From Gemmatimonadota bacterium (GTDB taxonomy: Bacteria > Gemmatimonadota > Gemmatimonadetes > Longimicrobiales > Gaopeijiaceae): DNA of 64,000 nt. The position numbers and the translations under genes are program-made. This document shows positions 1-64,000 of this stretch, piece after piece. Location: assembly GCA_022560615.1 (NCBI GenBank), contig JADFSR010000012.1, positions 1 to 64,000 on the forward strand, read 5' to 3'. The notes below the pieces were generated by a model. The model did no database searches and had not been told where the DNA came from. It worked only from the letters and a program-made list of their open reading frames with translations. How positions within the stretch are numbered: the stretch's first letter is position 1; every line of letters starts with the position of its first letter.

Positions 1-271
1 AGCTGCTGGCCCCACACCGCTCGTACGCCCAGATATGGCCGTCGATCGGGTCGATGTCGATCCCGGCGGTCGAGCCCCACTCCCTTCCTTCGGGGAGATC
101 CCCCCAGTTCGCCAGCACGGTCGGATTCGGGTTCGGCAGTCCCTCACCGGTGATCGTGTTGCCCGCCGCCATGGCCATCGCGGCCGGCGTCCCGGACTCG
201 CTGGCGCACCCGGCGAGTAGGGCGGCACCGCAGGCCAAAAACGTGGACATCAGGACTCGTGACGATGACAT
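1..271 (-). CDS. Lipoprotein, N-terminal part of a probable beta-propeller (NHL-like) protein, cut by window edge
   Basis: Reading the minus strand from an ATG at 271 gives an open frame that runs off the left edge. It starts with a signal peptide and a lipobox (LLAGC, cysteine near residue 22), so the product should be a lipoprotein at a membrane. The mature part contains NWGDLPEGREWGST, GIDIDPIDGHIWAYERCG, the style of first blade seen in NHL or six-bladed beta-propeller proteins of this kind of genome. Only about 90 residues are visible, so the catalytic or binding role cannot be stated. The gene is divergent from the DUF819 gene, with about 190 bases between them. The lipoprotein call is solid; the propeller call is inference. 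Confidence 0.65.
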   Translation of the reverse strand, partial: MSSSRVLMSTFLACGAALLAGCASESGTPAAMAMAAGNTITGEGLPNPNPTVLANWGDLPEGREWGSTAGIDIDPIDGHIWAYERCGASS

Positions 272-462
272 GGTATCTCCCCCAGCGAAGCAGCCGTTGT
301 GTGAGGTCGTGCTCTCGATGATAGCCTGCTACGTGGCTCGGCGCGAAAAGGATGTCACCCCCGGCGCCTCCTTTCTGCCGGCCGTCTGACCCGTACATTG
401 TGGCGGCTCTCCTCCCGGCGGGCCGACCCGTGCCCGCAAATTCACAGACCTGAGACGCCTCG

Positions 463-1713
463 ATGGAGACCGCCCAGCCGTTGGTGACGAACGACGCCGT
501 GGTCCTGGGCATGCTCGCGCTGATCCTCGGCTTCGTCTTCTACACGGAGAGCAGCGAGCACCTGTTCTGGAAGAAGTTCTACACGTACGTGCCGGGCCTG
601 CTTCTCTGTTACTTCCTCCCCTCGCTGCTCAACACCTTCAACGTGGTGGACGCGGAGCAGTCTCGTCTCTACTTCGTGTCGTCCAGGTATCTGCTGCCCA
701 CGTGCCTCGTGCTGCTGACGTTGTCCGTCGACCTCCAGGCCATCATGCGCCTGGGCTACAAGGCCGTACTCATGTTCTTCACGGGCACCATCGGCATCAT
801 GGTGGGCGGACCGTTGGCGCTGATGATCGTGGGGATGGTGAGCCCGGAGACCGTGGGTGGCTCCGGCCCAGACGCGGTGTGGAGAGGCCTCGCCACCGTG
901 GCTGGGAGCTGGATCGGGGGCGGCGCCAACCAGACGGCGATGAAGGAAGTCTTCGAAGTGAGCGATGCCCTCTTCTCGCAGATGGTCGCGGTCGACGTCA
1001 TTTGGGCCAACGTGTGGATGGCGATCCTGCTTTTCCTCGCGGGCCGTGCGGCGGTTCTCGACGAGCGCATGGGCGCCGACACGACCGCGCTCGAGGAGCT
1101 ACGGCGCCGGGTGGAGGCGTTCCGCGACGAGCATGCCCGGGTCCTAACGCTGACCGACCTCATGCTCATCTTGGCCGTCGGCTTCGGCGTCACCGGCTTC
1201 GCCCATCTGGCCGGTTCCTTCATCGCCGAGTGGATCGCGGCCAACGCCCCCGTGCTGGAGCGGATGAGCCTCACGAGCACGTTCTTTTGGCTCGTGGTCA
1301 TCGCTACCACGATCGGGATAGGGCTGTCGTTTACGAAGGTCAAGAACCTCGAGGGTGCCGGCGCGTCCCGTGTGGGTACCGCCATGCTCTACGTGCTCGT
1401 CGCCACGATCGGCATGGGCATGGACATTATGGCGGTGTTCACCAACCCCGGGCTCTTCGCCATAGGCGGCATCTGGATCGCCTTCCACGCGGTTCTGATG
1501 CTGATCATGGCGCGGGTCCTCAGGGTTCCGACTTTCTACATGGCGGTGGCGAGCCAGGCCAACGTCGGTGGCGCTGCCTCAGCACCCGTGGTCGCCTCGG
1601 CGTTCCACCCCAGCCTGGCACCAGTGGGCGTGCTGCTGGCAGTGCTCGGGTACGGGATCGGCACCTACGCGGCCTGGATCTGTGGGCTGGTGATGCAGGC
1701 CATTGCGACCTGA
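463..1713 (+). CDS. DUF819 family integral membrane protein
   Basis: The 416-residue product is hydrophobic throughout, with about ten predicted membrane segments and no signal peptide. It matches the DUF819 (YjcL-like) family in layout: an N-terminal block of helices, a Gly-rich stretch (SWIGGGANQTAMKE, about residues 149-162), a charged cytoplasmic loop with a short coiled coil (LEELRRRVEAFRDEHAR), and a second block ending in ASQANVGGAASAPVVAS. That last motif is characteristic of the family, whose substrate is not established; a transporter-like role is inferred. The start at 463 places the first helix directly after a short polar leader. The next gene begins inside the last codons, which suggests co-transcription. 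Confidence 0.8.
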   Translation: METAQPLVTNDAVVLGMLALILGFVFYTESSEHLFWKKFYTYVPGLLLCYFLPSLLNTFNVVDAEQSRLYFVSSRYLLPTCLVLLTLSVDLQAIMRLGYKAVLMFFTGTIGIMVGGPLALMIVGMVSPETVGGSGPDAVWRGLATVAGSWIGGGANQTAMKEVFEVSDALFSQMVAVDVIWANVWMAILLFLAGRAAVLDERMGADTTALEELRRRVEAFRDEHARVLTLTDLMLILAVGFGVTGFAHLAGSFIAEWIAANAPVLERMSLTSTFFWLVVIATTIGIGLSFTKVKNLEGAGASRVGTAMLYVLVATIGMGMDIMAVFTNPGLFAIGGIWIAFHAVLMLIMARVLRVPTFYMAVASQANVGGAASAPVVASAFHPSLAPVGVLLAVLGYGIGTYAAWICGLVMQAIAT

Positions 1714-4474
1714 CCGCGTTGGGGAGCACGCGTGTGCTCTGTTGGCCGGCCTCCTGGCGTTGGCCGCGCCGGTGATCTCTGCCCAGCAGGTCGGCGATCA
1801 GCGATCAGGGGTGGCGCCCGCGCGGGACTCCGTCGCCGGCTACCGTCACGAGCTGGCGCCGACGGCGACCGCGACTCGGGTGGTCGGGGCGATCACGATC
1901 GATGGGCTTCTCGACGATGCGATCTGGCAGCAGGTGGCACCGATTTCGGACTTGCTTCAGACCGCCCCGCTCGAGGGCCAGCCCGCGACGGAACGGACCG
2001 AGGTGCGATTCGTCTACGACGACGACGCCATCTACGTGGGTGCCCGCCTCCATGATCGGAGTCCGGTCACGTCCCGCCTCGCACGTCGGGATTCCCGCCT
2101 CGGGGACTCCGATTCGTTCGTCCTCCTCCTGGACAGTTATCACGATCACGAGACCGCCTACCGCTTCTGGACGAATCCGTCGGGCGTCAAGGGAGATGCG
2201 ATCGTCACCGGCAATCGCAGGGGAGGGGGCGACTCGTCGTGGGATCCCGTGTGGGACCTCGCGACCGCGGTCACGGACTCGGGGTGGGTGGTGGAGATGC
2301 GGATCCCCTTCAGCCAGCTCCGATTCGATCGGGAGGATCAGCAGGTCTGGGGAATCCAGGTCGAGCGGAACATCCAGCGCAACCAGGAGAACGCCACCTT
2401 CCCGTTCACGCCCAGGCTGGAACGCGCCGGAGTCTCTCGCTTCGCGCACCTGAACGGTATGGCGGGGATCGAGCCCGGGCGGCGGCTCGAGCTCCTTCCG
2501 TATGCCGTAGCTCGGGGGGAGTACTTGCAGCTCGACGCCCCTGCCGGTGTGGCTTTCGGCAATCCCTACCGAAGCGGAGCGGATCACTTCGCAGGCGCTG
2601 GTGTCGATCTCAAGTACCGCATCGCCTCGAACGTCACGCTCGACGCAGCGGTCAATCCGGACTTCGGCCAGGTGGAGGCGGATCCATCGGTCATCAACCT
2701 CACCGCCTTCGAGACGCGATTCAGTGAGCGGCGCCCGTTCTTCGTCGAGGGCGCGGACATCTTCAGCTTCGGCGAAGGGGGTCCCGTCGGCAGCGTCGGA
2801 CGACCGCCGCAAATTCTCTACTCGCGGCGGATCGGAAGATCACCCAGGGGCTCCGTTCCCTCGGAAGCCGTCTTTTCCGATGTGCCGACAGCTACGACGA
2901 TCCTGGGAGCAGCCAAAATTACGGGCCGCGTCGGGGACGGCTGGTCCCTGGGCGTTTTGGAGGCGGTGACCGCCGGCGAGACCGCATCGTACCTCGATGC
3001 GAACCGGGAAGCCGGCGAGCTCGCGGTCGAGCCGGCCGCCAATCACTTCGTGGCACGCTTGCGACGTCAGATCCGTGGAGGTGCGACCCGATTCGGCGTG
3101 ATCGGGACCGCCGTAAACCGCGACGTGCGGGGAACGACGTTGGCGAGCAAGCTGCACTCGTCCGCGTACTCCGGTGGCTTCGACTTCGCTCACGAGACGA
3201 CCGACCGGATGTGGATGTTCAGCGGCCTGGTGGCCGGGAGCCATGTGGCGGGAACCGCGGACGCGATCGTACGCACGCAAAGGTCCTCGGCGCGGTACTT
3301 CCAGAGGCCGGATGCGGACCACGTAGAGGTGAACCCGTCCGCGACATCGCTGAAGGGATTGTACGTGATGGGCTTCATCGGCAAGCAGGCCGGCTCGTTC
3401 ACGATGAGAAACGGCGTGGCGTTCGTGAGCCCCGGTTTCGAAGCCAACGACCTCGGCTTTCAATCCCACGCAGACCGTGTGCTCTTCGATACCCACTATC
3501 AATACAACCAGGTGGAGCCGGGCCGGATCCTTCGCTCGTGGAACGCGAGCATGAGCCCGGACGCGGTGTGGAATTCCGCGGGAGACCGTGTCTTCGCCAA
3601 CGTCAACGCCATGCTCAATCTCACGTTCCTGAACTATTGGCGCACGTCGTTCAGAGTCCAGGTCGATCCGTGGACGGATGATGATCGGCTACTCAGGGGC
3701 GGTCCCATGGCCCGCTCGCCTGGGAGCTTTTCAGGAAGGCTGAACCTGAATTCGGACAGCAGGCGGGCTGCGGTGGCTCGAGCCACCTACAGTTGGGGCT
3801 CCGATGATGCGGGAGGCTGGAATCGCCGCGTACAGCTCAACCTGAGCGCGCGGATCAGGGAGACCCTCCAGATCAGCTTCGGCCCGTCCTACTCCCGGTC
3901 CTACTCGACCGCCCAGTACGTCACGCGCATCGATGATCCGCTCGCCGGCGCCACCTTTGGGAGCCGGTACGTGTTCGCTGACCTGGACCGGACCACGCTC
4001 TCACTCGAGACGCGCGTGAACGCCACGTTCTCGCCGACCTTGTCGCTGCAGTTGTATGTGGAGCCGTTTGCATCGGCGGGCGACTACGGGTTCCTGAAGG
4101 AATTCAGCGCGCCCGGGACCTTCGACTTCCTCGAGTACGGCACGGATGTGGGTACCGTAACCCAAGACGCGGACGGAAACTCCAGTATCGACCCCGATGG
4201 GGACGGACCCGCCGGAAGCTTCAAGGTGTCGAACCGCGACTTCAACTACCGGAGCCTTCTCGGCAACGCGGTGCTCCGGTGGGAATGGAGGCCGGGCTCC
4301 ACGCTCTTCCTCGTCTGGCAGCAGAGGCGGGTCAATTCGGTTATCGGTCAGGGACCCGCCGGAGCCAACCGGTGGGTGGGCACTTTCGACCTGGGCCGGG
4401 ACGCCGGAGACCTATTCAGCGTCCCAGCCGACAATATCCTGATGATCAAAGTGAACTACTGGCTGAATCCATGA
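1703..4474 (+). CDS. DUF5916 protein with N-terminal CBM9-like domain; secreted/outer-membrane
   Basis: The 923-residue product begins with a signal peptide (ALLAGLLALAAPVISAQQ). A carbohydrate-binding family 9-like domain follows (about residues 50-240; IDGLLDDAIWQQ, DDDAIYVGARLHD, WDLATAVTDSGWVVEMRIPF). The long C-terminal part is rich in beta strands with alternating aromatic residues and ends in NYWLNP, as expected of a DUF5916 outer-membrane barrel. FFVEGADIFSFG is a typical DUF5916 signature. The family is common in Bacteroidota, Gemmatimonadota and Acidobacteriota and its function is unknown. The start is a TTG overlapping the end of the DUF819 gene by 11 bases; a start a few codons downstream is possible. 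Its last codon overlaps the next gene (ATGA), so the three genes probably form one operon. Confidence 0.8.
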   Translation: MRPDRVGEHACALLAGLLALAAPVISAQQVGDQRSGVAPARDSVAGYRHELAPTATATRVVGAITIDGLLDDAIWQQVAPISDLLQTAPLEGQPATERTEVRFVYDDDAIYVGARLHDRSPVTSRLARRDSRLGDSDSFVLLLDSYHDHETAYRFWTNPSGVKGDAIVTGNRRGGGDSSWDPVWDLATAVTDSGWVVEMRIPFSQLRFDREDQQVWGIQVERNIQRNQENATFPFTPRLERAGVSRFAHLNGMAGIEPGRRLELLPYAVARGEYLQLDAPAGVAFGNPYRSGADHFAGAGVDLKYRIASNVTLDAAVNPDFGQVEADPSVINLTAFETRFSERRPFFVEGADIFSFGEGGPVGSVGRPPQILYSRRIGRSPRGSVPSEAVFSDVPTATTILGAAKITGRVGDGWSLGVLEAVTAGETASYLDANREAGELAVEPAANHFVARLRRQIRGGATRFGVIGTAVNRDVRGTTLASKLHSSAYSGGFDFAHETTDRMWMFSGLVAGSHVAGTADAIVRTQRSSARYFQRPDADHVEVNPSATSLKGLYVMGFIGKQAGSFTMRNGVAFVSPGFEANDLGFQSHADRVLFDTHYQYNQVEPGRILRSWNASMSPDAVWNSAGDRVFANVNAMLNLTFLNYWRTSFRVQVDPWTDDDRLLRGGPMARSPGSFSGRLNLNSDSRRAAVARATYSWGSDDAGGWNRRVQLNLSARIRETLQISFGPSYSRSYSTAQYVTRIDDPLAGATFGSRYVFADLDRTTLSLETRVNATFSPTLSLQLYVEPFASAGDYGFLKEFSAPGTFDFLEYGTDVGTVTQDADGNSSIDPDGDGPAGSFKVSNRDFNYRSLLGNAVLRWEWRPGSTLFLVWQQRRVNSVIGQGPAGANRWVGTFDLGRDAGDLFSVPADNILMIKVNYWLNP

Positions 4475-4968
4475 GCGCAACACAGAGCTACACAGCCGAG
4501 GACATCTGGAACGCGCTGGGAAGGGAGCCGATCGTATCCGAATGGCTCGATGTCGAGCAGAAGACGATCGATCAGTTCGCGGACGCCACCCGGGACTGGA
4601 ACTGGCTGCACATCGATCCGGAGAGGGCTACCCTGGAGGGGCCGGCTGATGGTACGATCGCGCATGGCTTCTGGACGATCTCGATGCTCAGCCACTTCAT
4701 GCGATCGACCCCGGCCTGGCAGTATCCCGACGGCGTGCAATACGTCCTCAACTACGGCTTGGATCGCGTGCGCCTGATGGCACCGGTTCCCGTGGGGGGG
4801 CGTATCCGCGACCGAATGCAGGTCGTGAAAGTGCGGGGCGCGGGCGAGAACCGCTTCGTGATCAAGACGCGGCACACGATCGAAGTCGAGGGCGAGAAGA
4901 AGCCCGCGATGGTCGCCGAGTCACTCGGGATGCTCGTGTACCCGTCCCAGGACGACACCCCCGCGTGA
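4471..4968 (+). CDS. MaoC/NodN-type (R)-hydratase
   Basis: This 165-residue protein fits a single hot-dog domain of the MaoC dehydratase family, which hydrates enoyl-CoA or related thioesters. The family motif is visible at about residues 45-70: DWNWLHIDPERA followed by GTIAHGFWTISML, with the catalytic Asp/His pair. The NodN-like subgroup shares this spacing. The ATG at 4471 overlaps the TGA of the DUF5916 gene by four bases, which implies translational coupling and fixes the start, although the frame stays open further upstream. There is no signal peptide, so it is cytoplasmic. Its coupling to an outer-membrane protein gives no clear pathway; substrate unknown. Confidence 0.85.
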   Translation: MSATQSYTAEDIWNALGREPIVSEWLDVEQKTIDQFADATRDWNWLHIDPERATLEGPADGTIAHGFWTISMLSHFMRSTPAWQYPDGVQYVLNYGLDRVRLMAPVPVGGRIRDRMQVVKVRGAGENRFVIKTRHTIEVEGEKKPAMVAESLGMLVYPSQDDTPA

Positions 4969-5017
4969 CTCGGGGTTACTCACGAACCCCGTCTTCCGAG
5001 GATCCCTCCGGGCTACC

Positions 5018-5398
5018 TGCCTTCACCATCCAGCATCGCGTCGGCGATTTGAACGTGGTGCACCTTTCGTTGGCCAGTAACGGCGTGACATCTCCGACCT
5101 TTGCGTTCCTCGTCGATTCACTCGACTTCGTCGACACAGCGCCCGCTTCGCCCCGGCCCGCCTCACGTACGACGTTGAGACCAACCCTTACGCGGACCTC
5201 TGGTACAATCGCTTTGAAGGGCGGCAGATCTTCGATTACGTCATGGTTCGTCCGCCGCCTGGCTTCGAGCTCGATGTTACCTCGGGACGCCTGGTTCTCA
5301 CCGGTGACGACGCGCTCTCGGACCACTTCGGTGTGTTCACCGAGCTGAGCATCTCCAAGGTGGACGCGGTGGACGCTCCCGGCTCTGGAGCCGGTTGA
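5018..5398 (+). pseudogene. Remnant of an endonuclease/exonuclease/phosphatase family protein
   Basis: Two frames carry consecutive pieces of one protein. In the first (about 5030-5145) the reading RVGDLNVVHLSL and DSLDFVDTAP resembles the GDxN core and following helix of the endonuclease/exonuclease/phosphatase fold. A one-base shift around 5150 leads to a second frame with LTYDVETNPYADLWYNRF, FDYVMVRPP and DDALSDHFGVFTELSI, ending at the TGA at 5396-5398. The SDHFGV motif is the C-terminal catalytic His signature, as in the sphingomyelinase-like branch. The N-terminal half is missing and there is no start codon. I read it as a 5'-truncated, frameshifted pseudogene; the family call rests on the C-terminal motif. 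Confidence 0.7.
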
Positions 5399-5401
5399 AG
5401 C

Positions 5402-6541
5402 ATGGCGCTCGCTTCCTGGTGGGATGCCCTCGCGTTCTTCGCGTTCATCGCGCTCGTCGTCGGCGTCTCCCTCTACCAGGGCCGCAAGGAAGAGACCTCC
5501 GAGGACTACTTCCTCGCTGGCCGGAATCTGACCTGGTGGCTGATCCCATCGCGTCGAACATCTCGACTGAGCACTTCGTCGGAATGGCAGGCTCCGGGTT
5601 CGGCGTGTCCGGGCTCGCCGTGGCGAGCTACGAGTGGATTGCCGCGGCCTCACTCGTAGTCGTCGGTCTCTGGCTGCTGCCGAGGTATCTGGAGCTCGGC
5701 ATCTACACGATGCCCGAGTTCCTCGAGCATCGCTTCGGTGTCGCCGCACGCACGCTCATGGCGGTCTACATGATGCTGGCGTACGTGGGCGTCACGATGG
5801 CCGCAGTGCCGTACAGCGGTGCGCTGGGGCTCGCGACGATCTATCGACCTCGACCTGGTGCTCGGCATCTGGCTGATCGGTCTGCTCGCGGGGGCGTACA
5901 CGATCTACGGCGGACTCAAGGCGGTGGTGTGGTCGGACCTCATCCAGGGCGCAGCGCTCCTGGTGGGCGGTAACGGTGGTGATGGTCCTCGGATTCGAGC
6001 GAGTCGGCGGGGTTCGTGCATTCCTGGATACGAACGCTGACAAGCTGCACACGATATTGCCGGCGGATCATCCCGAGATCCCCTGGACCGCGCTCCTGCT
6101 CGGAATCTGGATCCCCAACATGTTCTATTGGGGCGGCAACCAGTTCATCACCCAGCGGACGCTTGGGGCGCGCGCGCTTCGGGCCGGACAGCGCGGGATC
6201 ATGTTCGCGGCGCTGTTCGGTGCGGTCATGAGCAGCCTCGACTCGATGTTGAACTCCGCGTCCACGATTTTCACTATGGACCTATACAGGCGGCGGTTCC
6301 GACCGGATGCGGATGCCCAGCACTATGTACGAGTGGGTCGCATCGCCACCGGGGTACTCGTGATCGCTGCGTGCTTGCTCGGTGGGCCGGTCTACGGCGT
6401 CTTGCTTTGGGCGCTCCGAGAGAGGCGCCATTTCGGTTCGAGCGGAAGAGCGACATCGGCCTCACACCCGACCCGTGGGCGCGTCCGTTGGGGATCGGTG
6501 TACTCCTCGCAACGGTGGCGCTCTACGTGGTCTTCCGTTGA
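5402..6541 (+). pseudogene. Decayed sodium:solute symporter (SSS family)
   Basis: The start is intact (ATG at 5402) and gives SSS-family sequence, including SEDYFLAGRNLTWWLIP. The family signal then hops between frames: ASNISTEHFVGMAGSGFG and LELGIYTMPEFLEHRFG (about 5555-5840), LVLGIWLIGLLAGAYTIYG (about 5855-5970), then IPNMFYWGGNQFITQR and SSLDSMLNSASTIFTMDLYR (5976-6420), and a last piece ending LLATVALYVVFR at 6541. At least four frame changes are needed. Two internal stretches normally present are absent: the block before the SSLDS motif and most of the C-terminal helices. The total is well short of the usual 500-600 residues. A live gene would be a Na+/sugar or Na+/solute importer; this copy cannot encode one. 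Confidence 0.85.
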
Positions 6542-6614
6542 ACGTGGTGAAGGCGGCGGCCGGAGCTGCCGTAACCTAGGCAGGTGACCACGACTACCTG
6601 AGACACGGACGACC

Positions 6615-7616
6615 TTGTACAAGACCTGCATGTTCTGCAATCGGCCTCTCGGCACCAACGAGGTCATCGAGACGTTTCCGGTCGGACGCCGGCTGGCGTT
6701 CGACGCCGCGCAGGGCCGGCTGTGGGTCGTGTGCCGGAAGTGTGAGCGCTGGAACCTCTCGCCGTTGGAGGAACGCTGGGAGGCGGTGGAGATGTGTGAG
6801 AAGATCTTCCGCGATACCCGCGTCCGCGTGTCCACCGAAAACGTAGGTCTCGCGAAGCACCACGAGGGGCTGGAGCTCGTGCGAATCGGTGCGCCGATGC
6901 GGCCCGAGTTCGCGGCCTGGCGGTACGGCGACCAGTTCGGGCGCCGACGAAAACGGCAGATCCTGTACGGAGTCGGCGCTGCCGTCGTGATCGGCGGCGT
7001 CGTGATCGGCGGCGTCGTGACGGGGGCGATCTCCGGTGCGGTGCTCGCGCAGAGCGGCAACTTATGGAACGTATGGGCGAACGGGCGCACTCTGGTGAAG
7101 CACCGTAGGCCGAACGGAGAGCTTCTCAAGCTCAAGCGGATGGACCTGCTCGGCACGCGAGTTCGTGCCGCAGACGACGACCTCGGCTTCAAGGTCGAGG
7201 TGCGGAAAGGCAAGCAAAAAGAGTGGTTCAGGGGAGAAGAAGCCCGCCGTATCGTGGGAGCGATTCTGCCCAAGTTGAACGCCATGGGCGGCAAGCCGGA
7301 AACAGTGCAAGACGCCGTGGACGAGATCGAATCGCACGGACACCCCACCGACTTCCTGGCCGACCTCGTCGACCGCGACCAATTCCGCGACAAGAAGGGC
7401 GTCCCGGGCTACATCAACAAGATGCCGAAGCCGACGAAGCTCGCACTCGAGATGGCACTGCACGAGGAGCAGGAGCGCCGAGCGCTGGAGGGCGAGCTAT
7501 GGCGCCTCGAGAGGGCGTGGAAGGAGGCGGAGGAGATCGCCGCGATTTCCGACAACCTGCTGCTCCCGAAAGGCGTGGAGGAATTCGTCGAGTCGCAGAA
7601 ACGTGAGGGAGGCTAG
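6615..7616 (+). CDS. Zinc-ribbon membrane protein of unknown function
   Basis: The 333-residue product has two CxxC pairs (C5/C8 and C40/C43) that should form a zinc ribbon, an amphipathic middle, and one membrane segment at about residues 115-145 built from repeated GGVVIGGVV units. A charged C-terminal half follows and ends in a predicted coiled coil (LALEMALHEEQERRALEGEL onward). The start is inferred to be the TTG at 6615, because the first ATG (6630) would remove C5 and break the first pair. I do not recognise a named family. The protein is likely anchored in the inner membrane with both ends cytoplasmic. It stands alone between a pseudogene and a convergent peptidase gene. Confidence 0.7.
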   Translation: MYKTCMFCNRPLGTNEVIETFPVGRRLAFDAAQGRLWVVCRKCERWNLSPLEERWEAVEMCEKIFRDTRVRVSTENVGLAKHHEGLELVRIGAPMRPEFAAWRYGDQFGRRRKRQILYGVGAAVVIGGVVIGGVVTGAISGAVLAQSGNLWNVWANGRTLVKHRRPNGELLKLKRMDLLGTRVRAADDDLGFKVEVRKGKQKEWFRGEEARRIVGAILPKLNAMGGKPETVQDAVDEIESHGHPTDFLADLVDRDQFRDKKGVPGYINKMPKPTKLALEMALHEEQERRALEGELWRLERAWKEAEEIAAISDNLLLPKGVEEFVESQKREGG

Positions 7617-7638
7617 GGCCGCGCGGACGTTCACGTAG

Positions 7639-10461
7639 TCAGCCGTCTTCGGTCGCTGTGCGCGGTGCGTTCTTGAGCAGCGCGTTGAAAAGCAGCTTGA
7701 ACGTGCCGTGCGTCTGGCCGCGATGCTGCACCCGGAATCCGTACATGAGGATGCGCCCGCTGCCGTACTCCACGTCCAGGATCGCTCCCTTGCCGGCCAA
7801 GAACTCGGCGCCGATTAGCTGACCGCTCATCAGGAGCCGCTCGGGGTCCTCCGCCCAGTTACCCACCGCGCGTACTCGGCCCGCCTCGCCGCCGAAGTCG
7901 GTGGGCTCGTAGGCACGGCCGCCTGCCCACTTTGCGGCCACCTCGTCGGGGCTGCCCATGGTCAGCGGGTGCTCGCCGTCGAGCTCGACGCGCAGCAGTG
8001 AGCTCGGCAGGTAGAAATCGGGCTGACCGACTCCCTCTAGGGCGTTGCGCACGGGCACTCCGAAGTGCTCGATCACGAGCTCGTCCGCGCGCTCGAGCGT
8101 GATCAGCGTACCGCCCGCGCGCACGAACTGTTTGAGCTTCTCGACGCCATCCTCGCCGATGCCCCCCTTGAACTCCTCTGGGACCTGCGTCGCGGTATCG
8201 CCGTTGATCAACCGATTGAGCGGGATCTCCGACGGGAAGACGATGACGTCGAAGCGATCGGAGAGGTCGTCGGCCTGGACGTCGGTGTTCCCGAGGGTTT
8301 CGTAGGAGTACTCGAAGTCGTCGAATACGAACCGAGTCCAACCTTCGTCCATCGCGCCGGCCCAGCCCTGGTAGAGCCCGATACGGTTGAGCTGCTGTGG
8401 CATGGCTTCGCGCAAACCGTCCGGATCGGCCGTCACGGGGATGCCGAGATCGGCGGTTGCCTCGGTGATCAGGGCGAGTGCCTGCGGGGCCGCGGCCCGC
8501 ACGACGAAGACCGGACCGTCGTCCGACTCCGCCTTGGAGACGGGGAGCCCAGCGTCCAGCATGCGGTTCACGGCCTGATAGCTGCGGGTGACCTGGGCGC
8601 TGATCGCATACCAATCGCTCGCGTTCGGAATGGGCGGGACGGTGAGCGGACCGACCCTGGCAGCCTCGGTGTCCACATCGAACGCATCATCCACGCGGAT
8701 CACCTCGACCCCCATCTGCAACGGCATGGTATAGGCGGCCCCGTCATAGCTGCGCACGTACGGGCCGTCCGGCCACTCATGGAGCAGCTCACGGCGGCGC
8801 GGCTCGATGAGGTCGAGCACGGCGGCGCGCGCGGGCTGCGCTCCGTACACGATCCAGGATCCGGCCGGGAAAGTGCGCACTACGTGCTCGTCGCCCTCGT
8901 CGAGCGCATCGCCCTCATCGTCGCTCTCTTCGTCCTCGTCGAGCACCTCGCCCTCATCGTCGCTCTCTTCGTCCTCGTCGAGCACCTCGCCCTCATCGTC
9001 GCTCTCTTCGTCCTCGTCGAGCGCCTCGCTCTCGTCTTCGTCGCCTTCGCCACCCTCTTCGTCGTCCTCATCGACGTCGAGCAAACCGCCGTCGGGCGAC
9101 TCCCACAGATCGCTCTCGATCACCGCCTCGAACGCTTCCGTCGTGCGGTGGACTTCTAGCCCCTGCAGCAGGAGGCGATCGACCATCTCGGCCGCGGCGA
9201 CCGGGTCGTTCTGGTCGAGCGGGATCACATACGCGCGGGGCCCCTCCTCCTCGCCCTTCCGGATGGTCTCGGAAGACATCTGCCAGCGGCCCATGATGTA
9301 GTGCTCGCTGAACTTGGCGGTCTGCTCGAGGAACGACATCGCGGCGATCGTCTGGTAGTCGACGATGTCGCCGAGTCTCCATTCGCCGCCCATCCAGGGG
9401 TCGACGAACGCCATCTGGAACCCGTAGGTGCTGAGGCCGCGGCCGGGCGCTGCGCCGCGCTCGAGCGCGGAGAGCGAGACCGTGTCGGGGCTTGCGATGC
9501 GAGAGCTGGCGGTCTCGGTCAAGAGCGCGACGATGTTGTGGTAACGCCCGGTGAGCGCGCCTTCTTGGCCCCAGATGCGGTACATCGAGCCCGTGACCAC
9601 TCCCTGCTTCCCCCGGGCCTGTAAGTCCGCGACCATGCCGCCGCCCATGAAGCGCAACTGCTGCCACTGGAGCGGGTGCACGTCCGGGTTCATGGGGTCG
9701 GGGTAGGGCGGCACGAAGATGCGCGGGCCGCTGCTGCCCATCTGGTGCTGGTCGAGATAGAGCTGAGGGTAGGCCCGGTGGTACATCAGCTCCATCCAGT
9801 ACTGCGTCTCGACCAGGTTGGCCATGAAGAAGTCGCGGTTATTGTCGTGCCCGGCGTAATGGTGATAGAGCCACGGCATGCGCGCGCGCTCATTCTCGGT
9901 GTCGACGTTCCGGCGGTACCAGTCGGTGACCATGATCTGCCCGTCCGGGTTCGCGGAGGGGATGAGCACGGTCACGACGTTGTCGAGGATCTCCCGTGTG
10001 ACGGCGTCGGTGCCGGTAGCGAGCAGGTAGACCAGGTCTACGCTCGTTTGGGATGAGCCGATCTCGGTCGAGTGGATATTGTGGTTGATGAACGCAGTCG
10101 CCGGCGTGTCGTCGGCAATGCGCTCAGCTTCCTCTCTGGAGATCCTACCGGCAGCGATACGTTTCGAGGCATCTCTGATCTGATCCAGCCTCGCCAGGTT
10201 CGCCGGTGAAGACATCGTGACCGATATGAACTCGGCACCGAGCGTGGTCGGTCCCGCGGTGTCGATCCGGATTCGGTCCGAGCCGTCCGCCACGATCGTG
10301 AAGTACTCGAGGATCTCGTCCCAGCGGGCCAGCTCTTTGTCGGTGCCCATGGAAAAGCCGAAGTGCTCTTCGGGCGTAGGGATCTGGGCTGAAAGCGGGG
10401 CGGCACCGATCAGCGCGGCGACGGTCATCAACAGGGTGTGCTTGCTCGAAACGCGGCGCAC
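7639..10461 (-). CDS. Secreted M14-family zinc carboxypeptidase-like protein, about 940 aa
   Basis: The gene starts at GTG 10461, seven bases after GGGAGGA. Longer readings to 10668 lack a plausible leader. A signal peptide (LLMTVAALIGAAPLSAQ) precedes an M14 metallopeptidase domain. NHNIHSTEIGSS (about residues 126-137) carries the HxxE zinc ligands, followed by IPSANPDGQ and GHDNNRDFF, typical substrate-site motifs. The remainder is a long C-terminal region of the kind found on predicted exported M14 proteins, with an insert of pure Asp/Glu/Ser repeats at about residues 480-545. It probably hydrolyses peptides in the periplasm or outside the cell. It converges with the zinc-ribbon gene and is divergent from the RidA-like gene. 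Confidence 0.85.
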   Translation of the reverse strand: MRRVSSKHTLLMTVAALIGAAPLSAQIPTPEEHFGFSMGTDKELARWDEILEYFTIVADGSDRIRIDTAGPTTLGAEFISVTMSSPANLARLDQIRDASKRIAAGRISREEAERIADDTPATAFINHNIHSTEIGSSQTSVDLVYLLATGTDAVTREILDNVVTVLIPSANPDGQIMVTDWYRRNVDTENERARMPWLYHHYAGHDNNRDFFMANLVETQYWMELMYHRAYPQLYLDQHQMGSSGPRIFVPPYPDPMNPDVHPLQWQQLRFMGGGMVADLQARGKQGVVTGSMYRIWGQEGALTGRYHNIVALLTETASSRIASPDTVSLSALERGAAPGRGLSTYGFQMAFVDPWMGGEWRLGDIVDYQTIAAMSFLEQTAKFSEHYIMGRWQMSSETIRKGEEEGPRAYVIPLDQNDPVAAAEMVDRLLLQGLEVHRTTEAFEAVIESDLWESPDGGLLDVDEDDEEGGEGDEDESEALDEDEESDDEGEVLDEDEESDDEGEVLDEDEESDDEGDALDEGDEHVVRTFPAGSWIVYGAQPARAAVLDLIEPRRRELLHEWPDGPYVRSYDGAAYTMPLQMGVEVIRVDDAFDVDTEAARVGPLTVPPIPNASDWYAISAQVTRSYQAVNRMLDAGLPVSKAESDDGPVFVVRAAAPQALALITEATADLGIPVTADPDGLREAMPQQLNRIGLYQGWAGAMDEGWTRFVFDDFEYSYETLGNTDVQADDLSDRFDVIVFPSEIPLNRLINGDTATQVPEEFKGGIGEDGVEKLKQFVRAGGTLITLERADELVIEHFGVPVRNALEGVGQPDFYLPSSLLRVELDGEHPLTMGSPDEVAAKWAGGRAYEPTDFGGEAGRVRAVGNWAEDPERLLMSGQLIGAEFLAGKGAILDVEYGSGRILMYGFRVQHRGQTHGTFKLLFNALLKNAPRTATEDG
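8902..9018. repeat. Three tandem 39-bp repeats inside the M14 peptidase gene
   Basis: Three in-frame copies of a 39-base unit (8902-8940, 8941-8979, 8980-9018) lie end to end. The last two are identical and the first differs only at the start. A degenerate fourth unit follows from 9019. On the minus strand each copy encodes a 13-residue acidic block of the form VLDEDEESDDEGE. The unit length is a multiple of three, so copy-number change would keep the frame. Confidence 0.95.
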
Positions 10462-10573
10462 GGGTTCCTCCCGGGAACGGTCTTGAAACGGGTCGCGAAT
10501 GTATGGGGGAGGCGTGCTCCGAGCTATCGTTATCGTCTCGCTCGTTTCGCAAGACCTATCCCGGAGATGACCG

Positions 10574-11029
10574 ATGCAGATGCAATCCCTAAGGACCTTC
10601 GCACTCCTCCTCGCGATTGCGGGCCTCACCACCAACGTCGCCGCCCAAGAGGGGCGTGAGTACATCAACGCGCGCTACGCGACCGACGCGACGGCGCCGC
10701 CGTTCAGTGGCGCGGTCCTGGCCGGCAACACGCTCTACCTGTCCGGAACGATCGGGTTGGACTCCAACCAGCAAGTTCCGTCCACCCCGGAAGCCGAAGC
10801 GAGGCTCGTCCTGGACAACGTCCGCAGCACACTCGCGGCCGCTGGCATGACGATGGATGACCTCGTCACAGTCCAGGTATTCTGCTCCGATGTCGCGCAC
10901 TACGACGCCTTCAACGCGGTGTACCGGACGTATTTCGAGGGTGAGTTCCCGGCCCGGGCTTTTCTCGGGGCCGGCACCCTACTTTTCAATGCGCGCTTCG
11001 AGGTCCAGGGGATCGCTGTGAGGCGATAG
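10574..11029 (+). CDS. Exported RidA-family (YjgF/UK114) protein
   Basis: The product is 151 residues with a signal peptide (FALLLAIAGLTTNVAAQ), followed by a complete RidA domain: ATDATAPPFSGAVLAGNTLYLSG, a helix VLDNVRSTLAAAGMTMDDLV, and the final strand. Cytoplasmic RidA deaminates reactive enamines and usually has the Arg of an R-containing IPxxAR-type motif. Here the equivalent C-terminal segment reads FPARAFLGAGTLLFNARFEVQGIAV. Exported members of the family are known but their role is poorly defined. The start ATG at 10574 is the first that gives a proper leader. The next gene begins 57 bases downstream in the same reading frame. Confidence 0.85.
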   Translation: MQMQSLRTFALLLAIAGLTTNVAAQEGREYINARYATDATAPPFSGAVLAGNTLYLSGTIGLDSNQQVPSTPEAEARLVLDNVRSTLAAAGMTMDDLVTVQVFCSDVAHYDAFNAVYRTYFEGEFPARAFLGAGTLLFNARFEVQGIAVRR

Positions 11030-11086
11030 GGCCCGCCGCTGGGATCTTCCTCGCGTCCACCCCCAACACTCGAGGAGCTGAGCTTC

Positions 11087-12283
11087 GTGTGTGTCCCGGT
11101 TCAGGTCGGCGGAAAGGCCGCCGGCAGTCTCGGCGTCACACTGCCCTATGATCGGGAGCGAGACTTCGCGCGCGAAGCAGAGTTGCTGGGGGTCGTGGCC
11201 TCGATGATCGGTCAGGCCGTCAGGGTTCACACGCTGGTGGAGACCGAGGGGCAGCGGTTGCTGATGGAGAACGACCAACTCCGCCAGGAGTTGCGGGAGC
11301 GGTACGAGTTCCGAAACATCATCGGCAACAGCCGCCAGATGCGTGACGTCTACCAGGAGATCGCCCAAGTCGCAGGCAGCCCGACGACCGTCATGATCCG
11401 TGGCGAGTCGGGGACGGGGAAGGAGATGGTCGCTCACGCGATCCACTACAACTCTCCGCGGGCCGAGGGGCCCTTCGTGAAAGTCAACTGTGGCGCGCTG
11501 CCGGACACCCTCATCGAGTCGGAGCTCTTCGGCTACGAACCGGGAGCCTTCACGGACGCGCGGGAGCAGAAGAAGGGCCGCTTCGAGCTCGCCGATGGGG
11601 GGACACTGTTCTTGGACGAGGTGGGTGAGCTGTCCCCATCCACTCAGGTCAAGCTCCTGCGAGCCCTCCAGGAGAGGGAGTTCGAGCGGTTGGGCGGAGT
11701 GAAACCGATCAGGGTCGACGTGCGGGTGATTGCGGCAAGCAACGGCGATCTCGAGGGCGCGATGCGGCAAGGGGCTTTCCGCGAGGACCTATATTACCGA
11801 CTCAACGTGTTCAGCATCTTCATGCCCGCCCTGCGCGACCGGAAGCCGGACATTCTCCTGCTGGTCGATCACTTTGCCGAGAAGTACGCGTCGGTGCTGG
11901 GTAGGAGCGTTCGCCGCATCTCGACACCCGCGATCGACTTGCTGATGGCCTACCATTGGCCGGGCAACGTCAGGGAGTTGGAGAACTGCATCGAGCGCGC
12001 TGTGCTCGTATGCGCGGGCGGGGTGATCCACGGGCACGACCTTCCTCCCACGCTCCAGCCCGCCCAGCTGTCGGGCACCCTGCCGCAGGTCTCCCTCGAC
12101 GTCGCGGTCGGGAACTACGAGAAGGACCTGCTCCTGGATAGTCTCAAGACGGCCCGCGGCAACCAAGCCGAGGTCGCCCGACTGCTTCAGACGAGCCCAC
12201 GGATCATCGGCTACAAGCTCCGCAAGTACGGGATCGACTCTGCCCGCTACCGCGCGTCCTCACGTCCGTCCTGGGACGCCTGA
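11087..12283 (+). CDS. Sigma-54 dependent activator (NifA/NtrC type) with truncated GAF domain
   Basis: The 398-residue protein has a partial GAF domain (residues 1-50), a linker coiled coil, an AAA+ sigma-54 activation domain and a C-terminal Fis-type helix-turn-helix (about 345-390). Walker A is GESGTGKE (106-113) and Walker B is LFLDEVGE (174-181). The sigma-54 contact loop reads GAFTDA instead of the usual GAFTGA. The GAF domain lacks its first two thirds. The frame opens just after the RidA stop codon, and GTG 11087 is the first usable start, so the sensor is genuinely short in this sequence. The position next to amtB and its sigma-54 promoter suggests it drives ammonium uptake. That link is inference. 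Confidence 0.85.
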   Translation: MCVPVQVGGKAAGSLGVTLPYDRERDFAREAELLGVVASMIGQAVRVHTLVETEGQRLLMENDQLRQELRERYEFRNIIGNSRQMRDVYQEIAQVAGSPTTVMIRGESGTGKEMVAHAIHYNSPRAEGPFVKVNCGALPDTLIESELFGYEPGAFTDAREQKKGRFELADGGTLFLDEVGELSPSTQVKLLRALQEREFERLGGVKPIRVDVRVIAASNGDLEGAMRQGAFREDLYYRLNVFSIFMPALRDRKPDILLLVDHFAEKYASVLGRSVRRISTPAIDLLMAYHWPGNVRELENCIERAVLVCAGGVIHGHDLPPTLQPAQLSGTLPQVSLDVAVGNYEKDLLLDSLKTARGNQAEVARLLQTSPRIIGYKLRKYGIDSARYRASSRPSWDA

Positions 12284-12437
12284 AGGCCGAACCTACATTT
12301 TTGTCGGTTTATCGGGCCTGTGATACGAAAGTGTCGTCCAGCTACGCGGGGCTGACCAGCCCTCGCTGATCCCCGAAAGCGTTCAGCCACAACCACATAC
12401 GGCTCTGGCTAGGAGCTGATCCCGACCCCGTCGGCAG

Positions 12438-12455
12438 TTGGTACGGCGCTTGCCC
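12438..12455 (+). promoter_or_regulatory. Sigma-54 (-24/-12) promoter upstream of amtB
   Basis: TTGGTACGGCGCTTGCCC matches the sigma-54 consensus YTGGCACG-N4-TTGCW with one mismatch at the -24 element (T for C) and one at the last base. The invariant GG (12440-12441) and GC (12452-12453) are separated by exactly ten bases, as required. It lies 64 bases before the amtB start. A sigma-54 activator is encoded immediately upstream on the same strand. Confidence 0.75.
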
Positions 12456-12518
12456 AGAGGCGTGGCTGTCGAGTCAGCGAAGTCAAAGCGATCAACATGT
12501 GAAAAAGGAGAACGACTG

Positions 12519-14339
12519 ATGCCCGGCACCCTCCTGGTAGGACGGATGAGGAAAGGGTTCGCGCCGCTTCGCCAGCGGTTGGACGCGTGTCTGTTTGCTC
12601 TTGCCCTTGCAGCTCTCTTCTTGCTGCTGAGCCCGGATCTGGTCGCGGCGCAGGAAGAGGCCGTGATCTCCGGCGGAGACACAGCGTGGCTGCTGACCTC
12701 GACCGCCCTCGTGCTTCTCATGACGGCCGGCCTCGCCTTCTTCTATGGTGGTTTGGTCCGCTCCAAGAACGTCCTGAACACGATGATGATGAGCTTCATC
12801 GCCTTCGGCTTTGCGGGCGTGCTCTGGGTCGTCGTCGGATACTCCCTCGCGTTCGGTGAGGGCGGGGCGTTGGTCGGCGACCTATCGATGGCCTTCTTGA
12901 AAGGCGTCGGCGTGCAGCCGAACGGAACCATTCCCGACATGCTCTTCATGGCGTTCCAGGCGACGTTTGCCATCATCACCGCCGCCTTGATCTCGGGCGC
13001 GGTCGTGGGACGGATGCGGTTCGGTGCCTACGTGGCCTTCATCTCCCTCTGGGGCCTGCTGGTCTACGCCCCGGTTGCGCACTGGGTCTGGGGTGGCGGA
13101 TGGTTGGCCGGGTTGGGTGCGTTGGACTTCGCCGGCGGAACCGTCGTGCACGTCAACGCGGGTGCAGCAGCGCTGACGGCGGCGTTGGTTTTGGGGCCCC
13201 GAACGGATTATGGCCGCCAGGCGATGCTCCCCCACAACGTGCCTTTCGTCCTACTCGGCGCGGGCCTGCTCTGGTTCGGTTGGATGGGTTTCAACGGCGG
13301 GAGCGCTCTGGCGGCGGATGAGTTCGCGGCGCTCGGCGTGGTGAACACGCTCGTCGCCCCGTGCGCTACGCTGGTCGTGTGGGCGCTTCTGGACACCTTC
13401 TTCGCGAAGCAGATCACTGCGGTTGGTACGGCAACGGCCATCGTGGTCGGTCTCGTGGCCGTGACGCCGGCCGCGGGCTTCGTCTCGCCCATGTCGGCCC
13501 TCGCCATCGGCGCGATCGCGGCGCTTCCCAGCTATGGCATCATCCGGTGGCGCGCGGGCACACGCCTCGACGACTCCCTCGACGTCTTCGCGGCGCACGG
13601 CGTGGGGGGAGCCACCGGCGCGATCCTCACAGGGGTCTTCGCCAGCGCGGTGGTGAACGGCAGCGCCGACGGGCTCCTCTTCGGGAACCCGGGCCAGGTC
13701 GGTATCCAGGCTGTTGCGGTCCTCGCCGTCGCCGCCTACAGCGCAGTCGCGACACTGGTCATCCTCAAGATGATCCAGCTGGTTACCCCCTTGCGGCCGG
13801 CCGCCGATTCCGAGCGGCGGGGCATGGACGTGCTTTCCCACGGAGAGGAAGGCTATGCGCGTGGTGAGGGTGCGGTCCTCATCCTCCACGAGGAGCTCAA
13901 CGGGAGCGGCGACGCGCTCCGGCACCCTGCCATCGCCCGCGAGCTAGGGGAGCCGCGCACGTTCGAAGGGAGTGACGGCACGCTCGTGAGACTCGTCAAG
14001 GCGATCGTGCGTCCGGACAAGCTGAGCGACGTCTTGAACGCCCTATACATGGCAGAAGTGACGGGATTCACGGTCAGTCGTGTGCAGGGTCACGGCGGTG
14101 AGACGGAGACCGTGGAGACCTACAGGGGCACGTCCGTGAAAATGGGTTTGACCGACAAGGTGATGATCGACATCGGGGTGTCAGAGCCGTTTGTGGAGGC
14201 CACCGTCGAGGCGGTTCTCAGCGCGGCGCGGACAGGAGACGTCGGAGACGGGAAGGTCTTCGTTCTCCCCGTCCAGGCGGTGCATAGGATTCGCACGGCG
14301 GAAAGGGACACGGCAGCGGTTACGCCTGTCGCTCCCTGA
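12519..14339 (+). CDS. amtB: Ammonium transporter fused to a C-terminal PII domain
   Basis: The 606-residue product is an Amt/Mep/Rh ammonium channel with a PII (GlnB/GlnK) domain joined to its C-terminus. A leader helix (about 24-43) precedes the Amt core (about 50-430), which has both pore histidines, H211 in GGTVVHVNAG and H360 in AAHGVGG. After a linker of about 55 residues, residues 489-606 align without gaps to E. coli GlnB over the region inspected, including AIVRPDKL, the T-loop with ETYRG, and RTGDVGDGKVFV. The T-loop tyrosine that is uridylylated in GlnB (Y51) is valine here (about residue 540). The ATG at 12519 follows AAAGGAG. The fusion suggests that each channel carries its own gate; this is inference. 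Confidence 0.92.
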   Translation: MPGTLLVGRMRKGFAPLRQRLDACLFALALAALFLLLSPDLVAAQEEAVISGGDTAWLLTSTALVLLMTAGLAFFYGGLVRSKNVLNTMMMSFIAFGFAGVLWVVVGYSLAFGEGGALVGDLSMAFLKGVGVQPNGTIPDMLFMAFQATFAIITAALISGAVVGRMRFGAYVAFISLWGLLVYAPVAHWVWGGGWLAGLGALDFAGGTVVHVNAGAAALTAALVLGPRTDYGRQAMLPHNVPFVLLGAGLLWFGWMGFNGGSALAADEFAALGVVNTLVAPCATLVVWALLDTFFAKQITAVGTATAIVVGLVAVTPAAGFVSPMSALAIGAIAALPSYGIIRWRAGTRLDDSLDVFAAHGVGGATGAILTGVFASAVVNGSADGLLFGNPGQVGIQAVAVLAVAAYSAVATLVILKMIQLVTPLRPAADSERRGMDVLSHGEEGYARGEGAVLILHEELNGSGDALRHPAIARELGEPRTFEGSDGTLVRLVKAIVRPDKLSDVLNALYMAEVTGFTVSRVQGHGGETETVETYRGTSVKMGLTDKVMIDIGVSEPFVEATVEAVLSAARTGDVGDGKVFVLPVQAVHRIRTAERDTAAVTPVAP

Positions 14340-14397
14340 GTTGGGACGAAGTGTGAGACAGCGATCAAACGACGAATCGAACAAGGACGCGACAACG

Positions 14398-15023
14398 ATG
14401 AAAGGACTTACTGGGCCCTTGCTCGCGGCTGCTCTCCTACTACCTGTCTCCGCTGTCGCGCAGGAGGCCACGGTGACGGCCAACGCCGGGTGGAGCAGCG
14501 AGTACCTCTATCGCGGCATCCCGCAGGAGAGCTCGTCCGCGAGCGGGCCGGGTTGGACGTCGCACTGGCTGGCCTGTACGTCGGAGTCTGGGGCGCTGAC
14601 GTGGGTGCGGGAAACGAGGTCGATGTGTACGGCGGCTACGGCTTCGAGATCGCGGGCCTGAGCGTGAGCGTGGGCGGCACCGGGTACTTCTACACGGGTG
14701 ACTTCGACCATACGTACTTGGAGGCGAACCTCGGAGCGGAGGTCGGACCGCTGTCGGTCGAATTCTCCATGGGCCAGTACGACACGACACCGGAGTCGCT
14801 GAACTACTGGTTCCTCGGGGTTACGGCGGAGCACCGGGGTCTCTACACGACCATGGGCAGCTTCGGAGACGGGTTTGACGGTGAGTACCTGGAGGCAGGA
14901 TACGGCTTCACGGCATCAGAGTTGGACCTCACGATTGGATGGATCTTCAGCAACGCGGACCTGGTGGGTAGTAGAGACCAGACGCTGGTCTTCGGTGTGA
15001 GCAAGACCTTCGAGATCCGCTAG
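14398..15023 (+). pseudogene. TorF-family putative porin, frameshifted
   Basis: An ATG at 14398 starts a signal peptide (GPLLAAALLLPVSAVAQ) and the TorF/TIGR02001 opening motif NAGWSSEYLYRGIPQ. Around 14545-14560 the homology moves to another frame, continuing AGLDVALAGLYVGVWGADVG, VDVYGGYGFEIAG and ending GVSKTFEIR at 15023. The two pieces together make a normal-length product of about 208 residues, so one single-base indel explains the break. It may be a true frameshift or an assembly error. TorF-type proteins are predicted outer-membrane barrels and are often found next to amtB/glnK, so the location 58 bases after the AmtB-PII gene supports a role in ammonium or nitrogen uptake. Its TAG shares the CTAG with the convergent neighbour. 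Confidence 0.75.
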
Positions 15024-15808
15024 GGGGACTTCTGCCAGTCGAAGGACGCCTCGTAGCCGTGACCGTCTGAGAGCCAGAACCGCTCGGATCGCATACCGGA
15101 CGCCAGCGCCCACAGAACGCACATGCCGCCCTGCAAACAGGGCGCGTGAGGCCAACCCGGGGGGAGGTTCGTCGCAGGCCCTCCCTCCGGGTTGGGGCGG
15201 TCGACGGCCTGCCCCGGGGTCGGAGCGCCTACGAGTCCGAGTTCCCCGTCACGTGAGAACAGGAAGCAGATGGCGCCCTCGACCAGCACGCTGTCGGGGA
15301 GCTTCAGCCTCGTCAGCTCACGCTGCTCAGGGCGATCCGCAGCAGAGGACATGACGAGCAGCGTGGTCTCGCGGTCCTTGGCCAGTTCCATGACGCGGAG
15401 GGCGTCGGCGAAGGCGGTCGCGCCCTCGATCAGGTTCACGCACGGCCCGGTCAAGCCGAACTCCATCGAGATCGAAGCCGCCACCTGGTTCTGGAGGGTG
15501 AGGAGGAGTGCGTATGGGTGGAGCCGGCGCAGCCGGCGGGCAAGATCGGGGCCCATCAAACGGCCATCGCGGGAACGCTGCCTGATCGGTTCCACGTGGT
15601 GCATGAGCTCGCCCGGTGGCCCCGAAATCGTGACGACACGAGCGTCGGTGGGTACATCGAGACGCGAAAGCGCCTCGATCGCGTATGTGGAGGCCGGTGC
15701 TCGGCGCTGCTGCTCGCTCGCATGCTCGACCAGCGTCACGTTCGGCAGATCCATGCACGCGCCGAGCGGCCGAGTGAATGCAGCGCTGAACGCCTCGAGC
15801 CGGAGCAC
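15020..15808 (-). CDS. Ketosynthase-like protein lacking the catalytic cysteine
   Basis: The 262-residue protein resembles the N-terminal thiolase-fold half of beta-ketoacyl synthases. Aligned to its upstream neighbour, GLTGPCVNLIEGATAFADAL matches the region around the nucleophile, with alanine (about residue 130) where the synthase has Cys. Chain-length-factor and other non-condensing partner subunits of type II systems also lack this Cys. The C-terminal half ends in GLVGAPTPGQAVDRP and a tail that does not look like a second thiolase half, so the protein is shorter than a typical chain length factor (about 400). The start GTG 15808 lies one base after the stop of the true ketosynthase, so they are co-translated. 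A partner role is inference. Confidence 0.7.
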   Translation of the reverse strand: MLRLEAFSAAFTRPLGACMDLPNVTLVEHASEQQRRAPASTYAIEALSRLDVPTDARVVTISGPPGELMHHVEPIRQRSRDGRLMGPDLARRLRRLHPYALLLTLQNQVAASISMEFGLTGPCVNLIEGATAFADALRVMELAKDRETTLLVMSSAADRPEQRELTRLKLPDSVLVEGAICFLFSRDGELGLVGAPTPGQAVDRPNPEGGPATNLPPGWPHAPCLQGGMCVLWALASGMRSERFWLSDGHGYEASFDWQKSP

Positions 15809-15809
15809 G

Positions 15810-16967
15810 CTAGATCGGCCCGCGGGAAAACAGTAACGAACTGTTGTGCCCGCCGAATCCGAACGCGTTGCACAGAACGAAGTCCCCGGAGACCTCTTTC
15901 GATTCGTTGGGCAAGAAGTCGAGGCCCGACTGCGGATCGGGGTGCTCGAGGTTGATCGTAGGCGGTGCCTCACCATGCGTCAGGACATCGATGCAGACAC
16001 ACGCTTCGATGAGTGAGGACGCTCCGAGACAGTGGCCGATCATCGACTTCAAAGAACTGATGGGGACCATTGCTCGACCCTCACCGAGCAGCTCCCTGTA
16101 GACGCGTATCTCGGCTGCGTCGTTCGCCCTGGTCGAAGTGCCATGTGCCGAGACGTACGCCAAGTCCGTCTCGAGGTTGGCCACGCCGGCCAGCGCGGAC
16201 GTGCATGCGCGGAGCATGATGCCGATGTCATCCGGCACGCCCGTCATGTGCGTGGCGTTCATCGACTGTCCGTACCCGCTCAAGTATCCCGGCGCTTCTG
16301 GGTGCGGGCGGCTGCTCAGCCACATGGCGGCGGCGCCCTCTCCCATGACGAATCCGTTTCGGTTCACGTCGAAAGGTCGGCTCGCCCGCAGATCGTCGTC
16401 GCGGTTCAACGTCCCGAGATTGTTGAATCCCGCTACGGCGAAGGGATTCAACAGGGCTGTGGAAGCGACGACGATCACGTCCTCGACGGCGCCGGCTTCA
16501 AGCCACTGATGGGCGAAGATCAAGGCATCGCTGCCCGAGGCGCAGGCGGTATCAACCCGCACTCGGGGGCCGTCCACTCCCAGCCGTTTCGCGATATGTG
16601 CCAGCGGCGCGTCCCCAAAGAAGCCGAGTAGCGGAGTCAACCCGCTCGGGTCCTCGACCGCGTCGAGCGAGCGCTCGATATGCTCTGGCTCCGCGCGGAG
16701 GGTCGGGAGCGCGAGGACCAGCCCATAGTGAGCGTCTGGGTCGTACTCCAGGCGGTCGCAGGCTTCGAGTGCGAGCGCGACGCCCCTCGGCGTGATCCGC
16801 TGAGCATCGGGGCGGGGACGGCAGACGTGGTCTGGGATCGGGGCGCCGACGCGCACCGGAAACTCTTCGGGGAGTCGGACGACGGCCGAGCGGCCGGCGA
16901 TGAAGTCTGAGTAAGCGAGGTCCCCCGGCGCCACGATGGAGTGGGAGCGGACCACGAAAGAGGTCAT
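15810..16967 (-). CDS. Beta-ketoacyl synthase (KAS II / FabF-like)
   Basis: The 385-residue protein is a condensing enzyme with the complete active site: Cys142 in DTACASG, His275 in SAHGTSTRAND, Lys307 and His312 in SLKSMIGHCLGAS, and the C-terminal glycine loop NAFGFGGHNSS. The reaction is decarboxylative Claisen condensation of an acyl-thioester with a malonyl-ACP. It is somewhat shorter than FabF (about 410) at the N-terminus. ATG at 16967 overlaps the ACP gene stop by four bases. With an ACP upstream and a cysteine-less partner downstream, the arrangement resembles a minimal type II polyketide or specialised fatty-acid set rather than housekeeping fabF. No ketoreductase or cyclase is visible in the window. 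Confidence 0.88.
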   Translation of the reverse strand: MTSFVVRSHSIVAPGDLAYSDFIAGRSAVVRLPEEFPVRVGAPIPDHVCRPRPDAQRITPRGVALALEACDRLEYDPDAHYGLVLALPTLRAEPEHIERSLDAVEDPSGLTPLLGFFGDAPLAHIAKRLGVDGPRVRVDTACASGSDALIFAHQWLEAGAVEDVIVVASTALLNPFAVAGFNNLGTLNRDDDLRASRPFDVNRNGFVMGEGAAAMWLSSRPHPEAPGYLSGYGQSMNATHMTGVPDDIGIMLRACTSALAGVANLETDLAYVSAHGTSTRANDAAEIRVYRELLGEGRAMVPISSLKSMIGHCLGASSLIEACVCIDVLTHGEAPPTINLEHPDPQSGLDFLPNESKEVSGDFVLCNAFGFGGHNSSLLFSRGPI

Positions 16968-17518
16968 CGGTCCAGCTCTTCAGCCACCTTTCGTTCAAGC
17001 CACAGCTCGAGAAGCTCTTCTCCTGGCGGCGGTTCGACCGGCTCCCCGGAATCCGGATGCACGAACCGATCTCCGTCCCACACCGCCGAAGGGCGGCCTG
17101 ATTCGTCCTCACGGGCCATGTGCGTGAACACGTCGTGGATGAGCCGCGCGAACGTGTCCACCGTCCAGTATCGCGCGACATCGTAGACGCCGAGGTCTTC
17201 TGGGAGGGTCACACCGCTGAGCTCCGGCATCCGCTCGAGGAGAAGCTCTCTCCCTCGTGGTGTCAGGATCTGATCCCTGACCACGGTGTCGGGCGGAAGG
17301 CGCTTACTCAATTCCATCAACGGTTCACGCTCGGGGAACTCGAGGCCGAAGCGGTCCTCGATGTCGAACGCCGCTTCCGTCATGTCCAGTGAGTCCACGC
17401 CTTGCTCGGCGATGAGCGGGAGATCACGCTTCAACTGCCCTTGGGTGACACCGTTGAAGATCTCCAGAACCTGATCGGCGATTTCGTCGAACGTTGGCTC
17501 GGCCTGTCGCCCCTCCAT
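16964..17518 (-). CDS. Acyl carrier protein with C-terminal extension
   Basis: The first 80 residues form an acyl carrier protein: FDEIADQVLEIFNGV leads to EQGVDSLDMTEAAFDIEDRFG, where Ser43 is the phosphopantetheine site. The protein is 184 residues, about 100 longer than a standalone ACP. The extension (DTVVRDQILTPRGRELL..., then WTVDTFARLIHDVFTHMARE) includes a second helical segment and a short segment with paired Trp/His that I do not recognise; it could dock the ketosynthase. A GGAG about ten bases before ATG 17518 sets the start. It is the first gene of the three-gene cluster. The adjacent region of about 190 bases upstream holds no gene. Confidence 0.8.
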   Translation of the reverse strand: MEGRQAEPTFDEIADQVLEIFNGVTQGQLKRDLPLIAEQGVDSLDMTEAAFDIEDRFGLEFPEREPLMELSKRLPPDTVVRDQILTPRGRELLLERMPELSGVTLPEDLGVYDVARYWTVDTFARLIHDVFTHMAREDESGRPSAVWDGDRFVHPDSGEPVEPPPGEELLELWLERKVAEELDR

Positions 17519-17706
17519 GCTTCACTCCTTAGATACGGCCAGCGGCCCGGTGAGCGGCGCAGTCTACCAAAGTGACGAGCGTTTTACCAGAGTGCGTAGG
17601 GCTGAGGTCCGCCATGACATGCCGACCGCGGAGTTCGTGGCCAAGCATAGGAGCCTGTAGCAGTCGCCTACCGACCATTTGAGGCCATGACTACCTTTAC
17701 CGCCTA

Positions 17707-17779
<73 letters not shown>

Positions 17780-17887
17780 CTGGGATAAGCCAACCAGGCC
17801 TCTCGGAGGGATGCCCGAACATCACTGATCACTCCTACCCCACCTTCCCGTCCGCCGTCACGACGCACCATGTCGTAAACTTTTTGA

Positions 17888-18247
17888 CTATGTGAGTCCC
17901 CCGAGGGGCCTGAGGCGATGAGTGATCTCTCCTCTTTCGAGATCCTCACGACGGGCGCGGACGCGGCGCGCTTTGGGCGCCGTGTCCGCGCTCTTCTGGC
18001 GCCGTGTCGGCGCCCTTCTGGCGCCGTGTCGGCGCTCTTCCGGGCTGCGCCGATCGGGCCCAACCCGCCGGCTCTCCATCCGGCGGTCCGACAGTTCACG
18101 ACGCTCGAGCGACACCGCCATCACGGTGATGCGACGAACAGCGTCCCGACGGTAATCGACTCGACGATGCATGTCTCGACGATCCGCCATGTGACGACGC
18201 TCGGAAGCTTCCCGGCGGTCCCTGCGGTCGAAACGCTCTACAGACAT
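17888..18247 (-). CDS. Small Arg-rich protein with (D/E)RR repeats, hypothetical
   Basis: The 119-residue reading from ATG 18247 (GGAG about ten bases upstream) has a striking periodic composition: RR pairs preceded by Asp or Glu every five to eight residues (DRRDRREASERRHMADRR, SDRRMESRRVGPDRR). Such a pattern is unlikely from random GC-rich sequence and could give a charged, RNA- or membrane-associated helix. The C-terminal third lies on 22-bp tandem repeats whose length is not a multiple of three, so that part may be recently altered. No domain is recognised. The alternative is that the reading is a fortuitous frame over repeats; confidence is modest. Confidence 0.4.
   Translation of the reverse strand: MSVERFDRRDRREASERRHMADRRDMHRRVDYRRDAVRRITVMAVSLERRELSDRRMESRRVGPDRRSPEERRHGARRAPTRRQKSADTAPKARRVRARREDLERGEITHRLRPLGGLT
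17976..18041. repeat. Three tandem 22-bp repeats
   Basis: Units at 17976-17997, 17998-18019 and 18020-18041 follow the pattern GGCGCCGTGTCNGCGCNCTTCT, with one to three differences between copies. Each contains the palindrome GGCGCC and could fold back. The unit is not a multiple of three and therefore cycles all frames. Confidence 0.85.
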
Positions 18248-18548
18248 CCGATTCTCCGTGGCCTGCTAGCGTGTCTGAATCACCCTATCCACCGATCCGC
18301 CAAAGTCTCCCGGCGTTTCCAACGCCGGGTTACTAAGGGCTCACTTGCCAAACACTATATATAGTGCTTTCAGATCGTTGGGAATACCCTATACTGCGTT
18401 CCTGGACCGAAAATAGTTCTTACTGGATGATCGCCCGAATCAACTCAATCGCCCCATAGACTTCGAGCGCAGTCTCCATGCCACCGACAAGACAGCGGCG
18501 GGCCGGAGAACCGGCTCGCCGCTGGGATCACCCGAGGCGATCGACGCG
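18248..18548. other. Intergenic region with two perfect dyads, no gene seen
   Basis: This 300-base stretch between the Arg-rich ORF and the subtilase contains CCCGGCGTT-tcc-AACGCCGGG (18309-18329), a nine-pair stem with a three-base loop but no T tract after it. It also holds the perfect palindrome CACTATATATAGTG (18353-18366) in an AT-rich patch. The first may act as a transcript end, the second as an operator or promoter element. Neither assignment is proven. I see no convincing coding frame. Confidence 0.5.
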
Positions 18549-20153
18549 CTAGTTGCAGCGCACGCCATTCCTCCCGCGCTTCTTGCAGGACACCGTGTCG
18601 GACGTGGTGTCCTCATTATTACCGCTGCCGTCACCCACAGTGAGCGTGACCGTGTACGTGCCCACGCCGGGATACTTATGGGCGACGGTGACGCCGGACC
18701 CTATGGTGGAGTCACCGAAGGTCCAGTCCCAAACGACGCTTCCGGTCGAACCGCTGGCGTCGAAGCTGCACGACAGCTCGCTGCACGAGAACGTGAAGCC
18801 CGCTGCGAGCGGGTCCGGGTCCGGCTCCGAGGACGGGGGGTCGCTCAGCGGGCCCATCACGGCCCGGTACGAATTCAGACGCCCCCACCCGAACTCGGTG
18901 TCGTACCCAGGGGCGCCGAGGTCGTCGGTCGTCCCCTCGAGGAGTGAGCGAAGCGCCGCCCCGGTGGCGCCTGTAACAGACGCCACGATCGCCGCGGTTC
19001 CGGTGACCTGTGGGGCCGCCATCGAAGTGCCCTGGAAGTAGGCGTAGCCGCTGCCGCGCACGGAGCTGTAGATACCTGCGTCGCTCGTCGTGTTCGAGTA
19101 GAGCTCGCCGCCGGGCGCGGTGATGTCGAGGCCCTCGCCGTAGTTGGTGTAGTAGGCGTGCTCGTCGAGCCAGTCGCTGGCCGCGACGGAGAGCGCGAGC
19201 GTATCACACGCCGGGCAACTCACGGTGCTCGTGCCGCCATTGCCAGCCGACGCGATGACAAGCGCGCCGGGCCGGCCGGTTGTCTCGTCGGTGGCGTAAA
19301 ATATGGCGTCGGCCTCGAACTGCGAGAGCGAGCCGCCACCCAGGCTGATGTTCATCGCGACGACTCCGGAGTCCGTTGCGGCGTAGATCGCGCTTACGAT
19401 GGCCGACGTCGGACAACCGTTGGCACCGCACACTCGGAAGACGTAGACCGTCACGTTGGAGGCGGCGCCCGCCACGCCGGCCACGCCGACGCTGTCTCCG
19501 ACCATCGTGCCGGTCGTGTGCGTGCCGTGGTCGTTCTCATCCGACGGATCGGCGTCGTTGTCTATGTAGTCCCACCCGTCGCCGAACGTCACGCCGCCGA
19601 ATTCCGGGTGGTCCATTTGCACGCCGGTGTCGATGCTTGCGATCGAGACCGGACCACCGCCCGACGCGTAGCCCTCGTGGTTGTCCTCGTCGGCGTCCTC
19701 GACCGAGAGGTACGACGTGACGGGCTTTCCCTTATTGCGACCGCGGGTCCACGCGACCGAGAGCCCCCCCGGGTTGTGGAACGCCCAGAGCTTGGCGTCG
19801 ATCGCGGTCGTCTGCCGTAGGTAGTCGGGCTCGGCGTAGACCACGCGGTCGTCACCACCGAGGCGGGCGGCGAGGGCGCGTTCGTTACCGACGGCACCGT
19901 TGAAGATGGCGATCCGGCCATTCGCGACCGTGCGTTCGAACGCGACACCGTGCGCGCTCCCTACCGACGCCGCGTCGGCACCGTCGACGAGTCGCGCGAG
20001 GATGCGTCCAGGCACAACCTGATCGACCTGCCGCTGGATGCTGAACGCGGGGGCGTCGGCTGGATCATTGGGGGAGAGAAGCTGATTCGAGTCCTGACAT
20101 GCCGCGACGAAAAGGGCCGTCGCGAGTGCAGACAGAGTAAGGGTACGTCGCAT
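18549..20153 (-). CDS. S8 subtilisin-like protease lipoprotein with C-terminal PKD domain
   Basis: The 534-residue product starts with a lipoprotein signal (ATALFVAAC, Cys19). An I9-like propeptide (about 45-115, ending DDRVVYAEPDYL) is followed by a subtilase domain with all catalytic residues: Asp175 (IDTGVQ), His209 (HGTHTTG), Asn305 (SAGNGG) and Ser377 (GTSMAAP). A linker rich in Pro/Asp leads to a PKD domain (about 445-525; FDASGSTGSVVWDWTFGD, YPGVGTYTVTLTV) and a basic tail. It should be a cell-surface or periplasmic serine endopeptidase. ATG 20153 has GGAGG eleven bases upstream. Two Cys pairs in the catalytic domain may form disulfides. It is divergent from the secreted hypothetical gene. 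Confidence 0.93.
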   Translation of the reverse strand: MRRTLTLSALATALFVAACQDSNQLLSPNDPADAPAFSIQRQVDQVVPGRILARLVDGADAASVGSAHGVAFERTVANGRIAIFNGAVGNERALAARLGGDDRVVYAEPDYLRQTTAIDAKLWAFHNPGGLSVAWTRGRNKGKPVTSYLSVEDADEDNHEGYASGGGPVSIASIDTGVQMDHPEFGGVTFGDGWDYIDNDADPSDENDHGTHTTGTMVGDSVGVAGVAGAASNVTVYVFRVCGANGCPTSAIVSAIYAATDSGVVAMNISLGGGSLSQFEADAIFYATDETTGRPGALVIASAGNGGTSTVSCPACDTLALSVAASDWLDEHAYYTNYGEGLDITAPGGELYSNTTSDAGIYSSVRGSGYAYFQGTSMAAPQVTGTAAIVASVTGATGAALRSLLEGTTDDLGAPGYDTEFGWGRLNSYRAVMGPLSDPPSSEPDPDPLAAGFTFSCSELSCSFDASGSTGSVVWDWTFGDSTIGSGVTVAHKYPGVGTYTVTLTVGDGSGNNEDTTSDTVSCKKRGRNGVRCN

Positions 20154-20473
20154 GTGGGGAGAACCTCCAAACTGAAAGGGCAGACGATCGCCCCACCGTA
20201 CGCTTTCCCCCGACTCATTCCCGTCTCGCGTGCGGCGGGCACCTATTCATCCAATGTAGGAGTTCTCTCATACAAGAGACAACGACGACGTCGTACACAG
20301 GCCTCAAGGGGAGCCGAGCTGGTGAGAATGGTGGGTCGTGCTCGTTTGCGATTCTTCTGCCGGACCACCATGCTCAGCGAAAGCCGCGAGCTGATGCTAT
20401 GAGACGCGGTCGACCGCGACCTACGGACTTGGATCACGCCGACGAGTGCGGTCTTTCCAACGAGGCTTGGGCG
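20154..20473. other. Divergent intergenic region, protease / hypothetical
   Basis: These 320 bases separate two divergent genes and should contain both promoters. The only clear element is the GGAGG ribosome site of the protease at its edge. No repeat, RNA or additional gene is apparent. Confidence 0.4.
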
Positions 20474-21244
20474 ATGCCGGTTACTGACTGGTGGGCGATC
20501 GTCGTATCGATGTGGATGCTGACCTGCTCCGGGATAGCCTACGGGGCAGCGGCCCAGGCGCCTACGCTCCCCGATTCGCTCGAGTCGGCGTATCGAGTCG
20601 ACGCGTCCAGGTTGGCGCTACGGGGAATCGAGCGTAGCCTGCCGCTCAGTGACGCATCGATTGAAATCCCGCCCGAAGAGGTGCGGGCCCGATTGCAGGC
20701 CTTCGCGTGGCTGTTTCATGCGACCGGTTTGGCGGAACGGGATTCTGTCGTGGACGTGTTTCACATTCACACGTTTCCGCGGCCTGCGGTCCGGGAGCTC
20801 GTTTTGTCTCTAGATGCCACGGAAGAATGGGTGGCACGCTGGACGCCAGGTGCCGCCCCTAGCGGCAACAGCGTGCTCGACGAACTGGTTCGGCGCTATG
20901 GGCTCAGTTTGGTTTCGGATCGAATGACGGGAGCCTACCGACAAGTGGTACTTCGTTCTGTATACGCAGTTAACATCCACGCGCTGGCCGCGCGATTGGC
21001 AGAACTACCAGGGGTCCGATGGGCCGAGCCCAACACAGTCCGAGGGGACGGCAGTGATATCGAGTCGGAACGCGACGGGAACGGCTGGCTGATCACGTTC
21101 CGCCTCGGCTGGAATGACTGCCCGGCACGTTGCATCGAGTCGCACTACTGGCGATTCCGAGTCACGGACCAAGGTGCCGTCACTTTTCTGGAGAGCTGGG
21201 GCTCCCGTGTTCTCGATCGGAATCGACTCGGTCACGGTACGTGA
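20474..21244 (+). CDS. Secreted hypothetical protein, about 256 aa
   Basis: From ATG 20474 the product has a signal peptide ([23 protein letters not shown]). A frame to 20399 is open but would put 25 polar residues before the leader. Residues near [16 protein letters not shown] resemble the end of a subtilase propeptide, and the C-terminal segment [22 protein letters not shown], with two Cys, is a motif seen in small exported proteins of unknown function. No catalytic domain is recognisable. It is divergent from the protease, whose propeptide has a similar AEP motif; a regulatory or inhibitor-like link is conceivable but not shown. Its end overlaps phhB by 13 bases, tail to tail. Confidence 0.6.
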
Positions 21245-21594
21245 GAGGTCGCTTCGCCGGGGAACAGCTCGTCGGTCTTCGCCGCCATGATGAAGTCGTT
21301 CCGATGGAGGCCCCGGATCTTGTGAGTCCACCAGGTCACCGTGACGCTTCCCCACTCCGTCAGAAGCGCCGGATGATGACCTTCCTGTTCGGCCGCGGCA
21401 CCTACGGCGTTCGTGAAGTTCAGAGCGTCGATGAAGTTCGGGAACACGAAACTTCGCTCCAGCCGCGGGATCTCGTCGCGCTCAACGATCGCCCACTCGG
21501 GGACCTGGGCGTGTAGTTGAACGCGTTCCTCGGCCGTGACTGTGGGGGCGCCTCGCTGGCACGCCTCACACTTCGCCTGCGATAGTTGATCCAT
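21232..21594 (-). CDS. phhB: Pterin-4a-carbinolamine dehydratase
   Basis: The 120-residue protein matches pterin-4a-carbinolamine dehydratase (PCD/DCoH). The active-site motif EGHHP appears at about residues 70-74, followed by the diagnostic strand [21 protein letters not shown]. It dehydrates 4a-hydroxytetrahydrobiopterin during regeneration of the cofactor for aromatic amino-acid hydroxylases, in the cytoplasm. No phenylalanine hydroxylase is present here, so its local partner is unknown. An N-terminal CEACQRG pair of Cys is a common lineage extension. The start follows GGGAG eleven bases upstream. Confidence 0.92.
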
Positions 21595-21667
21595 CGTCCG
21601 ATGCTCCCTGCTGTGTTGTTGCCTGCTTGCGACACCGATCTGGGCGACGCTGGCCGAGTCTACTCGG

Positions 21668-22996
21668 CTACCGTCGATTGACCGGCAAGTCCAACGCGGA
21701 TCGATCGACGATCTTTCCGCCCTTGATCACGAGCTCGATCTCCTGCGTATGGCTGATGTCCTCCAGTGGATCGGCGGACAGTAACACGAGATCGGCGAGC
21801 TTGCCTTCTTCTATGGAACCGAGCTCGCGTTCCCGCCCCAGGAAGATCGCCGCGTTGAGCGTGCCAATCCGGATCGCCTCGACCGGGGGGATGCCACCCT
21901 CGACCATCAACTCGAGCTCACGGTGCGAGGCTGGCCCGGTGGACTGGTCCGACCCCAGGACGATCACGCCGCCGGCCTCGGCGATGAGCCGCAGATTCTC
22001 CTGCGCCACCGGGGTCATGACCTTCATCCACGTCGTCCACGTGCGCGCGGCGTACGAGTCCCGAACCGTGGTGCGCAGCTGCTCGAGCGTCTCCGGTTCG
22101 TACGTCGCCTGGTAGATCGGCCGATCCAGGAACTCGGGGTGTTCGACCAACCGGCTGTACCCCTCACCGATTGTGAGCGTGGACACCATCGGCACTTTGC
22201 TCGCCGCCATGAGACTGACGAAGCCTTCGCTGACCGGACCCTGAATGATCGGGTGTGCGAGCGTGTTCATGCCGGCTTCGATCGCTTGACGGGCCCGGAA
22301 CTCGTGCGAAATGTGGACCGTGGTCCGGATGCCGTGCTCGTTGAAATAGCGGCCGATCTTCGCCATCAGCTCTGGCTGGAGAAGAGGGATGAGGGGCCGA
22401 GTACCCCACCCGTGCTCGTCGAAGGTCAGCTTCACGAGATCGGGCTCACGCGCGATGTGCGCATCGAGTAACGACCTGTCCTCGGGCCACTCGTCGACGA
22501 GCGTCGCGCCGGCGCCGCCGCCGTGGCCTCCTGGCGCCGTCACCACTCCACCGGTCGCGAAGATGCGCGGGGCGACGATCTGTCCGGCCCGCTCCCGCGT
22601 CCTCAGGCCGAAGATGTAGTCGGGGTCGTTGCCAGCGTCGAAGACGCTCGTGACCCCGCTATACAGAAAGCCGTGCAGCGCACGGATGCCCACCCGTTCG
22701 TCGGGGCCGCCCCGCCCGCGGCCTCCGGATAGGTGGATGTGCATGTCCATCAGGCCGGGGATGAGGAATTTGCCGCGTCCGTCGATCCGCTCGGCGCCCT
22801 CCGGCGCCTCGATCTCCCGGACGGCGACGCGCGTGATGCGGTCGCCCTCCACCAATACCCAAGCGTTCGGCATAGCGGGACGTCCGGTGCCGTCGATGAG
22901 CGTGACGTTCTCGAACAGCAGGGACGCTTGGCCGCTGAGCGGAGCCTGTGAGGTCAGGAAGACCGCGGCAGCGAGGCAGGGCGTAAGTAGGCGCAT
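21668..22996 (-). CDS. Secreted amidohydrolase-family protein
   Basis: A signal peptide ([16 protein letters not shown]) precedes a metal-dependent amidohydrolase (TIM barrel plus small beta domain). The first metal motif is [10 protein letters not shown], preceded by GRGKFLIPG, which closes the N-terminal beta domain. Later motifs are [17 protein letters not shown] (His), NTLAHP (His) and VIVLGSDQS (Asp). The C-terminus [22 protein letters not shown] is the usual return to the beta domain. Members of this imidazolonepropionase-like group cleave cyclic amides or act as exported dipeptidases; substrate unknown. I chose ATG 22996, which makes the signal peptide start correctly, over an upstream frame to 23035. 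Confidence 0.88.
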
Positions 22997-23118
22997 GGTT
23001 GGGTCCGGGGCGATACCGGGGCAGCGTGGGTTCACGTGCCCAACGTACGGCCCCGGGAGGCAATGCGCGCCGAACTTTGCCTTCTGGTCTCCCAGGGAGG
23101 GTGGCTCAGCTTCGGCGC

Positions 23119-24933
23119 TCAGTGCAGCCGGAACACGAAAAGAGTGTTCCCGCCGGAGCGCTGCTGGATCTCGGGCGTGAGCGAGAGCGTGTTCGGTCCC
23201 CCACCTGCTGCGATCGCGATGTATTGAACTCCGTCGACGCTGTAGCTCACAGGGTAACCGCCAGCGGTGGAGTTGAGGATCTGCTCCCAGAGGACCTCGC
23301 CGGTCGCCGCATCGAAGGCGCGAAAGCGGCGGGCATCATCGGTCACGAAGACGAGGCCTCCGCCGGTCGTGAGCACCGAGCCGCCAATTCCCGCCCGCTG
23401 ACGGTGCTGCCAAAGCGTCCTTCCGGTCGCGACGTGCACGGCGGTGAACACGCCCACGTTCTCGTCGGAACCCGGGACGTGGATCCGCCGGTAGGACGCG
23501 GAGTTGTGGTACATGCCCACGGTCGGCTCCACCGGATCGAGCGTGTACTCCATGCATGTGTTGTTTCCCGAGGAGTAGAGCGCGTTCGTCACCGGATGGT
23601 AGGCCGCTGCCTGCCAGTTGGTGCCGCCGCCCAGGTGTGGGCAGACGATGACCTCCTGACCGATCTGGGGATGCTTCAGCTCCGGGTTCAGGATCCCTCT
23701 CCGGCCCTCGGCATCGACGCCGACGATCACGTTCTGGAAGTGAGTGGTGCGGGCCCATAGGAAGTCGCCCGTCGCCGCGTCGAGAGTCCAGATGATGCCG
23801 GGCTTGCCCGGTATCCCCGTTACGACCTTGCGCCGTTCCCCCGGCGTGATCGTGGGGCTGATCCACTCGACCGCGCTGGCGTCCGGTGCCACCTCCGTCT
23901 CCACGATGATGCGTTCGAACGGGTGATCCTGGTCGAATTCGTCGCCTGGAAGGTGCTGGAAATACCACACGATCTCACCGGTGCGGGCGTCGAGCGCCAG
24001 CGTCGAGTTCGTGTACAGCGCGTCTCCGACGGTGCCCCGCTGGACGGTGCCCCACGGGACCGGCACGGCCACGCCCGTGAAGATGAGCCCCAGCTCCGGG
24101 TCATAGCTCGGTGCGATCCAGGCGGAGCCGCCACGCCGTTCTTCGTCGGGCACATCACCCCAACTGTCGCCGCCCGGCTCCCCCGAGTGCGCGAGGGTGT
24201 ACGTCCGCCACAGCTCCTCGCCGGTCTCCGGGTCGTGGGCCGAGATCCAGCATCGCGTGTTGATGAAGTAGCAGCCCGACATGCCCGCCACGACCTGCCC
24301 CTCGATGATCTGGGGACCGCCGGAGTAGTGGTGGCCGATCGTCCAGTCGCCGACCGGCTGCTCCCACTCGACCTCCCCGGTGCGCGCGTCCAAGGCCACG
24401 AGATACGCGTCGTGCGTCGCGAGGAAAATTCGGTCGCCGAAGAGCACCGCGTTCCGGTTGGCGCACGCGAGGCTCGCGATGTGCTCGACGCGCTCCCGGC
24501 GGTACGTCCACAAGAGCGTTCCGTCGCGGGCGTCCACCGCTTCGACGAAGTCGCAGGCCTGCGGCAGGAACATGACGCCGTCGTGCACGAGAGGTGTCGT
24601 CTCTTGCTTCCCACGCTCCATCGTCCACGCCCACGCGAGGCGGAGCTCGTCGACGTTGGACCGATTGATTTGATCGAGTGGACTGTATCCCCAGTGGCCG
24701 TATGTTCTGCGCCACATCAACCACTCGCCGTCGGGCGGGTCGACGAGCATCGCATCCGTTACGGGACTGTAGGCATCCAGGATGGACGGCCCGGTCGCGG
24801 TGGACTGGCCGTCCGCGGTGGACTGCCCACCGGCGATCGACGCGGTGAAGGTGCCAAGCAGACTGACGAAGGCGGTGCAGGTCGCTCCCCGAATCAAGTG
24901 TCGTCGGGCGACGAATCGAAGGCGATCGATCAT
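23119..24933 (-). CDS. Exported PQQ-type quinoprotein dehydrogenase (no cytochrome domain)
   Basis: The product (about 604 residues) has an Arg-rich export signal (RLRFVARRHLIRGATCTAFVSLLGTF) followed by an eight-bladed PQQ propeller: WRRTYGHWGYSPLDQINRSNV at the start of the barrel and repeated tryptophan docking motifs (TLLWTYRRE, GEEVLWEQ). GMSGCYFINTRCWISAHDPETGEELW carries a Cys pair in the region where quinoprotein alcohol dehydrogenases have a disulfide. It oxidises an alcohol or aldehyde in the periplasm using PQQ, likely donating to a cytochrome c. Start ATG 24933 was chosen at the signal peptide. It is a paralogue of the gene ending at 62096. No PQQ biosynthesis genes are in the window. 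Confidence 0.87.
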   Translation of the reverse strand: MIDRLRFVARRHLIRGATCTAFVSLLGTFTASIAGGQSTADGQSTATGPSILDAYSPVTDAMLVDPPDGEWLMWRRTYGHWGYSPLDQINRSNVDELRLAWAWTMERGKQETTPLVHDGVMFLPQACDFVEAVDARDGTLLWTYRRERVEHIASLACANRNAVLFGDRIFLATHDAYLVALDARTGEVEWEQPVGDWTIGHHYSGGPQIIEGQVVAGMSGCYFINTRCWISAHDPETGEELWRTYTLAHSGEPGGDSWGDVPDEERRGGSAWIAPSYDPELGLIFTGVAVPVPWGTVQRGTVGDALYTNSTLALDARTGEIVWYFQHLPGDEFDQDHPFERIIVETEVAPDASAVEWISPTITPGERRKVVTGIPGKPGIIWTLDAATGDFLWARTTHFQNVIVGVDAEGRRGILNPELKHPQIGQEVIVCPHLGGGTNWQAAAYHPVTNALYSSGNNTCMEYTLDPVEPTVGMYHNSASYRRIHVPGSDENVGVFTAVHVATGRTLWQHRQRAGIGGSVLTTGGGLVFVTDDARRFRAFDAATGEVLWEQILNSTAGGYPVSYSVDGVQYIAIAAGGGPNTLSLTPEIQQRSGGNTLFVFRLH

Positions 24934-25063
24934 CTCGGGGGTCTGCCGGCTGGAGTGGCGTGTGGGGCCAGGGTAGGAGCGGAGGGTTGGGTGAGCAAGG
25001 ATAGAGCCGATCGGTGACGGACTCTTTCGCATCATCCGTGGGCTCTTGAATTCGCGCGGTCAC

Positions 25064-25078
25064 CGCCATACTATGGCG
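25064..25078. promoter_or_regulatory. Inverted repeat, candidate PadR operator
   Basis: CGCCATACTATGGCG is a perfect 7+1+7 inverted repeat centred 39 bases before the padR-like start. PadR proteins usually bind dyads near their own promoter, so autoregulation is a reasonable inference. The sequence differs from the ATGT-N8-ACAT consensus of classical PadR. Confidence 0.45.
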
Positions 25079-25109
25079 TCGTGCGACTTACTTGGCACAA
25101 GGGAAGCCC

Positions 25110-25478
25110 ATGAGTAGCGATCCCGGCGCTTTTTTGCCACTCAGCCCTCCGGTATTTCATATCCTCCTCTCCCTCGCCGACCGCGAGCGTCATGGCTACG
25201 CGATCATCAAGGAGATCGAACGGCGTACCGCCGAGTCGATCGTCCTGAGCACGGGGACTCTCTACGCCGCCATCAAAAGGCTGTTGGCCGATGAGCTCAT
25301 CGAGAGTGCCGAGGGGCGGGCTGACCCCGAGCTCGACGACACGCGCAGGCGCTATTACCAGCTCACCGCCCTGGGGAAGCTCGTCGTGAGAGCGGATACG
25401 GACCGGCTCGCCGAGCTCGTCAGCATGTCTCGCGATAAGCAACTGAGCCCCTGGTTCTCGGGCGGGAGCGTAGGATGA
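25110..25478 (+). CDS. PadR-family transcriptional regulator
   Basis: The 122-residue protein is a winged-helix PadR regulator: [21 protein letters not shown], then [20 protein letters not shown] (recognition helix), and the wing [14 protein letters not shown], ending in a short dimerisation helix. ATG 25110 follows AAGGGAAG and is preferred over a TTG at 25092. The last four bases overlap the start of the ADOP permease gene (ATGA), an arrangement that is standard for PadR/ADOP pairs in Acidobacteriota and Gemmatimonadota. It probably represses that transporter. The ligand is unknown. Confidence 0.92.
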
Positions 25479-28291
25479 GCGTCGGCGAGCGCCTCTACCG
25501 CTTGACCTTACGGGCCTACCCCTCCCAGCACCGCGCCGACTACGGGCCGGACATGCTCGAAGCGTTTCAGGCTCTCGAGCGGGACTTCCGCGCGCGAGGC
25601 CGTCTCCGCTACTTGCGGTTCCTCCTGGCCGAGCTTCGAGGGCTCCTGTCGCAGGCTGTCCGGGAGCGGCTTGCCTGGGGCAGCGTACAGCCGTCGGGGG
25701 GCCGGTTCGGAGGTGACGGCTCCAGGAAGGGCGGTGCGACGGACGGCTGGATCCAGGATCTCCGTTACGGATGGCGGCAACTCCTCCGCACGCCGGGGGT
25801 CAGTGCCCTCGCCGTCCTGACGCTCGCGCTCGGGATCGGCGCCAACGCCGCGATCTTCGGTGTAGTGGACGCGGTGATGGATCAGCCCGTTCCCTATGAC
25901 GAGCCGGACCGCCTGGTCCACATCTTCGAGCAGTATCCGGTTCAGCGCCCTGAAATGCAGCACGCCTTGGGTCCTGGGAGACCCAGGGTGTCGGCGGGCG
26001 ATTTCCTCGACTACTCGGCCCTCAACAGCACCTTCGAGTACCTCGCGGCGACCTCGTTGGATAACTACGTGCTCGACGGAACGTCGACGATCACCAGAGC
26101 ACTGGGGGTTTCCGAGGACTTCTTGCCGATGCTGGGCGCCCAGTTCCAGCTCGGCCGAAGCTTCTCGCCCGATCCGCTACTGCCCCCACCCGTGTGGCCA
26201 ACGGAACTCGTGAATTTCGAGGTGATCCTGACCCATGGCTTCTGGCAGCGGCAATTCGGCGGCGACCCGGAGATCCTCGGCAAGACTCTTAGGTTCCACC
26301 ATTGGTGGGGCCGTCGTCCCGTAGTCAACCTCGAAGTCGTGGGGGTACTCACTCCGGATTTCCAGGCACCGCCCAGCCTCGGCACGACGGGACTCCAGCT
26401 CATCGCGCCCGATATGCTGGTGCCGCTGGGTCGGACCCGCGTGAACTGGAGCGCCCGGTCGCTTTATCAGCTCAACGCCGTCGGTCGCCTCCGCCGGGGA
26501 GTATCTGTCGAGCAGGCTCAGGCCGACCTGGACGGGATCGCCGCCGGGATCGCCGAAGCGCATCCCGAGACAAACGCCGGATACCAGGTCGCCCTCCTGC
26601 CACAGGAAAGCCTCCCGCGACGTCTCTACGGTCCGGCCATCGCCTTGCTCATGGGGGTGGTTGGAGCGGTGCTGCTCATCGCCTGTGTCAATGTCGCGAC
26701 CTTGCTATTGGCACGGTCGGTGGTGAGAGAAGGGGAATTCGCCGTGCGTGCGTCACTGGGTGCCGGACGGGCGCGTATCTTCCGTCAACTGCTCATCGAG
26801 GCGGGCCTACTTGGTGCCTTGGCCGGCGTCGCCGCTTTGTCGGTCGCGTACTTCGGCACGGTGGTTCTCACTTCTCTGTTCCCAGGTAACGTCCTGGGCC
26901 TAGCCGACGCCGCCGTTAATTGGCGAGTAGTCGCCTTCACGGGGGCCGCATCACTCCTGACCGTGATACTGTTCGGCGTGGTACCCGCGCTATGGGGTTC
27001 AAGAACCGATGTGGGTCAGACGCTCAAGAAGAGTGGAGGCCGCACCGTTACCAAGGCGAGCGCTCTCCTCCGGGGGTTGGTGGTGTCGCAAGTGGCGCTC
27101 GCGCTGACGTTGCTCATCGGCGCCGGGTTGCTGATCAACAGTTTTGCGCGCCTGACGTCAGTGGACCCCGGGTTTGATCACGACGGTGTCCTCACGGTGG
27201 ACGTGCGCTTGCCGCCCTGGCAGCTCGGGAAATACCAAGGTTGGCCTCAGATCACCGCCCTGTATCGAGACATCACGGCTCGGGTTGAAGCCGTCCCCGG
27301 CGTACGATCCGTCAGCAGTGTCGGAGCGCCCCCGCTGAACCTGAGTGACGACACTTGGCCCATCACCATCCAGGATCGACCGAGGGCTACGTTCGAGGAA
27401 AACCTGAGAGCCGACTTCCGTTATGCGAGTCCTGGCTACTTTCGCACCATGGGGATTCCCGTAGTCAGGGGCCGTGAGTTCACCGAACAAGATGACGATG
27501 GGGTCGAGCGACCAACGGCGGCGCCGGCGGTCGTGAGCGAGGCCATGGCACGACAGTTCTGGCCGGGCAAGGATCCGCTGGGGAAGATCTTCTACTGGGG
27601 TCAGAACGACATGGAAGCCGGAGAGTCGGATAACCGCTATCCGCCCTCACCCCAGTTCACGGTGGTCGGCGTCGTGGGAGACGTCAAAACGCTCGGCCTG
27701 GGCATGCCACCGAGACCCCAGGTGTACAGCACCGCGTTCGTGTTCCAGGCTAAGGATCGAACGGTCATGGTGCGGACCGCCGGGGACCCGTTGAAGGTCG
27801 CCGATGCCGTGCGTCGTGCCGTCCTGTCAGTAGACGAGAACGACCTGACGTTAACGCTCAGCACCATGGAGAGTAAAATCTCGACGGCCCTGGACCGGCC
27901 GCGCTTCTACGTGGCGATGGCGTCCACCCTGGCAACTGTGGCGCTTATCTTGGTCGTCACCGGCCTATATGGTGTGGTATCGTATCTGATAAGCCGTCGG
28001 ACCCACGAGTTCGGTCTGCGGATCGCCATGGGCGCACGGCCGGACCACTTGCTCAAGATGGTCATGGGGCAAGGCGTGATGCTGGTGGGCGCCGGTGTCG
28101 CTTTGGGCCTCGTCGGAGCCGTGATGCTGACGCGGTTCCTGTCGGCCTACCTGTTTGGGATCAGCCCCTTCGATCCGATCACGTTTGTGGTGGTGGCCGT
28201 CGCATTGGCCGGCGTTGCTCTGATGGCAAACGCAATCCCCGCGCGGCGGGCTAGCCGGGTCGATCCGATCATTGCGTTACGGGCGGACTAG
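25475..28291 (+). CDS. ADOP-type ABC transporter permease (MacB-like)
   Basis: The 938-residue product begins with an N-terminal helical domain characteristic of ADOP proteins ([17 protein letters not shown], then a short basic linker). Two MacB/FtsX-like permease units follow. The first has its leading helix at [21 protein letters not shown] and an extracytoplasmic core up to about residue 380, then three helices ([25 protein letters not shown]). The second repeats this, with [19 protein letters not shown] and a final [25 protein letters not shown]. No ATPase is encoded beside it, as usual for these orphan permeases. It probably works with a distant ATPase in export or mechanotransmission. 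Translational coupling to PadR predicts regulated expression. Confidence 0.93.
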
Positions 28292-28325
28292 TAGGACCGC
28301 CACTCTACCGTCTGGCCCACCCAGT

Positions 28326-28402
28326 GCGCGATACGAGGACTGCGGCCACGAGCGGCTAATCCCGTACTCCTGCAAGGGCCGGGGAATCTGCCCCGAGGCG
28401 TT
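28326..28402 (+). pseudogene. IS91-family transposase zinc-finger remnant
   Basis: ARYEDCGHERLIPYSCKGRGICPE, encoded at about 28326-28400, matches the N-terminal zinc-binding region of IS91-type transposases, whose consensus reads RCxDCGHExLLAFSCKGRGFCPSC. The frame then leaves the family and stops at 28469. Only about 24 residues remain, so this is a scrap, not an active element. A shorter scrap of the same motif lies at 34386. Confidence 0.55.
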
Positions 28403-29183
28403 CGCAGTGCCGCCAAATCATTGGGGTGTGGCTACTTTGGAACAACGTATAACTACTTGTCAATACTGAAGTTCTACCAGTCCTTGCAGGTAGATGTGTG
28501 CGGAAAACCCGGGGCTATTGGAGGGGACGGGCGATAGCCCGGGGGTTAGCTCGTTCTGGAACGGCGTGAGCGGAGCGAAGTACTTTGTCCTAGACGCGAT
28601 CGTAGTCGAAGATCACCAGGTCGGCCTGGCCAACCCGCACCTACCCGCAGTCCGGCAGACCGATGATCTGCGCGGGTAAGCCGGTGGAGGAGCGCACGAA
28701 GAACGGGAGTCAACTCCATCCCCGGTGATGCTCGCAGGCGTTCCACAACCCGCTCGTACGCGTTTTCGGCGACGTACGGCGTTAGTGCATGGCTCCGAGC
28801 TTCGCTACCTGATGAGGCCGGATGAAACGTCCCAAGTATCCCAGGCGTAGCCACTACAAGTACGCGTAGTTGAGCCATTCGGCTACCTCCCTCCGCCAGT
28901 TTGAACATCCCCTCGTCCCACTCCTTCAGTGCGACGCCTCCCCACCTCCCTCGACAACGGCGATCGGCCCCACGCCGCGGCCCCTCTCCGTGTCCCATCC
29001 CACAACACGACCTACCGCGCTTCTCGCTTCGCTAGGGCGGTTGAAGCGCCGATCCTTGATAGCGCGGTTGGAGTTCCTATCCGTTTTATCCCTGTGAGCA
29101 AGGACCTTGTGGCGAGCGGTCCAGATCCCAACAGTGGACCCGTCGTGCGACGAGCTCTGCGTGCCAACCAGAGGGGGAAAGCG
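28403..29183. other. Gene-poor scar region
   Basis: Apart from the transposase scrap before it and the amidohydrolase tail inside it, this stretch contains no intact gene that I can support. Several overlapping open frames of 60-150 codons exist on both strands but show no family motif. The immediate upstream region of the cyclase gene (after about 29100) must carry its promoter. The mix of debris suggests past insertion and deletion. Confidence 0.45.
28505..28720 (-). pseudogene. C-terminal remnant of a D-aminoacylase-like amidohydrolase
   Basis: On the minus strand one frame reads LPAQIIGLPDCG, stop, VRVGQADLVIFDYDRV, stop, DKVLRSAHAVPERANP. This is the C-terminal signature of N-acyl-D-amino-acid deacylase-type amidohydrolases (xPAxxLGLxDRGxLxVGxxADLVVFD...DxATFxxPxxxPxG). 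Two in-frame stops (TAG) and a frame change near 28680 disable it, and the catalytic barrel is absent. It is therefore a degraded tail of a larger gene. An alternative frame on this strand is open from 28998 to 28546 but has no recognisable content. Confidence 0.55.
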
Positions 29184-30176
29184 ATGAACGTGAGGTTGAC
29201 GACTTCGGTGGTGGTGTCTGCAGTCGTGATGACGCTCGGCCTGGGCGGGGCGACCATGGTGCTCGAGGCCCAGGACGGAACACGGGCTCCACGCAACCTC
29301 GAGGAGTTCGACGTGATGTTCCGCGAGCTCTCGAATTGGGGGCGCTGGGGCGCGTCAGACGAGCGCGGGACGCTGAATCTGATCACCCCGGCCAAGATCC
29401 GTGAGGCGGCCGCACTGGTCCGCAGCGGGATCACCGTGTCGCTCTCGCACAATCCGATGCCGGAAGCAGCTCCGGACAACCCGGTCACCGCGTTCGAACA
29501 CACCATGGGCCGAGGTTTCCGCAGCGACACCTACAGCTTCACCTACCACGGCTACGGCGTGAGCCACATCGATGCGCTTTGCCACTTTGCCCACAACGGC
29601 CGGCTCTACAACGACGTTCCCACGTCGGCGAGCACGTCCGAGGGGTGCAGCAAGAACGGCATCCAGAACCTCAAGAACGGCATCGTCACGCGCGGCATCC
29701 TGCTCGACTTCCCCCGCCTCAAGGGCGTGCCCTACCTCGAGCCCGGGACACCGATCTACATCGAGGACATCGAGGCCTGGGAGCGGCAAGCCGCCGTCAC
29801 CGTCTCGGCCGGCGACGTCATCTTCATCCGCACCGGCCGTTGGGCGCGACGCGAAGCTCTCGGACCCTGGCAACTGTCGGGGAACAGCGCCGGCTTGCAC
29901 GCGTCCGTCCTCCCCTGGATCAAGGAACGCGACGTCGCGTTCGTGGGGAGCGATGCGGCGACCGATGTGATGCCGTCGATGGTCGAAGGCATCACGCAGC
30001 CGGTCCATACCTTTCTGATCGCCGGCCTCGGCTCGAACATCTTCGACAACATGGACCTCGAGGCGCTCGCCGAGACAGCGGCCCGTCTGAACCGCTGGGA
30101 GTTCATGCTGACCGCTGGTCCGATTCCGGTAACGGGTGGCACCGGTTCGCCGCTCAATCCGATCGCGGTGTTCTGA
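29184..30176 (+). CDS. Secreted cyclase-family (kynurenine formamidase-like) hydrolase
   Basis: The 330-residue product has a signal peptide (TTSVVVSAVVMTLGLGGATMVLEAQ) followed by a cyclase-family (PF04199) domain. LSNWGRWGASDERGTLNLITP opens the domain. The metal-binding motif is HGYGVSHIDALCHF (about residues 115-128), the usual HGxxxTHxDxPxHF with Ser for Thr. Later motifs include GDVIFIRTGRW and VAFVGSDAATDV. These enzymes hydrolyse cyclic or formyl amides; a secreted form is unusual for the family but frequent in this kind of genome. ATG 29184 follows GAGGGGGAAAG. Substrate unknown. Confidence 0.88.
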   Translation: MNVRLTTSVVVSAVVMTLGLGGATMVLEAQDGTRAPRNLEEFDVMFRELSNWGRWGASDERGTLNLITPAKIREAAALVRSGITVSLSHNPMPEAAPDNPVTAFEHTMGRGFRSDTYSFTYHGYGVSHIDALCHFAHNGRLYNDVPTSASTSEGCSKNGIQNLKNGIVTRGILLDFPRLKGVPYLEPGTPIYIEDIEAWERQAAVTVSAGDVIFIRTGRWARREALGPWQLSGNSAGLHASVLPWIKERDVAFVGSDAATDVMPSMVEGITQPVHTFLIAGLGSNIFDNMDLEALAETAARLNRWEFMLTAGPIPVTGGTGSPLNPIAVF

Positions 30177-30234
30177 TTTGGTGGAGCCCCCGTAGCCCGC
30201 CAACCCGACTCGAGGTTTCGCCCGCCCCTGTCGT

Positions 30235-30657
30235 TCACACGCTTCCCCGAGGGACGACCCACTCGACGGGCTGTCCGGTGACGGCGGCTATGCGGTCGAA
30301 GTCGGCATCGTAGTGGAGGACGGTGAGCCCGTTCGCCTCGGCGCAGGCGGCGATGATGAGATCGGGGATGGGCAGCCGGTGTTGGCCCATCTCGGCGAGC
30401 TTCGCCTGAATGGTGATCGCACCCTCGAAGATGTCTTGAGTCAGCGGGATCTGGGCGTAAGCGAGCCGTCGTCGCTCGCGGATCGCAAGGTAGTCCTGGT
30501 GGCTTCGCGCGCTGAAGAGTACTTCGAGATCGATGATCGAGCAGGTAGCTGCCGTTCCCGCGTCGATGATCGGACCGAGGCGCTCGCGAACCGGCTCCAA
30601 CGGCATGCGCTCGAGGGCACTCTTGTCCACCATGTAGCGGGCAGTCACGTTCGCCAC
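30235..30657 (-). CDS. vapC: VapC-family PIN-domain ribonuclease toxin
   Basis: The 140-residue protein is a PIN domain: RYMVDKSALERM places the first catalytic Asp (D11), TCSIIDLEVLFSA gives a conserved acidic residue, and LPIPDLIIAACAEANGLTVLHYDADFDRIA contains the third and fourth acidic positions. VapC toxins cleave tRNA or rRNA and are held inactive by VapB. The start overlaps the end of vapB by 13 bases, so the two are translated together. The pair is compact and placed between two unrelated genes, typical of a mobile toxin-antitoxin module. Confidence 0.92.
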   Translation of the reverse strand: MANVTARYMVDKSALERMPLEPVRERLGPIIDAGTAATCSIIDLEVLFSARSHQDYLAIRERRRLAYAQIPLTQDIFEGAITIQAKLAEMGQHRLPIPDLIIAACAEANGLTVLHYDADFDRIAAVTGQPVEWVVPRGSV

Positions 30658-30860
30658 GCCCCGGTCATCACCTGCGGGTCGTCGAGGTCCATACCACGCA
30701 TGCGTGCCAACGCGTCGACCTCGTCCCGGCGAGCTCGCTCGCGGAGAACTTCGAGGAATGCCTCTTCAACCGTCTCTTTGATGGTGGACGTTCCCAGGGC
30801 GCTTCGGACCCGGTCGAGGAGCCCCACGTCGATCTCGATACTCGTTTTTCGCTTTGCCAT
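30645..30860 (-). CDS. vapB: VapB-family antitoxin
   Basis: From ATG 30860 the 71-residue protein begins AKRKTSIEIDVGLLDRVRSALG, a ribbon-helix-helix DNA-binding domain, followed by TIKETVEEAFLEVLRERARR and a C-terminal toxin-binding tail (ALARMRGMDLDDPQVM). This matches the VapB type often annotated DUF2191. It should neutralise the downstream VapC and repress the shared promoter. The longer frame to 30890 lacks a reasonable start context; CTGGGAA precedes ATG 30860. Confidence 0.9.
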   Translation of the reverse strand: MAKRKTSIEIDVGLLDRVRSALGTSTIKETVEEAFLEVLRERARRDEVDALARMRGMDLDDPQVMTGAWRT

Positions 30861-31265
30861 TTCCCAGATGTGTCGTACGGTAGATATCACTAACTGTCCT
30901 CAATGGAAGCTAATCCAGGATACGAATGGATATCAAGTTCATAGTTCCTGCGATATACACGTCGGTCCCGACCGACAGCCGCCCGACGTCCACCGTACAA
31001 CGCGATGAGGGCGCCCGGATGGCCGATTCGGCCTCGGACCACGCCTTTCGGCCAGGGTTGACTTACCGGACAGCCCGAGCGGTGCGAGGCCAACCGCCGA
31101 CCGACGACTGTGGATCCCGGATCTTGTGCGCGTAGGCGGGCAACGCCGTATCATGTACGCCAGGCTTCTGTGGCCCCAGAGGACGGGCGGAGTTGGATGT
31201 CCGATCCCGATTACTCGGCAGAACAGGGCTGTACATGGCGGCTACCAGCTGACGGAGGCGTTGCG
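30861..31265. other. Intergenic region, no gene seen
   Basis: About 400 bases separate vapB from the YVTN protein gene. The first part should contain the vapBC promoter and operator; I see no obvious dyad. The GGAGG site of the next gene is at the right edge. Several short frames on both strands lack any recognisable content. Confidence 0.4.
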
Positions 31266-32360
31266 ATGCTGAACGTGAGGAGTACACGAATCCTGCTCTG
31301 CACCGTGCTTGCCGCGATCGTCGCTGCGCCGCTGGCGGCGCAGAGCGGCCAGGTGGCACGCATCATCCAGACCAACTCGGCCGGGACGAACGCGCACCTC
31401 ATCGATCCCGAGACGCACGAGGTGCTGGCCGTGATCGAAGGCCTTCCTCATGTCCATGGCGTCGCGGAGCATCCGGAGGGCCTCTACTACTACTTCTCCA
31501 ACGAGATGTACAGCCGCATCGACGTGGTCGACACACGCACGTTGGAAATCGTCGACCACATCCCGCTTTCGGGGCGGCCCAACAACATCTCGATCAGCAA
31601 GGAGCTCCGGAAGCTCTATGTCGGGATCAGGGGCGGCGGGCCCTTCACGGACGTCATCGACATCGACACGCACGAGGTGATCAAGACCATCCGCATGCAC
31701 CGCGGAGTCCACAACATCTACGTGACCGAGGACTCCCGCTGGGCGGTGGCCAGCCTCGCGCCGGGCCCGGAAAGCCCCGAGGACCCGTCGATCCAGGTGA
31801 TCGACACGAGCACCGACGAAGTCGCCTGGGGCATACCGGTGAAGGGCCTTCGGACGCGCCCCCTGGCGATCGAGTCGAACCCGGACGGCTCCCCACGGCG
31901 GATCTTCGCCCAGGCGAGCGAGCATCACGGCTTCTACGTGATCGATTGGGACACGAGGGAGGTCGTGGACTTCATCAGTCCACCCCCCGTTCCCCTCTCG
32001 CAGATCAACGCGGACGGACGTCAGGACGGACCGAGCCACGGTCTCGAGGTGCTGGCCGACAACTCGGCGGTGTGGGACGTGAGCCGCATCACCAGCTCGG
32101 TGTACGGATACTCGCTTCCCGATCTGGAGTACATCGGGTCAGTCTTCGTCGGAATCGGAGGGGGAGGAGCGGACTGGGCCACGTCATCGCCGGACGGCAG
32201 GTACCTCTTCGTAGCGGTCACGGGAGCGGGCGAGACCGTGGTCGTGGATCTGGAGCGGCTCGAGGTCGTGAAGCGCATTCAGGTGGGGCATGCGCCCAAG
32301 CGCGTGCACACCGCGGTGATTCCTGCCGATCGGGTGGAGATCGGGAGCGGCGGACGGTGA
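31266..32360 (+). CDS. Secreted YVTN-type beta-propeller protein
   Basis: The 364-residue product has a signal peptide (STRILLCTVLAAIVAAPLAAQ) and a seven-bladed propeller of the YVTN/cytochrome-cd1-like group. Its repeats include IDVVDTRTLEIVDHIPLSGRPNNI, TDVIDIDTHEVIKTI and TVVVDLERLEVVKRIQVGHAPKRVH. ATG 31266 has GGAGG upstream. Such proteins sit in the periplasm and may bind ligands or partner redox proteins. The stop overlaps the GTG of a di-heme cytochrome gene, suggesting that the two are coupled and possibly work together. No enzymatic residues can be assigned. Confidence 0.82.
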   Translation: MLNVRSTRILLCTVLAAIVAAPLAAQSGQVARIIQTNSAGTNAHLIDPETHEVLAVIEGLPHVHGVAEHPEGLYYYFSNEMYSRIDVVDTRTLEIVDHIPLSGRPNNISISKELRKLYVGIRGGGPFTDVIDIDTHEVIKTIRMHRGVHNIYVTEDSRWAVASLAPGPESPEDPSIQVIDTSTDEVAWGIPVKGLRTRPLAIESNPDGSPRRIFAQASEHHGFYVIDWDTREVVDFISPPPVPLSQINADGRQDGPSHGLEVLADNSAVWDVSRITSSVYGYSLPDLEYIGSVFVGIGGGGADWATSSPDGRYLFVAVTGAGETVVVDLERLEVVKRIQVGHAPKRVHTAVIPADRVEIGSGGR

Positions 32361-33304
32361 GGGGAGGAGAGGAGCGCGCGCGGACCCGGCTGGGCGGAAG
32401 ACGTGGGGGCGAGCGGATCCGACCGGGCACGGCCCGGTACGGCGTGCTCGTGGGTGCCGTCCTGCTCGCTACGACTGCCTGCGGCGGCGGGCTGGACCCG
32501 GCGGTCGCTTCCGTCGCAGAAGCTACCGGCCTGGACTTCGACTTCTACGTAGCCAACGTGGAGCCGATCTTCGCGAGGCTGCGTGGCGGCTTCACGCTCG
32601 ACAACCCCGGCGGGCCGTCCTGTGTGATGTGCCATACCTGGCAGACCAATGCCCCACTCAAGCTGGAGTCCCTCGAGGAGGGACCGGGCGGGGCGACCTC
32701 TTGGACGGAAGAGCAGTCGGGCAGGAACTTCGTCGAGGTGGCCCGGCTCGTGACGCCAGGGGATCCGGACAACAGTCGGCTGCTCAGGGCCCCGCTGGCC
32801 AACGCGCAGGGGGGGCGAGGGCGACATACGGGCGGTGTGTTCTGGGCGTCGAAGGACGATCCGGAGTGGCAGCTTCTGGCGGAGTGGGTGGGCACGGCCG
32901 GCGCCCCTGTGGGCGGAGAAGTCGTGGCCGATCTTCCGCCCACCGTGGACTTCGAGTTCTTCCAGAGCTGCGTCCAGCGGATCTTCCTGAACACCACGCC
33001 TGGAGCCCTCCCCTGCACCGAATGCCACGGAGGTGGGGCAGCGGGGTTCGCCCGAGCCATCGGGGACGGGCGTGACTTCTGGAACGAGGTGGAGTCGAGG
33101 CGCAACTTCTCGGTGGCGATGCGGCTGATCGAACCCGGGGAGCCGACCCGGAGCCGACTTCTCATGCATCCTCTCGCCTTCGAGGGCGGCGGGGATTACA
33201 CGCACAACGGTCCGCGGCGCTGGAGGTCGATGGACGACCCGGAGTGGCAGATGCTGGCCGCTTGGGTCCGGGGCGAGCGGACGGGCAGCGCCTGCCCCGG
33301 CTGA
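32357..33304 (+). CDS. Di-heme c-type cytochrome lipoprotein with internal duplication
   Basis: GTG 32357 overlaps the preceding stop by three bases (GTGA). The 315-residue product has a basic N-terminus, a lipobox (AVLLATTAC, Cys42) and two CxxCH heme motifs, CVMCH (about 89-93) and CTECH (about 219-223). The two halves are similar: each has a heme motif, then NF..VARLV/AMRLIEPGxPxxSRLL..PLA, then a GG/H segment and DDPEWQLLAxWV. A duplication of one mono-heme unit therefore made the gene. It is probably an outer- or inner-membrane anchored periplasmic electron carrier, coupled to the YVTN protein upstream. Confidence 0.85.
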   Translation: MRGGEERARTRLGGRRGGERIRPGTARYGVLVGAVLLATTACGGGLDPAVASVAEATGLDFDFYVANVEPIFARLRGGFTLDNPGGPSCVMCHTWQTNAPLKLESLEEGPGGATSWTEEQSGRNFVEVARLVTPGDPDNSRLLRAPLANAQGGRGRHTGGVFWASKDDPEWQLLAEWVGTAGAPVGGEVVADLPPTVDFEFFQSCVQRIFLNTTPGALPCTECHGGGAAGFARAIGDGRDFWNEVESRRNFSVAMRLIEPGEPTRSRLLMHPLAFEGGGDYTHNGPRRWRSMDDPEWQMLAAWVRGERTGSACPG

Positions 33305-33338
33305 TGCAGATCCGCAGGGTCTCGACGGGTTTGGACTG

Positions 33339-34139
33339 ATGCCGATCCGTACTGCTCTCCTGGGCGCCGCCACCCTGACGTTCGCCGCCACGGCATGGAT
33401 TGTCTCGACTCGGGACGGCCACCTCCCCTCGCCGGTGTCCACGCCCGCAAGCGATCGCGCCGTGCAGGGGTGCTGCGCCTACTATCCTTACGAGGGGTCC
33501 TTGACGTTCTTGCGGATCCAGACCGCTTCCCCCTATGGCGGGTACGGCCGGTACGGTGGTTGGGCGCATGACTATCCAGACGCCGACGTCAACATGTCGA
33601 CGATTCTGCGCGAGCTGACCCTCATCCGCACGCGAGAGTTGGCGATGGGTGGCAACGTGCTCACGTTCGACGACCCGCGACTGATGCAATTTCCCGTCGC
33701 TTACGTGTCCGAGCCGGACGAGTGGCGAGTGACGGAGAGCGAGGCCGAGGGGTTACGCGCGTACCTGCTCAAGGGTGGCGTGGTCATGTTCGACGACTTC
33801 TTCGATTTCGAGATGGCGAATCTCGTGGCGCAGATGAGCCGCGTGTTTCCCGAGTTGCATTTCATCCTCCTCGACGGCACCGAGCCGATCTGGGACTCGT
33901 TCTACAGGCTCGAGCCGTTGACGATGTACCTGGAGGGCCCACGCAAGTACGGTACGCCCGAGTTTTGGGGGCTCTTTGAGGACAACGACAAGAGCAAGCG
34001 GTTGCTCGCGATCGCCAACGCGGGGGCCGACATCGGCGATCTGTGGGAGTGGGCCGCGGAGGGGTGGTATCCGGTCGACCCCACCAGCGAAGCCTTCAGG
34101 ATCGGCGTGAACTACTTCATTTACGCCGTGACTCACTAG
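33339..34139 (+). CDS. DUF4159 domain-containing exported protein
   Basis: The 266-residue product has an N-terminal hydrophobic segment (ALLGAATLTFAATAWIVST) and a DUF4159 domain with FLRIQTASPYG at its start. It continues with MGGNVLTFDDPRLMQFPVAYVSEPDEW, LRAYLLKGGVVMFDDFF and the final segment FRIGVNYFIYAVTH. DUF4159 proteins resemble glutamine-amidotransferase-like folds and often occur with MoxR/DUF58 operons; none is present here. The gene follows the di-heme cytochrome by 34 bases on the same strand, so one transcript is likely. Function unknown. Confidence 0.88.
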   Translation: MPIRTALLGAATLTFAATAWIVSTRDGHLPSPVSTPASDRAVQGCCAYYPYEGSLTFLRIQTASPYGGYGRYGGWAHDYPDADVNMSTILRELTLIRTRELAMGGNVLTFDDPRLMQFPVAYVSEPDEWRVTESEAEGLRAYLLKGGVVMFDDFFDFEMANLVAQMSRVFPELHFILLDGTEPIWDSFYRLEPLTMYLEGPRKYGTPEFWGLFEDNDKSKRLLAIANAGADIGDLWEWAAEGWYPVDPTSEAFRIGVNYFIYAVTH

Positions 34140-34172
34140 CGCGGGGTGGCCTTCGCGTGCCGTCGGACCGCG

Positions 34173-34325
34173 ATGAGCTTGCGCCGGATTGCGACCGGTC
34201 GGTTCATCGAGTACGCCGAGCCAACAGATCTCACGCGCTTCCACCTGTCACTGTTGCAGCGCATGGGGATGGAAATCGACCAGCTGGGGACGGCGTCGGC
34301 CCCGTTGGCCGAGCTGGGGGGCTGA
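34173..34325 (+). CDS. Small ORF, 50 codons, hypothetical or gene remnant
   Basis: An ATG at 34173 opens a frame reading SLRRIATGRFIEYAEPTDLTRF and HLSLLQRMGMEIDQLG before stopping at 34325. The residue mix looks like real protein rather than a shadow, but I do not recognise it, and the piece is too short for a full domain. It could be the tail of a decayed gene. No clear ribosome site is seen. Confidence 0.25.
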   Translation: MSLRRIATGRFIEYAEPTDLTRFHLSLLQRMGMEIDQLGTASAPLAELGG

Positions 34326-34379
34326 GGGCGCGGGGTCGTCGCCTGACGGGACGAATAAGAACGCCCACGTTTTCGCTCG

Positions 34380-34420
34380 GGCCAGTGCGAGGACTGTGGC
34401 CACGAGCGCCCGCTCCGCCG
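34380..34420 (+). pseudogene. Second, shorter IS91-type zinc-finger scrap
   Basis: At 34383-34420 the plus strand reads QCEDCGHERPLRR, repeating the CEDCGHER core of the scrap at 28329. At DNA level the 21 bases CGAGGACTG(C/T)GGCCACGAGCG are identical except for one base. Nothing else of a transposase remains. Confidence 0.4.
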
Positions 34421-34432
34421 TAACTTCCCCCC

Positions 34433-35365
34433 ATGGTCCGACCCGTATACTTGGACCTCCCCACCGGTGAGATCGCGCACCGGGCGGAAGAGGCCGTGGC
34501 CTCCCTCGCGGAATGCCGGCTGTGTCCCCGCGACTGCGCGGTCGACCGGCTGGCCGGGAAGTGGTCCGCCTGCAAGACGGGCCGTCACGCGGTGGTGAGC
34601 TCGGCGTTCGCGCACTTCGGCGAGGAAGACTGCCTGCGAGGATGGCACGGTTCCGGCACGATCTTCTTCGGCCACTGCAACCTGCGCTGTGTCTTCTGTC
34701 AGAACTTCGACATCAGCCAGGCCATACGACCGGGGCCGTCGGAGCCGGGCCTGGAGGCGGATCAGATCGCCACGCTCATGCTCATGCTGCAGGCGAAGGG
34801 CTGTCACAACATCAACTTCGTGACACCCGAGCACGTAGTGCCCCAGCTGCTCGAGGCCCTCGTGCCGGCGATCGAGATGGGGCTCCGCCTCCCGATCGTG
34901 TACAACACGTCCGCTTACGACAGCCTCGAGAGCCTCCGCTGGATGGACGGGATCGTCGACATCTACATGCCGGACTTCAAGCTGTGGTCAGCCGCCGCCG
35001 CCAAACGATACCTGATGGCTGAGGATTACCCCGAGGCCGCCCGAGCCGCGCTCCTCGAGATGCACGGACAGGTGGGGCGGCTCGTCTGCGACGAGCGTGG
35101 GCTGGCCACCCGGGGCGTGCTGGTGCGACACCTGGTGATGCCAGGCCTCCTGGACGAGACCAGGGCGTGTCTCGAGTGGTTGGCCGAGCAGTTGGGACCC
35201 GGCACGTACGTGAACGTGATGGACCAGTACCGTCCGGCGGGGAAGGTGAGCGAGGGACGCTTCGAGGAGATCGGTCGAGCCGTGACGAGCGAGGAGTTTG
35301 CCGAGGCTCGGCGCTACGCGCAGTCGCTGGGGCTACGCTTGGACGAGCGTTGGGCGGTTGCATGA
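34433..35365 (+). CDS. Radical SAM protein, PflA-like (COG1313 type)
   Basis: The 310-residue protein contains the radical SAM motif CNLRCVFC (CxxxCxxC, about residues 83-90) preceded by a Cys-rich N-terminal segment, ECRLCPRDCAVDRLAGKWSACKTG, typical of COG1313 proteins described as uncharacterised pyruvate-formate-lyase activating-enzyme homologues. GCHNINFVTPEHVVPQ and LPIVYNTSAYDSLESLRWMDGIVDIYMPDFK are further family motifs, and the C-terminal part has VNVMDQYRP. It generates a 5'-deoxyadenosyl radical; the target is unknown. It overlaps the next gene by eight bases. It is cytoplasmic. Confidence 0.87.
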   Translation: MVRPVYLDLPTGEIAHRAEEAVASLAECRLCPRDCAVDRLAGKWSACKTGRHAVVSSAFAHFGEEDCLRGWHGSGTIFFGHCNLRCVFCQNFDISQAIRPGPSEPGLEADQIATLMLMLQAKGCHNINFVTPEHVVPQLLEALVPAIEMGLRLPIVYNTSAYDSLESLRWMDGIVDIYMPDFKLWSAAAAKRYLMAEDYPEAARAALLEMHGQVGRLVCDERGLATRGVLVRHLVMPGLLDETRACLEWLAEQLGPGTYVNVMDQYRPAGKVSEGRFEEIGRAVTSEEFAEARRYAQSLGLRLDERWAVA

Positions 35366-36218
35366 GACGAAGCGCGCCAGGTTGAGAGATCTGCTCCGTA
35401 CGCCGGAGGTCACGGTCGTCCCGGAGGCCTATACCGTGTTTACGGCCAGGCTCGCCGAGCTCAACGGCTTCGATGCGATCTACGTCGGTGGCAACATGAT
35501 CGCCGGGATGCACCTGGGGATCGAGGACTGGGGGCTCGTCGACCTCACGGAGCTCGTAGAGATTGGCGGACGGATCGCGAGGGGCGTGTCGGTGCCGGCG
35601 ATCGTCGATGCCGACCAGGGTGGTGAGACCGCCCTCAACGTGTACCGTAGTGTCGGGGCGTACGAGCGGGCCGGCATTGCGGGGCTGCACATCGAGGACA
35701 CCCGCAACCCGAAGCACATGGGTCAGGGTAGGAGCGAGCTCATGCCGCTCCAAGAGATGCTCGTGCGGATTTCGGCTGCCGTCGAGGGTCGGTCGGACCC
35801 GGACTTCGTCGTCATTGCCCGGTCCGATTCCCTGATTCTGGGCCCCAATCGGGGTGACGCTGCCGAGGCGATCCGTCGCGGGACCGCCTTCGCCGAGGCT
35901 GGGGCCGACGCTTTCTTCTGCGTCGGGATGCGGAGCGATCAGGTCGCGCAGATCGCCGCCAACGTGCCGATTCCCCTCATCGCGCTGAACATCCCTGTGG
36001 GAGACGTGCGCGACACCGGCCTGCGGATGGACATCCAAGGGGTGCAGGTTTACCAGGCAGCTGCGAAGCTCTACGAGACGATGATTCTGGAGCTCAAGGA
36101 CGAGGGGCAGTTCGGGCGCGGACCCGACCGCCGCCTAGCGCCGGAGACCGTGGCTCAAATCATGGGTACGCCTGCGTACCGGGAGCTCGCTGAACGATGG
36201 ATGGAGCTACGAGGGTAA
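35358..36218 (+). CDS. Isocitrate lyase / PEP mutase superfamily protein
   Basis: The best start is TTG 35358 (HETKRARLRDLL), where homology to this superfamily begins; it overlaps the radical SAM stop codon. The 286-residue protein shows the conserved FDAIYVGG, the metal motif VDADQGGE (equivalent to the DxDxG motif), GLHIEDTRNPKHMG and VVIARSDSL. The Cys of the KKCGH loop of true lyases is absent (NPKHMG here), which favours a carboxyvinyl-phosphonate mutase / oxaloacetase-like or decarboxylase activity over methylisocitrate lyase. Substrate not determinable. Confidence 0.85.
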   Translation: MHETKRARLRDLLRTPEVTVVPEAYTVFTARLAELNGFDAIYVGGNMIAGMHLGIEDWGLVDLTELVEIGGRIARGVSVPAIVDADQGGETALNVYRSVGAYERAGIAGLHIEDTRNPKHMGQGRSELMPLQEMLVRISAAVEGRSDPDFVVIARSDSLILGPNRGDAAEAIRRGTAFAEAGADAFFCVGMRSDQVAQIAANVPIPLIALNIPVGDVRDTGLRMDIQGVQVYQAAAKLYETMILELKDEGQFGRGPDRRLAPETVAQIMGTPAYRELAERWMELRG

Positions 36219-36219
36219 G

Positions 36220-36957
36220 CTACCCGCCCGCACCGCCGGGCGGTCCGGCGGGTCGCTGATACCGCAAATCGAACTCGACGCTCCGCACGCCGGGTATGGC
36301 GCGGACGACAGCGCCGAGGCTTTGCTGAACCGTCCCGAAGCCGGGGGGCGTGCGGCGACCTCCGCACTCCTCGCAGACGACCGAGCCGGTCAGGGTCACG
36401 ACCCCAGCGCTGACCGCGACGGTGATCGAGTCGGCGGGGACGTCGGACGCGCGCGCGATAGCCGCCTCGACCCGCTCCTGTAGCACGTCGTCCGGCGGAG
36501 CCTCGGGCACGTCGGACGCGCAGGCACCGAGGGCTGTGGCGGCGCCCAAGCAGGCCACGAGAGCGAGATGGATCCCGGGTGCGCTCCTCATCGACCGCCG
36601 ACTCGAGTCCTGAAACTCCACGCGTCCCCCGCCGCGCCGAAAGACGTTGATCCGCGCCTCGACCTCCTGCCGGAAGGCCCCACCGGTGAGCCAGTCACGG
36701 TCGAGCACCCGGAGCACGTCTGTGCTCGACAGCTCCCGCTCCAACTCCGCAAAGAGCTCGGTGGTTGTGGGCATCACGATCTCCGTCGGTGGCTCGCCGT
36801 CCCACGACTGCGGGTCCGTGTCGACTTCGTCCTGCTCCTGAGCGAGGCCGGTGCCCGACCGGGCATCCGCATAGCGCATGTAGAGACGCTCACACGACAA
36901 CTCGAGGACGCGTTCTCTGCCGCGCGTCCTGAGCTGGAGAAAGTCTCGTCGATTCAT
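36220..36957 (-). CDS. Two-part protein: conserved hypothetical fused in frame to a BON-domain lipoprotein
   Basis: Reading from ATG 36957, residues 1-115 are NRRDFLQLRTRGRERVLELSCERLYMRYADA... and VLRVLDRDWLTGGAFRQEVEARINVFRRGGGRVEFQ, a compact domain I cannot name. Without a stop the frame continues into an internal Met (36591) followed by a lipoprotein signal LVACLGAATALGAC and a BON domain (EAAIARASDVPADSITVAVSAGVVTLTGSV...). BON domains bind phospholipids and occur on periplasmic lipoproteins. Either translation starts again at 36591, giving two proteins, or this is a fusion with a buried signal. Two genes sharing one frame is more plausible. The gene follows the Mo-enzyme FAD subunit on the same strand. 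Confidence 0.6.
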   Translation of the reverse strand: MNRRDFLQLRTRGRERVLELSCERLYMRYADARSGTGLAQEQDEVDTDPQSWDGEPPTEIVMPTTTELFAELERELSSTDVLRVLDRDWLTGGAFRQEVEARINVFRRGGGRVEFQDSSRRSMRSAPGIHLALVACLGAATALGACASDVPEAPPDDVLQERVEAAIARASDVPADSITVAVSAGVVTLTGSVVCEECGGRRTPPGFGTVQQSLGAVVRAIPGVRSVEFDLRYQRPAGPPGGAGG

Positions 36958-36971
36958 GCTACCACGGGCTG

Positions 36972-37982
36972 CTAGGCGGACGTGGCGAGTGACAGGACTG
37001 TCTGCTCCACCACTTGTCGAGTCAGAGGGAGCTTGTATGCGTTCTTCGACATGGCCCTCGCTCCTGCCACGGCAGCCGTCCCCACCTCGCGAGCGAGCTC
37101 CGGCGTGACGCGGCTGCCCGCCAGCAGCCTCTCTGCCTCCGGGACGCGCCACGGAATGGGAGCCACGCCGCCCAGCACAATCCTCGCGCCCTGGCAGACG
37201 TCGCCGTCCATCTCCAGCACGACGGCGGCACTCACCAACGCGTGCGTCCACGCCTCGCGATCCATCACCTTGTGAAACGTGCTGCGCACGCCAGCTCCGG
37301 GTGCGGGAAGCTCGACAGACGCGAGTACCTCGTCGTCCCCGAGCACGTTCTCGTGTTCTGCGTCCTGGCGCGGAAGCACGAAGAAGTCCGCTCCCGACAG
37401 CGTACGCTCACCCTCGGGCCCTACGATCCGGAAGCTCGCGTCGAGCGCGACGAGTGCAGGCGCTACGTCCGAGGGATGAACGATGAAGCTCGGTCCGCCG
37501 CCGAAGATCGCGTGGAGCTGGTTCTCGCCGCGCACCGAGAAGCACACGCTGCCGCCCGCCTTGTAGCACGTGAATCCGTTGCGATAGTACCAGCACCAGG
37601 GTCGCTGACACACGTTTCCGGCCAAGGTGCCGGCCTTGCGGATCTGGGGAGTCGCGACGCTTTCGGCGGCTTCGGCCAACACGCTGAATTGGTCACGAAC
37701 GAGCGCATGCCCGCTGAGCGCGTCGAGCGTGATCATCCCGCCTACGGTCACTCCGTCCTGCCCCCTCGACGTCACCTGATCGAGCCCGTCTACGGTCTTG
37801 AGGTTCACGAGCACGTCCGGCAGGTCGGATCCCGGCCGATTCACGACCCTGTCCTTCATGAGCTGAAGCAGATCGGTGCCGCCCGCTGCGAAGGACACCG
37901 ATTGGCCGCCCTCGAGCGCCTGCCGCGCCAGTGTGACCGCTTCTTCCAGGCTTCGGGCATTCTGGTTGGCAAAGGCTTTCAT
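36972..37982 (-). CDS. FAD-binding subunit of a PaoABC-like molybdenum aldehyde oxidoreductase
   Basis: This 336-residue protein belongs to the xanthine-dehydrogenase FAD subunit family (FAAGGTDLLQLMKD, VTVGGMITLDAL, TLAGNVCQRP). It carries an insertion with four Cys (C125, C130, C139, C147) and GENQLHAIFGGGPSF, as in E. coli PaoB (YagS) and 4-hydroxybenzoyl-CoA reductase, where the extra Cys bind a [4Fe-4S] cluster. Start ATG 37982 overlaps the large-subunit stop by four bases. It passes electrons between the FeS small subunit and an acceptor. The PaoABC assignment rests on the Cys insert and the exported small subunit. Confidence 0.88.
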   Translation of the reverse strand: MKAFANQNARSLEEAVTLARQALEGGQSVSFAAGGTDLLQLMKDRVVNRPGSDLPDVLVNLKTVDGLDQVTSRGQDGVTVGGMITLDALSGHALVRDQFSVLAEAAESVATPQIRKAGTLAGNVCQRPWCWYYRNGFTCYKAGGSVCFSVRGENQLHAIFGGGPSFIVHPSDVAPALVALDASFRIVGPEGERTLSGADFFVLPRQDAEHENVLGDDEVLASVELPAPGAGVRSTFHKVMDREAWTHALVSAAVVLEMDGDVCQGARIVLGGVAPIPWRVPEAERLLAGSRVTPELAREVGTAAVAGARAMSKNAYKLPLTRQVVEQTVLSLATSA

Positions 37983-40150
37983 GAGAGCGCTCCCAGAATC
38001 TTGTCCCTCGTGATGGGCAGGTCTTTCATCCGGTGCCCGATGGCGTTGAAGATCGCGTTGGCCACCGCGGCCGGGCCCGGGATGATGCCCGCCTCGCCGA
38101 CCGTCTTCGCGCCGTAAGGCCCGAAGCCGTCGTCGGTCTCGATGAACGTGACCTCGATTTCCGGCGCATCCAGATGTGTCAGGTGCCGCGCGCCGTAGTA
38201 CCCCGCCGTGAGCGGGTGCCCGTTGCGAGCGTCGTACAGGAGATCCTCGTGCAAGGCCTGTCCGACCCCCTGCAACGCCGCGCCGCGGATCTGGTCCCTG
38301 GCGGGAAGCGGATTGAGAATGCGTCCGGACTCGTGGACCGCCACGTATTTCGTGATCCGCACGTGGCCGAGCTGAACATTCACTTCCACCTCCACGAAGT
38401 GCGCGCCGAAGCACATGCGCCGCCTCCCCTGCGTGCTCGGGGTCGGCGTCGCCGATGCGATCAACACGTCGGCACGCCGTGGCATCCCCGCCTCGGCGAT
38501 CTGGGCCTTGAGATCCTGAGCGGCCTGGACGACGGCGTAGCCTGTCTGGGTCGTGGTCCGGCTCCCCGACTCGCCCACTGAATACGGGCAGCGATCGGTA
38601 TCGCCCCAGACGACCTCCACCTGCGACAACGGCACACCCAGCTCCTCGGCGGCGATCATCGCCATCGTCGTCTTGGCCCCGGGGCCGATGTCCGTGACGC
38701 CGACGAACAGCGTGTACCGCTGCTCGGAGTCCACGCGCAGAATCGCACTGCTCGGGCCGACCCCGGACCGGAACATCATGAACGACATGCCCGCCCCGCG
38801 CTTGACGGGTCCCGGGTCCGAGCCGGGTTCGGAACGCCGCCGGCTCTGCCAGTCGAAGAGTTCCACACCTCGGTCGATGCACTCTTCCATCGAGTAGTTC
38901 GTGAAGCGCACGTCCTCGGTCGGCCGCAGCATGTTCTGCTTCGCGAAGTCCACCGGGTCCATGCCCAGCTTATACGCGATGTCGTCCATCATCGACTGCA
39001 TCGCGAAGTACCCCTGCGGATCCGAGGGCGCCCGGAAGTTGCCCGACACCATCCGGTTGGTGTGCACCGGGTAGATCACCCGCTCGCTATTGGGGCACGC
39101 GTATACCTCGATCCCGCTGATGCCGCCCGATCGTCTCAGGTACGGACCCATGCCACTGTAGCCGTGCAGCTGAATCGCCGTCACCGTCCCGTCCTGCTTC
39201 ACGCCCACCTTGTAGTCCTGAACGGTGTGCCAACGCCCGTGCGTACCCAGCCAGTCATCCTTCCTGGTCAACTCGAGCAACACCGGGGCGTCCGCCTCTT
39301 TCGCCAGCATCGCGGCGATCAGGTCGAAGTAGTAGCTGCCGTTCTTGTCGCCGAAGCCACCGCCCATGTACTTGCAGATGATCTGTACTTGATGGTCTTC
39401 GAGACCCAGATCTCGCGCGTTGTCGTGACGGCAGTTCGAGATGCCCTGGGTCGGCGTGTAGATCGTGACCTTGTCGCCCTGCCACTGCGCCAGCGCGCAG
39501 CGGGGCTCCATCTGGGCGTCCTGCACGAAAGCAGTCGTATACCGATCTTCGAACAGCTGGTCGGCGGCCCGGAAGCCCGCGTCGATGTCTCCGACCCGCC
39601 GCACCATCGGTCTCGCCTGGTTCTGATAGTCCAGCGCGAGGTTGCCCTCGGGCCAGATGGGAGGAGCCCCCGGCTCCAGCGCCTGCTCGGGATCGATCAC
39701 GAAAGGCATCTCTTCGTAGTCGATGTCGATGAGCTGGAGCGCCTCCTCGGCCACGTGCCGATCGACCGCGGCTACCGCCGCCACCGGCTGGCCAACGTAG
39801 CGGACCGGGTTGTCGAACATGTACCGAACGTGCTCGGTGATGTCCTTGGCGGCGTCGCTGTACTGTCGCCCCCCGGCGATCGAGCCCGAGCTGTAAATCA
39901 GCTGGTGTGTCTCGTGCGTGATGACCGCACGTACGCCCGGCAGCGTCTCGGCCCTCGAGACGTCGAGGCTGCGGATGCGCGCGTGAGGATGCGGACTCCG
40001 CAGGACTCGCGCGTACAGCATGCCCGGGAGCCGGACGTCGCCCGTATAGGTGGCCTTTCCCGTCACCCGCTCGTAGGCGTCGATGCGCGGGACGTTGTGC
40101 CCGACTGTGTTCATCGGCCCGACGGGTCCCCTCGCTTGCTCCTGGCTCAT
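37979..40150 (-). CDS. Molybdenum-cofactor large subunit, xanthine dehydrogenase family (PaoC-like)
   Basis: The 723-residue catalytic subunit has the standard N-terminal aldehyde-oxidase hammerhead domain (VTGKATYTGDVRLPGMLYARVLRSP) and the molybdopterin-binding domain with MGGGFGDKNG and GPGAKTTMAMIAAEELG. The glutamate loop (VGEAGIIPGPAAVANAI, near the end) provides the catalytic Glu. It should oxidise an aldehyde or aromatic aldehyde in the periplasm. ATG 40150 overlaps the small-subunit stop by four bases and the gene ends by overlapping the FAD subunit, so the three are coupled in the order small, large, FAD. Confidence 0.93.
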   Translation of the reverse strand: MSQEQARGPVGPMNTVGHNVPRIDAYERVTGKATYTGDVRLPGMLYARVLRSPHPHARIRSLDVSRAETLPGVRAVITHETHQLIYSSGSIAGGRQYSDAAKDITEHVRYMFDNPVRYVGQPVAAVAAVDRHVAEEALQLIDIDYEEMPFVIDPEQALEPGAPPIWPEGNLALDYQNQARPMVRRVGDIDAGFRAADQLFEDRYTTAFVQDAQMEPRCALAQWQGDKVTIYTPTQGISNCRHDNARDLGLEDHQVQIICKYMGGGFGDKNGSYYFDLIAAMLAKEADAPVLLELTRKDDWLGTHGRWHTVQDYKVGVKQDGTVTAIQLHGYSGMGPYLRRSGGISGIEVYACPNSERVIYPVHTNRMVSGNFRAPSDPQGYFAMQSMMDDIAYKLGMDPVDFAKQNMLRPTEDVRFTNYSMEECIDRGVELFDWQSRRRSEPGSDPGPVKRGAGMSFMMFRSGVGPSSAILRVDSEQRYTLFVGVTDIGPGAKTTMAMIAAEELGVPLSQVEVVWGDTDRCPYSVGESGSRTTTQTGYAVVQAAQDLKAQIAEAGMPRRADVLIASATPTPSTQGRRRMCFGAHFVEVEVNVQLGHVRITKYVAVHESGRILNPLPARDQIRGAALQGVGQALHEDLLYDARNGHPLTAGYYGARHLTHLDAPEIEVTFIETDDGFGPYGAKTVGEAGIIPGPAAVANAIFNAIGHRMKDLPITRDKILGALS

Positions 40151-40794
40151 GGCGCGCCTCCCGATCCCGCGGTCGATCCCGCGGTCTGGGCAGTCGCCAA
40201 CACCGCCTCCACGATCGCGTTGTAGTTCGAACAGCGGCAGAGATTGCCGACCAACGCCTCGCGCACCTCGTCCGCGGCCGGGCGGGAGTTCCGCTCCAGC
40301 AACGCGGTCGCCGTCATCAGTTGACCGGGCGTGCAGAAGCCACACTGGGCCGCGTCGTGATCGATGAAGGCCTGTTGCAACGGCGTGAGCTCGCCGTCCC
40401 GCTCGAGCCCCTCCACGGTCTCGACGGCGCGACCGTCCGCCCACACCGCGAGCGTGCTGCACGAATAGATCGGCTCACCATCCAGCAGCACCGTGCACGC
40501 GCCGCATTCGCCGCGATTGCAGCCGATCTTGGAACCCGTGAGCTCGATGTGGTCCCGGAGCAGCTCGTTGAGCGTCCAGCGATCTTCGACCTCGACCCGG
40601 TGTTCGGTGCCGTTGACGGTAAGGCGGATCAGAGTCCGAGGGACGGCCTCGGCTTCCTGTCGGGCGACGGTCGCGCTCCGGGGCTCCGCTGCGGTTAGCT
40701 TGGGCGCAGCGCCGGCGACGACCAGCACGGCCCCGGTGCCTTCCAGGAAATCGCGCCTCGTGAGACCCCCGCTTTTTGGCTCGTTCTTTTTCAT
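40147..40794 (-). CDS. TAT-exported [2Fe-2S] small subunit of the molybdenum aldehyde oxidoreductase
   Basis: The 215-residue protein begins with a twin-arginine signal (LTRRDFLEGTGAVLVVAGAA). A plant-type [2Fe-2S] ferredoxin domain follows, with Cys 92, 97, 100 and 112 (GCNRGECGACTVLLDGEPIYSC). The second [2Fe-2S] domain has C151, C154, C186 and C188 (CGFCTPGQ, LCRCSN). This two-cluster layout is the small subunit of the xanthine dehydrogenase family. The signal shows that the complex is exported folded. As in PaoA of E. coli, only this subunit has the signal and carries the others across. It is the first gene of the operon. Confidence 0.94.
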   Translation of the reverse strand: MKKNEPKSGGLTRRDFLEGTGAVLVVAGAAPKLTAAEPRSATVARQEAEAVPRTLIRLTVNGTEHRVEVEDRWTLNELLRDHIELTGSKIGCNRGECGACTVLLDGEPIYSCSTLAVWADGRAVETVEGLERDGELTPLQQAFIDHDAAQCGFCTPGQLMTATALLERNSRPAADEVREALVGNLCRCSNYNAIVEAVLATAQTAGSTAGSGGAP

Positions 40795-40851
40795 CTGGTC
40801 TACCGCTCCGTTCTCTCCAAGACCGCCTGCATCACCCCAGGACCGCCTGCA

Positions 40852-42921
40852 TCACCGCGACGGCAGGCTGAGTGCCACTAGCTGCCCCGGTGTCTGCAGG
40901 ACGATGCGCTGCCGACCCTCGTTCATGTAGGACATCATGCCGTACATGCCAAGGCCCGGAGTCTCGAGACCGCCGAGACGCTCGCCCGTCGCCTTGTCCA
41001 CCGCGAAGAGGAAAGGCGTCTCTCCGTCGTCGCCGATCGCCGTGTGGAGCAGCATATCTGGCGTGACCATCATCGCTGAGTGGCCCAAGTTCCCGGTCGC
41101 TGGGATATCGAGCCCCTGCAGCGCCGGGTGATCCTGGATGTACTTCGGTGTGCCCCCGTTGGGGATCCACCACAGGTGCTCCCCGGTGTTGAGGTCGATC
41201 GCGGTGATTCTACTGTACGGCGGCTTCTCCAATGGCAGACGCTGGGGACCCGGCACGCCGCCCGGCGTACCCCTACCGACGGCGAAGTCCGCGATCGTCG
41301 TTCCCGTCGGCCGCTCGAGCATTGCGTCCCGCTCCACGCCCGGGACCACGAGCCGCCAGCCGCAGTTCGTGCGAGAGATGGTGTAGATGATCCCGGTCTC
41401 GGGGTCGGCCGCCGGGGGGCCCGTGATGTTGGTTCCGCCGAGCTCACCCGGGCACCAGATCGATCCGTTCGATCCCTCGGTATTCGTACTGTGGATGGGC
41501 GGGTTGAAGAGCGGACCGAGCTCGTAATCCGCGATGATCTCGAGCGCTTCCTGTCGCAGCTCCGGCGTGAAGTCGATCAGGTCGTCGACCGTGAAGCCCT
41601 GCTTGTCGTACGGCGCGGGTTTGGTCGGGAATGGTTGAGTGGGCGATAGCTGCTCGCCGGGAATCTTCGACTGGGGCACCGGGCGCTCTTCGATGGGCCA
41701 GATGGGCTCGCCCGTCTCCCGATTCAATGCATAGAGGAATGCCTGCTTCGTGGCCTGGAACACCCCCGGTATTCTCTTCCCGTCCACCGTGACGTCCATG
41801 AGGATCGGGGCTGTGGAGGTGTCGTAGTTCCAGACGTCGTGATGGACCATCTGGAAATGCCACACGCGCTCGCCGGTCTCGACATCGAGTGCGATGAGGC
41901 TCGTTCCGAACAGGCCGTCCCCCGGGCGGAAGCCGCCATAGAAGTCGATCGTGGGCGGGTTCGTAGGGATGTAGACGATTCCGCGCTCGGGGTCCGCCGC
42001 CATCGGTGCCCACGACGAGACGTCCCCCGTCCAATTCCACGCGTCGCTCTCCCACGTCTCGTGGCCGAACTCGCCCGGCCGCGGAATCACGTGGAACTTC
42101 CACTTGTGCGCGCCCGTTCTGGCGTCGTAGCCCAGGATGTCACCGGGCACGTTCTGGATGCGCGTCTGGTTGTAGCCCTGCTCGGCCGAGTTGCCCACCA
42201 CGACGGTCCCGTTCACGACGATCGGCGGTGAAGAGCTGGTGATGTACCCGAGCGCCAGCGGGATCCCGTAATACGGGTCGTACGGCTCGTCCCACTCCTT
42301 CCAAGGACCCCAGTCGGCGAGGAGGTCGGGCAGGAGATCGACCACGCCGGTCTTTGGAAAGCCATCCAGCGGCACGGGCGTGCCCCAGTTGTCGAGAGGC
42401 CTGCCCGTCTCGGCATCGAGGGCATAGAGGAAGAACGCTGGGGTCGTAACGTAGACGACTCCCCTACCGTCGACCTCCGCGTATGCGATCCCTTTCCCCC
42501 AAGGCGCCCGCATGGAGTACTCCCAACGGAAGGTGTTGGGCAGTCGGAACGTCCACAGCGTCTCTCCCGTGGAGGGGTCGATCCGCACCACGTGACGGCG
42601 CGCCCCGGCCACCGTGAACAGCTTCCCGTCCGCGTAAACGGGCGTGGAGCGCGGGGGCCCAGGCCCGAAGCTGCCGCTCCTCCAGATCCACTCGATCTCG
42701 AGGTCGGCGAAGTTCGACGCGTCGATCTGATCCAGAGGCGTGGATCGCGTGTGTCCGGCATCCCCGCCGATGTAGCGCCATGCTTCGGGGTCGGTCCCGG
42801 GCCGCTCATTGACGTGCTGGGAAACGCCTGGTGCGGGTGGGACGAGCAGGACGCCGAGGGCTACCGTGGCCGATATCCTCCAGCTGCGGGACACGCCGCC
42901 TGCGTCGGGTTTCGCGTTCAT
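40852..42921 (-). CDS. Exported PQQ-dependent dehydrogenase, glucose-dehydrogenase-like
   Basis: The 689-residue product (ATG 42921 after GGAGG) has a signal peptide ([19 protein letters not shown]) and a PQQ propeller: [60 protein letters not shown] and a closing [11 protein letters not shown]. The HHDVW-type segment and a large middle insertion (about 480-560) match soluble or membrane-detached relatives of quinoprotein glucose dehydrogenase. There is no N-terminal membrane anchor. It lies 57 bases downstream of the Mo enzyme operon start on the same strand and may share the respiratory chain with it. PQQ must come from elsewhere in the genome. Confidence 0.87.
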
Positions 42922-43135
42922 CAGAACCTCCGGCCGTCGATGAAGATGGCGCGCAAGATGCCGTGCGAAGCGGGACGACGGCAAGGAGGATGCCGAGTGT
43001 GTGAGCTGGTTGCGGGTCCCGAGAGGGGATCCACAGAGAACGCTCAGATTTTCGGGGTCATGCAGCCCATCCACACCGCGAAGCCACCCAGACCGCCGCG
43101 GAGTGCTTGCCGCGTCCCCCCCCTTGCGCCGGCAC

Positions 43136-43183
43136 GTGAGTGATATTATCTGATAATGCCTGATAATACATGAGTATCACTTA
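43136..43183. promoter_or_regulatory. Cluster of 10-bp TGATAAT-type repeats, probable operator
   Basis: Three units spaced exactly ten bases apart begin at 43140 (GTGATATTAT), 43150 (CTGATAATGC) and 43160 (CTGATAATAC). An outer dyad GTGATA ... TATCAC (43140-43145 and 43175-43180) encloses them. The segment is AT-rich in a GC-rich setting and ends nine bases before the start of the HTH gene. One-turn spacing points to a protein bound on one face of the helix. Confidence 0.6.
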
Positions 43184-43191
43184 CGGATTCG

Positions 43192-43821
43192 ATGCCTGAT
43201 CTAGTCCTCAACGCGACAGCAAACGCGATCGCGTATGCGAAGAACCGCACGGATCCCGAGGTCACGCCGGACGACCTGCTGCTGGGCGCGCTTCAGGCGG
43301 TTTCGAAGCTGGGGGTCGCGAGCTTCGGCCCCATCACGGTCGATCTGTCGACGCATCCCGCCGTCCCGAACCTGAACGGCGGGCGGGATGTGCGTCCCCG
43401 GTACTCGAGTGCCGCGGTGGACGTCTTCGAGCAGGCTTCCGCGATCGCGAGGACGGACACCGAGTCGCGGGTCCGCCTGGTACACATTCTGGCCGCGCTG
43501 GGAGTTTCGGACGGGGGTCTCATTGGAGAGTTGAGGGATCGTTACGATTTCGATGACGCCGACTGGCGGGCTGCGCTCGTGGAGTGGGACAGCCGACGGG
43601 AGCCTCCCGCCGGAGCAGGTCCGGCGAAGGGGGCCCTGCTCAGCGTCGACGAGGCGGCCGAGGCTCTGGGCGTCCATCAGCAGACGATCCGGGGCTACAT
43701 CCGGACGGGCAAGCTGGCGGCCTTCCGCATCGCGGGGGAGAGGGCGATCCGGGTTTACGCATCGGATCTGTACGGCTTGCTCGAGCCGCTGGAGCCGAGC
43801 TCGAACGATGTCGGGGACTAA
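43192..43821 (+). CDS. Regulator with Clp_N-like sensor domain and excisionase-type helix-turn-helix
   Basis: The 209-residue protein has two parts. Residues 1-135 resemble the double Clp N-terminal repeat (AIAYAKNRTDPEVTPDDLLLGALQAVSKLG and YSSAAVDVFEQASAIAR..., HILAALGVSDGGLIGEL). Residues 148-205 are an excisionase/MerR-like winged helix (LLSVDEAAEALGVHQQTIRGYIRTGKLAAFRIAGERAIRVY). A Clp_N domain attached to a DNA-binding domain suggests a regulator that senses unfolded protein or an adaptor. It is followed 29 bases later by a DUF4242 gene, and is preceded by TGATAAT repeats. The Clp_N assignment is my pattern match, not a search result. Confidence 0.65.
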   Translation: MPDLVLNATANAIAYAKNRTDPEVTPDDLLLGALQAVSKLGVASFGPITVDLSTHPAVPNLNGGRDVRPRYSSAAVDVFEQASAIARTDTESRVRLVHILAALGVSDGGLIGELRDRYDFDDADWRAALVEWDSRREPPAGAGPAKGALLSVDEAAEALGVHQQTIRGYIRTGKLAAFRIAGERAIRVYASDLYGLLEPLEPSSNDVGD

Positions 43822-43850
43822 TGCCCCGATGCACTTCAAGGAGGTGTGAG

Positions 43851-44123
43851 ATGACCATGTTCGTCGTGAAGCGCACGCTACCCGGGATCACCCCCGATGG
43901 CGTCCACGGTGCGGGGGTTCGCGTGAAGTCCTGCGCCGCGGAGATGCGGAGTGAGGGACTCGATGTGCGCTGGGTCAGGAGCTTCTTCCTGCCCGAGTCG
44001 GAGCAGACGCATTGCTACTTCGAAGCCGCTGACCTCTCCGCGGTGAAGGACCTCAACGAGCGGGCGCAGGTACCCTTCCTCGAGATTTCCGAGGTCGTGG
44101 AGATGACTCCGGACTCAGTGTAG
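43851..44123 (+). CDS. DUF4242 small protein
   Basis: The 90-residue product is a DUF4242 domain: MFVVKRTLPGITPDGVHGAG, then DVRWVRSFFLPESEQTHCYFEA and a short C-terminal helix with VPFLEISEVVEM. The family folds as a ferredoxin-like dimer; a related Streptomyces protein binds nickel. An almost ideal ribosome site (AAGGAGGTG) precedes ATG 43851 and indicates high expression. It probably shares a transcript with the preceding HTH regulator. A nickel role is possible but not shown: the single Cys/His cluster (THCYF) is the only metal-like feature. Confidence 0.88.
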   Translation: MTMFVVKRTLPGITPDGVHGAGVRVKSCAAEMRSEGLDVRWVRSFFLPESEQTHCYFEAADLSAVKDLNERAQVPFLEISEVVEMTPDSV

Positions 44124-44258
44124 GAGTCGTGCCCGGCTGGACCTCGGCTCCAAGCTCGAATCAGGTTGGCGTCGAGGTCCGCTGGGTCTGTTCGATGTCG
44201 GGCCTTCCGGTAGTGTCGAAGGGCCTCGAGAAAGAGCGACTCGCCTCTAGCTCTAGCT

Positions 44259-45392
44259 CTAGCGGCGGGCGTGCCAGGCGGCCAGTACCTCGGCTTCGCG
44301 CTCGGCGGAGATGCCTGCCCGCAGGTTCGCCTGACGCTCAGGTGATCGGGAGAAGTGGTACTCGAGCGTCTCGCGGGCGGTGACCGCGAGGGGCCGGAAC
44401 GTCAGCCCGGCCTCGATCTCCGGCGTGAGGTCGAATCTGGCGAAGCCCTCGAATCCCTGGGTGGGGGGCCTCCAGACGGGCATGTGGGAGTACGGGCGGA
44501 TGCCGATCTCGGTGAGGAAGTCGAGGTTCACCCAGGTGAAGGTTGTCTCTGCGGTGGTCACGCTCCGGATCCCGTAGAGGAGCTCGGCCATCGGACGCGG
44601 CGTCCTGGGACCTATCCCGTTGAACACTCCGGTCGTGCCGTCCTCCGCCATGCGGATCATCCACTCGGTCAGGTCGCGCACGTCGATGATCTGCACGGGA
44701 TCGGACGGATCACCCGGGGCCAGCACCTCGCCGCCCCGATGGATGCGCACCGGCCAGTAGGTGAAGCGGTCCGACTCGTCGTCGGGGCCGATAATGAGCC
44801 CGGGCCGCACGATGTTCGCACGTCCCACGAAGATCCGCTGGGCCTGTCTCTCCGAGAGCGCTTTCGCGAGGCCGTAGGGCAACCGCTCGGCATCCCGGCT
44901 GACACCGGCGGTCTCATAGGTATACGTCGGGGCGTCTGCGGTCATCGGGACGCGGCTCGTATCGACGTAGGCCGAGCGCGACGAAACGTAAAAATACCGG
45001 TCCACGGAGTCCTTCAAGAACTCGGCAGACAGGCGCACCCACTCGGGGTTGGACCGAGAGTTGTCGATTACGGCGTCCCAAGTCCGTCCTGCGAGGGAGT
45101 CGAGCTGGCCGTTCCGGTCTCCCACCAGGCGTTCCACCCTGGGGAAGAGGTGCGTGTTGGTGCGTCCACGATTGAAGAGGGTGACGGTGTGGCCTCGTTC
45201 CAGGGCGTAGCGAACCTGGTAGGGCCCGATGAAGCCGGTGCCGCCGAGGATGAGGATCCTGATCGCCCTCCTTGCCGGCGGAGCCGGGCGCGGAACGTGC
45301 CAGGCCGCGAGTGCCTGGGGGGTGATTCCCAGCGCCAGGGTACCGGCGGTGGCCGCTGTGAGTCTCAGGAAGTCCCTGCGATCGGTCGACAT
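44259..45392 (-). CDS. TAT-exported NAD-dependent epimerase/dehydratase-like protein
   Basis: The product of about 377 residues has a twin-arginine signal (TDRRDFLRLTAATAGTLALG), then an extended short-chain dehydrogenase with the cofactor motif ILILGGTGFIGPYQVRYALERGHTV and FNRGRTN, later AVIDNS and YFYVSSRSAY. The usual YxxxK follows as YGLAKALSE. Exported NAD(P)-binding proteins are odd, because the periplasm lacks these nucleotides, unless the cofactor is bound before export as in Gfo/Idh TAT enzymes. ATG 45392 has GGGGAGCGG before it; an upstream GTG overlapping the S9 stop (GTGA) is an alternative. It is downstream of the S9 peptidase gene. Confidence 0.83.
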   Translation of the reverse strand: MSTDRRDFLRLTAATAGTLALGITPQALAAWHVPRPAPPARRAIRILILGGTGFIGPYQVRYALERGHTVTLFNRGRTNTHLFPRVERLVGDRNGQLDSLAGRTWDAVIDNSRSNPEWVRLSAEFLKDSVDRYFYVSSRSAYVDTSRVPMTADAPTYTYETAGVSRDAERLPYGLAKALSERQAQRIFVGRANIVRPGLIIGPDDESDRFTYWPVRIHRGGEVLAPGDPSDPVQIIDVRDLTEWMIRMAEDGTTGVFNGIGPRTPRPMAELLYGIRSVTTAETTFTWVNLDFLTEIGIRPYSHMPVWRPPTQGFEGFARFDLTPEIEAGLTFRPLAVTARETLEYHFSRSPERQANLRAGISAEREAEVLAAWHARR

Positions 45393-45409
45393 GGTTCCGC
45401 TCCCCGCAC

Positions 45410-48277
45410 TCACCGGCGATCCTCGCCTTGCTCGGAGATCACGCGCTTCCGCGTAAGTCCCAGCCCAAGCTCCTTGCCCTTCAGGATGGCCGGCACGCCT
45501 TCCTCCAACCAGACGGGCGCTGGCGCGTCCATGAGGTAGTGGTCGAAGAACTGCTGCATGCGCATCGCCCAGTCACGCTGGTTCTGGGACTTTTGTAGCC
45601 CGTGCTCCTCACCGTTGTAGTTGAGCATCCACGCCGGCTGACCGAGTCGCCTGAGCGCCACGAAGAGCTCGATGCCCTGCTCCCACGGTACCGCCGTGTC
45701 CTGGTCGTTGTGCATCATGAGCAGCGGGGTCTTGATCTTGTCCGCCGTGAAGATCGGCGAGTTCTCGATGAAGCGGAGCGGCTGCTCCCACAGCGACCCG
45801 CCGATCCGGCTCTGCGTGCGCTCGTATTGGAACATGCGGCTCATCCCCGTACCCCAGCGGATGCCGCCGTACGCGCTGATCATGTTGGCGACGGGAGCTC
45901 CCGCTTCGGCAGCGGCGAACAGGTCTGTACGCGTCACCATGTACGCGATCTGGTACCCACCCCAGGAGTGCCCCTGCACGCCGATCTTGTCGCGATCGAC
46001 AAAGCCCTGATCGAGCAGTCGCAAGACACCGGGCACGACTGCGTCGAGGGCGCTCTCCCCGGGGTACCCGATTGCGTACGGGATGTCCGGCACGAAGAGC
46101 AGATAACCGCGGCTGACATAGAAACTGCGGTTGATCGAGGACCTACCGGCCGCGGGCACCGTGTACGAGTGGAGCCCGTCCGAGTTGCGTTCGTAAAAGT
46201 ACACCATCATCGGATACTTCTTCGACGCGTCGAAGTCCTCGGGCTTGTACAGGATGCCCTGCAGCGGGATGCCGTCGTTCGAGGTCCACTCTACGAGCTC
46301 GGCGGTGCCCCACAGGTACTCGTCTTGTTGAGGATTGGCGTCGGTTACTTTGCGCGCGTCTGCGAAGTCGGCATCGGCCACCCAGATGTCCGGAAATTCC
46401 TCGAAGGTCGATCGCTCATACAGGATCACGTCCGCGGACTCGGCCTTGCGGATAGCCGCGAAGCGCACGTCGTCCATCACGAGCTTCTGAGGCACTCCGT
46501 TGCCGTCGAAGCGGTCCCGGTAGACGCCACTCGCCTTCGTATACAGATGAAAGGAGGTCAGGTACACGTCCGAGTCGGTCGGCACGTAGGGATCGTCCGG
46601 GTCCAGGTCGAGCACGCGGAAGCGGATGTCGGACTGCCGGCCCACACCTTCGGTCAGGTTGCGAGGCGCGGTACTGCCTGTCGGGTCGATCGACCATGCG
46701 TCGAAGCGATCGTAAACGATGAACGCCTCGTCCCCTCGAGTCCAACCCGCGGATCCGTACGAGCGCAGCGCGTCCGGATGGTCGTCGAGGATATCGTGGA
46801 CCGGTACGCCGAGATTCTCCGTGAGGTTGGTCCGCTCGCCGCTCTCGACGTCGACCGCGAACCACGCCGTCTCGAAGCCGTCCCACCAAGTCACGTACTT
46901 GCCACCGGGAGAAAGGCTCGCGGAGCCACGCACCATCTCCGCAATCCGCCGCGTTCCACCATCCTCGACGTCGACCAAGTACAAGTCCGAGTAGCGTCCA
47001 TCCCAGGAAACGAGCTGGCGGTACTCGAGGTTGCTCGTGCCGAGCGCGACAGCTCCGTCGCCGCGGTCGGCGACTGAGACGGAGGGAACGTCCTCGGTGG
47101 CGAGCTGAACGACGCGACCGCTCGGCAGGTCCAGCACCGCCCGGTAGGTGCGATCTTCCTCCTGAGACCGCTGCAGTAACTGCATCGGCTGCAGGTACGG
47201 GTCCTTCCAGTTCCAGATGTCGACAACGACCCGTTCGTCCTCTGGAGTCTCGTCCTCGGGTTCGGGCTCGGGCGCGTGCGTCGTGCCGAAGAAGACCCGC
47301 CGGCCGGACTCTGAGAACGAGAGGCTGCCGTTGTCGCTCGGAGCCCACCCGCTGGGCAGCCCCGCCGTACCCAGGCTCGCTCGGGCCGTAGCCTCGCCGT
47401 CCGTTGCCACGTAGAGTGCGAAATCCGGAGCCTCGTCCTCGCGGTCGTCCCGGTCGGTCAGGAAGGCTACGGTGCCGTCATCGGAGACCGCGAGCTCGAC
47501 GTAGCGCCCCTCGCCCGTGCTCACAGCCTCGGAGGCTCCGCTCCCATCCACGCGGAAGACCCCGTCTGAGGCGCCGTCGTCGCCCGAGGCCGTGTAGAAG
47601 AGAGTCGAACCGTCGGCTGCGAACGCGTACTCCACCGCGTGCTCGAAGCGCCACTCGCGTCCCGAGTTCAGGGCTCGAGCGACAAGTGCCGTGCCATCGT
47701 CGACGCGGGGCACCTCCGCATCCTCCTCTTCGTCTCCCTCCTGCGCGGCCGGCTCCTCGGAAGACTCTTCCTCTTCGTCGTCGTCAGCCTCGAGCAGGTA
47801 GGCCATCCAGCTGCCGTCGTCTTCCGGAAGCCGGAACGAGGTCACGTTCGCCATCCGGGTGACGGATAGCTTCGCCAGGTCGACGACTACGAGGGAGTCG
47901 TGAGGCTGGGCGTCTCCGTCATCCTCTCGGTCGCCCTTGGCCTCCCGGGCCGCGTCAACCGCTTCTTCCATCGGCGCGACCAGGGCAATCAGGTACCGCG
48001 CATCGCTCGTGAACGCCGGCCGCGCTCCGCGCTCGATCGTGAGGGAGCGATCATCGTTCAAGCTCTGCACGATCATCGTCGCGTCCCCGTCTCCGGGCAC
48101 GAGTCGGTAGACGAGCCAGCGACCGTCGGCGGAGACGATGTCGTCCTGGATGCGATTCCACCGGTCGAAATCCGCGTGGTCCAGGGGTCGCTTCTCTTGA
48201 GCGGCAGCGGGGGTGGCCACCGGAGCGGCAACGAGTGTCACGAGAAGCGTGAGCAGGGCGGAGCGTAGGGTCTTCAT
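45410..48277 (-). CDS. Secreted S9-family (prolyl oligopeptidase type) peptidase
   Basis: The 955-residue protein has a signal peptide (LTLLVTLVAAPVATPAAAQ), a long beta-propeller domain (about 40-680) and a C-terminal alpha/beta hydrolase. The nucleophile is in GVQGHSWGGYQ, the Asp in MMHNDQDTAVPW and the His in NGEEHGL. An acidic insert of Glu/Asp runs (DDDEEEESSEEP...) lies in the propeller at about residues 170-200. Such enzymes cleave short peptides outside the cytoplasm. A weak ribosome site precedes ATG 48277. It is probably co-transcribed with the downstream TAT protein gene. Confidence 0.93.
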   Translation of the reverse strand: MKTLRSALLTLLVTLVAAPVATPAAAQEKRPLDHADFDRWNRIQDDIVSADGRWLVYRLVPGDGDATMIVQSLNDDRSLTIERGARPAFTSDARYLIALVAPMEEAVDAAREAKGDREDDGDAQPHDSLVVVDLAKLSVTRMANVTSFRLPEDDGSWMAYLLEADDDEEEESSEEPAAQEGDEEEDAEVPRVDDGTALVARALNSGREWRFEHAVEYAFAADGSTLFYTASGDDGASDGVFRVDGSGASEAVSTGEGRYVELAVSDDGTVAFLTDRDDREDEAPDFALYVATDGEATARASLGTAGLPSGWAPSDNGSLSFSESGRRVFFGTTHAPEPEPEDETPEDERVVVDIWNWKDPYLQPMQLLQRSQEEDRTYRAVLDLPSGRVVQLATEDVPSVSVADRGDGAVALGTSNLEYRQLVSWDGRYSDLYLVDVEDGGTRRIAEMVRGSASLSPGGKYVTWWDGFETAWFAVDVESGERTNLTENLGVPVHDILDDHPDALRSYGSAGWTRGDEAFIVYDRFDAWSIDPTGSTAPRNLTEGVGRQSDIRFRVLDLDPDDPYVPTDSDVYLTSFHLYTKASGVYRDRFDGNGVPQKLVMDDVRFAAIRKAESADVILYERSTFEEFPDIWVADADFADARKVTDANPQQDEYLWGTAELVEWTSNDGIPLQGILYKPEDFDASKKYPMMVYFYERNSDGLHSYTVPAAGRSSINRSFYVSRGYLLFVPDIPYAIGYPGESALDAVVPGVLRLLDQGFVDRDKIGVQGHSWGGYQIAYMVTRTDLFAAAEAGAPVANMISAYGGIRWGTGMSRMFQYERTQSRIGGSLWEQPLRFIENSPIFTADKIKTPLLMMHNDQDTAVPWEQGIELFVALRRLGQPAWMLNYNGEEHGLQKSQNQRDWAMRMQQFFDHYLMDAPAPVWLEEGVPAILKGKELGLGLTRKRVISEQGEDRR

Positions 48278-48362
48278 CGGTCTTGTCCATCGAGGTCGGA
48301 GCTGGAACGCACACGGTACCGGAGCGCCGTGTCACCGGCAACGGTAGGCAGTGGCCCGGTGG

Positions 48363-48576
48363 CTAGCAGCCCGTGGTGGAAGTACAGCGGGCCGTGCCAC
48401 CGTAACCCACATACTGTTCTGTCATGGCACACATGGTGTTGGGCGCAGGGGGGTCGCGGCCCTGGAGGTCGTTTCTCCTCCTCGCCGTAGAACAACTACG
48501 ACTCGTCGTCGTGCCTACTCCAGGTCTCGCGAGACCCCTGCGCGCGGCCCACTGTACTTCCACCACGGGCTGCTAG
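48363..48576. mobile_element. Short inverted-repeat element (MITE-like), 214 bp
   Basis: A 32-base sequence beginning CTAGCAGCCCGTGGTGGAAG at 48363 recurs inverted at 48545-48576 with a single mismatch. The interior (about 150 bases) has a perfect 14-base palindrome GGTCTCGCGAGACC (48523-48536) and no convincing gene. Terminal inverted repeats around non-coding sequence are the hallmark of a miniature inverted-repeat element. I see no clear target-site duplication, so a regulatory cruciform is possible. Confidence 0.5.
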
Positions 48577-48604
48577 GCCGGCGATCGTCATGGAGAGCGC
48601 GTAA

Positions 48605-49423
48605 TCAGAGCCGGCGCTCTATTCCTGTGGCTTCGAGGATGGTGCTGGCGATCCCCTCGATCGAGGTCTGCGTCGTGTCGATACACGCCACACCGTGGCG
48701 GGCAAAAACCCTCTCGGCCTGGCGAAGCTCGAAGTTGATCTGCGGCAGCGACGCGTAGCGGCCATGGGCACGCCGTTCCTTGCGAATCTGGAAGAGCCGG
48801 GCTGGAGAGATGGTCAAGCCGTATAGCTTGCTCCTGTGCTCCATCAGCGCCGCGGGAAGCGTGCCGTCCTCGAGCTCGTCTTCGGTGAGCGGATAGTTCG
48901 CGGCGTACACACCGTACTGGAGCGCGAGGTAGAGGCAGGTAGGTGTCTTCCCCGACCGCGACACTCCCACGAGTATCACGTCCGCCTGATGGTAACTCTT
49001 GAGATTGCAGCCATCGTCGGTGGCTAGGACGAAGTTGGTGGCTTCGATGCGGTGCGTGTAGGCCTTCAGGTCCGCGATGCCATGTGCCCTACCGGTGCTG
49101 TGCGCCGATGGCATCTGAAATTCCTTCTCCAACGGACCCAGAAAGGCATCGAAGAAATCCAGAAAGAGCCCGTTGCTGTCCCGCAGCACCTTTCTGATCT
49201 CGTCCCTCACCAGCGTGCTGAACACCACGGGGCGGCAGCCGTCCGCCTCGGCAGCCCTGTTGATGCGGAGTACCGTGCTCCGTGCCTTCTCCACGGTCGA
49301 GACGAACGGTACGGTGACCTTGTCGAACTCGAGACCGTCGAACTGAACGATCAGGCTCTGGCCAAACGTCTCGGCGGTCACGCCGGTGTTGTCAGACACG
49401 AAAAACACCGTCCGCGGCTTCAC
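48605..49423 (-). CDS. ppsR: PEP synthase regulatory protein (bifunctional kinase/phosphorylase)
   Basis: The 272-residue protein is a DUF299/PSRP regulator. It opens with FFVSDNTGVTAETFGQSL and contains the nucleotide loop GVSRSGKT (153-160) and the C-terminal YASLPQINFELRQAE. It switches PEP synthase off by ADP-dependent phosphorylation and on by phosphate-dependent removal, in the cytoplasm. Its target gene ppsA is divergently encoded 91 bases away, which supports the assignment. The pair controls carbon flow from pyruvate to PEP. Confidence 0.93.
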   Translation of the reverse strand: MKPRTVFFVSDNTGVTAETFGQSLIVQFDGLEFDKVTVPFVSTVEKARSTVLRINRAAEADGCRPVVFSTLVRDEIRKVLRDSNGLFLDFFDAFLGPLEKEFQMPSAHSTGRAHGIADLKAYTHRIEATNFVLATDDGCNLKSYHQADVILVGVSRSGKTPTCLYLALQYGVYAANYPLTEDELEDGTLPAALMEHRSKLYGLTISPARLFQIRKERRAHGRYASLPQINFELRQAERVFARHGVACIDTTQTSIEGIASTILEATGIERRL

Positions 49424-49514
49424 CGTTTCCGCCTCCTCCTAGGAGTGCTACACTGCAATTATCCCCGTCGTAGCCAACTATCCCCGTCATCTCGACCGAA
49501 GACAAGGGGTGCAG

Positions 49515-51878
49515 ATGGATTCTTATGTACTCCCTCTTGAAGGGTTGCGCCTGAGCGACGTCGACACGGTCGGCGGCAAGAACGCCTCACTGGGAGAGAT
49601 GATCGGCCGGCTTTCCGGACTCGAGGTGGACGTTCCGGGCGGGTTCGCGACGACCGCGGCCGCCTATCGCGACTTCCTCGCTGAGAACGGGCTTGACCAA
49701 CGGATCGGGAACGTTCTGGGCCATCTCGACGTGGACGACGTGGACGAGCTTGCCCGGATCGGAGCCGACATCCGTGCGTGGATCGGCGAGGCGACTTTGT
49801 CCGAACGCCTCACCGGCGAAGTGTCGGAGGCCTGGGACCGGATGTCCGGCGGTCACGAGATCTCGGTCGCGGTGCGTTCGTCGGCGACGGCGGAAGACCT
49901 TCCCGACGCCTCCTTCGCCGGACAGCAGGATACGATTCTCAACGTCTCGGGTCTGCCCAACGTGCTGCGAGCCATCCACGAGGTCTACGCGTCGCTCTTC
50001 AACGACCGCGCCATTTCGTACCGCGTGCACCAGGGCTTCGATCACGATCAGGCCGCGCTGTCAGTCGGAGTCCAGCACATGGTCCGGAGCGATCTGGGCG
50101 CCAGCGGCGTGATGTTCACCCTCGACACCGACTCGGGATTCCGAGACGTCGTCTTCATCACTTCTTCATACGGGCTTGGGGAAACCGTGGTACAGGGGAT
50201 GGTCAATCCGGACGAGTTCTATGTCTACAAGCCGGCTTTGAGGGCTGGGAGACAGCCGATTCTGCGGCGGACGCTCGGTCAGAAAGCGGTAAAGATGGAG
50301 TTTGGGGATGCGACGAGGCCGGGTGAAACGACCCGAGTCGTAGACGTGGCGCCGGAAGATCAGGCCAGCTTCTCGCTCACTGACGACGACGTCATCGCTC
50401 TCGCACGGCGGGCGTTGGTTATCGAGGAGCACTACGGACGCGCCATGGACATCGAATGGGGCAAGGATGGCAATACCGGGAAGCTGCACATTCTTCAGGC
50501 ACGTCCCGAGACCGTCAAGAGCCGATCCGGCCGCTCGGTGCAGCGCTTCGCCTTGAGGGAAAAGTCGCGCGTCTTGCTTACCGGCCGAGCCATCGGCCAC
50601 CGCATAGGACAGGGTACCGTTCGGGTGATCGACGATGTGAAAGAGATGGGTCGTGTTCAGAGGGGGGATGTGCTGGTCACCGACATGACCGATCCCGACT
50701 GGGAGCCGATCATGAAACGCGCTTCTGCCATCGTTACCAACCGCGGAGGGCGCACGTGCCATGCTGCCATCATCGCCCGCGAGCTCGGTGTCCCGGCTGT
50801 CGTCGGCTGCGGGGATGCCACGGAGCTCATCGGGGACAACACCGAGGTCACGGTCTCTTGCTCCGAAGGAGATACCGGCGTGATTTACGAGGGACTCCTC
50901 GCCTATGAGGAGTCCGAGGTCGAGGTCGAGTCACTGCCCGACATCCCCGTCAAGATCATGATGAACGTGGGGAACCCCGACCAAGCCTTCGACTTTGCGA
51001 CCATCCCCAACAGTGGCGTGGGCCTCGCGCGCCTCGAGTTCATCATCAACCGCATGATCGGCGTCCACCCGAGGGCCCTCTTGGAGTTCGACAGCCAGCC
51101 CGCAGAAGTGCAGGCGATGATCCGCGAACAGATGGCGGGTTACGGGGATCCCGTCGATTTCTACGTGACCAAGCTCGTCGAGGGGATCGCGACGATCGGA
51201 GCGGCCTTCGCCCCCGAGCCGGTCATCGTTCGCCTCTCGGACTTCAAGTCGAACGAGTACGCGAACCTGATCGGTGGTGCCGCCTATGAGCCCCATGAGG
51301 AGAACCCCATGCTCGGGTTTCGCGGGGCATCTCGTTATGTCGAGGAGAGCTTCAGACCTTGCTTCGAGCTCGAGTGCCAAGCTCTCAGGAGGGTTCGCAA
51401 CGACATGGGCCTCGACAACATCTGGATCATGGTCCCGTTCGTGCGAACCGTCGCCGAAGCGGAGAGCGTCGTAGAGCTGCTCGCCGCCAACGGGCTCAGA
51501 CGGGGCGAGGACGGCTTGACGATCATCATGATGTGCGAGTTGCCGACGAATGCGCTGCTGGCCGATCAGTACCTCGATCACTTCGACGGGATGTCGATCG
51601 GGTCCAACGACTTGACGCAGTTGACCCTCGGGCTGGACCGAGACTCGGGGGTAATCGCCCACCTGTTCGACGAACGCGACGAAGCTGTCAAGGCGGTCAT
51701 GAGCATGGCCATCAAGGCCTGCGTTCGTCGCGACAAGTATATCGGGATTTGCGGTCAAGGGCCGTCGGACCACCCCGATTTCGCCCGGTGGCTCGTCGAC
51801 GAGGGAATCGGCAGCATCTCCCTCAACCCGGACACCGTCGTGGAAACCTGGATGTTCCTCGGAGGCGAGAGTGTCTGA
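49515..51878 (+). CDS. ppsA: Phosphoenolpyruvate synthase (pyruvate, water dikinase)
   Basis: The 787-residue enzyme has the ATP-grasp domain ([11 protein letters not shown] at the start, [21 protein letters not shown]), the swivelling phosphohistidine domain [15 protein letters not shown] (His near residue 416) and the PEP-utilising C-terminal TIM barrel ([37 protein letters not shown]). It converts pyruvate, ATP and water to PEP, AMP and phosphate. ATG 49515 follows AAGGGG by seven bases; a GTG six bases earlier is too close to the ribosome site. It is divergent from its regulator, with a shared control region of about 90 bases. Confidence 0.96.
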
Positions 51879-51885
51879 GACGACG

Positions 51886-52947
51886 TTAGCCGCTCAGAAA
51901 GGGAGTGCCCGCCCGTAGGCGGATCAGCACGGCCTCAGGCGGACAGGCGAAGCGGACGGGTAGCCCGGCCGCACCGAGTCCGCGGCTGACCACGAGATCC
52001 ATCGGGCCGACCCGATAGCGGCCTTCATCCAGGCGGTACCGACTCTGTCGTACCAGGACGGGGAGGCCGGGAACACGGATCTGCCCACCGTGCGTGTGCC
52101 CCGAAAGCATCAAGGCCACCCCGCTGCGGGCCGCGTCGAAGGCGAGATCGGGATTGTGCGCCAGAAGGAGGACCGGAGCATGTGTGCCCGCCAGAGCCGC
52201 TTCGAGATTCGGCCGACCTGCGACCAGATCGTCCACCCCGACCAGCGACAGGGAGGCGTCACCGCGCTCCAGAGCGACGGAGCGGTTGTGGAGCACCCGG
52301 ATACCCACGTCCTCGATCATGTCTCGGAGTCGGTCTGCGTCCCTCGTGTAGTGATCGTGATTACCGAGCACGGCGAAGACGCCCATGGGCGCCCGGAGCT
52401 TCCGGAACGCCTCCCGGCTCTCGACGAAGTCCTCCAAGGTGGCAGTCACGAGGTCACCGCCCACCAGGATCACGTCGGGCTCGGTGGTAAGCAAACGTTG
52501 GAAGGTGTGCACGAGCGTTTTCGCGGAGACGAAGGGACCCGCGTGAACGTCGCTGACAAAGAGTATGCGCAGACCATCGAACGCCGGTGCCAGCGAGGCC
52601 AACTCGACCTCGGTCTCCGAGAGGACCAAGCCGGCTCTGAGCTGCCTGTCGTAGAGACCGGACAGACCCTGCACTCGCGGGAAGACCCTAGTAGCAAGGG
52701 CGTTGCTGACCCGCCGCTCCAAGCGGCGGAACCATCCCCGCCTCGGGTCGAACAAAGGGCGGGGATCCTCCCGGGCGTGCCCCCGTTCGCTCAACCGCGT
52801 TCTCGGCAGCGGGCCGGCCCGCTCCGGGTGGGTCGTGCGATCGGCCACTGCGACGTGACGGCCCCGCGATTCGTGGTCGGAGTTCTCCGCTACCTCGGCC
52901 TCCGTGCGACCGTCAGGGTGGACCGCGACGTCGTTGACTGCCTTCAT
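51886..52947 (-). CDS. Calcineurin-like metallophosphoesterase with Arg-rich N-terminus
   Basis: The 353-residue protein carries the phosphoesterase motifs ILFVSDVHAG, VGGDLV, GNHDH and LSGHTHGGQI in the expected order, as in the YkuE/YaeI group. The N-terminal 85 residues are rich in Arg, Asp and His with no signal peptide, so it is probably cytoplasmic or peripheral. These enzymes cleave phosphodiesters such as lipid A precursors or cyclic nucleotides; here the substrate is unknown. ATG 52947 follows AAGGGAGA and fits better than the upstream ATG 53004. It lies tail to tail with ppsA. Confidence 0.9.
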   Translation of the reverse strand: MKAVNDVAVHPDGRTEAEVAENSDHESRGRHVAVADRTTHPERAGPLPRTRLSERGHAREDPRPLFDPRRGWFRRLERRVSNALATRVFPRVQGLSGLYDRQLRAGLVLSETEVELASLAPAFDGLRILFVSDVHAGPFVSAKTLVHTFQRLLTTEPDVILVGGDLVTATLEDFVESREAFRKLRAPMGVFAVLGNHDHYTRDADRLRDMIEDVGIRVLHNRSVALERGDASLSLVGVDDLVAGRPNLEAALAGTHAPVLLLAHNPDLAFDAARSGVALMLSGHTHGGQIRVPGLPVLVRQSRYRLDEGRYRVGPMDLVVSRGLGAAGLPVRFACPPEAVLIRLRAGTPFLSG

Positions 52948-53031
52948 CTCTTCTCCCTTGCCATGCCCTCTCCGGGGGCTTCGCACGACATCATACGATA
53001 CCACGCCTTGGCATCTTCTTCCCCATCCAGC

Positions 53032-54411
53032 TCAGTCTTCGCGACCTTGGGTCTCTGAGCCGCTCTCCAGCGCCTCCAGGTCCGGTCCCCCGATGGGGTA
53101 CGCCTCCTGGATGAGTCGACACAGCCCCAGGACCCGCTCCTCTCCGAGGGGCGGACCTACCACTTGGAGTCCAACGGGCAGTCCGTTTGCGTCGAGTCCG
53201 CACGGGACGGAAGCGACGGGCAAGCCCGTGAGGCTCAGCGTGAACGTCGGAGCGATCCAGTCCACGTAGGTCTTCATCGCGCGGCCTCCCACCGTTTCCG
53301 GATAGTTCTGCTCTACCGGGAACGGGGAAACGGCCATCGAGGGGGTCAACAGGAAGTCGTGGCGTTCGAAGAACCGCTCGAAGAACGCCCACATTCGCCC
53401 GCGAACCGCATGTGCCCAGGCGACCTGTTCGGTCGTCACTTTCAGGCCTGCCTCGATATTGCCGCGCACGTTGTCACCGAGCTCCGCGAGGCGGTCCATG
53501 TGCTCCCGCATGTGCGCCACCATCCAGACGCCCCGCAGGTGCAGGAACGCCTTGCGGCCGTCCGAGAAGGCGAGATCGACCGGCTCGACCCGGGCGCCAC
53601 CGTCCGCGAGACCGAAGGCGGCAGAACGGCAGCGCTCCTCCACGGACGCGTCGATGCCCAGGCCGACGATGTCAGGACAGTACGCGAGCCTCAGCCCTTC
53701 GAGTCTCGCTTCGGCAACGGCGCCCACGAAGTCCCGCCCGTTCAGCGGCTGCTTCATGGGGGAGCGTGGGTCGGGTCCCGCCATGGCTCGAAGCGCCAAC
53801 GCGACGTCCCCCGCGGTGCGCGCCATGGGTCCGGTCACCGCCAGGTCGTCCCACGGCCAAGCCGTCGGGTACGTCGGTACGAGTCCCGGTGAGGGGCGGA
53901 TGCCGACCAGCCCGCAAAACGACGCCGGAATCCGCAGCGACCCACCCAGGTCGGTGCCCTCCGCCACTCCGATCATCCCACTCGCCAAGGCGGCGGCCCC
54001 GCCCCCCGTGGAGCCGCCCGCGCTCAGCGCCGGGTTCCAAGGATTCCGCGTGCGGCCGAAGACCTCGTTGAAGGTGTTGCCACCGGCGGCGAACTCCGGG
54101 GTGTTGGTCTTGCCGAGAATGATGGCCCCAGCGCTGCGCAGCCTCTCGACTACGAGCGCGTCCGCGTCTGGAACGTTGTCGACAAAGAGCGGCGAGCCGT
54201 ACGTGGTGCGCAGACCTGCCACGTCGGTGATGTCCTTGATGCCGACGGGGACGCCGCACAGGGGGCCGGGCTGCGCGCCGGCGGCGAGCGACGCCTCGAG
54301 GTCTCGCGCGTCGTCGAGCGCTCGCTCGTTCGGCGTAACCACCGCGTTCAACGTCGGGTTGTATCGCTCCACGCGGTCGAGCGCAGCCTGAGTGACTTCG
54401 ACCGGTGACAC
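53032..54411 (-). CDS. Amidase-signature-family hydrolase, start uncertain
   Basis: This amidase contains the Ser-cisSer-Lys catalytic core: Lys in VPVGIKDITDVAG, GKTNTPEFAAGGNTFN, and SAGGSTGGGAAALASGM. The first usable start, GTG 54411, removes a conserved N-terminal stretch: the sequence upstream reads LSDLAALSATELARLVSTGEVSPVEV in the same frame, exactly what this family has. No ATG, GTG or TTG precedes it in the open frame; only CTG near 54471 would fit, overlapping the cyclase stop. So either a rare CTG start is used or the true start has been lost. It probably hydrolyses amides in the cytoplasm. Confidence 0.85.
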   Translation of the reverse strand: MSPVEVTQAALDRVERYNPTLNAVVTPNERALDDARDLEASLAAGAQPGPLCGVPVGIKDITDVAGLRTTYGSPLFVDNVPDADALVVERLRSAGAIILGKTNTPEFAAGGNTFNEVFGRTRNPWNPALSAGGSTGGGAAALASGMIGVAEGTDLGGSLRIPASFCGLVGIRPSPGLVPTYPTAWPWDDLAVTGPMARTAGDVALALRAMAGPDPRSPMKQPLNGRDFVGAVAEARLEGLRLAYCPDIVGLGIDASVEERCRSAAFGLADGGARVEPVDLAFSDGRKAFLHLRGVWMVAHMREHMDRLAELGDNVRGNIEAGLKVTTEQVAWAHAVRGRMWAFFERFFERHDFLLTPSMAVSPFPVEQNYPETVGGRAMKTYVDWIAPTFTLSLTGLPVASVPCGLDANGLPVGLQVVGPPLGEERVLGLCRLIQEAYPIGGPDLEALESGSETQGRED

Positions 54412-54467
54412 CTCGCCCGTCGAAACCAGGCGGGCGAGCTCCGTGGCGCTGAGAGCCGCTAGATCAC

Positions 54468-54881
54468 TCAGCTCGGAAACTCTCCTACGAACGCCACCGT
54501 GCGCGCGAAGGCTGCCTCACCGCCTTTGAACTTCCACGGAAAGCACCCGATGGTCAGGCGCTGATTCTGCAGCTCGGGGGATGAGATCTCTCCGCCCATG
54601 TTCTCGATGTGGATGCAGTTGTGCGGGAAGAGCGCGTTGTATAGGGGGTGTTCCCTATCTCCACCTGAACCCACTGGCCATCTCGGTGCCCGAGCTCCCA
54701 CTCTTCTCGGACCTCTCCACGTATCCGAAGCGTGCAAGGCGCCCACCCGCGGAGTCGTTCGAACAGCATGCTCCCTGACGGCTACGAGCTCCTCGTCCGT
54801 GAACATCTGATCGAGACTTCCGGAGCGGCGGAGGACCCAGGACTTTCTCTCACGCCCGATGACGTAGCTCTTCATCGCCAA
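54468..54881 (-). pseudogene. Degenerate cyclase-family protein
   Basis: The 3' part encodes NALFPHNCIHIENMGGEI and LTIGCFPWKFKGGEAAFARTVAFV, the C-terminal signature of cyclase-family hydrolases (PF04199), but the upstream coding shifts frames. One frame gives REEWELGHRDGQWVQVEIGN and the next picks up the C-terminal motif. The N-terminal half with the metal-binding HGxxxTHxD motif is missing. A complete relative is encoded at 29184. The ending AAFARTVAFVGEFPS overlaps the amidase N-terminal region, so the lost amidase start and this decay may have a common cause. Confidence 0.6.
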
Positions 54882-55137
54882 TCCCCAATTGCCTCTAATC
54901 GGGGTGGATCGACGTCTCGCGATTCTTGATCAATGTGCCGCCCGCAAGTGCAGCGCGCGACCCTCAGGTTCACCCGCGACAACAGCAATCGTTAGGGAGT
55001 GAGGCGGTGACCTGGCTCAGCTTCAGTTAGAAGTGCGGGCAGTCCCTCTCGGGTTCGGTGAGATCGCTCCCCCAGGGCGCGCGTCTCCAACCAGGCACCT
55101 GCCCGCACGTGCCGTATAGGACCAATGACTCGCCGGA
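54882..55137. other. Intergenic region, nothing recognised
   Basis: No intact gene, repeat or RNA is apparent between the cyclase remnant and tonB. Short open frames on both strands lack family content. Confidence 0.4.
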
Positions 55138-55569
55138 TTACCGAACCTGGAACGTGATCGAGAAGCTCACCCACACTGGAACCGCCTTATCGCGGTTCAG
55201 CGCCGGGGAAAATCTGTAGATATCAAAGACCGCCATCGCGGCGGCGTCCAGGGCCTGGTGCCCAGAACTCTCATCGATCTGCCGGTCCTGCACACGTCCG
55301 TTTTCGTCGATGAAGAAGTAGACCCTGACCGTGCCACCGATTCCGGCGTCCCGCAGGAGCGGCGGATACTCCCGCTCCATCGCCCGCACGATGTCGGCTC
55401 GGTTCAAAATGGACGGAGCCACCGAGTACGGCGTGAACGTCGGAGCCTCGGGAACCCCCGCCTCGATGACGTCGACCACATCGTCATCCCTTTGGTTGAC
55501 CTGGAACTCGATGTAGCTGCCAGTGACCAGCCCCGCGACCAGCAGGGACAGTATCGCTCCTTTGTTCAT
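55138..55569 (-). CDS. TonB-family energy-transducing protein (C-terminal domain)
   Basis: The 143-residue protein has an N-terminal signal anchor (AILSLLVAGLVTGSYIEF), a short spacer (EAGVPEAPTFTPYS) and a TonB C-terminal domain: YPPLLRDAGIGGTVRVYFFIDENGRVQDRQIDESSGHQALDAAAM and YRFSPALNRDKAVPVWVSFSITFQV. It should couple the proton gradient to outer-membrane receptors. A strong AGGAGGAGG precedes ATG 55569. The spacer is shorter than in E. coli TonB, as is frequent in these genomes. Confidence 0.93.
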   Translation of the reverse strand: MNKGAILSLLVAGLVTGSYIEFQVNQRDDDVVDVIEAGVPEAPTFTPYSVAPSILNRADIVRAMEREYPPLLRDAGIGGTVRVYFFIDENGRVQDRQIDESSGHQALDAAAMAVFDIYRFSPALNRDKAVPVWVSFSITFQVR

Positions 55570-55677
55570 CCTAACCTCCTCCTACAAAGTCCGGGGTCAC
55601 CACCCCAGCTCAACCTAGTTCGGGTCACCCCTTCCGTACCAGCCTTCAGTGAAACGCACGCCGTTCCCCGCGCGGAT

Positions 55678-55717
55678 TGTACGGGTATGCGTACAACATT
55701 GTACGGTTGCGCGTACA
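55678..55717. promoter_or_regulatory. Two tandem TGTAC-N8-GTACA dyads
   Basis: TGTAC GGGTATGC GTACA (55678-55695) and TGTAC GGTTGCGC GTACA (55700-55717) are both perfect dyads with centres 22 bases apart, about two helical turns. They lie between divergent tonB and the truncated permease. The arrangement is typical of cooperative repressor binding. An ATG inside the first dyad is the formal first start of the permease frame and is probably not used. Confidence 0.65.
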
Positions 55718-56706
55718 CTGCGACCCCCTTGCGCACGGCCTTATCTTTTGTGGAGACCGTGCTCGGCTTCTCGATCAGCCGCCTTCGGACTTTGTTCCCG
55801 CCGCTGGTTAACGGAATCGTCGTGATGCTCATCGGGCTCACGCTCATCCCCGTCGGGATGGACTACGCGGCGGGCGGGGTGGCAGCTCCCGACTACGGGG
55901 CACCTGCGAACCTGGTGATGGCGGGGGTGGTCTTCTCGGTGACGCTGCTGCTGAACCGATTCGCGAAGGGCTTCCTCAGCCACGCGAGCCTGCTCGTGGG
56001 CGCCGTGGCCGGGTACGCGCTCGCGATCACGCTGGGGAGGGTGGACTTCTCCGCCGTTTCGGCGGCCGGCCTGCTCGCCGCTCCCCGACCGCTGGCGTTC
56101 GGGCTGGAATTCCATGCCGATGCCATTCTGCTCATGGCGTTCATCTACGTGATCAGCGCCATGGAGACCATCGGGGACATCTCGGCTACGCTCGCCGCGG
56201 TCGAGCGCGACGCGACGACCGAGGAGTTGAGAGGCGGACTGATCGCCGACGGAGTCATGAGCGGAGTAGCTGCGCTCTTCAGTGCGTTCCCGAACACGTC
56301 GTACTCGCAGAACGTCGGCCTCGTCAACTTCACGGGTGTCGTGAGCCGCCACGTCACGGCGATCTCGGGCGTAATCCTGGTTGTCTTCGGCCTCGTTCCC
56401 GTCGTCGGTGCCGGCTTCGCCACTATTCCCGCGCCGGTCATCGGAGGAGGCGGCCTCATCATGTTCTCCATGATCTTCGCGAGCGGTGTGGCGATACTGC
56501 AACGGGGCGTCGAGCTCAACCAGCGAAACATGATCGTCCTGGCAGTCTCGCTCGGGCTGGGGCTGGGGATCGAGCTACGGCCCGACGTATTGCAGAGCAT
56601 GCCGGATTGGGTGCGCACATTCTTCGGGTCGGGGCTGATCACTGGTGGGCTGAGCGCACTCGTGTTGAATGTGGTGCTGCCCGCTGAAGAAGATGGCTCG
56701 GCCTGA
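55687..56706 (+). CDS. NCS2 (xanthine/uracil permease) family, N-terminally truncated
   Basis: From LSFVETVLGFSISRLRTLFPPLVNG onwards the protein follows the nucleobase permease family (UraA-type), including PLAFGLEFHADAIL, MAFIYVISAMETIGDI, FSAFPNTSYSQNVGLV and VIGGGGLIMFSMIF. The first third, containing the conserved QHxxAM/FG helices, is missing: about 320-340 residues remain of about 430-460. The first ATG (55687) lies inside the dyad element; GTG 55750 is the more likely start of any translated product. A transporter lacking its first four helices is unlikely to work. It is either a pseudogene or a diverged short form. The 3' end is followed by a hairpin. Confidence 0.7.
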   Translation: MRTTLYGCAYTATPLRTALSFVETVLGFSISRLRTLFPPLVNGIVVMLIGLTLIPVGMDYAAGGVAAPDYGAPANLVMAGVVFSVTLLLNRFAKGFLSHASLLVGAVAGYALAITLGRVDFSAVSAAGLLAAPRPLAFGLEFHADAILLMAFIYVISAMETIGDISATLAAVERDATTEELRGGLIADGVMSGVAALFSAFPNTSYSQNVGLVNFTGVVSRHVTAISGVILVVFGLVPVVGAGFATIPAPVIGGGGLIMFSMIFASGVAILQRGVELNQRNMIVLAVSLGLGLGIELRPDVLQSMPDWVRTFFGSGLITGGLSALVLNVVLPAEEDGSA

Positions 56707-56726
56707 CCGCGGGTTTCCCGTCAGGC
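56700..56726. terminator. Hairpin between convergent genes
   Basis: GGCCTGA and TCAGGCC form a seven-pair stem that extends through CGGG/CCCG around a TTT loop with a small bulge, spanning the permease stop codon and the end of the minus-strand remnant. There is no clear T run, so termination is only suggested. Confidence 0.35.
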
Positions 56727-57258
56727 CGTCGGCGCGCCTTCCGGCTCGGGCATGGCCGCCAGGCGAAGGTACCCGGCCAGGAGGATTGCGGCGAAGAGAC
56801 CTGCCCCCGCCCCCGCCATCGGCCCCAGATACTCCAACGCCACGACCGAGCCCGACAGGCCAACGGTACCGGAGAAGGCCGCCACGCACAGGACCGCTAC
56901 GACGAACGAGCAGCGGCTTGAGGCCGGTCGGGTGTCCTCCGCCGGTGCCGCTCTGTAACTGGGCGACGCCGTGGACGTGGGGGCTCAGCTGCCATTCCAA
57001 GTCGATATTGATCGCGAACTCGAACTGCGAGCGCACGGGATCCGTGGCTGCCCGCTCGTCCTGCTCCAACGCATCGAACAGCCCGAGGATAGTCCCGCTG
57101 AGCTGGAGCGGTGAGAGTGCCTGTGGTATGGCCGACTGCCCACCCGGCGCAGACTCATGGCCAACAACGGCCACAGTGTCAGTTTGTGCCGCGGAGACCG
57201 CAACCGGGATCACCGCCGTCGTGAGCTTTACTGCTGCGACGATAAGCGCGGTACGCAT
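56719..57258 (-). pseudogene. Porin N-terminus joined to a membrane-protein tail
   Basis: ATG 57258 gives a signal peptide (TALIVAAVKLTTAVIPVAVSAAQ) and a porin-like start including QFEFAINIDLEWQLSPHVHGVAQLQSGTGG, similar to the first strands of carbohydrate-porin-type proteins. After about 105 residues this homology ends. In another frame, from about 56945 to the TGA at 56719-56721, the strand encodes CSFVVAVLCVAAFSGTVGLSG and AGAGLFAAILLAGYLRLAA, two membrane helices with no start. The original frame stays open but reads unstructured sequence antisense to the permease. I interpret it as a deletion junction between two genes. It follows the ZIP gene on the same strand. Confidence 0.5.
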
Positions 57259-57329
57259 GGGATATACTCTCGTCGAGTGGGTTTGGAGTGACGCGCTTCA
57301 CGCATGGTCACAACCCGCCCGCTGGCGCA

Positions 57330-58493
57330 TCACAAAGCGATGAACAGCCCCGTGGTGTACATGACGACGAGACCGGCCATCAGGCCGCCGGCCGTTAACG
57401 GCGTCCATACTGTCTCGGGGCTTTGGCGCGCCACCATCTTGTATAACGCGACCACTACCTGTGCGATCGCGCCGACGCCTATGCTCAGGAACAGGGTGGC
57501 CCACAATGGCGAGTAAGCGATGCCACCCAACCAAGCCCCCGCAATCGTTGGCACGCCGGCGACCAACCCCAAACTCATCAGCGTTCGTAGAGTGGGACGG
57601 TCCTTGGCGATGGGCGAGATGATCGCCAGGCCCTCAGTGGTGTTGTGGAGCATGAACCCGACGATGAGAAACGAGCCGAGGGCGGCTTCGCCCAGTGCAT
57701 ACGCCGCTCCGATCGCCAGCCCTTCTCCGAGGTTGTGAAACCCGATGCCAACGGCCACCAAGAAGGCCACCGCCATGCGACCCTGGACGCCTTCATTGTG
57801 AAGCCGACGTCGCGTCAGGACTTGCAGGAACAGCATGGCTCCCACCACACCCATGAGCGCAACCAGCGTCCCCTGGTACGCACTGCCGACCTGGGCGGCG
57901 GCCTCCAGGGTCCCTTCCATAGCATCGACGCCAAGGAAGACCAACAGCCCGGCGGTCAGCGCGAGGGCAAAGTGAATCCATTTCTGTTCTAGGCGTCGCA
58001 GAAACGGAAGCCACAGAAGACCGAGCGCCACGGGGATGACGCCGACCAGCACACCGATCGCGGCAAAGATTCCAAAGAAAGCCGGTCCGAGACGTGGGGT
58101 GACCATCGCAACCGGAATCTCGTGGGAGAACGTAACGCCGGTCGAGCTGAGTAATGCAACCTCGTACGCCTCTTCCTGAACCCATGGGTAGGGAATCGTG
58201 ATCGTGGCCCTCCCCAAGCGTGGGATCATCGCCGAAGGGACAATCGAAAAATCCCAGAATGCGTTGTCGACGGTCACCTGGGCGATCGTCACAGGATCAG
58301 GGCCCCCGTTCACGACTTGAAGCGTGATCTCGCCCGGCGCCAAGCTCACTCGCTCAAAGGCGATCTCTTCCACGGGCGGAGCTGGCCGGAGAATGTCCAG
58401 CAGACCGGTGTTGGTCATTATGACGGCCACGACCGTCAGCAGCGCGATGGGCAGGAGCCCCCAACCAACTAACGCAGCTTTGGAGTGCATCAT
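57330..58493 (-). CDS. ZIP-family metal transporter with N-terminal periplasmic domain
   Basis: The 387-residue protein has a membrane anchor (GWGLLPIALLTVVAVIMTNTGLLDIL), an extracytoplasmic beta domain of about 110 residues (ERVSLAPGEITLQVVNGGPDPVTIAQVTVDN...), then a ZIP transporter of eight helices. The metal-site helices are GIGFHNLGEGLAIGAAYALG and GFMLHNTTEGLAI, with the HNxxEG pairs of the family. It should import a divalent metal such as Mn, Fe or Zn. ATG 58493 overlaps the multicopper oxidase stop by four bases; with the DtxR-type gene upstream the three form an operon. The N-terminal domain is unusual for ZIP. Confidence 0.9.
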   Translation of the reverse strand: MMHSKAALVGWGLLPIALLTVVAVIMTNTGLLDILRPAPPVEEIAFERVSLAPGEITLQVVNGGPDPVTIAQVTVDNAFWDFSIVPSAMIPRLGRATITIPYPWVQEEAYEVALLSSTGVTFSHEIPVAMVTPRLGPAFFGIFAAIGVLVGVIPVALGLLWLPFLRRLEQKWIHFALALTAGLLVFLGVDAMEGTLEAAAQVGSAYQGTLVALMGVVGAMLFLQVLTRRRLHNEGVQGRMAVAFLVAVGIGFHNLGEGLAIGAAYALGEAALGSFLIVGFMLHNTTEGLAIISPIAKDRPTLRTLMSLGLVAGVPTIAGAWLGGIAYSPLWATLFLSIGVGAIAQVVVALYKMVARQSPETVWTPLTAGGLMAGLVVMYTTGLFIAL

Positions 58494-59494
58494 GCAAGCA
58501 CCTCAACGACGTTGAACAGACCCATCCAACCCAGCTCGCTGAATTCAGATTGATGAGCGTGGAACATGAATAGCCCGGGCTCGTCGAACGTAAACTCCAG
58601 CACGTGCCGCTCACCCTGGCACATCATGATCGTGTCCGTGTAGTCAGCCGGCTGCAGACTCGTTCCGGTCCGGTACACATGGAACAGCTGCCCGTGCAGG
58701 TGAAGCGAATTGACCGGATCGAACTCGAGCGTGTTCACGAGATAAATGCGCTGCAACTCACCCTTTCGGATTACGATGGGATTCTGTTTATAGGCGAACG
58801 CCACCGTGTTAACGGCATACACTTCGTTTTCGCCGTCAAAATTGGTGTCGAACCCATTCATCACCATCACCATCTCACGCGCCGGCGGACGCCCATCCTT
58901 CGGATCGATGATGAAGGTTCCGTACAACCCCTTGGCGATGTGCTTGCGAACGGGAATCGTATGACAGTGGTACAGATGCAGTCCGAACGGCCTAGCGACG
59001 AACTCGTACACGAAGGTCTCGCCGGGCTGAACCACCTCGAACACGCCATCCATGTTCGCCGCGTGAATGCCGTGAAAATGAATCGTATGCGGGTGCGAGC
59101 TCCGGTTGTGAAACCGCACGCGGACCAAGTCTCCTTCCGTGGCTCGGAGAGTCGGCCCCGGCACTTGTCCGTTATACGCCCACGCCGGAAAGAAGACACC
59201 CGGCGCAATCTCGATCTCGCGATCGACCGCGCGGATCTCGAACCTGCGCAACGTTTGGCCGTCCGGAAGGGTGGACACCTTTCCGAAATCGAACTCTTCG
59301 AGAAATGCCACCGGATCCAACGAGACATCCGTGACGGTGCCAACCGTCCCGGCAGTGTTGGGATCATGCGGTGCCTCGAGCCGCGCCAGCTTTTCCGCGG
59401 CACCCACGACCTTCGCAGTAGCGGCCACCCCAACGGCTCCGAGGGCACCGCCCTTCAACAGATCGCGGCGAGTCATCGTACGTCGACCTCTCAT
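58490..59494 (-). CDS. TAT-exported two-domain multicopper oxidase
   Basis: From ATG 59494 (after GGGGAGGAG) the 334-residue product has a twin-arginine signal (TRRDLLKGGALGAVG) and two cupredoxin domains. Copper ligands are HTIHFHG and HLYHCHTIP in the first domain, HLHGQLFHVY and MFHAHQSEFSELGWMG in the second. The length and domain count match two-domain laccase- or nitrite-reductase-like multicopper oxidases. A metal-oxidising role (Mn or Fe) fits its position between a DtxR/MntR regulator and a ZIP importer. The substrate is not proven. The stop overlaps the ZIP start. Confidence 0.92.
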   Translation of the reverse strand: MRGRRTMTRRDLLKGGALGAVGVAATAKVVGAAEKLARLEAPHDPNTAGTVGTVTDVSLDPVAFLEEFDFGKVSTLPDGQTLRRFEIRAVDREIEIAPGVFFPAWAYNGQVPGPTLRATEGDLVRVRFHNRSSHPHTIHFHGIHAANMDGVFEVVQPGETFVYEFVARPFGLHLYHCHTIPVRKHIAKGLYGTFIIDPKDGRPPAREMVMVMNGFDTNFDGENEVYAVNTVAFAYKQNPIVIRKGELQRIYLVNTLEFDPVNSLHLHGQLFHVYRTGTSLQPADYTDTIMMCQGERHVLEFTFDEPGLFMFHAHQSEFSELGWMGLFNVVEVLA

Positions 59495-59498
59495 GGCG

Positions 59499-60221
59499 TT
59501 ACTCCTCCCCTGTCGTACACGCAAGCGAGTTGGCTAACTCGAACCCGACCACCTGTTCCCGTTGGTCCGCACCTTCGACCCGCAGCGTGAGGGGGCCATG
59601 AAACGGCTGGCGCGCCAACACCTTGAAACGCGTTCCCGGCTTCAGCCCGAGCGAAGCCAAAAACCGCAGACGCTCCGGGTCGTGATCGCCCACCATCCGA
59701 AGCTCGCCAGCGGCACCAACGGAAAGCTCTGTCATCAGAACGACCTCGGGCTGTTCCAAATCTCCGGCCGAGGTGGGAATCGGCGCACCGTGGGGATCGT
59801 ATCGCGGATTCCCCATGGCGCGCGCCATAGCCTCCACGAGCTCATCGGACCCGTCGTGCTCGAGGCGGTCCGCCTCGGCGTGGACGTTGTCCCACTCGTA
59901 CCCGAGCTTTTCGATCAGGTACGTCTCGATGATGCGGTGGCGTCGAAGCACCTGTAATGCCGCTTTGCGTCCGGACTTCGTCAGACGCACCCCGCGATGC
60001 CGCTCATAGTTGACCAATCCCAGTTCAGCAAGCCTTGTCATCATTTGGCTCACAGATGGGCGCGCGAGGTTCAGCACTTCGGCGATGGCGTTGGTCTGCG
60101 CGACACCGAACCGAGCCTCGAGGTCGTAAATGACCTTGAGGTAGTCCTCATGTGACCGCGAGAGCGTTGGGTCGTCGGCCATGTCCAACTCGATGTCTAC
60201 GCTACGATGCAATCTAGGCAC
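59499..60221 (-). CDS. DtxR/MntR-family metal-dependent repressor
   Basis: The protein has the winged-helix domain EDYLKVIYDLEARFGVAQTNAIAEVLNLARPSVSQMMTRL, the dimer domain (LRRHRIIETYLIEKLGYEWDNVHAEADRLEH) with metal ligands including the His/Glu pair, and a C-terminal FeoA-like SH3 domain (LASLGLKPGTRFKVLARQPFHGPLTLRV). It should repress metal uptake when Mn or Fe is replete. GTG 60221 or ATG 60182 (ADDPTLSRS) can start it; the latter fits the usual family start. It is the first gene of the metal operon and has a matching operator upstream. Confidence 0.92.
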   Translation of the reverse strand: MPRLHRSVDIELDMADDPTLSRSHEDYLKVIYDLEARFGVAQTNAIAEVLNLARPSVSQMMTRLAELGLVNYERHRGVRLTKSGRKAALQVLRRHRIIETYLIEKLGYEWDNVHAEADRLEHDGSDELVEAMARAMGNPRYDPHGAPIPTSAGDLEQPEVVLMTELSVGAAGELRMVGDHDPERLRFLASLGLKPGTRFKVLARQPFHGPLTLRVEGADQREQVVGFELANSLACTTGEE

Positions 60222-60236
60222 GCGCTAATTATAAAT

Positions 60237-60250
60237 TTATGCTTGCCTAA
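60237..60250. promoter_or_regulatory. DtxR/MntR-type operator
   Basis: TTATGCTTGCCTAA matches the TTAGGC-N2-GCCTAA core used by DtxR-family repressors except for one base. It sits 16 bases before the GTG start of the DtxR-family gene in an AT-rich promoter region. A weaker relative (CTAGGCACGCGCTAA) lies at 60214-60228. Autoregulation of the metal operon is inferred. Confidence 0.6.
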
Positions 60251-60413
60251 CTTATCGTACCGCGCGCTAACCTCAAGGGGTCTCTTCACAAGGGTTCACC
60301 TACATGCTCACGGCGAACCGCCGTCCACTTCAACTATTGACTTGCGGTCGACACCGGAATCGCAAATGATGATGCACCTCAACTGCTGTAACCCGCCTGC
60401 CGGGGGTGGAGCT

Positions 60414-61486
60414 ATGCGAATCCCGCTCCCGATTCTTTGTGTCAGCGCCTCCATCATCTTGACCAGCCTTGGCTGCGGTGAGCCAGGTGGAGACTTTCTT
60501 GCGGAGGTCCGGACATTCCGCCGCTACCTCTGGGGTTGGATGCCGAGCTGCTGAAGGTTCCCGAGGACAACCCGGTGACGCCCGAGAAGGTGGCGCTCGG
60601 CTGGCAGCTCTTCTACGACTCCCGCTTGTCTGTGGACAACACGATCAGCTGAGCATCGTGTCACGTGTCGAGCGCCGGGTTCGCCGATCCCAGACGGGGC
60701 TCCGTGGGCGTAGGAGACGCAGTGGGTGGGCGCCAGGCGCCCACTGTGGTCAACGCTGCCTTCAGCGAGTCGCAGTTTTGGGATGGCCGATCTCCTTCCC
60801 TGGAGGACCAGGCGCTTGGACCGATCCAGAACCCCATTGAGATGGCGTTCACGCTGGAAGGGGTCGAAGAGCGCCTCAACGAGATTCCCGGATACCGGCA
60901 GCAGTTTCAGCGGGTCTTTGGCGCCGACCGGATCAGCACCGACCTCGTTGGCAAGGCGATCGCCACGTTCGAGCGGGTTGTGCTGGCGGGCGACTCCCCC
61001 TGGGACCGGTGGGAGCAGGAGCGTGACACGGCCGCGGTGTCGGATGCCGTGCGGCGCGGTGCGGAGCTGGCGCGCGTCAAGGCGGGATGCACCGCCTGTC
61101 ACGTACCACCCAACTTAACGGACGCGCCGTTCGACCTCTACCACAACATCGGTGTCAGCATGAGCAACGCGGAGCCTGACCTCGGTCGGCACGTCGTGAC
61201 CGCACGGGAAGGGGATCAGGGCGCCTTCAAGACGCCGACGCTGCGCAACGTGGCCGAGACGGCACCGTACATGCACGACGGCAGTATGGCTACGCTCGCA
61301 GAGGTGCTCGATTTCTACGACCGTGGCGGCGAGCCGAATCCCTGGCTCGACCAGAAGATGAACCCGCTGGGTCTAACCGATCAGGAAAAAGACGATCTGC
61401 TCGCGTTTCTGGAGAGTCTGACCGGCGAGGTGCCAAAATGGGCCGGGCGAGCGCCCCCGCTCCCGCCTGCGCAGAGCGAGGGGTAG
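60414..61486 (+). pseudogene. Di-heme cytochrome c peroxidase (MauG/CcpA type), disrupted
   Basis: A lipoprotein signal (ILCVSASIILTSLGCG) starts at ATG 60414. The frame shifts near 60520, where the mature protein continues LGLDAELLKVPEDNPVTPEKVALGWQLFYDSRLSVDNTIS in another frame. There TGA (60650-60652) replaces the first Cys of the N-terminal heme motif, leaving (stop)ASCH. The rest is intact: SAGFADPRRGS, WDGRSPSLEDQA, the second heme CTACH, the axial region FKTPTLRNVAETAPYMHDGS and a normal C-terminus. Two lesions make a working enzyme improbable. Relatives reduce hydrogen peroxide or modify proteins in the periplasm. Confidence 0.88.
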
Positions 61487-61580
61487 CCGGCAACTGGCTT
61501 GCGACATGTAGCGACGCAACACGAGCCACTGCGTTGTCCCGACCGACGCTCCAACCTGGGCGGTCCAAACGAAGATCATC

Positions 61581-62099
61581 TCATGGGGATTGATCGCCCG
61601 ACTGAGACGGAGTTGACGGCTCGGACGTCGGTGTAATCAGGATTCGGCTGAGTACGGCAGGGTCAGCTACGAGTTCGGTCTCGCCAGCGGGGAACTCGTT
61701 GACTTCCATGATATAGGCCAGGATGTCGAGATAGCTCTGAGTCGGCAGGCTGTTGGGAGCGTTGGTCGGCATCAGCGTCTGGATGCTCGTAAACAGTTCA
61801 CCAAGAGATCTGTCCGCCCAGAGAAACATGAAGCTCGCTCCGATCAAGCTCGGCGAATTGCTGTTGCCGCGTAGATCGTCGGAATGGCAGGATGAGCAAG
61901 TTTCCCGGTACTCGGCTGCGCCCCGTTCTGCTTGGCGCTCAGAATAGACGCCGCTCCAGACGGTGTTTGCACCCTCGCCCACTGTGTTTCCGGACTCGGC
62001 CACTGTGCTTCCGGGCCGGCCCACTGTGCTTCCGGCGCAGGCTGCAGACGTAGGCAGCAGGAGGAGGACGAGAAAAGTGAAGCCGCGCCGTCCTATCAT
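61581..62099 (-). CDS. Mono-heme c-type cytochrome
   Basis: The 172-residue protein has a signal peptide (TFLVLLLLPTSAACAG, with a possible lipobox Cys), a spacer of degenerate repeats (GSTVGRPGSTVAESGNTVGEG) and one cytochrome c domain with CSSCH at about residues 69-73 and a later Met in LMPTNAPNSL as the axial ligand. Its start overlaps the stop of the PQQ dehydrogenase gene by four bases (ATGA), so it very likely accepts electrons from that enzyme. The 3' side is convergent with the peroxidase remnant. Confidence 0.9.
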   Translation of the reverse strand: MIGRRGFTFLVLLLLPTSAACAGSTVGRPGSTVAESGNTVGEGANTVWSGVYSERQAERGAAEYRETCSSCHSDDLRGNSNSPSLIGASFMFLWADRSLGELFTSIQTLMPTNAPNSLPTQSYLDILAYIMEVNEFPAGETELVADPAVLSRILITPTSEPSTPSQSGDQSP

Positions 62100-63844
62100 G
62101 AGCCCGGTAGCGCGAACACGTGAATCGAGTTGCCGTTGCGTGGACGACGAATCGTGGGTGCCAGGTCATTGGGTAGCATCGTGGACCAACTGGCACCTCC
62201 GGTCCCCACCGGCATGGCCACGTACTGCTTGCCGTTGGCCAGATAGGAAATCGGGAAGCCTTGCGCAGAGGTGGGCAGGCGTGTCTGCCAGAGGATGTCA
62301 CCGGTTTCCGCATTGTAGGCATACATGTGTCGATCCCAATCTCCGGCGAAGACCAAACCCCCTGCGGTCGTGAGCGCGGCGGTGTTGATCGGTGAAGGCG
62401 TGCGATGACGCCACTTGATCTCTCCGTTGGTGATATCCACGACCAGCAACTCACCCAGGTTGCCCTCCGCTGCCGGATGCACGGTGTTGATGCGTCGTAG
62501 CGGGCCTGTGCCGCCACCACCCGGGATGCGATCGACGGGCCCGAACGTCGCGCGCTCGCAATTGAGCGTTATCGGGATGTACAGAGCCCTGGTTTGCGGG
62601 CTGTACGCCATCGCACGCCAGCTCTTGAATCCCGATGTGCTGGGGCACATGTGGATCTCGACACCGAGCTCCGGGATCATCCCGGGGCGGTACCTGATTT
62701 GGCCGGTCGCTGGATCGACGTCGAGGATGTTCTGATACCCGATGTCCATAGCGTGAATGAATTCTCCCGTAGTACGATCCAGCTGCCATAGAATCCCCAG
62801 CTTGCCCATCTTGAACAGCGACTTTCGCCCGTCGAGGTCGATCAGCACACTCTCGAACACCTCGTCCATGTCGTGGGTCTCGCCAGGCAGGTACTGGTAG
62901 TACCAGACCAATTCCCCGGTGTCTGGATCGAGCGCCAGGCTCGAGTTGGTGTAGAGCGCGTCCCCTGCGGTGCCACGTTGCGCTCTGGCCCAGGGCTTGG
63001 CCTGGGAGGTCGCCCAGTAGACCAGATTCGTCTCTGCGTCGTAACTCCCGGCGATCCAGGCGTCGCTTCCTGCCCGGAACATCAACGGCAGATCACTCCA
63101 AGTGTCACCGCCAGGCTCACCTGGGCGCGCCACGGTCGAGGTGCGCCACAGCTCTTCTCCCGTGAGTGGATCGTGACCGGTGATGAAGCAGACATCGTCC
63201 TTGTAACGGTCGCATCCGGTGATGCCGGTAATGAGCGTTCCGTTGGCTACGATAGGCCCCGCCACGTAGTAGTAACCCAGGCTTGGATCGGCCACGGCCG
63301 TTCTCCACACCTCTCTTCCCGTGCGCGCATCCACGGCGACGATGCTCGCATCCCCGGTAGCCGCGTAAAGCATGTCACCGTAGATGGCGATGTTCTTCTG
63401 AACTCCACGTCCGACACCCGCGAACGTACCAGCCGGTAGCCCGGAGTTATCCGAAGTCGGCGTCCCGTCGACCCGTGGCGTGATGCCAGGGCGATACTCC
63501 CAGATCAGGTCACCGGTGGCGCCATCGAGTGCCTGAATCACCCCGCGCGGATTCGGCAGGTATAGGACTCCGTCATGAACCAGGGGCGCGGCTTCCTGCC
63601 CGCCCGTGTCGTCCATGGCCCACGACCACGCCAACTGAAGTTGTCCGACGTTGTTCGAGGTGATCTGATCGAGCGGGCTATAGCCCCAGGCATCGTCCGT
63701 CCTTCTCCAATTCAACCAATCACCGGGCGCTGGATCACGCAGCATCTCCTCGGAAACGGCGTTGAAGTCGTCTACTTGCGCGGTAACGCCGGAACTCACC
63801 GACAGCATCACGATCGAAGCGCAAAGAAGGCATCTGGTTCTCAT
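62096..63844 (-). CDS. Exported PQQ-dependent quinoprotein dehydrogenase
   Basis: From ATG 63844 the 582-residue product has a signal peptide (RCLLCASIVMLSVSSGVTAQ) and an eight-bladed PQQ propeller. WLNWRRTDDAWGYSPLDQITSNNVGQLQLAW opens the barrel, and GDLIWEYRPG, GITGCDRYKDDVCFITGHDPLTGEELW (Cys pair) and GEPGGDTWSDLP follow. It is a close paralogue of the protein ending at 23119, with the same blade order and the same GDALYTNSxLALDxxTGExVWY segment. It is coupled to a cytochrome c gene. It should oxidise an alcohol in the periplasm; substrate unknown. Confidence 0.9.
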   Translation of the reverse strand: MRTRCLLCASIVMLSVSSGVTAQVDDFNAVSEEMLRDPAPGDWLNWRRTDDAWGYSPLDQITSNNVGQLQLAWSWAMDDTGGQEAAPLVHDGVLYLPNPRGVIQALDGATGDLIWEYRPGITPRVDGTPTSDNSGLPAGTFAGVGRGVQKNIAIYGDMLYAATGDASIVAVDARTGREVWRTAVADPSLGYYYVAGPIVANGTLITGITGCDRYKDDVCFITGHDPLTGEELWRTSTVARPGEPGGDTWSDLPLMFRAGSDAWIAGSYDAETNLVYWATSQAKPWARAQRGTAGDALYTNSSLALDPDTGELVWYYQYLPGETHDMDEVFESVLIDLDGRKSLFKMGKLGILWQLDRTTGEFIHAMDIGYQNILDVDPATGQIRYRPGMIPELGVEIHMCPSTSGFKSWRAMAYSPQTRALYIPITLNCERATFGPVDRIPGGGGTGPLRRINTVHPAAEGNLGELLVVDITNGEIKWRHRTPSPINTAALTTAGGLVFAGDWDRHMYAYNAETGDILWQTRLPTSAQGFPISYLANGKQYVAMPVGTGGASWSTMLPNDLAPTIRRPRNGNSIHVFALPGS

Positions 63845-63891
63845 AGCGCAGACCTCTACCAAGATTTCGACGGAACGCGGCCCGGGTTGGG

Positions 63892-64000
63892 CTAGTTCCG
63901 CAACTCAGCCGCAATCTCATCATAGAAGCCGGGCACGCTTCTCTGCATGAAGAGACCGTTCTCCTGCATCGTCCAGCTGAGCTCTTGCGTCCTTATGCGC
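63892..64000 (-). CDS. C-terminal end of an unidentified gene, cut by window edge
   Basis: On the minus strand the frame entering from the right edge reads TQELSWTMQENGLFMQRSVPGFYDEIAAELRN and ends at a TAG (63892-63894). The fragment is 35 residues and looks like real protein with a helical tail. It lies 47 bases before the PQQ dehydrogenase start on the same strand, so it is probably the upstream member of that operon. I cannot name a family. Confidence 0.5.
   Translation of the reverse strand, partial: RIRTQELSWTMQENGLFMQRSVPGFYDEIAAELRN

Follow-up and report, generated by a model that had tools for sequence, protein, structure and literature searches.

A regulator–DUF4242 gene pair behind phased 10-bp repeats that looks like an undescribed variant of a Clp N-domain stress sensor

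Within a 64,000-nucleotide stretch of a Gemmatimonadota genome (the window), we describe a gene pair and an unusual control site with 10-base steps. Pair and control site recur in distant relatives, which makes the locus look like a genuine and so far undescribed form of a stress sensor of known type. The first gene (43192–43821, plus strand) encodes a 209-aa regulator in which a predicted Clp N-domain is followed by an HTH_17 domain, an architecture drawn from Pfam, profile searches and the predicted fold; the second (43851–44123, plus strand), which begins 29 nt after the regulator stop codon, encodes a 90-aa DUF4242/SCO4226-like protein. We lean towards an autoregulated two-gene operon, a reading that we hold to be somewhat probable, in which the regulator would act as a one-component repressor on the phased repeats, use its Clp N-domain as a sensor and control both itself and the DUF4242 gene. 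The initial annotation had proposed a stress-sensing circuit not yet described. “Circuit” is a fair reading, since the repeats, the Clp_N/HTH protein and the DUF4242 gene are conserved as a unit (five genomes in three families), but a Clp N-domain autorepressor is already known in the form of ClpC2; by analogy with ClpC2, a stress-sensing role is plausible. In the open-licence literature we found no paper on the combination of Clp_N with HTH_17, on a link of either to DUF4242 or on a DUF4242 regulator.

The candidate operator consists of four 10-bp direct-repeat units (43141–43180, plus strand) that lie directly 5′ of the regulator gene in the sequence GTGAG TGATATTATC TGATAATGCC TGATAATACA TGAGTATCAC TTACG, the end of which is 6 bp from the ATG at 43192. 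The units start at 43141 (TGATATT), 43151 (TGATAAT), 43161 (TGATAAT) and 43171 (TGAGTAT), in steps of exactly 10 bp; the earlier description of three TGATAAT units at 10-base steps was therefore right in its spacing, but only two units read TGATAAT, one reads TGATATT and the fourth is degenerate. The repeat pattern found 0 matches in dinucleotide shuffles of the window. Within the 120 bp upstream of the regulator, the lag-10 self-match (18/25) ranked top among lags 5–30 (p = 0.001 against local shuffles; 0/2000 dinucleotide shuffles), and the value of 18 at the array was the maximum over the whole 64 kb. Furthermore, a genome-wide scan for the exact array doublet returned two pattern matches, both in the array and none elsewhere in the 4.5-Mb genome, while allowing one mismatch added one further genome site, the same as for a reversed-pattern control. 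An array private to one promoter in the genome points to autoregulation, and a regulon reading was dropped on account of this uniqueness.

The array is flanked by an outer dyad whose arms of 11 bp each, CGTGAGTGATA (43135–43145, plus strand) and TATCACTTACG (43175–43185, minus strand), are complementary at 10 of 11 positions and are spaced by 40 bp, equal to four turns; this element of the initial annotation was borne out. A symmetric dimer or tetramer could sit on such a dyad and loop or bridge the promoter, which would leave the internal repeats secondary or as promoter elements, and indeed GATAAT in the array agrees with TATAAT at 5/6 positions and so resembles a −10 box. Outer dyads of similar span are also present upstream of the homologues at L004 (p 0.01) and L006 (p 0.012) and, more weakly, at L007 (p 0.066), a cross-promoter test to be taken as suggestive only because the span was picked after viewing the window. 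At L003 and L005, however, no dyad of similar span was found, yet five of the six promoters keep the 10-bp period, and we consider binding by way of the dyad unlikely.

Conservation of the repeats, which the initial annotation had named as decisive, proved to be conservation of period: the 10-bp periodicity is kept, but the letters have drifted, and the promoter of L007, a truncated homologue, is without lag 10. The homologous promoters as a whole have diverged (38–57% over the best ungapped 60-mer). Summed over all six, lag 10 is nevertheless the strongest (86) and lag 20 the second (75), and with the window left out the lag-10 sum was reached in 0/5000 local shuffles (p = 0.003 for any lag of 6–30), although, taken one by one, the arrays of L003 and L006 are weak. 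Good hexamers of the form TTGACA-16/17-TATNNT are found at L005, L006 and L007, with the repeats overlying the −35/−10 hexamers at L005 and L006, and their presence in these three promoters favours repression.

The expectation of an excisionase-like HTH held. Residues 149–193 of the regulator (43636–43770, plus strand) match the winged-helix family HTH_17 (PF12728; E 1.3e-9, 38.6 bits, cut-off 27) and the excisionase family TIGR01764 (E 4.1e-9, 36.7 bits, cut-off 28.8), and the sole significant match of the regulator to the PDB by sequence is Gp37 (4j2n), the Pukovnik Xis (PMC11963761). HTH_17 is related to MerR, and MerR and MerR_1 appear as weak matches in all five family members, a kinship that would suit a regulator bending or remodelling a weak promoter with a poor −35 once ligand binds the Clp N-domain. 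No clear −35/−10 pair is present in the window promoter (the best is GTGATA-16-GATAAT), which makes activation of this MerR fashion possible, and both the window and L004 promoters are without a good pair overlapping the array. The AlphaFold2 (AF2) model of the regulator, on the other hand, contains no MerR coiled coil, and the hexamers at L005, L006 and L007 speak for repression; we therefore judge an activator to be quite unlikely and keep to autorepression.

The N-terminal part of the regulator was harder to place. Clp_N similarity in a profile search, on which the initial annotation had let its proposal stand or fall, was not obtained for the window regulator as a single sequence, which gives no Pfam match to PF02861 and does not reach the gathering score; the homologues, a profile of the family and the predicted fold nonetheless agree on this domain. 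Pfam Clp_N matches occur in four of five homologues, all sub-threshold (best E 0.0024), and the regulator-family profile matches ClpV and ClpC2 in the PDB. In the AF2 model (pLDDT 80, from a five-row alignment), residues 2–138 (43195–43605, plus strand) form two helical repeats and show the two-repeat, all-helical fold of Clp N-domains. Foldseek aligns the model with Clp N-domains at E 1.3e-5, the best superposition on ClpC N-domains has Z 14.3 over 123 residues (rmsd 3.2–3.3), and the 50 fold matches listed are Clp/Hsp100 N-domains or relatives (ClpT, a plastid Clp subunit). From the homologue matches, the profile matches and this modelled fold taken together, the domain is a diverged Clp unfoldase N-domain and not an adaptor; “Clp adaptor domain” was a misnomer, the N-domain of the unfoldase being the surface that adaptors and peptide antibiotics bind.

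What this surface might recognize can be read in part from its alignment with known N-domains. In the profile alignment, Y71 and E80 of the regulator stand opposite F172 and E181 of ClpC2, which contact cyclomarin; no aromatic residue matches the N-terminal F96 of ClpC2, another cyclomarin contact, and valine 97, a valine in all five homologues, takes the place of the TEH glutamate in the second repeat of Clp N-domains. Given the missing F96 counterpart and V97, the ligands of ClpC1 and ClpC need not bind the regulator; a groove ligand is plausible from the aligned residues, though not necessarily the mycobacterial one. ClpC N-domains bind MecA, YjbA and phosphoarginine (PDB titles), and ClpC2 is also heat-induced (PMC10030653), both of which would fit a protein whose N-domain docks with ClpC or swaps adaptors or substrates with it, so that its level or DNA binding tracks protease load and not a small ligand. 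Against such coupling to proteolysis stands the same valine 97 in place of one of the two TEH glutamates in every homologue, and we regard it as improbable beside a ligand-sensing repressor.

Homologues were sought in 394 genomes of the class, together with order, family and phylum searches. Five near-complete members were recovered (the window, L003/L002, L004, L005 and L006) from three families (f1, f4, f5), and a sixth, L007, truncated by a contig end, lies in a fourth family (f6). Over the alignment, the other four near-complete regulators are 42–58% identical to the window protein. The next gene on the same strand encodes a 90-aa DUF4242 protein in 5/5 near-complete loci, and the other four of these partners, with 54–78% identity to that of the window, are better conserved than the regulators. 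The survey of the three-part arrangement that the initial annotation had called for thus returned the regulator with DUF4242 in five genomes and the upstream 10-bp period in five of six promoters. At E < 1e-50, the DUF4242 subfamily is confined to these same five genomes among 389, the next best match having an E of 4e-25. By virtue of this linkage and exclusive co-occurrence, the pair is a conserved unit whose distribution is patchy. We considered and dropped an origin from plasmids or viruses, with no relatives found in plasmids or viral contigs.

The single-sequence regulator search also matched ORFs of 875–956 aa. Judged by its own sequence in each case, L027 looks like a ClpB-type protein, L026 resembles a stand-alone Clp N-domain protein, and L024 and L025 look like other HTH proteins. 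The ORFs of the latter two (starts 1462 and 1507), from two congeneric genomes, have an HTH_17-like domain followed by a region of ~190 aa, a different HTH architecture, and are directly followed by a response-regulator-like gene.

The downstream gene was assigned by Pfam, predicted fold and its linkage in all five loci. Its product matches PF14026 (E 4.8e-13, 49.5 bits, cut-off 28.5), and a strong Shine-Dalgarno sequence, AAGGAGGTG (43838–43846, plus strand), places a perfect AAGGAGG 6 nt before the ATG, in agreement with the strongly translated DUF4242 gene of the initial annotation. A second, divergent DUF4242/SCO4226-like gene lies elsewhere in the same genome (L028, 1468–1758, minus strand) and outscores the window copy for PF14026 (86 vs 48.8 bits).

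Small size, a private operator and a patchy distribution would also suit a toxin–antitoxin-like operon, in which the HTH protein would be an antitoxin that represses its own operon and the small protein encoded after it the toxin, and the segment that holds the pair is absent from a sister genome. The model of the DUF4242 protein, however, has a ferredoxin-like fold that matches SCO4226 (4oi6, Z 12.0, vs 8.6 for the next row), no nuclease or toxin family was matched in Pfam or NCBIfam, and the more distant DUF4242 relatives that were found are mostly unlinked to such a regulator. Among the next DUF4242 matches, at L038–L045, a crude motif scan flagged no Clp_N-like or HTH-like neighbours; L038 and L039 are the two closest relatives among the unlinked loci. 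A toxin–antitoxin pair is accordingly very improbable. The absent segment spans ~10 kb (window 34140–44258); in its place G101, the sister genome, has ~8.7 kb of other DNA (L051, 2315–11055) between flanks that are 84–88% identical. With 44259–46573 at 88% identity in G101, the pair is at the edge of this variable segment. The segment also carries a xanthine-dehydrogenase-type gene (37979–40794, by sequence) and a PQQ-dehydrogenase gene (40852–43074), the latter with many 66–74% identical stretches in G101, a number that suggests a large expanded family.

The autorepressor filament that we propose draws on BldC-type head-to-tail binding and on the precedent of ClpC2 for sensing through a Clp N-domain. 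Briefly, the C-terminal HTH_17 domains of the regulator would occupy the four 10-bp repeats in a row along one helix face, head-to-tail as in BldC, and the bound protein would mask the promoter and keep operon transcription low. The ClpC-type N-domain would be the sensor, with a peptide-like molecule, a Clp adaptor or a Clp-directed toxin as the presumed ligand; ligand binding would cause the filament to fall apart and both genes to be expressed, the DUF4242 protein with its strong ribosome site being the probable output. A bolder version, which we put forward tentatively and hold to be rather doubtful, is that the Clp N-domain is a decoy receptor recognizing Clp-directed peptides or signals of proteostasis, governs how the excisionase-type HTH polymerizes on phased repeats and in this way switches on a dedicated DUF4242 protein, which would make this an undescribed family of one-component sensors and an independent reinvention, outside Actinobacteria, of the “sense and sponge” of ClpC2. 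If the proposal is true, the Clp N-domain has been joined to DNA binding at least two times, in mycobacteria and in the group of this genome, for sensing attack or load on the Clp protease. Ligands of Clp N-domains are of antibiotic interest, and natural receptors would be useful as probes. The mostly uncharacterized DUF4242 family would likewise gain a regulatory context, and filament operators of the BldC type a ligand-controlled example.

Three known systems frame this proposal. The DUF4242 partner resembles SCO4226 (PMC4186839) in its PF14026 family and predicted ferredoxin-like fold, but differs at the metal site: the Ni-1 ligands Asp43, Ser46 and His76 of SCO4226 (PMC4186839) fall opposite L47, S50 and S80 in a profile alignment, so that D43 and H76 are replaced. 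The window protein also scores 17.6 against the NCBIfam equivalog (cut-off 125). Nickel binding is thus not supported by its sequence, and nickel sensing by the partner was dropped as the default reading. Mycobacterial ClpC2 is a Clp N-domain protein that acts as a repressor at its own promoter until cyclomarin releases it; a four-helix dimerization domain precedes its C-terminal Clp N-domain, and its operator, the palindrome CGTCAAC-n5-GTTGACG, lies beside the start codon and overlaps the −35/−10 elements of its own promoter (PMC10030653). The regulator shares with it a Clp N-domain without AAA+ modules in a putative autorepressor and a candidate operator at its own promoter, and ClpC2 (8ad9) has the highest identity to the regulator (23%) among the Clp N-domain structures listed. 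Unlike in ClpC2, for which no HTH_17 is described, the domain order is reversed (Clp N-domain, then HTH_17), the candidate operator is made of phased direct repeats and not a palindrome, and a DUF4242 gene follows; read directly, the sequence upstream of 43192 does not contain the ClpC2 operator.

For the proposed mode of DNA binding, the nearest parallels are the HTH_17 proteins BldC, Pukovnik Xis and RdfS, which oligomerize head-to-tail (PMC11963761). BldC of Streptomyces spans four repeats, each protomer taking up one helical turn, and it reads DNA shape and tolerates sequence drift (PMC5859096). BldC consists of one small domain and has many targets, whereas the regulator carries a Clp N-domain before its HTH and its array is found only at its own promoter. 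With these three proteins it shares an HTH_17-type winged HTH and direct repeats about one turn apart in AT-rich, sequence-tolerant sites, a likeness seen here at the level of sequence, and a period that is kept while the letters are not matches shape reading of the BldC type.
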